From contig SHZF01000046.1 of the NCBI GenBank assembly GCA_009692425.1, forward strand, positions 1 through 33,921: a DNA stretch of 33,921 nucleotides. Direction: 5' to 3'. Under the pieces are notes generated by a model. That model was not told where the DNA came from and searched no databases. It saw nothing but the letters and a program-made list of their open reading frames with translations. Position 1 is the first letter of the stretch. Each line of letters opens with the position of its first letter. Below, one piece after another: positions 1 through 33,921 of this stretch. Both the position numbers and the translations under genes were made by a program. This stretch comes from Myxococcales bacterium (GTDB taxonomy: Bacteria > Myxococcota_A > UBA9042).

Positions 1-105
1 CTCACCGCAGGCCCCGTGGCGGCCTTGCCACTCTCCCGTCGCTTGCCCCAGCATGCGCGTTCGCAGCGGTGCCGTCCCCGGCCGACCGCCCCGCGTGGAG
101 CCCGC

Positions 106-903
106 ATGACGCCAGCCCTCGACGACCCGTGGACACTCGCCGGTCGCACCTTCCACTCCCGCCTGTTGCTCGGCACTGGCAAGTACGCGTCGATCGAACA
201 GACCCGCGCCGCGTTGGCCGCTGCCGGCACCGAGGTCGTTACGGTTGCGGTGCGGCGAGTCGATTGGAGCGGGCGCAGTGGGCCTTCGGTGCTCGACGCG
301 TTGGACCGCACGCGCCACACGCTGCTGCCCAACACGGCCGCCTGCTACACCGCCGACGACGCGATCCGCACCGCGCGGCTGGGGCGCGAGGCGGGCATGG
401 GCGACCTCGTCAAGCTCGAGGTGATCGGCGACCCGAAGACGCTTTTCCCCGACAACGAGGCCTTGCTCGAAGCGGCCAAGGTGCTGGTCGGCGAAGGCTT
501 CGTCGTAATGCCCTACTGCTCTGACGACCCGATTGTGTGCCGCAAGCTCGAAGACCTCGGGTGCGCGGCAGTCATGCCGCTGGCCGCCCCGATCGGGTCG
601 GGCCTCGGCATCCGGAATCCGTTCAACCTGCGCATCATTGTCGAGCAGGCGCGCGTGCCGGTGATCGTCGATGCGGGCGTCGGCACCGCGTCGGACGCCG
701 CAGTCGCGATGGAACTCGGCTGCACCGGCGTGCTGATGAACACGGCCATTGCCGCCGCGCGCGAACCCGTCTGGATGGCGAATGCCATGCGACTCGCCGT
801 GGAAGCGGGGCGTCTGGCGTGGCGGGCGGGCCGCATGCCGAAGCGCCTGCACGCTGCGGCCTCCAGCCCGCTCGACGGGCTCATCGCGACCGGAGCGCCA
901 TGA
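106..903 (+). CDS. thiG: Thiazole synthase ThiG
   Basis: Forms the thiazole phosphate ring of thiamine from 1-deoxy-D-xylulose 5-phosphate, dehydroglycine and the ThiS thiocarboxylate, in the cytoplasm. The 265-residue product is a TIM-barrel protein of normal family length. Family motifs seen are GTGKY near residue 25, [22 protein letters not shown], and [11 protein letters not shown] with the Schiff-base lysine at Lys103. PLAAPIGSG and the phosphate-binding [11 protein letters not shown] stretch follow, then GVLMNTAIA. The ATG at 106 is preferred over the longer reading frame from 16 because the extra 30 residues are Arg-rich and unlike ThiG. The stop overlaps the next start by ATGA, so the pair is co-translated. 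No ThiS is visible; it would lie upstream of the window or elsewhere. Confidence 0.95.
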
Positions 904-1598
904 CCGCGCCGTGGGCAGGCGCGCCGCGGTTGCTCGCCATCACGAACGCTTCGGCATGGCTGGAAGACCGCGCGGCGGCGGGTGCGTTCGCGGCCCAACT
1001 CGTCCACCTGTGCCGTTTGGTGCAACAACGGCCTACCATGCGGGTCGATGTGTTGTTGCGGGCTCAGTCGGCCACCGTCGAAGCCGCCGTGGCCGGCGTG
1101 GCGCGCTCCGTTGCAGTTGCCCGCGGAACGGTCGGCATCGGCGCCTCCTTGCCGGCCGATGCGGGCGCGAACCCGCCGGGCGCCGTCGTTGCGCTTGCGG
1201 CGGCAGGAGCACGCTTCGTGCAGGTGCCGGAATCGGGCGCACAGGTGCTGCCCGCAATTCTCGCCGCCCGCGATCGGCACGCTCGCCACCTGGGCGTCGG
1301 CCGCTCCTGCCACAGTGCGGCGGGTGTCGCCGAGGCCCTCGACGCAGGCGCGGATTTTGTCGTCCTGGCACCCGTCCACGCCACGCCCGCCAAGCCTGGG
1401 ACGGCACCGCTGGGGGTGCCGGCGTTCGCCGCCATCGCTCTCCCGTACCCCGATCGCGTCATCGCATTGGGCGGAATCGATGGTGCCCGGGCCGCCGAAC
1501 TCCTGCGTGCCGGAGCCGCCGGGGTTGCGGCCATGCGCGCCGCGTGGACCGCCGAGGCCGCCGCGCTGCTGGCGGCGTGCGCCGACCCGTCGGCCTGA
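900..1598 (+). CDS. ThiE/TenI-family TIM barrel protein (thiamine phosphate synthase or thiazole tautomerase)
   Basis: The 232-residue protein belongs to the ThiE/TenI superfamily. It is translationally coupled to thiG (ATGA overlap at 900-903). Family features are LLRAQS near residue 54, the GRSCHS motif with His138, [18 protein letters not shown], and a C-terminal IALGGIDG phosphate-binding loop. True ThiE enzymes carry an Asn-Asp-Arg motif and a following Asp that binds magnesium; here the matching segment reads [11 protein letters not shown] and the motif is not visible. The Ser-x-His motif is the place of the catalytic His in TenI thiazole tautomerase. I therefore lean to TenI acting on the ThiG product, but many genomes annotate such genes as thiE and a divergent ThiE cannot be excluded. 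Confidence 0.8.
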
Positions 1599-1646
1599 TC
1601 GGACGACGCGGACCGCATCCGGGGGCAGGTGGGCAGCGCTCGGTGG

Positions 1647-1703
1647 GCGCCGCGCCCCGGTATTGACGGCAGGGGCATCGTTGACGACGATACCGCGCGG
1701 CGC
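1647..1703. other. Imperfect inverted repeat between the thi genes and the FHA operon
   Basis: The 188-base space between 1599 and 1786 holds no gene. It contains arms at 1647-1663 and 1690-1703 that pair as GCGCCGCG with CGCGGCGC and GGTAT with ATACC, with a 4/1 internal loop and a 26-base terminal loop. No T-run follows, so this is not a clear intrinsic terminator. It could shape the 3' end of the thi transcript or the 5' leader of the next gene. Confidence 0.3.
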
Positions 1704-1786
1704 ATCGGTCGTTTCCGCGGCGATGCGAGCGCGGAAAGCCGTCGCGGCAGAAGCCGCGCGGTGCCTTAGGATTGACGGGAGTCTGC

Positions 1787-4153
1787 ATGTTCGCCATCAC
1801 GATTCGGGAGCGAAGCGGACAGGTCTACACCTTCCATTTCGACAAGCCCGAAGTGCTCATCGGCCGCGTCAAGGGCAACGACGTCATCCTGCCGAAGCAG
1901 AACATTTCCAAACGCCACACGATGGTGCGGGTGCACGGGCCGCAGTTCGTGGTCGAGGATCTCGGCTCGACGAATGGCACGTACGTCAACGGTCACCGCG
2001 TCACGAATGCCGTCGAAGTCGGCTTCGAGGATAAGGTCTACATCGGCGATTTCGTCATGACGTTCGCGGATCTGAGCCAGGGCACCGGCGCAACGCCACC
2101 CCCTCTCGTCTCGCACGACGACGCAGCCGGTTTCCCCGCCGACGACGGTCACAACTCCGACGACGCCGGGGCCGGTCGCCGCCACAACGGAGGCGCAGGC
2201 GGCCGCCAGCGCGACAACGACACGGCCGGGACCATGCGGGCCCGCAGTGTCATGATGGACGTCGCGCCTCCCGTCCAGTCCACTGCGTCGGCCCACGCAG
2301 GCGACGTGTTCGAGGATCAAGTCGAGTTGGGCGACCTGGAAAGCCTCTTGACTACGGCCCAATCCGATTTTGCCGCGGAGATTGACCGGCGTTCGTCGCG
2401 CGCGGTCGCCCCGGCGGACGACCTGCTTGCCGGCATGGACTCCCCAGCGGGCTCGTACGACGGTGCGGCAGGTCAAGACAGTGCGGCAGGTCAAGACAGT
2501 GCGGCAGGTCAAGAAAGTGCGGGCAGCGATGACGCACACCCCAGCGGGCCCCCTCTCGGCCACCAGCCCACGTTGCGTGGTGTCGCCGCTGCGGACAACG
2601 AATTCGTCGATGTCGGCCCGATGGCTGCGCCGGCAGATGCGGCCACCTCGTACAAGCGTGAATTGCGCATGACGTATGCGATGGATGGCCTCGCCGAAGC
2701 CATCGAGACGCGTCTGGCCCTCGACGACCTCGACGAGGCGGTCGCCGCGCCGCCGGTGCCTGTGGCGGCTTCCCGCGCGTTGCCGACGTCCCTCGCGACA
2801 CCTGGCCCCGCGACGCCAGCGGACTCGCGCGGGGCGCAGCGCTTGGTGCCGCCGCCTTTCGTATCGGCCGCATACGAGCCGCCGCCCGCACCGAGCATGA
2901 CGTCTCAGGCGCTGCGCATCCTGTCCGCACCCGGCCCTGCGCCCACGCCGCTGCAGGTACCTGAGCGAACGCCGACGACGGTCGACCATCCCGTGGCGAC
3001 GCTGACGGACCAACCGCACTTCGATGCGCTGAGCCTGATGTACCGCACCGCGCAGCGCGACCTGCGGCCTGCCGTGCCGACCGACGCCGCGCAGATGTCC
3101 GACACCGACTGGGCCGAAATGGAGGATCGGGTTGTCCAATTCGTCGATCAGGCAGCGGCCGCCGGCGACATCGGGGCGGACATCGACGTGGCCCGGCTGA
3201 AGCGGGACCTCATCTATGAACTCGCAGGTCTCGGACCGTTGGAGCCGATGCTCGACGACCCCTCGGTCGAGGCCGTTGAAGTCAATGGGCCGAATCAGAT
3301 CTTCGTGTTCCGTGGCGCGGGACGCGAGGCGGTCCCCGAGCGTTTCAGTTGCCAGCCCGCGCTCATGGCGGCGGTCGATCGGCTCGTGCGCGCCACCGGC
3401 ATCCCGCTGCCGCGTACCGCGAGTTTTGCCGATGGCACGCTCGTCGACGGCACGTCGGTGCGCGTCGTCTGGCCGCCGCTGTGCCCGGCGGGGCCAGCCG
3501 TTCTGTTGCGTAAGCCGCGGCCCGATGCGCCGGACCTCGCCCAACTCGTCGAGCGCGGCGTAGTGGCAGAGTCGGCCGCGACCATCCTGCGCCACCTCGT
3601 GCAGCGGCGCCGCTCGATTGCGGTGTGCGGCTGGCCCAATGTCGGCCGGCGCACCGTGGTGAACTCCCTCGGCCTGCTGCTCGATCCCGGCAACCGCATG
3701 CTCGTCATCGAGGACGGCCAGCGCCTGCGCCTGCCCCAAGACCACGTCGTGCGTCTGGACTCGGCGGCCCAGACCGAATCGGGCACGCAGCTCCTGCAAC
3801 TCGCGCGCCGCCTGATGCCGGACTGGCTGCTGATGGGCGAATGCGCGTCCGTCGGCGTCGCGGACCTGCTGACCGTGGCAGGCGACGGCCTGCCGCCCTG
3901 GATCGGCAGCTTCTTTGCCAAGGACGAGCGCGACATGCTGACGCGTGCGGCCCACGCGTTGATGTTGCGCCACCCCGGCCTGCCGGAGTCCGTCGCGCTG
4001 CAGCGTGTGGCAGGCGTACTCGACATCGTCGCCGTGTTCGGCACCGACCCGCAATCGGGCCGTGCTGTGCTCGACGGCGTCTTTCGCGTGTTCGACGAGC
4101 CGCTCGAGGGCAGCTACGTGGACCGCCTGACTGCGCAAATGTTCGAAGAATAG
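1787..4153 (+). CDS. FHA domain protein fused to a degenerate CpaF/TadA-type secretion ATPase
   Basis: The 788-residue protein starts with an FHA domain (residues about 1-95; IGR at 25-27, ISKRH at 40-44, STNGTYVNG near 63-71), which normally binds phosphothreonine. A long Ala/Pro/Asp-rich linker follows to about residue 410. The C-terminal half matches the CpaF/TadA/VirB11 family: LIYELAGLGPLEPML near 474, VEAVEVNGP, then the N-terminal and core ATPase regions. The Walker A position reads GWPNVGRRT (615-623), so both the Lys and the following Thr are Arg. The Glu of the Walker B-like segment is kept (Glu685 in LLMGE), but the conserved GEVRGGE reads GECASVG and the His-box reads LPPWIGSFFAKD without its His. 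It is therefore probably an ATPase fold that does not hydrolyse ATP. ATG at 1787 has GGGAG five bases upstream; an in-frame TTG at 1772 is less likely. It shares an operon with the next FHA gene, 24 bases on. Confidence 0.85.
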   Translation: MFAITIRERSGQVYTFHFDKPEVLIGRVKGNDVILPKQNISKRHTMVRVHGPQFVVEDLGSTNGTYVNGHRVTNAVEVGFEDKVYIGDFVMTFADLSQGTGATPPPLVSHDDAAGFPADDGHNSDDAGAGRRHNGGAGGRQRDNDTAGTMRARSVMMDVAPPVQSTASAHAGDVFEDQVELGDLESLLTTAQSDFAAEIDRRSSRAVAPADDLLAGMDSPAGSYDGAAGQDSAAGQDSAAGQESAGSDDAHPSGPPLGHQPTLRGVAAADNEFVDVGPMAAPADAATSYKRELRMTYAMDGLAEAIETRLALDDLDEAVAAPPVPVAASRALPTSLATPGPATPADSRGAQRLVPPPFVSAAYEPPPAPSMTSQALRILSAPGPAPTPLQVPERTPTTVDHPVATLTDQPHFDALSLMYRTAQRDLRPAVPTDAAQMSDTDWAEMEDRVVQFVDQAAAAGDIGADIDVARLKRDLIYELAGLGPLEPMLDDPSVEAVEVNGPNQIFVFRGAGREAVPERFSCQPALMAAVDRLVRATGIPLPRTASFADGTLVDGTSVRVVWPPLCPAGPAVLLRKPRPDAPDLAQLVERGVVAESAATILRHLVQRRRSIAVCGWPNVGRRTVVNSLGLLLDPGNRMLVIEDGQRLRLPQDHVVRLDSAAQTESGTQLLQLARRLMPDWLLMGECASVGVADLLTVAGDGLPPWIGSFFAKDERDMLTRAAHALMLRHPGLPESVALQRVAGVLDIVAVFGTDPQSGRAVLDGVFRVFDEPLEGSYVDRLTAQMFEE
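2463..2516 (+). repeat. Three tandem copies of an 18-base unit in the FHA-ATPase linker
   Basis: Three head-to-tail copies of GTGCGGCAGGTCAAGACA lie at 2463-2480, 2481-2498 and 2499-2516; the last differs by one base. They stay in frame and encode Gly-Gln-Asp/Glu-Ser-Ala-Ala steps in the low-complexity linker. The near identity suggests recent slippage expansion. Confidence 0.9.
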
Positions 4154-4177
4154 CGGACGCAAGGGATCGGCCGGGCC

Positions 4178-5635
4178 ATGTTCACGCTAATCATCGAGGA
4201 CAAGCACGGCGCGATCGTCGACGAGTATTCGTTCGAAGATGGCGAGTTCATTGTGGGCCGCAGCACGCAGGCCGACATTGTGCTGAACGCCGACAACGTC
4301 AGCCGCCGCCACGCGCGCCTGTTCACCGTCGATGGCCGCTGCTTCGTCGAGGACCTCAAGGCCGCCAACGGCGTCTGGCTCAACGGCAAGCGCATCTACA
4401 ACGTGACCGAACTGCCACGGTCGGCCCAGGTCCGCATCGGCGACTTCTTCCTGCACATCGAGGGCGCCGCCTTTGCCCGCCCGATGGGCTCGTCGTGCTA
4501 CGCGCGGCTCGTGCCAATGCCGGGCAGCGCGGGCGAACTCGCCGAAATGACCCAGCCGACGGTGTTGGTCGGGCGTGGCAAGGATTGCACGGTCGTGCTG
4601 AACGACGTGTCGGTGTCGCGCATCCACGGCAAGTTCACGCAGGAGTCGTCGGGTCGGTTGCTGCTCGAAGACCTGAGAAGTTCGAATGGCACATATGTCA
4701 ACGACCGCCGCATCGACCAGCAGGAGTTGCAGCATGGCGACCGCATCCGTTTTGGCACCGTGGCGTTCTCCGTCCAGTTCGACGGCATGCCCGAACTCGA
4801 CCTGAACAGCGAGCCGGCGCCTGCTTACGTGCCGCCGCCGCGTCAGGCCCAAGCGCCGCTGCGCCCGGCGCCCGCTCCGGTCCACGCGCCGCAGCCCTAC
4901 CAGAGCCAGTACAACGCATACGTGCTGGCCGATCCGCCGTCGAGTCCGTCCTTCGACCCGGCCTACGTGCCGCCGCCACGTTCGATGCTGCCCCAGATCG
5001 CGGCGCTGTCGGCCATCCTGTTTTTCGTCGTGGCGCTCATTGTCGTGGTGGCCATAGGTTACGAGCACCTGATTGCCCCCAAACTCGACGGCGGCAAGCC
5101 CGCACCCGGGCAGGTCACGCCAGCGCCGCGCGCCGCCGCTGCCGTGGCGCCGACCGGCGACTCGCCAGAGGCGCGCGCCGCCACAGTTGAAGACGGGCAA
5201 TTCGACGAATTGATCGGCCGCGGGCAGGACGGCATCGCGCGCCGTCAGTGGGACGAAGCGGAGACGCTTTTCAAGAAGGCCCGCAAGATCAACCCGATCA
5301 GCACCAAGCCGACCGAGGCACTGAACATGATTGCGATGGAGAAGCGGGCCGGTGCACGCTTCGCACAGGCTGAGGAGGCGTTCGCCAAGAAGGACTACGC
5401 GACGGCGATCCGGCAGCACAAGCTGATCCCTAAGGATTCCGTGTACAACGCCGATGCGCGCGCGGCTCTCGACGCGATCGCCGGGGTGCTCGAGATCGAC
5501 GGGGACGCGGTGTGCGCGGCGAAGGACCTCGTCGCTTGCCAGGAGAAGTACAGCCTCGCGCTGCAGACCGGCTTCGCGAGCCCGGCGGTCGAGCAGAAGT
5601 ACGCGAAACTGTTGGCGCGCGGTCGCAGTCCGTAG
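4178..5635 (+). CDS. Membrane-anchored protein with two FHA domains and a C-terminal TPR-like region
   Basis: The 485-residue protein has two FHA domains. The first spans about residues 18-90 (FIVGRS, VSRRHA, AANGVWLNG) and the second about 122-200 (VLVGRG, VSRIHG, SSNGTYVND). Both keep the Gly-Arg, Ser-x-x-His and Asn-Gly residues used to bind phosphothreonine. A Pro-rich linker (about 205-268) leads to one transmembrane helix at about 274-297 (ALSAILFFVVALIVVVAIG). The helical C-terminus (about 340-480) looks like tetratricopeptide repeats. With no signal peptide, the FHA domains should be cytoplasmic and the TPR part periplasmic. The gene follows the FHA-pseudo-ATPase by 24 bases, so the two products probably work together, perhaps as readers of Ser/Thr kinase signals. 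No kinase gene is in the window. Confidence 0.85.
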   Translation: MFTLIIEDKHGAIVDEYSFEDGEFIVGRSTQADIVLNADNVSRRHARLFTVDGRCFVEDLKAANGVWLNGKRIYNVTELPRSAQVRIGDFFLHIEGAAFARPMGSSCYARLVPMPGSAGELAEMTQPTVLVGRGKDCTVVLNDVSVSRIHGKFTQESSGRLLLEDLRSSNGTYVNDRRIDQQELQHGDRIRFGTVAFSVQFDGMPELDLNSEPAPAYVPPPRQAQAPLRPAPAPVHAPQPYQSQYNAYVLADPPSSPSFDPAYVPPPRSMLPQIAALSAILFFVVALIVVVAIGYEHLIAPKLDGGKPAPGQVTPAPRAAAAVAPTGDSPEARAATVEDGQFDELIGRGQDGIARRQWDEAETLFKKARKINPISTKPTEALNMIAMEKRAGARFAQAEEAFAKKDYATAIRQHKLIPKDSVYNADARAALDAIAGVLEIDGDAVCAAKDLVACQEKYSLALQTGFASPAVEQKYAKLLARGRSP

Positions 5636-5668
5636 AGCCCTGCTGCTGCGGACCCGGAGGCCGCCGTG

Positions 5669-7800
<2,132 letters not shown>

Positions 7801-7801
<1 letters not shown>

Positions 7802-8283
7802 TGGCACGCTGGGATTCGATCAAGGCCGTCGTGCTCCCGGGCCTCGCCGCCGTCGTCCTGATCGGCTGCCTGCCCGACACGCGCAAGGCAAAGATCTGGC
7901 ACGGCGGCGATTGCCCGGAGACCGGCGTGTGCGGCGTCGGCAAGTGCATCCTCGGCAAGTGCGCGAGCCCGTGTACGAATTCGGACGCGTGTGGCGAGGG
8001 CGCGCTGTGTTTCGCGGCGGTGTGTCAACCGATCGAGCAGGCGTGCAAGACGGGCCTGTGCAACGACGCCAACGCGTGCACCGACGATGCGTGCAAGCCG
8101 GGGACAAGCACGTGTGTGCACGGAGCGCGGCAGGGAACGTGCGACGACTTGGACAAGTGCACGCAGGGCGACGAGTGCTTCGTGGAGAAGGGGGCGCTGG
8201 TGTGCCGCGGTGGGGCGAAGTGTGATGATGGGAGTGATCCGCCCAAGGCTTGCAGTGCGGCGACGGGGGTGTGTGGGCCGTGA
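7801..8283 (+). CDS. Cys-rich lipoprotein of unknown function
   Basis: The 160-residue product has a lipoprotein signal peptide ending in VLIGC, with Cys23 as the lipidation site. The mature part has about 22 cysteines in repeats of the CNDANACTDDAC type, common in secreted proteins of Myxococcota and relatives, where they probably form disulfide-bonded knots. No enzyme motif is visible. The ATG overlaps the acs stop by one base (TGATG), so translation is probably coupled to acs, although no functional link is evident. The protein ends just after a CSAATGVCGP segment; related proteins are often much longer, so it may be a shortened member. Its 3' end faces the - strand remnant of a similar Cys-rich gene only 13 bases away. 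Confidence 0.75.
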
Positions 8284-8312
8284 CCGCCCATGCCCGCTAC
8301 ATCACCACACAC
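8269..8312. terminator. Inverted repeat across two convergent 3' ends (possible terminator)
   Basis: GTGTGTGG at 8269-8276 pairs with CCACACAC at 8305-8312 around a 28-base loop that holds both facing stop codons. No T-run is present on either strand. A bidirectional terminator is possible, but the repeat may only reflect Cys/Val codons on both strands. Confidence 0.25.
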
Positions 8313-8549
8313 TTCCCCACCTTGCACACCAACCCGCCGCCACACTCCACGCCATCCTTCATCATCGTATACGAGCAGCCCTTGGCCTTGTCGCACGTCT
8401 CGGTCGTGCAAGGGTTCTTGTCGTCACACACCACCTTCAGCCCGGCGTCCAAGCGCACGAGCCACGCGTCTTTCTTGCCGGCGCCCTTCGATGCCGTGTA
8501 GCCGGCGCCGAACCACCCGGGCAGCGGCCCCTTGACCGCCGCCAGCGCG
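8297..8549 (-). pseudogene. 3' remnant of a propeller/Cys-rich surface protein gene
   Basis: On the - strand the frame ending at 8297 encodes a recognisable C-terminus: GYTASKGAGKKDAWLVRLDA, then CDDKNPCTTETCDKAKGC and a closing CGGGLVCKVGKCVVM. The first part resembles the repeat of beta-propeller surface proteins in Myxococcota-like genomes, and the second is the Cys-rich module usually found with it. The spacer between the two looks shortened. Upstream the frame runs straight into the end of mnmG, with no signal peptide or start of its own. This is best read as the 3' scrap of a gene whose 5' part was lost. Confidence 0.6.
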
Positions 8550-10469
8550 CTACCCCGCGCGCCGCCGCACCCCCTCCACCGCAAACCACAACGCCTGCAC
8601 CGCCGCCGCCGTCACCCCCGCCACACGGCTCGCCTGCCCGAGCGTAGTGGGCCGCACCCGGGTCAAGGCCGCCACCGCCTCCGCCGTCAGCGTGCCCAGG
8701 CCACCGAAATCGAGGTCCACGGGCAGCGCGACGGTATCGAGGTTGCGGGCCCGCGCCGACCGGGCGTCTTCGCGTTGCACATAGCCCCGGTAGCGGATGC
8801 GCGTGCGCACCTCGTCGCGGTCGTCGTCGTCTAAGTCGCGCGCCGTGCCGCCCTCGCCCGGCCACAGCCACGCCGGCACACGGCCCGCGAGGTCCGGCCA
8901 GTTTAGTTCGGGGCGGCACAGCAGCGTGTCGAGTACCACTGGCTTGTCCAACCCGACGCCGCCTGCCATGGTGAGCCAGGCGACGGTCTCGGTGTCGGGC
9001 CGCGCGACTTGGTCGGCCAGCCACGCTTGCGCCGCATCCAACCGCTCGCGGCGCGCCTCGAACGCCTCCCACTGGCGCGTATCGACGAGTCCGAGCCGGC
9101 GCCCCTCTGCCCGCAGCCGCAGGTCGGCGTTGCCCGGGCGCAAGCGCAGTCGGTGCTCAGCGCGCGCCGTGAACATCCGGTAGGGCTCGGCGGCGCCGTG
9201 TGTCACGAGGTCGTCGGCCATCACGCCCAGGTAGCTGTTGGCGCGCGTCAGGCCCGGTGGTGTCAGCCCTTGCAGCCGCGCGATGATGTGCAGCGCAGCC
9301 CACAGCCCTTGCCCCGCGGCCTCTTCGTAGCCCGACGTGCCGTTGACCTGGCCCGCGAGCCACAGGCCGTCCAGCGCCCGCAGTGCAAAGTCGGGTCCCA
9401 GTTCGCGCGCATCGACCGCGTCGTATTCCACCGCGTAGCCGAACCGCACAATTTCAGCGGCTTCGAGGCCCGGCAGCGACCGCACCATCGCCACCTGCAC
9501 ATCGGCTGGCAAGGATGTCGACAGGCCATTGAGGTAGACCTCGCGCGTCGACCAGCCCTCGCGCTCCAGGAACACGTGGTGGCGGTCGTGGCCGGCAAAG
9601 CGCACCACCTTGTCTTCGACCGACGGGCAATAGCGCGGCCCAGCGCCCGTGATGGCGCCGCCGTACAGCGGCGAGCGGTGCAGGTTGGCCAGGATGAGGT
9701 CGTGCGTCCGAGCCGTCGTGAACGTGACCCGGCACTCCATTTGCGGCAGGCCCGGTGCCGGCCCCCCGCGGTGCAGCGGCGGCGGCGGCTGTAGGCCCGG
9801 GTCGGCCGCGAGCCCTTCCCAGGCGATGGATCGCAGGTCTACGCGCGGACAAGTCCCAGTTTTGTGACGCAGTGTGGTGACGCCGGCCGCACGCAACTGC
9901 TCGCCGAGGCCGTGACTGGCCGCATCTCCCGCCCGCCCGCCCGCCGCCTGCGCCTCGCCGGTGTGGCACACGGCGCCCAGAAACGTGCCGGCGGTCACCA
10001 CGACGGCGTCGGCCTCGAAACGCAGACCCTGGACCGTGTCGACCCCAGCCACGCGGCGCCCGTCGAGCACGAGTCGGCGCACGTCGCCCTGCTTGACGTC
10101 GAGGTGCGCCTGGCCCTCCACGACCCCGCGCATCGCCGTCGCATACGCCAGCTTGTCGCACTGGACCCGCAAGGCGCGCACGGCCGGACCCTTCGATCCA
10201 TTCAGCAGCTTGTAGTGCACGCCGGCCTGGTCGGTGACGCGCGCCATCTCGCCGCCCAGAGCGTCGATCTCGGCCACGAGGTGCGTCTTGCCCACGCCGC
10301 CGATGGCCGGGTTGCAGCTCATCCAGCCGATGCGGTCGACGTTCTGGGTGACGAGCAGCGTGTCGAGGCCCGCGCGAGCGCACGCCAGCGCCGCCTCGCA
10401 CCCGGCGTGGCCACCGCCGACGACGATGACGCTCCAGCGCTTCGGATACGGCAGCCCTTCGCTGGTCAC
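8550..10469 (-). CDS. mnmG: tRNA uridine-5-carboxymethylaminomethyl modification enzyme MnmG
   Basis: The FAD-dependent partner of MnmE, which modifies the wobble uridine (U34) of several tRNAs. The 639-residue length is normal. The dinucleotide-binding VVGGGHAGCEAA lies at about 16-27. SCNPAIGGVGKTHLV follows, with Cys52 matching the first conserved cysteine of the family. SKGPAVRALRVQCDK, KTGTCPRVD (usually TGTPPR), the second conserved Cys in GPRYCPSVEDK, GQVNGTSGYEEAAGQGL and PYRMFTARAEHRLRLR come next. The C-terminal helical domain ends with RPTTLGQASRVAGV. The start is a GTG at 10469, preceded by GAGGG that overlaps the stop region of the upstream CpoB-like gene seven bases away, so the two are co-translated. 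No mnmE or rsmG is next to it. Confidence 0.96.
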   Translation of the reverse strand: MTSEGLPYPKRWSVIVVGGGHAGCEAALACARAGLDTLLVTQNVDRIGWMSCNPAIGGVGKTHLVAEIDALGGEMARVTDQAGVHYKLLNGSKGPAVRALRVQCDKLAYATAMRGVVEGQAHLDVKQGDVRRLVLDGRRVAGVDTVQGLRFEADAVVVTAGTFLGAVCHTGEAQAAGGRAGDAASHGLGEQLRAAGVTTLRHKTGTCPRVDLRSIAWEGLAADPGLQPPPPLHRGGPAPGLPQMECRVTFTTARTHDLILANLHRSPLYGGAITGAGPRYCPSVEDKVVRFAGHDRHHVFLEREGWSTREVYLNGLSTSLPADVQVAMVRSLPGLEAAEIVRFGYAVEYDAVDARELGPDFALRALDGLWLAGQVNGTSGYEEAAGQGLWAALHIIARLQGLTPPGLTRANSYLGVMADDLVTHGAAEPYRMFTARAEHRLRLRPGNADLRLRAEGRRLGLVDTRQWEAFEARRERLDAAQAWLADQVARPDTETVAWLTMAGGVGLDKPVVLDTLLCRPELNWPDLAGRVPAWLWPGEGGTARDLDDDDRDEVRTRIRYRGYVQREDARSARARNLDTVALPVDLDFGGLGTLTAEAVAALTRVRPTTLGQASRVAGVTAAAVQALWFAVEGVRRRAG

Positions 10470-10476
10470 GGTGCCC

Positions 10477-11451
10477 TCAGATGGCAGGGCGCTTCAGATC
10501 GGGCGCGTCACCGGCAGGCGGGCGGCGTGGCGCGGGCATGGTCGGGCTCGGGTCCGCCGGCGGCTCGACGCCCGGCCCTTCGACCTTGGTGCCCGGTTTG
10601 GCGACCAGCCCCACGCCCTGCTTGCAGCGCTGGGCCTGCGACGCGATCATGTCCTTGGCCAGCTTGCCGTGGGGCAGCTTGCCGAAGTCTGACATCAGGT
10701 ACTTCAGCGCACCGGTCGCCTTCTGGCACTCGCCTTGGGCCTCGAGCAGCTTGGCGATCTCGATCAGCGCCTCCCCCACATAGACGTGCTTGCGGTCGGC
10801 GAGCCAGTTGTGCACCTCTTCGAAGTGGCCCGTCGCGTCCGCCCAGCGGTGCTCCTCGGCGGCGATGCGGCCGAGCAGCAGCGTACAGGCGGCGCCCGGC
10901 TCCGTGCGCGGGAACAACTTTTTGCAGTGGGCGGCGACCGCGGCCGCCACGCGGATGTCGCCTTCGCCGTAGCGATCCGCCGCGAGCCTGGCCAGCCCCG
11001 GACCATCGGCCGGCACGTCGGGGGGCAGCGCGAGGATGGTGATGCCAGCCCGGTCGCGCAGATCGGCGACCAACTGGTTCAACCTCTGGCGCAGGTCGGC
11101 CACGCCTTGCCCGCCGGAATTCGCGACCTTTTCCGCCACGTCGAGCCGCCGCAGCACGACTTCGAATTCGCCCTTGAGGCGCTGCACGGCCCGCTCGAAA
11201 TCCTGCAGCCGCGCCCCGGAGCGCGCCGCAGCTTCGCGCAGTTGCCCGGAGGACTCCTCGACCGAAGTCGCGAGGTTTTCGAGCCGCTTCGTCTCGCGGG
11301 CAGCATCGGCCAGCACGGTCGAAGTCGCCTTTTCCAGCGCAGCAACCCGAGACTCGACATGATCCACATGGCTGCGGGTCGCCACGCAGCTGGGCACGAC
11401 CGCCAGCGCAAGCAGAACCGCCACCGCGGGCATGACAGACTTGCAATCCAT
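10477..11451 (-). CDS. CpoB/YbgF-like coiled-coil lipoprotein
   Basis: The 324-residue product (from ATG 11451) has a lipoprotein signal ending VVPSC (Cys22). Heptad-rich sequence at about 28-120 predicts a coiled coil. A helical TPR-like part follows (about 150-270; LARLAADRYGEGD, ACTLLLGRIAAEEHRWADA), then a Pro-rich tail. This order (coiled coil, then TPR) is that of CpoB/YbgF, which coordinates the Tol-Pal system with peptidoglycan synthesis. CpoB itself is usually periplasmic rather than lipidated, so the lipobox is a difference. The gene directly follows a Pal-like gene (47 bases), which supports a Tol-Pal role. The start is uncertain: GTG at 11466 and a later ATG at 11433 are also possible, and none has a strong ribosome site. 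Confidence 0.7.
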   Translation of the reverse strand: MDCKSVMPAVAVLLALAVVPSCVATRSHVDHVESRVAALEKATSTVLADAARETKRLENLATSVEESSGQLREAAARSGARLQDFERAVQRLKGEFEVVLRRLDVAEKVANSGGQGVADLRQRLNQLVADLRDRAGITILALPPDVPADGPGLARLAADRYGEGDIRVAAAVAAHCKKLFPRTEPGAACTLLLGRIAAEEHRWADATGHFEEVHNWLADRKHVYVGEALIEIAKLLEAQGECQKATGALKYLMSDFGKLPHGKLAKDMIASQAQRCKQGVGLVAKPGTKVEGPGVEPPADPSPTMPAPRRPPAGDAPDLKRPAI

Positions 11452-11498
11452 GGGGAAAATGCACACGGCGGGCCGCGCGGCGTTCGGCGGGAGCCAGC

Positions 11499-12287
11499 CT
11501 ACTTGCCGTCCTTGTCAGTGCGAAACTCGGTACGGCGGTTCTGCGACCAGCACGACTCCGACTCACCCGAGCACGCGGGCCGCGTCTTGCCGAAGGACAT
11601 CGTCTTGACCTTGAGCTTGGGGGCCACCTGCTGCAGGTACGACTTCGCGGCTTTGGCGCGCCGGTTGCCGAGTTCCATGTTGTAGGCGTCGGTGCCGCGC
11701 TCGTCGCAGTGCCCCTCGACCGTCACCGAACTGACCCCCTTTTCCTTCATGCACTTCCAACTCGTCGAGATGGCGTCCTGCGAGGCCGAGGTCAGCGCAT
11801 ACTCGTTGAACTCGAAGTACGCCGGCAGTGACTGGCAGGCGCCCTTGGCATCGACGCACTTGCCGTCCTTGCAGGTCAGCCCCTTGCCGCACTCGCCGTC
11901 CGACTTGCAGCCACCGCCGACATCGCTGCTGCCGGGCAACATGCACGCGCCGCCCGAGCACTTCTGCCCGGCCGGGCAGTCGGCGTCGCCCACGCACTCA
12001 GCCAGGCACTTGTTGGACTGGCACTTGCGGCCGCTGCCGCAGTCGAGGTTGTTCGCGCAGCAGTCGGCCTTCTTGCCGCAGGCGCCCTTGACGCACGCCA
12101 CGCACGGGTCGTTCGACGGGTTCGGGCAGTGGCTCGTTTCGCGGCACTGGGCGCACTTCTTGTCGACGCAGTACTCGCCTTTCTCTTTGCACGTCTCGTC
12201 GGCGGCGCAGTTCGGATAGGACGGCCCGCACGCGATCGCCACGACGGCGAGGCAGGACAGCACAGCGAGGTCGCGCGTTCGGCCCAT
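11499..12287 (-). CDS. pal: Pal-like peptidoglycan-associated lipoprotein with inserted Cys-rich region
   Basis: The 262-residue protein has a lipoprotein signal ending VVAIAC (Cys20). A stretch of about 120 residues rich in cysteine follows (for example KKADCCANNLDCGSG, then CKSDGECGKGLTCKDGKC). The C-terminal OmpA/Pal domain starts near residue 152: YFEFNEYALTSAS, EGHCDERGTDAYN, LGNRRAKAAKSYL, SFGKTRPACSG and QNRRTEF. The Asp and Arg that bind diaminopimelate are kept in CDERGT and NRRA. Usual Pal has a short linker instead of the Cys-rich stretch and Thr where this has Cys in GHCDERG. An upstream in-frame ATG at 12341 has a better ribosome site (GAGGA) but would give an unusually long signal; both are possible. 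Operon order is Cys-rich lipoprotein, this gene, CpoB-like, mnmG. Confidence 0.85.
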   Translation of the reverse strand: MGRTRDLAVLSCLAVVAIACGPSYPNCAADETCKEKGEYCVDKKCAQCRETSHCPNPSNDPCVACVKGACGKKADCCANNLDCGSGRKCQSNKCLAECVGDADCPAGQKCSGGACMLPGSSDVGGGCKSDGECGKGLTCKDGKCVDAKGACQSLPAYFEFNEYALTSASQDAISTSWKCMKEKGVSSVTVEGHCDERGTDAYNMELGNRRAKAAKSYLQQVAPKLKVKTMSFGKTRPACSGESESCWSQNRRTEFRTDKDGK

Positions 12288-12490
12288 GCTGGCAGCGATC
12301 AGGTTCAGCGCGCGGAACGGGAGAGCAAGAGCGACGTGCATGGAGGCGATCCTCAGGGCGGGCGTGTCCGCAGGGGGGGAGCAGAAGCCCCGGTCGATCG
12401 CACGTAGTGGCCGTCGTGCGATCGACGCGGGGCATTCCAGATTCGGGCGCGTTCCGGGGACAACCGGATACCAGCGAGCGGAGCGGACGG

Positions 12491-12763
12491 CTACTTGCAC
12501 TTGCCCGCACGGCAGCGACCACCCGACGCGCAATCGGCGTCGGATTCGCAGCAATCCGCCGCCTTGACGCACGCCGCGTTGACGCAGCGGCCGCAGGCAC
12601 CGAGATTCGAGCACTGGTCGTCGGACTGGCAGCCGGCCGGGGCGGCGGCCGGGGCGGCGGCCGGGGCCGGCGCATTGTCGTACTTCTGTTCCTTCTTGGG
12701 GGGCGACGAGCAACCGACCGCAAGGAGGAGGGCGACGGGGACGAGCAGGCGAAGGAAGGTCAT
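12491..12763 (-). CDS. Small Cys-rich lipoprotein
   Basis: The 90-residue product starts at ATG 12763, seven bases after TGGAG. The signal peptide ends LLAVGC (Cys18). An Ala/Pro linker follows, encoded by about 2.7 copies of a 12-base GGCCGGGGCGGC unit at 12635-12667. The C-terminus has about a dozen cysteines, with CVKAADCCESDADCASG closely resembling the matching CCANNLDCGSG segment in the Pal-like protein encoded downstream. The two probably share one duplicated Cys-rich fold. No function is known; the operon position suggests an envelope role near Tol-Pal. The 149 to 203 bases between this gene and the Pal-like gene show no other gene. Confidence 0.75.
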   Translation of the reverse strand: MTFLRLLVPVALLLAVGCSSPPKKEQKYDNAPAPAAAPAAAPAGCQSDDQCSNLGACGRCVNAACVKAADCCESDADCASGGRCRAGKCK

Positions 12764-12867
12764 GGCAAGGCTCCAGGGTAGGTTGGGCGCGATCGGAAAT
12801 CCGGGCGCGGGTGCAACACGGGCGCCGGTGGAATCCCAAGCGCCCATGAAATCAAGGACACTGTGGT

Positions 12868-12887
12868 GCGTACGGCTTGGGGTACGC
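12868..12887. promoter_or_regulatory. Inverted repeat GCGTAC-N8-GTACGC in a divergent promoter region (copy 1)
   Basis: In the 302-base space between the divergent small lipoprotein gene (start 12763) and the radical SAM gene (start 13066), GCGTAC at 12868-12873 is repeated inverted as GTACGC at 12882-12887. The same half-sites occur again at 13022-13040. Two copies of one dyad in a divergent promoter region suit a dimeric regulator, but no other evidence supports this. Confidence 0.35.
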
Positions 12888-13021
12888 CAGTGCAGGTCGT
12901 GGCCGGATCTGACACGGCGCGTCAGCCCGGCCGGGGCGCTACCTAGCTGGACGATAGCGGAATGTCAACTGCGCCCGTGCGCCCGGATCCGCCGCCCAAC
13001 CTTCCCCGCCGCCCCGGGCCG

Positions 13022-13040
13022 GCGTACCGTCTCTGTACGC
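13022..13040. promoter_or_regulatory. Inverted repeat GCGTAC-N7-GTACGC before the radical SAM gene (copy 2)
   Basis: GCGTAC at 13022-13027 and GTACGC at 13035-13040 are separated by seven bases (eight in copy 1). The dyad ends 25 bases before the radical SAM start codon, where a bound protein could block transcription or early initiation. A short hairpin in the mRNA leader is the alternative. Confidence 0.35.
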
Positions 13041-13065
13041 GGCAGTCGCCGCCCGCAAGGAAGCC

Positions 13066-14184
13066 ATGACCGACGACCGGCTTGCCGCCGCAGATCTCGC
13101 CCGCGACCCCAGCATCGTCGCGGTGGGCTGGTCGCGCCCGGTCGACGGCGATCGCCTGGAATGCACCCTGTGCCCGCGCGCTTGCCGACTGCACGACGGC
13201 CAGCGCGGGTTGTGTTTCGTGCGTGGCCGCGCCGGTGCCACGATGGTCCTGACGAGCTACGGGCGCTCGTCGGGCTTCTGCATCGACCCGATCGAAAAGA
13301 AGCCGCTCGCCCACTTCCTGCCCGGCACCCCCGTGCTCAGTTTCGGCACCGCGGGTTGCAACCTGTCGTGCGCTTTCTGCCAGAACTGGTCGATCTCGAA
13401 ATCGCGCGAAATGGACACGCTCGCCGACCGCGCCACCCCCGCCGCCATCGCCGAAGCCGCCGTGCAGACCGGGTGCCGCTCAGTGGCGATGACGTACAAC
13501 GACCCCGTCATTTTCTACGAGTACGCCGCCGATGTCGCCGTGGCGTGCCGATCGCGCGGGCTGAAGACCGTCGCCGTCACCGCCGGCTACATCACGGACG
13601 CCGCGCGCGCACCTTTCTTCGCGCATTTCGACGCCGCCAATGTCGATCTCAAGGGCTTTACCGAAGACTTCTACCGCACCGTGTGCGGCGGTCACCTGCA
13701 GCCCGTGCTCGACACGCTGCAATACCTCGTGCGGCAGACGCGGGTGTGGACCGAAGTGACGACGCTGCTCATCCCCGGCCTGAACGACGGCGACGCGGAA
13801 CTCGAGCGGCTGGCGCGTTGGTACTTCGAGACCCTCGGGCCCGACGTGCCGCTGCACTTTTCCGCGTTCCATCCCGACTTCAAGCTGCTGGACCGCCCGC
13901 GCACGCCGCCCGCAACCCTGCGCCGCGCCCGCCGCATCGCCAAGGAGGCGGGCCTGCGCCACGTCTACACCGGCAACGTCCACGATCCCGCAGGCGATGC
14001 GACCGTATGTCACGGGTGCGGCACGGTGCTGGTCGCGCGCGACTGGTACGAAGTGCTGCAGTACCGCGTCCGCGCCGACGGGGCGTGCCCGGAGTGCGGT
14101 ACGCACTGTGCCGGTGTGTGGGAAGCCAGCGCTGGGTCCTGGGGGCGCAAGCGCGTGCCGGTGCGGGTGGGCGAGGCGGCGTGA
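13066..14184 (+). CDS. amrS: AmmeMemoRadiSam system radical SAM enzyme
   Basis: The 372-residue radical SAM protein matches the third component of the AmmeMemoRadiSam system, whose reaction is unknown. Its relatives resemble pyruvate formate-lyase activating enzymes. A Cys cluster near residues 28-46 (CTLCPRACRLHDGQRGLC) comes before the [4Fe-4S] motif CNLSCAFC (Cys98, Cys102, Cys105). FGTAGC, MTYNDPVIFYEY, NVDLKGFTEDFY and TTLLIPGLND follow, as in the family. The C-terminus has a zinc-ribbon-like pair, CHGCG and CPECGTHC. ATG 13066 has AAGGA just upstream. The partner proteins Memo and AMMECR1 are encoded as one fusion at 31,759-33,216. A stand-alone transcript is likely, because the next gene starts 294 bases later. 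Confidence 0.92.
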   Translation: MTDDRLAAADLARDPSIVAVGWSRPVDGDRLECTLCPRACRLHDGQRGLCFVRGRAGATMVLTSYGRSSGFCIDPIEKKPLAHFLPGTPVLSFGTAGCNLSCAFCQNWSISKSREMDTLADRATPAAIAEAAVQTGCRSVAMTYNDPVIFYEYAADVAVACRSRGLKTVAVTAGYITDAARAPFFAHFDAANVDLKGFTEDFYRTVCGGHLQPVLDTLQYLVRQTRVWTEVTTLLIPGLNDGDAELERLARWYFETLGPDVPLHFSAFHPDFKLLDRPRTPPATLRRARRIAKEAGLRHVYTGNVHDPAGDATVCHGCGTVLVARDWYEVLQYRVRADGACPECGTHCAGVWEASAGSWGRKRVPVRVGEAA

Positions 14185-14478
14185 TGCCGGCAATACCAAT
14201 GCCCGCCGAATCGGATCGAGGGCTCGCAACGAACGCGGCGAGCGAGGCAAGGCGCGGAGGCGACGGAATTGCAGGACGATTTCGAGCCTGCGCAACGCAG
14301 CCGCAGCCGTCGCGGGCGGGCCCTGCTGCTCGTCGGGTCCAGCGTTCAGGATGATCGCGACTGGCTTCGGCTGGACCCACGGCCGCGACCCTCACCGGGG
14401 GCGGACGCCTTCGATTGCCAACCTCCGGTCGCCTGCCCTACGCTGCCCGCCGCCGCGCACATCGGGAGGAGCGCGACC
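14185..14478. other. Gene-free spacer before the ABC operon
   Basis: No convincing gene is seen in these 294 bases, although one frame is open without homology. A short dyad GCTCGC (14222-14227) and GCGAGC (14238-14243) lies in a stretch that reads like a dispersed GC-rich repeat. No second copy was noticed in this window. The promoter of the ABC operon should lie here, and GGGAGGAG at 14464-14471 is its first ribosome site. Confidence 0.4.
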
Positions 14479-15696
14479 ATGGGGAGCCTGCTCCAGATTG
14501 CCGTCCGCAACGTCGTGCGCAACGTGCGCCGTACGGCCATTACGCTGGCCGCCCTGCTGCTCGGCGTCGGTGTCATGGTCAGCATCCGCGGCACACTCAA
14601 CGGGCTGCAGCGTTCGATGAAGGAGAGCATGGTGCTGGCCCAGACCGGCGCCGTGCAGGTGCACAAGAAGGGCTACCTGAAGAATGTGCTCTCCAGCCCG
14701 TTGCACCTCGACATGGAGGTGGGCGACGCGCTCGTGAAGAGAATCCTCGCCGTGCCCCACGTCACTGCCGTCGCGCCGCGCATCCTGTTCGGCGGCATGG
14801 TCAACCTCGGCGACCAGACCCTGTTCATGGCGACCCTGGCCCTCGATCCGAAACGGGAATTCGAGGTGTGCCCGAAACGCCGTGACCTGTTCGATGCCCG
14901 CGCGAAGGCCTTTGGAACCAGCGCAGACGGCATGGTGATCACGGTCGAACTGGCCAAGGGGCTCGGCGCCAAGCTGACGGAGCCGGCCGCGCTGCTGGCG
15001 CCGGACAAGGACGGCGCGTTGTCGGGAGAAAACGCTACGATTCTAGGGACCATGCAGCTGACTTCGCCCGGAGAGCGCAAGATCGGCATCGTGCCACTGC
15101 CGCTCGCCCAGCACCTGCTCAAGATGGAAGGGCGCGCGACCGAACTCGCCATCGCCGTCGACGACCTCGAGAACGCCCCACTCGTGGCGGCGGCGCTGGA
15201 GCGCGCGCTCGGCCCGGAGTTCGAAGTGCACACGTGGGACAACGTGGCGACGTTCTTCAAGGACATCCTGTTCCGCCAGGACTTCTTGCTGAGCCTGATC
15301 GCGACGGTGTTTCTCGTGCTGATGCTGCTCGGCGTCGCGAACACGATGCTGATGTCGGTGCTGGACCGCACCCGCGAGATCGGCACAATGATGGCTTTGG
15401 GCGTGCGCCGGTCGCGCATCGTGACGCTGTTCCTGGTCGAGGCGGCGGTCATCGGCGTGTTCGGAGGCTGTCTCGGCGGACTCCTCGGCAGCATCGTGGT
15501 GGCTTGGCTACATGTACGCGGCATCGAGGTGACGATGCCGACATCGGCAGTGCCGTTCGTCATCCAGCCGTTCGTCGATGTCCTGTACATCGTCAAGATC
15601 GTGTGTCTTTCCGGCATCGGCGCGCTCGTCTTCGCGGTCTATCCGGCGTGGCGCGCGAGCAGGTTGCGGCCGGTGCAGGCGCTTGCGGGCGGCTGA
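14479..15696 (+). CDS. ABC transporter permease, LolC/E-MacB (FtsX) family
   Basis: The 405-residue inner-membrane protein has the four-helix layout of the type VII ABC permeases. Helix 1 is at about 18-40 (ITLAALLLGVGVMVSIRG), then a large periplasmic domain of about 220 residues, then three helices at about 269-291, 314-343 and 368-391. The cytoplasmic coupling segment after helix 2 reads DRTREIGTMMALGVRRS, the typical FtsX-domain signature. The C-terminus ends YPAWRASRLRPVQAL. ATG 14479 follows GGGAGGAG by about eight bases; the frame is open further upstream but without homology. It is the first of five co-directional genes and pairs with the next permease and the ATPase at 19,393. Confidence 0.92.
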   Translation: MGSLLQIAVRNVVRNVRRTAITLAALLLGVGVMVSIRGTLNGLQRSMKESMVLAQTGAVQVHKKGYLKNVLSSPLHLDMEVGDALVKRILAVPHVTAVAPRILFGGMVNLGDQTLFMATLALDPKREFEVCPKRRDLFDARAKAFGTSADGMVITVELAKGLGAKLTEPAALLAPDKDGALSGENATILGTMQLTSPGERKIGIVPLPLAQHLLKMEGRATELAIAVDDLENAPLVAAALERALGPEFEVHTWDNVATFFKDILFRQDFLLSLIATVFLVLMLLGVANTMLMSVLDRTREIGTMMALGVRRSRIVTLFLVEAAVIGVFGGCLGGLLGSIVVAWLHVRGIEVTMPTSAVPFVIQPFVDVLYIVKIVCLSGIGALVFAVYPAWRASRLRPVQALAGG

Positions 15697-15746
15697 TCAA
15701 AACGGGGAGCGGGGACGAATCGATGGGGGTCAGGGACTAGAAGACC

Positions 15747-16967
15747 ATGGGCACGCTTTTCCAACTGGCCGCGCGCAATGTCTTGCGCAACAAGTCGCGC
15801 TCCGGGCTGACGATCGGCGCCATCGCGTTCGGCGTGCTGATGTCGCTGCTGTTGGGCGGGTTTGTCTCAGGCATCGGCACCAACATGGTCGACGACGTGG
15901 TGCTCGGCAAGGTCGGCGCGCTGCAGGTCCACCTGCGCGGCTACGATGACGTCAAGGACAACCAACCCGTCCACCTCCACATGCCCGTGCACGGCGAGGT
16001 GGTCGACAAGATCCGGGCGGTGCCCGGCGTGACGGGCGTGCTGCCCCGCATCGTGCTCGCCGCGATGATCAACAACGGCACGTCGTCGACGATGTGCGTG
16101 GTCGTCGGTGCCGACCCGAGCCTCGAACCGGCCGTGCTGCCGTTGGCGCGGCGCGGGCTGGCCGGCCAAGGCAACGAGGCGGCCGCACCCCACCGCGGCG
16201 TGCTCGGTTTCGAACTGGCCGAGGCGATGAACGTGCGCGCAGGGTCTTCGGTCGTGCTGCAAGCGGCGACCGCCAACGGCCAGCAGAACGCGCTCGATCT
16301 CGACGTCGGCGGCACGACGAACAACAGCGTGCCGTTCGAGTCAAAGCGCATGCTGACGGTGCCGCTCGCGTTCGCTCAGGAACTGCTCCAACTCGAAGGC
16401 CGCGCCACCGAGTTTACCGTCGCCGTCGCCGATCGAGAAAAGGTCCTCGCCATCGCCGAGCAGATGCAGGCCGCGTTGGGTCCGGCGTACCACGTGCAGC
16501 ACTGGCAGCAACTGCGGCCGGCGGTGGTCGACATCGTCACTGTCCAGAGAATCGTCCTGTTTTCGATCTGCATCGTCTTTCTGGCCATCGCCATTATCGG
16601 CGTGATGAACACGATGCTCATGAGCGTGCTGGAGCGCGTCCGCGAAATCGGCACGATGATGGCGGTCGGCGTCCGGCGCGGCGTCATCGTCGTGCTTTTC
16701 CTGTTCGAGGCGCTCACGTTGGCGGCATTGGGGACTGCGACCGGCTGTGTGCTCGCGTTCAGCCTGCTCGGGCTGGCCCGCGCGCTCGGGGGCATTCCGC
16801 TGACGCCGCCCGGCAGTGCGATGGTCCTGTATGTGCAGCCGATCGCGCCGGTGTGGTTGCTCGGCCTGACCGCAGCGGCGATGTTCGTCGGAACTTTGGG
16901 GGCATCGGCGTACCCGGCGTTCCGGGCCGCGCGGTTGCGGCCGGTCGAAGCGTTGCGTGCGACCTGA
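15747..16967 (+). CDS. ABC transporter permease, LolC/E-MacB (FtsX) family (second subunit)
   Basis: The 406-residue protein is a paralogue of the preceding permease: RNVLRNKSRSGLTIGAIAFG at the N-terminus, a periplasmic domain, and ERVREIGTMMAVGVRRG between the last helices. The end reads YPAFRAARLRPVEALRA. Three C-terminal membrane segments lie at about 267-290, 312-345 and 365-390. Two different permeases with one ATPase match the LolC-LolE-LolD heterodimer plan rather than the MacB homodimer. Spacing is 50 bases to the gene before and 36 to the gene after. Confidence 0.92.
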   Translation: MGTLFQLAARNVLRNKSRSGLTIGAIAFGVLMSLLLGGFVSGIGTNMVDDVVLGKVGALQVHLRGYDDVKDNQPVHLHMPVHGEVVDKIRAVPGVTGVLPRIVLAAMINNGTSSTMCVVVGADPSLEPAVLPLARRGLAGQGNEAAAPHRGVLGFELAEAMNVRAGSSVVLQAATANGQQNALDLDVGGTTNNSVPFESKRMLTVPLAFAQELLQLEGRATEFTVAVADREKVLAIAEQMQAALGPAYHVQHWQQLRPAVVDIVTVQRIVLFSICIVFLAIAIIGVMNTMLMSVLERVREIGTMMAVGVRRGVIVVLFLFEALTLAALGTATGCVLAFSLLGLARALGGIPLTPPGSAMVLYVQPIAPVWLLGLTAAAMFVGTLGASAYPAFRAARLRPVEALRAT

Positions 16968-17003
16968 AGCGGGCCCGCGCCGTGCAATGAGGGAGGTCTG
17001 ATC

Positions 17004-17750
17004 ATGCGTGTTTGCGATTCACACCGTGGCCCATGGCTCGCGCTGGCCATCGGTTGCCTGGTGCCGCAGGTAGGCTTCGCCGCGCCGACGCTCGACGAAC
17101 TGCTGAAGAAGTATGACACGGTCATGGGTGCCGAGAGTTTCGAATCCGTGGCGCGCATGACGGCCCACCGCGACGATGGCTCGGAGCGCACCTACAAGAT
17201 GCGCATCCTCAAGGCTGGCACCGACAAGCTGCGGGTGGCGTTTGCCGAGCCCGCCGCCGTCGCCGGCCAGGAGATGCTGCGGCAGGGCGACAACTCGTGG
17301 GTCTACATGCCGAGCCTCAAGCGCGCGATCCGGCTGGCCAATCGCGAGAACTTCCAGGGCGGCGACTTCAACAACGCCGACGTGCTGCGGGTGAACTACA
17401 CCGCCGACTATGCCGGCGCCGTGGCCGAAGACGCCGCCCGGCCCGACACGTGGCGCCTCGACCTCAAGGCGAAATCGGCGGGCGCGGCGTACGACGCCAT
17501 CAAGCTGTGGGTGCGCCGTGCCGACCAGCAGCCGGTCAGGGCCGAGTACTACTCCGCGTCGGGCAAGATGCTGCGCATGGCCGAGTTCTCCGAGGTCAAG
17601 GACTTCGGCGGCGGCTTCCTGCGGCCGGGCAAGATCCTGATGAAGAACATGCTCGCCACCGCGCGCTGGACGCTGCTCACCACCGAGTCGTTCAACGTGG
17701 CTGCGCGACCGGGGTCGTCGAAGTTCGTGCTCGACGACCTGGGCAAGTAG
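17004..17750 (+). CDS. LolA-like periplasmic outer-membrane lipoprotein-sorting family protein
   Basis: The 248-residue protein has a signal peptide (cleavage likely after about residue 26, GFA-A). Its core matches the LolA-like family annotated as outer membrane lipoprotein-sorting protein: TLDELLKKYDTVMGAESF, RTYKMRILKAGTDKLRVAF, SWVYMPSLKRAIRLANRENFQGGDFNNADVL (read in two parts) and a conserved MAEFSEVKDFGGGFLRPGKI end. LolA-fold proteins carry lipids or lipoproteins across the periplasm in a half-open barrel. ATG 17004 has GGAGG eight bases upstream. Its place between two permeases and an outer-membrane barrel suggests it is the carrier of this system. A weak AIGC sequence in the signal is probably not a lipobox. 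Confidence 0.85.
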   Translation: MRVCDSHRGPWLALAIGCLVPQVGFAAPTLDELLKKYDTVMGAESFESVARMTAHRDDGSERTYKMRILKAGTDKLRVAFAEPAAVAGQEMLRQGDNSWVYMPSLKRAIRLANRENFQGGDFNNADVLRVNYTADYAGAVAEDAARPDTWRLDLKAKSAGAAYDAIKLWVRRADQQPVRAEYYSASGKMLRMAEFSEVKDFGGGFLRPGKILMKNMLATARWTLLTTESFNVAARPGSSKFVLDDLGK

Positions 17751-17774
17751 CGCACGGTGGGGAAGGCCGGCGCC

Positions 17775-19364
17775 ATGGCGACTCCTTCGATGCGACCTGC
17801 GGCGTGGGTAGGCGCGGGCCTGGTGCTGTTGGGCGGCGCTGCCACGGCCCTGGGCCAGGAGATGGCCCTGCCCGCCGAGATCACGCCCACGGCCGCAACG
17901 CCTGGTGGAGCGGAGTCGGCGCCGGGGCTCGAATCGCGCCTGCTCGGCTTTCTCGACAGCCGCATGGTGTACACGGGCGTCGCGGTCGACCGCGTGGCGC
18001 CGGCCAACGACCTGCCGGCGCTGGCAAACCTGACCGAGGGCAACCTGCAGTTGAAGCTGACCTGGGGCGAGCGTGCCGTCGCGTCGGCCGACACCTCGTT
18101 CGTGTGGCAGAAAGGCGCGGTGTTTCGCGGCGCCGACAAGAACGGCGACCGTGTGGGGTTGGCCGATCACGATGTGCCCGCGCTGCACCCGGCGGCACTG
18201 GTGAGCGAACTGTACGGCACCTGGAACGGCGGCGAGCACTGGCACGTGACGCTCGGCAAGAAGCGCGTGGTGTGGGGCCCGGGGCTCGCGCTGAATCCGA
18301 CCGATCTGCTGAATCCGCCCAAGGACCCGACCGACCCCGCCATGCAGCGCGCTGGCTCGTGGCTCGCCCGGGTCGAGGCGCCGTTCGAAACCTGGACGCT
18401 GTCGATAGTAGCCGCGGCCAAGGTGACGCAGCAGTTCGGTGGGTTGCCATCTGGGCTCGTCTGGCACACCGACGCCCAGCAGACCGAGGCCAGCAAGCTC
18501 AAAAGCCAGAGTGGCTTGCAGGCGGTGAGCGTCGCTGGCATCGACGCCGAACCCCACTTCGCGCTGGCCAGCCGACTCTACCTGCTGTGGCACGAGACGG
18601 ACCTCGACGCCTACGCCTACCTGACCCACCTCTACAACGACGCGTTCCGCTACAAGCCGCGCTTCGGGCTGTCGGCGTCGCGCGTCGTGCTCGACGCGTT
18701 GGAACTCCACGTCGAAGCCCTCGCGCAGACCGGTTCGGCGCGCCGCGTGTTCGACGCCGCCTGCTTCTCCGACCTCGGCAGCGTGTTGGGCTGCGTGGGG
18801 TCCGGCAAGGCACCGGCGGCGCTCACGCGACTCGAAGATGGCCAGTGGCGTGCCAAGGCGCTGGCGGGCGGGCGCTGGATGTTCGAGAACCAGGCGATGC
18901 TGTCGGTCGAGTATTTCCTCAACCTCGAAGGCTACGATGCCGACGAATTCTCGACCTTTGCCAAGGCGGCCGTGCTGTTGCGCGATGCCATGCGCCAAGG
19001 GCTGCCGGTGCCCTTGCAAGCGCTCGGGTTCGGCAGCGGTGCGGGCGACCCGGGCTCGCCGCAGAAGTTCGCGTTCGAGCCGATGCGGCGCCACTACGCG
19101 TTCGTGACCTACCTGCAGCCCCAGATTGCCGATGACTTCACGCTCAGCGCCGTGCTACTGGTCGGGCTCGAAGACCTGTCGGGCCAGTTCACGCCGTCGG
19201 CGGCATGGTCGGTGCGGCAGTGGCTGACCTGGACCGTGACGGGCTTCGTCGGCGTGCCGGGCATCGGTGCGCTGGGCGTGGACACGACGGCGGGGCGCGT
19301 CACCGAATTCGGCATGCTGCCAGCGCAGTGGCGGGCAATGACATCGCTGCGGGCGTTTTTTTGA
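17775..19364 (+). CDS. Outer-membrane beta-barrel protein of the ABC operon
   Basis: The 529-residue protein has a signal peptide (cleavage near residue 28, ALG-QE) and alternating hydrophobic strands through its length. It ends with an aromatic residue (SLRAFF), the usual outer-membrane barrel terminus. The segment GKKRVVWGPGLALNPTDLLN near residue 160 resembles the conserved GxxxVxWGxGxxxNPTDxxNP motif of DUF1302-type and related barrels. No enzyme motif is seen. ATG 17775 is preferred over GTG 17757 because GGGGAAGG lies about nine bases before it. Placed 24 bases after the LolA-like gene and 28 before the ATPase, it is likely the outer-membrane acceptor or exporter of the same pathway. 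Three cysteines in the middle of the mature protein are unusual for a barrel. Confidence 0.8.
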   Translation: MATPSMRPAAWVGAGLVLLGGAATALGQEMALPAEITPTAATPGGAESAPGLESRLLGFLDSRMVYTGVAVDRVAPANDLPALANLTEGNLQLKLTWGERAVASADTSFVWQKGAVFRGADKNGDRVGLADHDVPALHPAALVSELYGTWNGGEHWHVTLGKKRVVWGPGLALNPTDLLNPPKDPTDPAMQRAGSWLARVEAPFETWTLSIVAAAKVTQQFGGLPSGLVWHTDAQQTEASKLKSQSGLQAVSVAGIDAEPHFALASRLYLLWHETDLDAYAYLTHLYNDAFRYKPRFGLSASRVVLDALELHVEALAQTGSARRVFDAACFSDLGSVLGCVGSGKAPAALTRLEDGQWRAKALAGGRWMFENQAMLSVEYFLNLEGYDADEFSTFAKAAVLLRDAMRQGLPVPLQALGFGSGAGDPGSPQKFAFEPMRRHYAFVTYLQPQIADDFTLSAVLLVGLEDLSGQFTPSAAWSVRQWLTWTVTGFVGVPGIGALGVDTTAGRVTEFGMLPAQWRAMTSLRAFF

Positions 19365-19392
19365 GCGGGCAGTCCGGAGAGAAGGAAACACG

Positions 19393-20118
19393 ATGGCACT
19401 TGTCGAACTGGTCGGAATCACGAAGTCCTATGAACTCGGCCGCACGGTCGTCCATGCGCTCAACGGCGTCGATCTGCAGGTCGAGCGCGGCGAATTCACC
19501 GTCGTGATGGGCCCCTCGGGGTCGGGCAAGACGACGCTGCTCAACATCATCGGGTGCCTGGACCGCGCGACGGCGGGCACGTTCCGCTTCGACGGCGAGG
19601 AGTTGGGCGACCGGGACTTCAATGACCTGGCCGAAATCCGCAACCGCAAGATTGGATTTATTTTTCAGTCGTTCAACCTGATCCCGGTGCTCAACGTGAC
19701 GGAGAACATCGAATTCCCGTGCTTGATTCGCGGTGACCCGAAGAAGGCCTTGCGCGAGCGGGTGCGCCAGGTGGCCGAGGAGGTGGGGCTGGGCAAGTTC
19801 CTGGCGCACAAGCCCGACGAACTGTCGGGTGGCCAGCGCCAGCGCGTCGCCATCGCGCGCGCCCTCGTCACGCAGCCGCAGGTGGTGCTGGCCGACGAGC
19901 CGACGGCGAACCTCGACTCCGGTACGTCGGAGCAGATCATCGACCTGATGCTGGAGCTGAATGCCAAGGAGAACGTGACCTTCCTGTTCTCGACGCACGA
20001 CCCGCGCGTGATGGCGCATGCCCGTCGCGTCGTACACATCGCCGACGGCAGGCTGGTGGATGGGACGGACAGTGGCAGGGCGGAGGTGGCTGCGGTGGCG
20101 GGGATGGGGGCGCGCTGA
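19393..20118 (+). CDS. ABC transporter ATP-binding protein, LolD/MacB type
   Basis: The 241-residue ATPase is the motor of the permease pair above. Motifs are Walker A GPSGSGKTT (40-48), the Q-loop FIFQSFNLIPVLNVTENIEFP, the signature LSGGQRQRVAIARAL (from residue 144), Walker B VVLADEPTANLD (about 163-174) and the switch His in STHDPRV. The FQSFNLIP and TVxENxExP pattern is typical of the LolD/FtsE/MacB subfamily. ATG 19393 has AAGGA seven bases upstream. It is the last gene of the operon and ends nine bases from the convergent isoprenoid-fold gene. Confidence 0.95.
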   Translation: MALVELVGITKSYELGRTVVHALNGVDLQVERGEFTVVMGPSGSGKTTLLNIIGCLDRATAGTFRFDGEELGDRDFNDLAEIRNRKIGFIFQSFNLIPVLNVTENIEFPCLIRGDPKKALRERVRQVAEEVGLGKFLAHKPDELSGGQRQRVAIARALVTQPQVVLADEPTANLDSGTSEQIIDLMLELNAKENVTFLFSTHDPRVMAHARRVVHIADGRLVDGTDSGRAEVAAVAGMGAR

Positions 20119-20127
20119 GGACCCGGG

Positions 20128-21018
20128 CTACGCCAACGCCGCCGCCAGATAGCGCCCCACCACCTTGCCGTGCCAAGCCCACATCGCGCGCCGCCGCTCA
20201 AGCAGCCACACCTCGGCGGCTGGCAATTCCAGGTCCGCCGCCGCCGCCAGGGCCAGGTCGAGTTCCGCGTCGGCCTGCCCCAAGGCCATGTCAGCTCCGC
20301 CGCGCAACAACCACTGCATGAAGGCGCCCGCGTCGCCGACGTCTGCCTGGGCAATCAGCCAGGTGCGCCGACCTTCCCGAAAATCGCCGAGCGCATCGCG
20401 CAAGTCGTCGAAGTGCTGGTGGGCGCGCACGGTCGCCTGCACGAGCCCGCGGGCCCGCTCGACGTCGTGCCAGCGCCCGCGGGCCACGAGCAGGGCGGCA
20501 GCGGGCAGCAGCAAAGGTTCCGACCGGCGCAGGACCAGTTGAAAAGCCGCCAAGTCATACGGCACCCGCTGCCCCACGACCAGCCGCTCGAAGGCCATCG
20601 CTTCGGCGTAGGCCTGCCACAGTTCGGCGTGTAGCCGCCACCAGCGCGGGTCGCTCACGTGTTCGCCCGCCAGCGAAGAACTGCGTGCCAGCAGGGCGGT
20701 ACCGAGCAGCATCGCCTCGGTCGGGTCGCCGCGGGCTTCGTCCATCCAGTCGTCGTGCAGGCGCACCGCCAGGTAGCCCGCCAGCGCGGAGCCGATCACC
20801 GCGACCACGACGTCATCTGGCAGCCCGTCGGCGAACCAAAGTGGCAACAGCACCACGGGCTGCGACAGGTTGGCGAGATACGCTTCGGCTCCAGCGTCGG
20901 CGTGCAGCCCCGAGCCGGCAGTCACTGCATCAAAGGCGACACGCAGTTCTGGTGTCAGGCCGTCTGCCCACGCTCGCAACTGCAAGGAGGCGGCGGCCGC
21001 TACCACAGAGCAATCCAT
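20128..21018 (-). CDS. Class I isoprenoid-synthase-fold protein
   Basis: The 296-residue, almost all-helical protein has two Asp-rich motifs at the spacing expected for class I isoprenoid enzymes: DDWMD at 89-93 (DDxxD) and FDDLRD at 203-208 (FxDDxxD-like). These bind the magnesium-pyrophosphate group in prenyl synthases and terpene cyclases. Other conserved prenyltransferase segments (GGKRxRP, GEP) are not visible, so this is a divergent family member and not an ordinary FPP or GGPP synthase. Substrate and product are unknown. GAGG lies seven bases before ATG 21018, inside the end of the LarA-like gene nine bases upstream, so the two are co-translated. Confidence 0.65.
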   Translation of the reverse strand: MDCSVVAAAASLQLRAWADGLTPELRVAFDAVTAGSGLHADAGAEAYLANLSQPVVLLPLWFADGLPDDVVVAVIGSALAGYLAVRLHDDWMDEARGDPTEAMLLGTALLARSSSLAGEHVSDPRWWRLHAELWQAYAEAMAFERLVVGQRVPYDLAAFQLVLRRSEPLLLPAAALLVARGRWHDVERARGLVQATVRAHQHFDDLRDALGDFREGRRTWLIAQADVGDAGAFMQWLLRGGADMALGQADAELDLALAAAADLELPAAEVWLLERRRAMWAWHGKVVGRYLAAALA

Positions 21019-21027
21019 CGTGCGACC

Positions 21028-22644
21028 TCAGCTCACGTCCGCGATGAAAATCGGCGGAACCTTCATGTATGTCACGCTCATCGACGGCCCGTGGCTGTCG
21101 CGCGCCATGTCGAATGCGGTCGGCAGGTCCGGCGCCCACTCCCAGCCCATGCGCTCGGGCACGTGCGGGCTCTCGGCGCCGACGGCGATGATGCGGCTGT
21201 AGTGCTGGCGCCCGTTCTCGCCCCAATACCACATGTAGAACGGGTGAGCGCCGTGGTAGGCATTGCCGCGCCGGTACATCTGCACATAGTTGGGATTGCG
21301 AGCGAATTCGGCCTCGTACTTGTGTTGTAGTTTTTTGGCATCGCGCGTCTCGGGCAGCAGGCGGTTGAAGAACTCGATGTAGCTCGGGTGGTGGCCGGCG
21401 TGGAACTCGTCGTAGCACGGGTGCGTCAGGATCAGCGTGCCGCCCTTTTTCGCCACCGGCTTGCCGCGGTACATGTTGTGGAAATAGCCCAGCGCCATCA
21501 CCTGTACCAGCAGGGGATTCAGGATCGAATTGCAGTTGTACGGCGAGACGAACGGCACGCCGAACACCACGACGTCGGTCTGGCCCTCGAGCGGCACGCT
21601 GAACTGCTGCCAACTGCGGTCGAGCGTCTTCTCGTGCACCGGGTCGGTGCGGCCAGCGTGCACGGCAATCACGTCGTAGGGCGCGGGCGTGGCGTGCATG
21701 ATGGCGCGCTTGACCGGTCGCGGCATCTTGTGGAGCGCCCACTTCGCGGCTTGGAACTTCGAACGGTCGAGCGCCGTCCAGTCCTCTTCGGGCTTGGCGA
21801 GAAAATCGAGCGCCGGTCCGTACATGCGATTGTTCAGCACGGTCTCGACGGTGAATACGTTGACCTTCTCGTTGACCATCTTGCCCATGCGGTTGACCGA
21901 CTCGTGCATCGCCGAGCGCTTGGGGTCCATGTAGCTGTCGGACTTGCGGATGGCTTCGGGCGTGTGGTGCGCGGTCAGGCTGCGGTAGCCGCACAGGCCG
22001 ACGGCGACGGACTTGTGGCCGCCGTCCATCGGCACGAGGTTGATGTTCAGGTAGATGACGAGGTCCGACTCGGCCGCGCGCCGGTTGATCTCGACGACTT
22101 CACCCTGATCCGTGACGCCGAGTTCGGTCATGCCATCCGGGTCCTCGGCGTCGTGGTTGTACAGGCGGTTGGGTGCGTACTGGTTGTAGATGCGGTCGCC
22201 AACCATGCGGCGCAATTCGGCCTCAGTCATGCGGCGGTGCACGGCCAGCGCGACGATGATGTGGATGTCATCGACGCCGTGGTCAGCCACCAGTTGCAGC
22301 ACGATCTCGAGCATCGTCTGGCGCACGTCGGGCAGTACCATCTTCGGCAGCGGCACGCTGATGTCGTCGAGCGCGATCGTGAGTTTCATCCCGGGCTTGA
22401 GCATCGCGAACAGCGGGTCGCAACCCTCGGGGTGGTTCAGCGCGTGGCGGATGGCCGCCGGCACGTTGTTCAGGCCGTCGAGCGGAGGCGGCGGTAGCAC
22501 GACGCGGGTACCAACCGGCAGTTCTTCCTCGCGAAAGTCCTCGCCAAAGTGGAACACGCGCTTGGGGCTCGACGTGTCCTGGTAGACCACGCAGTTGCGC
22601 AAGCTGGCGGCCGAGGCGCGGCGAGGGGCGTCGAATGGCGTCAT
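21028..22644 (-). CDS. LarA-like (DUF2088) protein, divergent lactate racemase family
   Basis: The 538-residue protein matches the LarA/DUF2088 family, whose founding member racemises lactate with a nickel-pincer cofactor. Seen are [10 protein letters not shown] near residue 90 (the N-terminal DxTR-like segment), [18 protein letters not shown] with His136, and [21 protein letters not shown] with Lys211 and His226/227. In LarA a Lys holds the cofactor and three His act nearby. The Lys and two His appear present here. The PH-Y/F-AG stretch that carries the other catalytic His of LarA reads VPMDGG, so that His seems to be absent. The C-terminal third (about 390-538) is longer than in LarA. Maturation proteins LarB, LarC and LarE are not in the window. 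It sits in an operon after a HAD phosphatase and before an isoprenoid-fold protein. Confidence 0.8.
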
Positions 22645-22693
22645 GGGGGTCCTTGCGCGGGTTGCCGACGGGCGGGCGGCTTGTCAGGTTCAG

Positions 22694-22733
22694 CGCCAGT
22701 CTTTCAGGTCAAGCGTCAGTCTTTCAGGTCCAG
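22694..22733 (-). repeat. Tandem 20-base duplication at the end of the HAD-IB gene
   Basis: Two near-identical 20-base units lie head to tail at 22694-22713 and 22714-22733, sharing CAGTCTTTCAGGTC. A partial third copy lies at 22681-22693. The repeat copies the last codons of the HAD gene (Leu-Asp-Leu-Lys-Asp) past its stop codon, a small local duplication. Confidence 0.8.
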
Positions 22734-23471
22734 AACGGGCCACTGGTAGTCACGGGCGGCGGCGCGCAGTTGCAGGTCCGGGTTGACGGCGCACGGGCGG
22801 CCGACGATGGACAGCATCGGCAGGTCGGACGCACTGTCGGCGTAGGCCCAGCACTGCTGGAGATCGAGACCGTGTTCCGTGGCGTACTGGCGCACCCAGG
22901 CCGACTTGTTCGCGCCCGCCAGCAGCGTGCCGACCAGCCGGCCGGTGGCCACGCCGTTGACGATTTCGAGGCGGTTCGCGCCGTAGTCGTCGGCGCCCAG
23001 GAAGCGGGCGAGCGGCCGCGTCACGAAGTCGAGCGAGCCCGTCACGAGCACCTGTTTTACGCCCGCCTCGCGCGACCGTCGGATCAGGTCGACGGCGCCC
23101 GGGAAAAGGCTCGGCTTGATGACGTTCTCGAAGATCTCCTCGCCGATGACCCACAGCCGGTCTTCGGTGAAGCCCGCGTAGTTCTTGTAGAACCACTCGT
23201 TGAAGAACTTGCGGCTGTAGAAGTCAGCGGCCAGATAGGCGGGGATGGACGCGAGCATCGTCGCAAACCCGAACGCGCGGCGCCGCAGCGACGGGTGGTT
23301 GGCGACGTAGTAGGCGTAGGTGTGGACGATGTTGACCGAAACGAGGGTGCCGTCGACGTCGTAGAAGGCGGCGGAGCGGGGCGCGTCGAGCTTGCCCGAA
23401 GGGGCTGTGCTGGCCGACGGAACAGGCGCGTGCGGTGCAGCGGCGAGCGGGTGCGGGTGCGGGTGGGGCAT
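22716..23471 (-). CDS. HAD-IB family phosphatase
   Basis: The 251-residue protein has all four motifs of HAD subfamily IB: YDVDGTL (nucleophile Asp), VTGS, the Lys in AGANKSAW, and YADSASDLPML. The region between motifs I and II (YYVANHPSLRRRAFGFATML, AYLAADFYSRKFFNEWFY) has the helical cap of HAD-IB enzymes often found next to acyltransferases. Proteins of this group act on phosphorylated small molecules such as phosphoserine or lipid phosphates; the substrate here is unknown. ATG 23471 gives a His/Pro/Ala-rich N-terminus; a longer frame upstream is less likely. It is the first gene of a three-gene operon. Confidence 0.85.
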   Translation of the reverse strand: MPHPHPHPLAAAPHAPVPSASTAPSGKLDAPRSAAFYDVDGTLVSVNIVHTYAYYVANHPSLRRRAFGFATMLASIPAYLAADFYSRKFFNEWFYKNYAGFTEDRLWVIGEEIFENVIKPSLFPGAVDLIRRSREAGVKQVLVTGSLDFVTRPLARFLGADDYGANRLEIVNGVATGRLVGTLLAGANKSAWVRQYATEHGLDLQQCWAYADSASDLPMLSIVGRPCAVNPDLQLRAAARDYQWPVLDLKD

Positions 23472-23664
23472 CGGTGGCGGGCTCAGGGAAAGCGTGCGGG
23501 GGCAAACCGGAAAAATCGGGAGCGGGAGCCTAGCCGCGGTTGGAAGCGGGCGCAACCGAAAACGGCCGAACGGGCCCCGGTCTCGCTATACGGCCACGCA
23601 AATCGAATAGGCTGTGCGTCCGCGGGCGTCCGACGATCGGGCCGGCGCTGGTACCAAGGGACGC

Positions 23665-24736
23665 ATGGCACGGCGCGCTACGTTCAGAAGCATCGTCGCC
23701 TCCGCCGTCCTGCTGACCGCATGTGGCGGCGGCCCGGTCGCTGCGCCGGACGCCAAGGGGGCTGCTGGGACCGATGCTGCCCACGACTCCGCTGCGGCCG
23801 ACCTGGCGAGCGTGGATGTCGCTGCGGTGGCGTGCCCCGGGGGTTCGGGCTGCCCGTGCGGCCAGGATGGCGACTGCGATGCCGGGCTCTGCGTCGACAC
23901 ATCGAACAGTGCCCGCTGTGCGCGACCGTGCGTGGCCGGGTGTCCCGACGACAGCGCCGGGCAGTATGCCGCAGCTGAGCATCGCCCTTCGCGAGCCGAT
24001 GCCCCGCGCTGTGGCGTTGGTCCAGGCGTTGACCGGCATTGCCCAGGCGGGCCCCGAGCTTGGCAAGCTGGGCCCAGTGGCGGTCGGTTCCCAGTTCATT
24101 GCGGGCGATGTCGTCACGACCGACGAGGCCGCAGCGGCGCGGCTCGCGTTGGCCGACGGCAGTTTCGATGCGCTACGAGGCGAGACGACCCTGCGCATCG
24201 GTCGCGTCGAACTGACCGCAGAGCTCAAGCGCACCGTCAAGCTCGAACTCATCAAGGGTCAAGTCGAGGCCATCGCAGAGTTCAAGGGCGCCGGCTCGAG
24301 CTTTGACGTGTTCACGACTACCGGGCTGGCCGGCGTGCTCGGTACCCGGTTGCGCGTTCGCACGTTGTCGTCCGGTGGCACGGGCGTCGAGTGCTTCAGG
24401 GGCGCGAGCAACTGCAGGCGACGATCGGCGCCAAACACAGCGTCACGGTCGAGGGCGGTCAATCCGCTGCGGTCGGCGCCATGGGCAACGTCAGTCAGCC
24501 GGCGCCCTCGGATGCCGCCGCCCAAGACAGTGCCGAGACCGCTCCGGGACTTCCAGATGCCGAGACGGACCTTGCCGGCGCCGACGCGGACCCGGCAGAA
24601 GGCACCGCCAGCCGCTGCGAAGGCACGATATGCAGTGACGACAACCCCTGCACCCAGGAGGGCTGCACCAATGGCAAGTGCACGTCTGTCGCCGTCGGTG
24701 GGCCCTGTCAGAACGGCGACTTGCACCCTCGTGTGA
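23665..24736 (+). pseudogene. Frameshifted FecR-domain, Cys-rich lipoprotein gene
   Basis: ATG 23665 opens a lipoprotein signal ending LLTACG (Cys20), then an Asp/Ala-rich linker and a Cys-rich segment (CPCGQDGDCDAGLC). After about 23,960 the reading continues in the next frame with a FecR-type domain: VGSQFIAGDVVTTDE, ARLALADGSFDALRGETTL, TGLAGVLGTRLRVRT. At about 24,390 it returns to the first frame (LQGREQLQATIGAKHSVTVEGG). One missing G would turn GAGTGC into GAGGTGC and restore a single frame there. A Cys-rich tail follows (CSDDNPCTQEGCTNGKC), and a third shift near 24,720 would add CTLV before a stop. With three breaks, decay is more likely than sequencing error, but assembly error cannot be ruled out. 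The last part meets the convergent carotenoid oxygenase gene. Confidence 0.75.
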
Positions 24737-24778
24737 TCGGATCCGCCGTTCGCTGGATTGCGCAGCCCGCCGCCCAGC

Positions 24779-26266
24779 CTACCCCGCGTCCGCCACCCAC
24801 AGCCCATGGAACCCGAACGGCACCCGGCGCGGCAGCAGCACCCTGGCGACGGGCTTGGCCGCCAGGTTCGTCGCGTCGAGCACCAGGAGTTCACTGCGGT
24901 TCGTCGTAGCGTCGTACAAGAACGACAGCAGCCACCCCTCGTCTTCGCCCTTGGCACCAGCGGCAGGCACGAAGCGCGGCTCGTCGGTCTGGCGACCCGG
25001 GCCCAGCACATGCGCCTGCACTGCACCCGTTTTGCGGTCGAACTTCAGCACGCGGTTCTGCTGGCCCGTGCGCAGGGAGTGGTCCGTGCTGGCGGGGATT
25101 TCGAGGCCGAACCCGAAGCGGTGCTCGCGGCCGACGCGCCCTGGTGCCACCTGGGGGAACTCGAAGGCGACGTCGGCCAACTGCTCCTCCTTGACCGTCT
25201 TCGCCGCCAAGTCGAGCGTCCAGCGCCACAGCCGCGGCAGGTACGGGATCGTCTCGGGCCCGCCCACCCACATCTTCTCGGTGCGGCATGCTTCGATTGA
25301 AACCGTGCCACCGGCATCATAGGCATTCAGCACATGAAACACGTAGCACGGCGCGATGTCGAACCACGCCACACTCTTGCCGTCGCCGTTGCGGTCCATC
25401 ACGCCGATGCGCGCCTGGTAAGTGGGATTCCACTGGTACGGAATGCTGCCGTTGAACGCCAATTGCAGGTCCAGCGTCACCGGCAGGTCGAGAATGATGG
25501 CCTTGGTCTGCGTCAGCGCCATGTCGTGCATCATGCTCGGCCCGGCGCCAGTGACCTCGACCGACGACATGAGCTTGCCCGCCGCATCGACGCGGTGGAC
25601 CTGGACGAACGGCGCGAACGCTGCGTAGCTGTGGAAGAACATCTCGCCGGTGACCGGGTCGAGCTTGGGGTGGGCGCTCATCGAACGCTGCAGCTTGCTC
25701 GCGAAGTCCCACGCGCCGACGCTGACGAGGTCGGCGGTCACCTCGAAGGGCAGCCCCGCCTCGTACAGCGCGAGCAACCGGTCGGCGTGCCAGACCAGCG
25801 ACGTGTTGGCCGCCGTGTCCTCGATGCTTGGCGGCAGCCCAGGTTGCGACTTCGGCTTGCCGCGCAGCAGGCCCGTGTTGGCCCAGCGATTGCGGTAGCG
25901 CAGGGCCTTGCCGCCTTGCAGCCGCACGCCGTGGAGCATGCCGTCGCCAAGGAACCAGTGCTTCGAGGGGCCGGACTTCGGGTTCGGTCCGTTGCGCAGG
26001 TAGCTGCCGGCGAGTTCCTTGGGCAAGGCGCCGATGACGGTCAAGGCCGTGGCGTCGATTTCGTCGCCGACCGGGCTGTAGTTGCCTTGCAGCCACCAGC
26101 TGCCGGTGCTGGGCAGACCGCCGTCGACCCAGGGCACGTCGACCGATGTGGCGGCGTCGCTGGCGCCGGAAGGGCTGCCGCTGCCGGTACAGCCAGGGAA
26201 CCAGTGGGTGGCGAGCAGGCCTGCTGATGCGGTGCCGGTATGGTGGAGGAAGCTGCGGCGGTCCAT
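24779..26266 (-). CDS. Carotenoid oxygenase (RPE65/CCD family), predicted Tat-exported lipoprotein
   Basis: The 495-residue protein belongs to the non-haem iron carotenoid/stilbene cleavage dioxygenases, which split conjugated double bonds with oxygen. The four iron-binding His are recognised at His199 (SAHPKL), His247 (MMHDMA), His311 (VFHVLNAY) and His487 (FGFHGLW). NGPNP, GDGMLHG and the seven-blade propeller spacing fit the family. The N-terminus has a twin-arginine signal (MDRRSFL) and a lipobox-like WFPGC at about residue 26, so the enzyme should be folded before export and tethered to the envelope. That is unusual for this mostly cytoplasmic family. ATG 26266 has GAGG six bases upstream. 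The 149-base space up to the next gene on the same strand shows nothing clear. Confidence 0.9.
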   Translation of the reverse strand: MDRRSFLHHTGTASAGLLATHWFPGCTGSGSPSGASDAATSVDVPWVDGGLPSTGSWWLQGNYSPVGDEIDATALTVIGALPKELAGSYLRNGPNPKSGPSKHWFLGDGMLHGVRLQGGKALRYRNRWANTGLLRGKPKSQPGLPPSIEDTAANTSLVWHADRLLALYEAGLPFEVTADLVSVGAWDFASKLQRSMSAHPKLDPVTGEMFFHSYAAFAPFVQVHRVDAAGKLMSSVEVTGAGPSMMHDMALTQTKAIILDLPVTLDLQLAFNGSIPYQWNPTYQARIGVMDRNGDGKSVAWFDIAPCYVFHVLNAYDAGGTVSIEACRTEKMWVGGPETIPYLPRLWRWTLDLAAKTVKEEQLADVAFEFPQVAPGRVGREHRFGFGLEIPASTDHSLRTGQQNRVLKFDRKTGAVQAHVLGPGRQTDEPRFVPAAGAKGEDEGWLLSFLYDATTNRSELLVLDATNLAAKPVARVLLPRRVPFGFHGLWVADAG

Positions 26267-26415
26267 GTGGGCCTCGGGAGTGGAGGAGGGCAGCAGGGGG
26301 CAAGGGGGCGCGCGACCACCGAGCCGAATTCAAGGGACTTGGTATTACCTCAGGATGTGGGCGTTGCTGCCTCCCACGCCCTTGCTCCGCGGCTGGGCCG
26401 GTGCCGCTGCGGGCG

Positions 26416-27381
26416 TCACATCAGTTCGTTGACGCGCGCCTGATAGTCGGTCTGGCTGATCTCGCCCGCCCGCGCCCGCTCCGTCAGCGCCTGGATGCGG
26501 GCGGAATTGTCGCGGCGCGTCGCTTCGATTGTATCTTTCTGCTGTTCATACATAGTCGTGCCTGCAGATTTGGCTTGCGCGAACTCGCCCTTGAGCTCGG
26601 CGGGATCGGAGAGCGCGCCGGTCAGGAACCAGTTGTCCGACACCTTGCCGAGCGCCCACGTGGTCGCGAACGACGTCGACGCCCCCACGAGGCTGCCCCA
26701 GCCGGGCACCAGCTTCGCAAGATTGTTCACGGCCATGCGCGCCCCGGTGCCCACGCCGAGCGCGCCCAGTATGGACTTCGCCGCGGCGGCATCGACGGTG
26801 TGCCCGTGGTACTGGCCGACGTCGCGCACGAGCTTGACCTGAATCCCGACCACCCCGACGTCGGTCAGGATGGCGAGGCCCGGCACCGGAAAGGCGCCGA
26901 GCACCGCCGACATCACGCTGTACTTCAACGTCGCCCGTTCGATGTCTTCGGCGCGGCGCACCGGGTCCGGCTCCGGCACGATGTGCGACGGCAGCACCGT
27001 GTCTTTCGCCTCGCTGTAGAGGCGCTCGAGGACCCCCTGGCGTTCTTCGGCAATGCCCAGTTCCTCCCGCGCCAGGTTCAACAGCCCCTGCTCGACGGGC
27101 GAACAGTCGCCGTCGGCCCAAGCCATCGCGTACATCGACTGGTAGATGTCCTCCTTGGCTTCAGCGTCGCGGAGTTGAGCCAGCAGGGCCGGCACGTCTT
27201 GCGGCGTGCTGAACAGGTCCTGCAAAGTCGATGGATCGAGCGAAGCACCCTCGGGCGTCGGCAACGCTTCCAGCGCCGCCAGCAGCGCCCCGCGTTCGGC
27301 CTCGTGCAGCGTCTCGTCTGCCTGTGCCACGGCGACCAGCAACCGCAAGCTGGCCAGGGACTGTTCTTGGGTAAGCGACAT
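26416..27381 (-). CDS. TerB-like and DUF697 domain protein
   Basis: The 321-residue protein starts with a TerB-like helical region (residues about 5-125; ADETLHEAERGALLAAL, then AWADGDCSPVEQGLLNLA), a fold linked to tellurite resistance proteins and metal sensing. A DUF697-like region follows (about 155-250; YSVMSAVLGAFPVPGLAI, GARMAVNNLAKLVPGWGSLV, ATTWALGKV) with Gly/Ala-rich membrane-associating helices as in YcjF-type proteins. The C-terminus is a charged helix (QQKDTIEATRRDNSARIQAL) like a short SHOCT motif. Function is unknown. ATG 27381 has GAGG six bases upstream. The longer frame upstream is Arg-rich without homology. Confidence 0.75.
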   Translation of the reverse strand: MSLTQEQSLASLRLLVAVAQADETLHEAERGALLAALEALPTPEGASLDPSTLQDLFSTPQDVPALLAQLRDAEAKEDIYQSMYAMAWADGDCSPVEQGLLNLAREELGIAEERQGVLERLYSEAKDTVLPSHIVPEPDPVRRAEDIERATLKYSVMSAVLGAFPVPGLAILTDVGVVGIQVKLVRDVGQYHGHTVDAAAAKSILGALGVGTGARMAVNNLAKLVPGWGSLVGASTSFATTWALGKVSDNWFLTGALSDPAELKGEFAQAKSAGTTMYEQQKDTIEATRRDNSARIQALTERARAGEISQTDYQARVNELM

Positions 27382-27617
27382 CGTGACCTCGGCACGGCGA
27401 CGGGGCCGGGCGCCGGCGCAGGATAGGGGCTGGCTCACCGCTGAGGCAAGCCGCGATCTCTGGCGCGAACGGCGGCTTGCCCCCACCCGGGCCGGTCGCC
27501 TACCGTCCCGCGTCGTGGCTCAACGGAGCTCGCGTCGCACGAGGCGGTCGCGGCGGCGGCGGCCCATGGGAGCGCTCGTCCGGGCGTGCGTGGTGCGCAT
27601 CCGCGAAGGCCGCATCC

Positions 27618-27956
27618 TCAGCCGAACGCACCCGCGAGACCGGCACGCTGCACAGCCTCGGCTTCGGGCGCAGCGAGATGCAGGTGCTTTTCGGCTTCGA
27701 AGCGGCCTTGCTGGCGGCGCTGGCGGGAACGGTCGGGATTTTGCTGGCGACCGGCCTGCGTGCGGCGGTGAACGGGGCGAAGATCACCGACCGCGCTGGC
27801 CTGCTGAACGAGGACATGCTGCTGGCGATCGGTTGGGAGCCGCAGGTGTACGTGATGGGGTTCCTGTTTCTGGCGGCGGTCGCCGTGCTGGCGTGGTGGC
27901 TGGCGGCGCGCCGAGTCGTGGGGTTGCGCGTCGCCGATGCGTTGACCGGACTCTGA
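27618..27956 (+). pseudogene. 3' stub of an FtsX/MacB-type ABC permease gene
   Basis: The frame ending at 27956 encodes ERTRETGTLHSLGFGRSEM, the coupling-helix signature between the last membrane helices of FtsX-family permeases. Two membrane segments follow (VLFGFEAALLAALAGTVGILLATG and VYVMGFLFLAAVAVLAWWLAARR), and the usual end RVADALTGL. The first helix, the periplasmic domain and the signal region are missing; the sequence before about 27,618 is Arg/Gly-rich and unlike any permease. Only about the last 110 codons of a gene of about 400 remain. Neither intact permease in this window is a close copy, so the stub comes from another transporter. Confidence 0.8.
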
Positions 27957-28005
27957 CCGTTGAACCGGCCCCGCCCACACGGTACGTTGCGGGCTGGAGG
28001 CGCCG

Positions 28006-30393
28006 ATGGTGCGCGTGGACCTGTCGATCAGTCTGAAACGCTCCGTGTCCGGCGTGGCGCTGATTGCAGCGTGCGGATTCGTCGTCGGCGCGTGCGCCCA
28101 GCCGCAGGCAGGGCCCGCGACGGCGCCCCGCTTTCCAGCCGACGTCCGCCCCCCGGCGGCGGTCCACGACGTGTCCGCCGGGGAACTCCCGACTGCTGCG
28201 ACCGCCGACGCCGACTCCGCGGCGGTGCAGCCCGATGCGGTCGCCGACAGCGCTGAGGTCAGTGGCCCGCCGCCCGGAGCCAACGTCCACCTCCACGTCA
28301 CCGGCAACCTCGGCCTGCAGACCGGCACGTTGACGGTCGTGCTCGTAGAGCCTCACCTGATCGCCGCCACGGCGCTCGGTTCCGCCCCATCGAATCTCGT
28401 CGCTTTCGCCGGCCCGCTGCCGACCCTGCCGCTCGATCTGTGGTTCAAGGCCCCGCCGGCCACACTGGCCGCGCTGGCACTGCTGCGGGGGGCCGACGGC
28501 ACTCCGCTCGCGGGCGGGCTGTCGTGCCACGGCAAGGAGATGCACGTCGAGACCTTTGGCGCCTGGCCGGGGCCGCCGCTCGACATGGAGGTCGCGCTCC
28601 TGCCGATGTCTGACAAGGGCATCACACCCATGGCGTTTTGCGCGGGCGCCGTCTCGGCCAAAGCGAAAGGCACGCTGACTGAGCTCCTTGATGTCGTGAC
28701 CCCTGCCAGCAAGGATGGCGGCGCCCACTTCATGGCCAGCCTCGTGTGGGGCCAGCGGCTGTGGGTCGCGGGCTCGCAGGACGGCTTCGTGAGCTTTGAT
28801 TTTCCCGCCGCGGCGGCTGCGGCGCCGGGGCCGCTGCAGGGCTGGAAGATTCACGGCGAGCCCCTGTGCAACCGCATGGAGCGCGTCGGCAACCGCCTGT
28901 ACTGCGCCAGCCGCAAGAACTACGTGACGGTGCTGACGGCCGACCCGACCTCGCAGGCCAAGCTGTCGGCCGTACAGCGCGTCTTTGGCCAGAAGACGTG
29001 TACCGAAGGACTGGCCGCGTTCGGTTCGACCCTGGTGGTGGCGGCGCACGGCGAAGGCCTCAAGGCGCTCGACACCAAGCAGCCTCACGACGTGCTGCCG
29101 CTGGCGTCGCCGGCCGAGTTGGGCGATGCGTGGGATGCGCGCCCCTTTGGCATCAAGCGCCTCGCCGTCGCCGATGGAGCCGGCGGGCTGCACGTGTACG
29201 ACGCGACGGCCACGCCGAACCTGACCCTGAAGCCACTGGGCCACCTGCCGCTGGCGGGCGTCGCGGCGTTCTTGCATGTTGAAGGGCCGCTCGTGTTCGT
29301 CAGCAGCCTGGGGGGCGGCCTGCACGTGGTCGATGCCGCCGTGCCCGCGCAGATGAAGTTGAAGACGACCTTCCAGTTCCCCGGCGCTACGCACGGAGTC
29401 ACGGTGCAGGACGGGCTCGCCATCGTCGCAGGCGGCCACCATCTTTTCGCCGTCGATGTGCTCACGGCGGGCACTGTAGGCACAGTGGGCAAGGCGATCG
29501 GACGCGGCGCGCTCGCTACAAAGCACTTCGCGCTCGACGTGGACCGCTTCGGCAATGATGTGCTGACCGCAGAATTCCTCTCGGTGCGGCGGGTTGCCGT
29601 CTCGACCTCGTTCGCCGCGGGCCCCGTGCTCGTCGCGCCCAGCGCCGTGTTCGCCCCGGTGGCTGTGGCGGGTGGCAAGCTGCGTACGACCCTGCGCCTG
29701 CACAACGCGGGCGCAACGCCCCTGCATGTGACGGGAATCACGCTGATCGACGAGGGCGGCAACCAGAAGGTCCCCGGCGCGTGGCAGATCGCGCCGCACG
29801 AGTCCGTGGCGGTGCCAATCGAGGTGGCGAAGGTCCAGAAAGGCAATCCCATCCACCTGTTGAATGTGCAGTCCGATGACCCCGCGCTGCCGGAGACCAC
29901 CGTGCCGTTCGAGGAGACGACGTGGCTGCAACCGGGCGATCCGTTTCCGAGTGGGCTCAAGTACCAGGACGCGACCGGCAAGACGTGGAAGGTCGATGAG
30001 GTTCTGGCCGGCAAGGTCGGCGTGGTGATCGTGGCGGCCCAGTCGTGTCCCGTGGCATTCTTGGCGCTGGCGTCGGCGGCGGCGGACCTTGCGAAGGCGA
30101 TCAAGTCCGGCAAGGTCGGCGTCGTCGCGCTGAACCCGTGGGACACGCCCCAGCAGACGATGGAGACCAACGGGCCGCAGTTGTCGTTCCCGGTGCTCTA
30201 CACGCCGCTCACGACGAAAGACGGCCATGATTGGTCCGAGGTGCTCGACGTGCTGCTGGGCCAGCCGATCCCATGGGGTCCGCCGATGCCGATCGTCTAC
30301 GTGGTGGGCAAGAACGGCAAGATCCGGCTGGCGCAATGGGGCTGGGAGCCCGGCGCGGTGCTGGATGTCATTGCCGAAGCGTTGAAAGAATAG
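28006..30393 (+). CDS. Large lipoprotein with propeller-like repeats, ASH-like domain and redoxin domain
   Basis: The 795-residue protein has a lipoprotein signal (VVGAC, Cys30; an earlier IAAC at Cys23 is also possible). A low-complexity Ala/Asp linker follows. From about 230 to 540 a series of short repeats (for example GLHVYDATATPNLTLKPLG, GGLHVVDAAVPAQMKLK) looks like LVIVD-type beta-propeller blades. At about 555-645 an immunoglobulin-like region (LHNAGATPLHVTGITLID, VQSDDPALPETTVPF) resembles ASH/choice-of-anchor D domains. The C-terminus (about 670-795) is thioredoxin-like, of the redoxin/AhpC type, with a lone candidate peroxidatic Cys681 in QSCPVAF and the cis-Pro-like PMPIVYVVGKNGKI. 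ATG 28006 follows GGAGG by about five bases. It probably works on the outer membrane or cell surface; the thiol reaction is unproven. Confidence 0.75.
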   Translation: MVRVDLSISLKRSVSGVALIAACGFVVGACAQPQAGPATAPRFPADVRPPAAVHDVSAGELPTAATADADSAAVQPDAVADSAEVSGPPPGANVHLHVTGNLGLQTGTLTVVLVEPHLIAATALGSAPSNLVAFAGPLPTLPLDLWFKAPPATLAALALLRGADGTPLAGGLSCHGKEMHVETFGAWPGPPLDMEVALLPMSDKGITPMAFCAGAVSAKAKGTLTELLDVVTPASKDGGAHFMASLVWGQRLWVAGSQDGFVSFDFPAAAAAAPGPLQGWKIHGEPLCNRMERVGNRLYCASRKNYVTVLTADPTSQAKLSAVQRVFGQKTCTEGLAAFGSTLVVAAHGEGLKALDTKQPHDVLPLASPAELGDAWDARPFGIKRLAVADGAGGLHVYDATATPNLTLKPLGHLPLAGVAAFLHVEGPLVFVSSLGGGLHVVDAAVPAQMKLKTTFQFPGATHGVTVQDGLAIVAGGHHLFAVDVLTAGTVGTVGKAIGRGALATKHFALDVDRFGNDVLTAEFLSVRRVAVSTSFAAGPVLVAPSAVFAPVAVAGGKLRTTLRLHNAGATPLHVTGITLIDEGGNQKVPGAWQIAPHESVAVPIEVAKVQKGNPIHLLNVQSDDPALPETTVPFEETTWLQPGDPFPSGLKYQDATGKTWKVDEVLAGKVGVVIVAAQSCPVAFLALASAAADLAKAIKSGKVGVVALNPWDTPQQTMETNGPQLSFPVLYTPLTTKDGHDWSEVLDVLLGQPIPWGPPMPIVYVVGKNGKIRLAQWGWEPGAVLDVIAEALKE

Positions 30394-30432
30394 GCGGCGG
30401 AGTTCAAGAAACAGGCGACGGGGCCGCTATTC
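30388..30432. terminator. Hairpin covering two convergent stop codons (possible bidirectional terminator)
   Basis: GAATAG (30388-30393) plus CGGC (30395-30398) pairs with GCCG (30423-30426) plus CTATTC (30427-30432), with one bulged G. The stem contains the stop codon of the redoxin lipoprotein and, on the other strand, that of the esterase, around a 24-base loop. No T-run follows. Its position between convergent genes suits a shared transcript end. Confidence 0.4.
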
Positions 30433-31686
30433 GTAGACCATCCACAGCGGACCCGGGAACAGCCAACTCAACCCCACCTGCAAGCGGTCGCGCCAGTTTT
30501 CCCAGTTGTGGCCATCACGCGCCTCTTCGTAGCGCACATCCATGCCGGTGCCCTGCAGGAATGGCACCATCGAGCGGTTCTCATAGATGAGGCTCTCGTA
30601 GGTGCCACACGACACGAATACCTTTTCGCTGGGACGGCCCGGGTTCTCGCGGAAGGCATTCACGAACCGTACGACCTGATCGAACGCAGGCCCGCGCTTG
30701 TTGTCGCCGATGTCGGTGAAGGCGAACGAGCCCGATTGCAGCAGCAAGCGCCCGAACACGCCCGGGTAGCGCCACGCGGTCGACAGGCTCGCAACGCCGC
30801 CGAAGCTCGCGCCCATCAGGCAGCGACTCTGCGGCGTGCCATAGACCGGGAACTTGCGCTCAAGGAACGGCAGCACGTGCTTCGCCACGAACTCGGCATG
30901 GCGCGGGTCGTCGGGGTACTCCGTCATGCGGTCCTGCGGGTACGTGAACGCGACGATGCACGGCGCCATCTCGAGTCGGTGGATGAGGTTGTCGAGCACC
31001 GTCTTCATGCTGGCGAAGCGCAGGTAGTCGCCGCCGTCGTGGACGATGACCAGCGGATAGCGTCGAGTCGGCCGGTAGCGCGCCGGCAGGTAGATCGAGA
31101 GATGGCGCCGGTCGCCAAACGGGGTCCGGTGCAACACCGCCTCGACGAGTTGGCCCTCGCGGCTGTCGGTGTCGGGCCGCGTCCAGTCCGGTGCGTCGTA
31201 GCCCTCACCGTGGCACACCGAGTTGGCGCCGAACGGGTCGTGGGCAACGTGGGGGTTCAGCGCGTCGCGCAGCCACTGGCCATTGCCGCCGCGCACCACG
31301 TCGAACTTGTACTCGAAGCGCGAGTTGCGCGGTACTTCGACGACGCGATACCACAGGTCGCTGCCCTCGATGCGCCGGAACGCCTGCTCGGAAGCCAGGC
31401 CGAACACCCAGTGGCGCAGGTAGACCGCCTCGGCCTCGCCGCGCCACACGAAGGTCACGCGGCCGCCCTCGATGAGGGGGAAGGTGTGCGACGCCAGGAA
31501 GTCGTCGATGGCCATTTTCGAATGCACCGTGCTGCGCTCCAGCTTGTGGATGGCGAGCGCCGAGGCGAGAATCGCGGGGTCCAACGGCGTCGGTGCCGTC
31601 AAGCCCGGCCGCGCAACGAGCAGGGCGTCGCTCTGGTAGCGCGTGCGGGTCGGGGCCCGGGGCGGTGTCGGGCGCGGTGGGGTCAT
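30427..31686 (-). CDS. Esterase family protein (enterochelin esterase-like)
   Basis: The 419-residue protein has an N-terminal early-set (CBM48-like) region (about 70-175; VTFVWRGEAEAVYLRHWVFG, then YKFDVVRGGNGQWLRDALNP) and an alpha/beta-hydrolase domain of the esterase D/Fes type. Active-site marks are PLVIVHDGGDYL (oxyanion region), the nucleophile elbow GASFGG with Ser294, and the catalytic His393 in DGHNWENW; the acid is probably in the CGTYESL region. Fes enzymes hydrolyse trilactone siderophores, but many relatives act on other esters, and no siderophore genes lie nearby. No signal peptide is seen. It follows the Memo-AMMECR1 fusion on the same strand after 72 bases. ATG 31686 lacks a clear ribosome site, so a later start is possible. 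Confidence 0.8.
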   Translation of the reverse strand: MTPPRPTPPRAPTRTRYQSDALLVARPGLTAPTPLDPAILASALAIHKLERSTVHSKMAIDDFLASHTFPLIEGGRVTFVWRGEAEAVYLRHWVFGLASEQAFRRIEGSDLWYRVVEVPRNSRFEYKFDVVRGGNGQWLRDALNPHVAHDPFGANSVCHGEGYDAPDWTRPDTDSREGQLVEAVLHRTPFGDRRHLSIYLPARYRPTRRYPLVIVHDGGDYLRFASMKTVLDNLIHRLEMAPCIVAFTYPQDRMTEYPDDPRHAEFVAKHVLPFLERKFPVYGTPQSRCLMGASFGGVASLSTAWRYPGVFGRLLLQSGSFAFTDIGDNKRGPAFDQVVRFVNAFRENPGRPSEKVFVSCGTYESLIYENRSMVPFLQGTGMDVRYEEARDGHNWENWRDRLQVGLSWLFPGPLWMVYE

Positions 31687-31758
31687 CGGGCGGCACGGGT
31701 GGGGCGGCGGCCGGGCGCGGCGCCGAGCGTGCAGAGTTGGGGATGCGCGGGGTGTGCG

Positions 31759-33216
31759 TCAAGGGGCCCTTTCAATCTCTCCCTCGTCGTCCCACGCCTC
31801 ACTCCCATACACCAACACCTCCAGGTCCGCCGGCCACGACCCCGCCGGCAACCCCGCCTTGCGCCACAGGGCCGTCACGAACGCGCGGGGCTCGGGCAGG
31901 ACCTCCCACACGATGGGCAGAAATGTTCCGCTGCAGCGACCGCTGCGGATCACGACTCCATCGATGCCGGGCCGCAGCATTCGCTCGAGGTCGGCGCGGT
32001 CCACGACGGCCAACGGACGCAGCGGCGACAGCACCGACACTTTGAACGTGGCGCGCGCAAACTCGGCAGCAGTCAACGCATGGCTGCGCGGGTCGTGAAA
32101 CGCCGCGGCGTGCGCGTTGTGGGCGACCGACTCGGAGAGCGGCATCTGCGGACTCAGGTTGCCGATGCAGCCGTGCAACTCGCCATCGACCTCGACGGTC
32201 ACGAACGTCGCCGCCGGCTCCCGCAACCACGCATCGGACGACCCGGCATCGTCGGGGACGCCGTGCCTGGCCCCTGCCGTCGCCAGGCCGCGCGACGTGA
32301 GCCCCTGGCGGATCGCGGCAAGAGCCAGCCCGGTCAACTTGCGCCGCTGCGACGGCATGAACCGCGGACCATCGACGGCAGGCGTCGACGTCTGACCGCT
32401 GGAACCGAGCGCGGGAATACCGGACGTGCCGGCCGGCCACAACAGGTAGCTGCCGTAGCCGACTACGCGCAGGGCGTCACCCGCCGTCTCCGAAGAGTTG
32501 CGCACGTCGATCGCGCGCGCTTGCAGGCCGCGGGCGCGCGCGGCGACGAGCAGGCCGGCCAGTGGACGACATCCGCACGCCTGTTCGCCGTCGATGGCGG
32601 GGTCGAGCGCTTCGACCTGCGCCGTCGTCCCGGCGTCGCGGCGGCGGGCCTCGGCGGCGGTGTGGTAGTGGCTGAGGTCCGAACTCACGACAATCAGTGT
32701 CTCGCTGCCGCCCCAGACTGCACCGAGCAGGTCCGCGCAGGTTGATGCCGGCAGGTCTCCCACCGCAACAGGCAACAGGCGGAACGAGCCGAGGACATGC
32801 TGCAGGAACGGCAGGTGGACTTCGAGGCTGTGCTCCTGGGCGTGGACGGCGTCGGAGCGCACGACGCCGGGCCGATTGGCCAGAACGTCCACGCCGGCGG
32901 TGTCGATTGGCAGATCGCCCAGCGGTGTGCGCCACGTGTCGGCCTCGGGCAGCGCCCAGCCGCGCAGCGCGAAGCGGTGCGAAGGGCCGAGCAGGACCAC
33001 GCGTGTGACGTGGCCGCGCAGGGGCAGCAGGCTGGCGTAGGCGGTCGCCGCGATGGGCCCCGAATAGACCCAGCCGGCGTGCGGGACGATGACGGCCTTG
33101 GGCGGTGGCACCTCGCGGCGGATGCGCTCGGCGAAACAGCGCTCGATGAGGGCAGTGCAGTCTTCGGCGCGGGCCGGATAGAACTGGCCGGCGACGGCGG
33201 GCAGGCGCGTGGGCAT
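31759..33216 (-). CDS. amrB: Memo-AMMECR1 fusion (AmmeMemoRadiSam system proteins B and A)
   Basis: The 485-residue protein joins two components of the AmmeMemoRadiSam system. The Memo domain (about 1-245) starts PAVAGQFYPA and keeps the metal-site residues of the family: His46 in PHAGW, His80 in GPSHR, Asp180 and His183 in SSDLSHYH, and Cys214 in ACGCRPLAG. The fold is related to extradiol dioxygenases. After a linker rich in Gly/Ser/Pro, the AMMECR1 domain (about 285-485) has FVTVEVDGELHGCIGN; the family hexapeptide LRGCIG reads LHGCIG at 347-352. ISxxLxPL- and VIxxG-like stretches follow. ATG 33216 has TGGAGG seven bases upstream; the longer frame upstream is Cys/Pro-rich and unlike Memo. 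The joint reaction is unknown; the radical SAM partner is at 13,066. Confidence 0.92.
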   Translation of the reverse strand: MPTRLPAVAGQFYPARAEDCTALIERCFAERIRREVPPPKAVIVPHAGWVYSGPIAATAYASLLPLRGHVTRVVLLGPSHRFALRGWALPEADTWRTPLGDLPIDTAGVDVLANRPGVVRSDAVHAQEHSLEVHLPFLQHVLGSFRLLPVAVGDLPASTCADLLGAVWGGSETLIVVSSDLSHYHTAAEARRRDAGTTAQVEALDPAIDGEQACGCRPLAGLLVAARARGLQARAIDVRNSSETAGDALRVVGYGSYLLWPAGTSGIPALGSSGQTSTPAVDGPRFMPSQRRKLTGLALAAIRQGLTSRGLATAGARHGVPDDAGSSDAWLREPAATFVTVEVDGELHGCIGNLSPQMPLSESVAHNAHAAAFHDPRSHALTAAEFARATFKVSVLSPLRPLAVVDRADLERMLRPGIDGVVIRSGRCSGTFLPIVWEVLPEPRAFVTALWRKAGLPAGSWPADLEVLVYGSEAWDDEGEIERAP

Positions 33217-33313
33217 GGCGGGCCTCCAGGGTGGCGGCGTCCGGCCCGCAGGCGAGGATGTGCCACCACCGTCGAGGCAGTCCAGCACTCGCCGGGGCGG
33301 TTGGCAATGGCAA

Positions 33314-33475
33314 AACGCTGGGCTGGCGGCATTCCACGCCGGCAAACAATTGTTGCATGGCATGGCACTCGTGGCCGATGGCACCGTCGTGGCGGCCGGC
33401 GGGCGCGACACCAAGGCGGGTGGCGAAGCGCGCTGGCTGCGGGTGGCGGCAAGCGGGAGACTTGGCTGCAAGTGA
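33314..33475 (+). pseudogene. Remnant of a propeller-repeat surface protein gene
   Basis: The frame ending with TGA at 33475 encodes HGMALVADGTVVAAGGRDTK followed by AGGEARWLRVAASGRLGCK. This resembles one blade of the propeller-repeat proteins whose decayed copy also lies at 8,297-8,549 (TASKGAGKKDAWLVRLDA). The frame can be followed back only to an ATG inside the Memo gene region, and no signal peptide or further blades are seen. It is short, so the homology is tentative. Confidence 0.45.
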
Positions 33476-33701
33476 GAGGGTGTCATCGGCCTGTTGTTGC
33501 CATGCTCCGTCCAGCCGCGGTTCAGTAAATTTCAGCAGCATGGTGTCTCAAAGTTGTCGACAAGCTGCGCAATGCGGCGATGTCTAGGCTGTCGGCGCAC
33601 GACTGCTTGGAATGCGAGGTCGGCTGGGTGGTTACACTCTGGGCAGTCTGAGCAAAGCAGATCCCTCTACCTGCATCAGGAAAAACTTCCACTGACTTAA
33701 A
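33476..33701. other. AT-richer spacer without a recognised gene
   Basis: These 226 bases hold no convincing gene on either strand. Base composition shifts from strongly GC-rich on the left to roughly balanced on the right, and it stays so to the window edge. No tRNA, attachment-site repeat or insertion-sequence end was recognised. Confidence 0.6.
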
Positions 33702-33921
33702 TCACTTGCGCCATGATTCAAGCGTCGAAATTGTTGCAGCCACAGCGAGCGCACCATGAAAATAGATAACCGAAAGCCATACTGGAACATTATAGACTAA
33801 GCCTTGCAGGTTATAATGAAATTCCCCTTTCGCAGCAGATTGTCCCTCAAAAACCGGGCCAAGTACGCCGAGTAATACCGAGAAAGCCACCAGTTTCTTT
33901 GTCTCATGAGCAAAGGTGAAG
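33702..33921 (-). CDS. C-terminal part of an unknown integral membrane protein (gene runs off the window)
   Basis: The - strand frame is open from the window edge to a TGA at 33702 and gives the last 72 residues. It has hydrophobic segments KLVAFSVLLGVLGPVFEG and VPVWLSVIYFHGALAVAATI, separated by GEFHYNLQGLVYN, and ends TLESWRK. At least two membrane helices are likely. I do not recognise the family. The codon use is much less GC-biased than in every other gene of the window, which suggests acquired DNA. The start lies beyond 33921. Confidence 0.65.
   Translation of the reverse strand, partial: FTFAHETKKLVAFSVLLGVLGPVFEGQSAAKGEFHYNLQGLVYNVPVWLSVIYFHGALAVAATISTLESWRK

Follow-up and report, generated by a model that had tools for sequence, protein, structure and literature searches.

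The window analysed here, the whole 33,921-nucleotide stretch of contig SHZF01000046.1 from a Myxococcales bacterium, carries three neighbouring genes on its minus strand. An earlier note, made from the sequence alone, had placed three reading frames here and assigned them to the HAD-IB, LarA-like and isoprenoid-fold families. The frames and their strand are confirmed, and the family calls hold as well: the first two proteins score over curated cut-offs, and the third is identified by its AlphaFold2 model and PDB matches. The features of the locus are as follows.

22716..23471, minus strand: HAD-IB phosphatase, probable elbB homologue; 251 aa from the ATG at 23471, with four HAD motifs
21028..22644, minus strand: LarA-like nickel-pincer protein, probable elbC homologue; 538 aa, LarAH14/15/16 family, single catalytic histidine
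21019..21030, minus strand: LarA stop codon and 9-base gap; GAGG overlaps the stop (...GAGCTGAGGTCGCACG-ATG)
20128..21018, minus strand: divergent trans-prenyl-synthase-fold protein; 296 aa, occupying the place of elbD in most other genomes
24779-26266, minus strand: carotenoid oxygenase (RPE65, 382 bits), about 1.3 kb from the HAD gene

The HAD protein matches Pfam HAD (PF12710) with 126 bits and TIGR01490 (HAD-IB) with 128 bits against a cut-off of 98.3. It contains the DxDGT, Ser/Thr, Lys and Dx(3)D motifs, and DxDGT, the motif-III Lys and DSxSD (one S/A exception) are kept across 66 HAD homologues. The protein would be a lipid- or glycerol-phosphate phosphatase. Past the 3′ end of the HAD gene (window 22690-22730), a near-copy of its last bases (GACCTGAAAGACTG...) forms a short tandem duplication in the gap before the LarA-like gene.

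Nine bases separate the LarA stop codon from the ATG of the isoprenoid-fold gene, and the ribosome-site-like GAGG overlaps that stop, bearing out the proposal that the last two genes are tightly coupled. As far as sequence can tell, this spacing is consistent with translational coupling of the LarA-like and isoprenoid-fold genes. The carotenoid oxygenase expected beyond the first gene is present on the same strand. Open frames on the opposite strand (23614-24736, plus) sit between it and the HAD gene, so it probably lies outside the operon; as it is also absent from the layout that recurs in other genomes, it was discarded as an operon member.

The LarA-like protein scores 134 bits against Pfam Lar_N and, over nearly its full length, 834.6 bits against NCBIfam NF052592 (LarAH14/15/16, cut-off 740), a family titled NPN-dependent 'hydroxyacid isomerase'. 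In a profile alignment of ElbC, as we name the protein for reasons given below, to LarA structures, His108, Lys184 and His200 of LarA correspond to H136 (first catalytic His), K211 (covalent Lys) and H227 (nickel His), which are invariant in 76/76 proteins. The position of LarA His174 is ElbC 202, occupied by Asn in 62, Thr in 13 and Ser in 1, and by His in 0/76. Since the second catalytic histidine is never present, ElbC is not expected to be an ordinary racemase, and a two-histidine racemase was ruled out. The protein at this position is probably a nickel-cofactor enzyme, and ElbC would hold the nickel-pincer cofactor.

The AlphaFold2 model of ElbC (pLDDT 88) is closest in fold to two solved single-histidine LarA-like enzymes, 9q3k and 9q3j. 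When sequence is considered as well as fold, the nearest solved relatives are these enzymes of Streptococcus plurextorum (PDB 9q2u/9q3k) and Blautia wexlerae (PDB 9q3j) (PMC12611868). Like them, ElbC mostly has Asn at the His174 position, and Tyr307 and His401 of LarA-Sp are matched by Tyr and His in ElbC. Unlike them, it carries an invariant Pro at the His306 position, and identity is only 20–23%. The two enzymes are linked to carbohydrate metabolism (PMC12611868), whereas ElbC is linked to ether lipids. Groups 14 and 15 of the superfamily lack His174 (PMC12611868). Group 16 was set aside in a 2020 paper as perhaps not cofactor-using (PMC7583248); contrary to this exclusion, the conserved residues argue that these proteins do use the cofactor. 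LarAH14/15/16, a family of groups defined in PMC7583248 and without a demonstrated reaction in the published work consulted, gains a pathway context here.

This context comes from the gene neighbourhoods of LarAH14/15/16, which were gathered across Myxococcota at 76 loci, 71 of them with enough upstream sequence. A HAD gene lies directly upstream of LarA on the same strand in 65 of the 71 testable loci; in Myxococcota, these two genes form a conserved pair. Downstream of LarA, 51/64 loci encode a protein of about 1600 aa with male-sterility-type fatty acyl reductase, AMP-binding (ACS), carrier and PlsC acyltransferase domains, and in 33/45 this protein is followed by an SDR of the NAD epimerase family. 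An adjacent ElbD is missing in 13/64 loci, about one fifth. Most Myxococcota loci thereby share the order of the M. xanthus elbA-elbE operon, in which elbB encodes a HAD-family protein, elbC comes next, elbD encodes a FAR/ACS/ACP/acyltransferase protein and elbE a NAD epimerase/dehydratase-family protein (PMC9131029). ElbC was called a protein of unknown function in a 2022 review (PMC9131029). Because the LarA-like gene sits between the HAD and elbD-type genes as elbC does, we identify ElbC as the LarA-like protein; the two M. xanthus genes, elbB and elbC, are matched by their place in the gene order, not by comparison of protein sequences.

The window has a HAD gene and then an elbC-position gene on one strand. 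We consider it probable (about 0.8) that these two genes are elbB and elbC and that ElbC is a nickel-pincer enzyme. The earlier suggestion that a phosphatase and an enzyme of nickel-pincer type take part in a small-molecule pathway, here a lipid one, is thereby supported. That all three genes make up one undescribed pathway is not supported, and the HAD-LarA pair belongs to the published elb ether-lipid operon (PMC9131029). A search of the open-access literature, with the 2014 primary paper and the LarA supplementary tables outside its scope, found no paper linking LarA to Elb, and priority for this link is not certain.

ElbD, and possibly ElbE, is required for ether lipids in M. xanthus: loss of elbD strongly reduces both alkyl and vinyl ether lipids, and loss of elbE decreases them (PMC9131029). 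An insertion in elbB lowers ether lipids and is rescued only partially by elbD, an effect that was ascribed to polarity on elbD (PMC9131029). The partial rescue would also fit a requirement for ElbC or ElbB. The elb papers examined describe no elbC mutant.

Unlike the M. xanthus operon, the locus in the window is split. The pair elbB-elbC is followed by the isoprenoid-fold gene, and elbD and elbE are present in the genome, unlinked to the pair. The further genes of this genome that bear on ether lipids are the following.

Contig C123:20867-25495: elbD, adjacent to elbE
Contig C123:19822-20796: elbE, adjacent to elbD
Contig C67 (locus L185:1360-2145): CarF/PEDS1-family lipid desaturase, 183 bits in Pfam and 236 bits against the CarF equivalog cut-off of 500

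The ElbD of this genome (L066:8862-13544, on contig C123) has no Pfam-detectable phosphopantetheine (PP-binding) carrier domain, unlike the ElbD of M. xanthus, for which carrier activity was reported, and unlike that of locus L046. CarF homologues are said to be confined to one myxobacterial suborder (PMC9131029). With a desaturase of this family present and scoring below the equivalog cut-off, vinyl ethers are possible products of the organism.

All three cofactor genes, larB, larC and larE, are in the genome. LarE and LarB exceed the NCBIfam cut-offs, and LarC, a fragment at a contig edge, is still over its own. The LarA-like protein of the window is the sole Lar_N protein of this genome, a situation found in seven other ElbC genomes, which makes ElbC the probable user of the nickel-pincer cofactor that LarB, LarC and LarE produce.

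ElbC and ElbD are inherited together. Of 90 relatives, 16 have LarAH14/15/16 (counted at >720 bits); these are precisely the ones with ElbD, and every one of them has LarC. Among 379 Myxococcota genomes, ElbC is found in 111, ElbD in 110 and both in 107 (107/114 carriers), with a Fisher p of about 3e-85, a value overstated because genomes share ancestry and are not independent. The mismatches amount to 7 genomes, mostly incomplete or fragmented, and LarC is found in 103 of the 111 ElbC genomes. The distances in the ElbC and ElbD trees correlate with r = 0.95 (47 loci). Genome G284 is the partner of this genome in both trees, for the ElbC of the window (support 0.91) and for its unlinked ElbD (1.00). 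Within its family this genome alone (1/22) has either gene, from which we infer that the set was acquired together; the data suggest that the elb set reached the genome as one acquisition.

Neither Pfam nor NCBIfam gives a hit for the isoprenoid-fold protein, and no PDB entry matches it by sequence. Its AlphaFold2 model is all-helical (pLDDT 89), and a Foldseek search of the PDB places it nearest to trans-polyprenyl diphosphate synthases. The protein shares the fold of 3nf2, 5jfq and 1wmw (TM-score on query 0.64–0.69; identity about 17–19%) and both Asp-rich metal motifs of trans-isoprenyl diphosphate synthases, D89-D90-x-x-D93 and Q201...D205-x-x-D208-x-x-x-D212. In an alignment of eleven members DDxxD is kept, apart from one DQxxD and one sequence truncated there, and so is the second motif, QxxxDxxDxxxD. 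The lack of pyrophosphate binding that the earlier note named as a refutation is not seen at the level of motifs, and binding of metal and diphosphate is plausible. Inspection of the same alignment found no conserved Lys/Arg at the GGKR and RRG isopentenyl-diphosphate motifs, which distinguishes the protein from 3nf2, 5jfq and 1wmw and makes chain elongation unlikely; a normal prenyl elongase was dismissed on this ground. The protein likely acts on an isoprenoid diphosphate.

This gene does not follow elbC elsewhere. The family occurs in 30 of the 379 Myxococcota genomes, 13 of which also have LarAH14/15/16, a co-occurrence that is not significant (p = 0.09), and the nearest homologues within the same family are in genomes without LarAH14/15/16. 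Beside elbC it is found in 1/76 loci, that of the window, and in 0/75 others. The prediction that the trio would recur in other genomes failed, and the idea of one conserved pathway of three genes was given up for want of such recurrence, the HAD-LarA pair being what recurs across Myxococcota. The isoprenoid-fold gene is probably a lineage-specific addition to elbBC and co-transcribed with it. It may be a gene of the specialised-metabolism type that became attached to elbBC here, and nothing places it in the core ether-lipid pathway.

The ether lipids of myxobacteria are related to animal plasmalogens, and animals form alkyl-dihydroxyacetone phosphate with AGPS. A working scheme for the bacterial route is far less certain as a whole than the elbB-elbC assignment, and the individual chemical steps of ElbB and ElbC are put forward as candidates. 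ElbD would activate the fatty acid and reduce it to the aldehyde. ElbC, using the nickel-pincer nucleotide that LarB, LarC and LarE supply, would perform a one-sided hydride transfer on a pathway intermediate, with no racemisation of a hydroxy acid, and by such hydride movement would help turn the aldehyde and a glycerol (phosphate) unit into the alkyl ether. ElbE would reduce the resulting ketone, the acyltransferase domain of ElbD would fill sn-2, ElbB would remove the phosphate, and the CarF-like desaturase could form the vinyl ether. In its most specific form, which we hold to be improbable, the fatty aldehyde and glycerol phosphate give a hemiacetal, and the glycerol C2 hydride passes via the ElbC cofactor to the aldehyde-derived carbon, yielding alkyl-dihydroxyacetone phosphate for reduction by ElbE. 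This route fits the aldehyde that is present in the wild type and absent in elbD mutants (PMC9131029), as well as the SDR encoded downstream.

Other roles for ElbC have to be weighed against the one-sided hydride transfer. Membership of the LarA superfamily and the NCBIfam name hydroxyacid isomerase would suit an ordinary alpha-hydroxy-acid racemase or epimerase that feeds one stereoisomer, for example of 2-hydroxy fatty acids or glycerate, to the ether-lipid pathway, and some LarA homologues do accept hydrophobic hydroxy acids (PMC11770544). However, the histidine that would serve the second enantiomer is missing from every one of the 76 proteins, and no racemase activity was seen for a group-14 member with the substrates tried (PMC7583248), so that we regard this role as unlikely. 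The missing histidine, together with the almost constant company of ElbD, could instead mean that ElbC has lost the cofactor and serves ElbD as a binding or structural subunit. The invariance of K211, H227 and H136 speaks against such a subunit, as does the absence from this genome of any other candidate to use the LarB/C/E cofactor, and we consider it very improbable.

The three genes could also form a lineage-specific pathway in which a prenyl diphosphate is joined to a product of ElbC and ElbB, or cyclised together with it, to give an isoprenoid-containing ether lipid or a terpenoid. The 9-base gap with its ribosome-site-like motif, and the prenyl-synthase fold with conserved metal/diphosphate motifs, favour this proposal. 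The single occurrence among the 76 loci, the lack of significant co-occurrence of the two families and the closest homologues in genomes without LarAH14/15/16 weigh against it, and we think it unlikely. The reading of the pair as elbB and elbC, with ElbC a nickel-pincer enzyme, is preferred.

The 2022 review counts the formation of the alkyl ether bond in aerobic bacterial plasmalogen-type lipids among the unknowns (PMC9131029), and the single-histidine LarA-like proteins have no known function (PMC12611868, PMC7583248). Placing a LarA-like protein in the elb pathway makes both questions testable. If true, the placement would bring membrane lipids, besides hydroxy acids, into the range of nickel-pincer chemistry, and the hydride-shift route, if true, would be a new, flavin-independent way to the same intermediate as that of the animal AGPS.

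Elsewhere the isoprenoid-fold gene has other neighbours. Among them are genes for a WelO5-like halogenase with a methyltransferase and for a protein resembling vanadium haloperoxidases, and in many loci genes for class III nucleotidyl cyclase-domain proteins. The class III adenylate/guanylate cyclase-domain proteins are near it in L188, L191, L192, L193, L195, L196, L197, L200, L038, L039 and L041, and L189 has a cNMP-binding protein; cyclase neighbours are absent from the window and its closest relatives. A contig scan with the isoprenoid-fold protein gave two loci only. One of them lies in the record CAMAWH010000023.1 (L010), titled as a Klebsiella pneumoniae MAG, which is equal in length to contig 23 of the Myxococcota genome G202; its label looks wrong. 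In L035:3267-5761 the gene adjoins a DUF6851/vanadium-chloroperoxidase-like gene, and in L038:3-2583 it is next to a WelO5-type halogenase and a methyltransferase; these two loci are possibly halogenated-terpenoid clusters.
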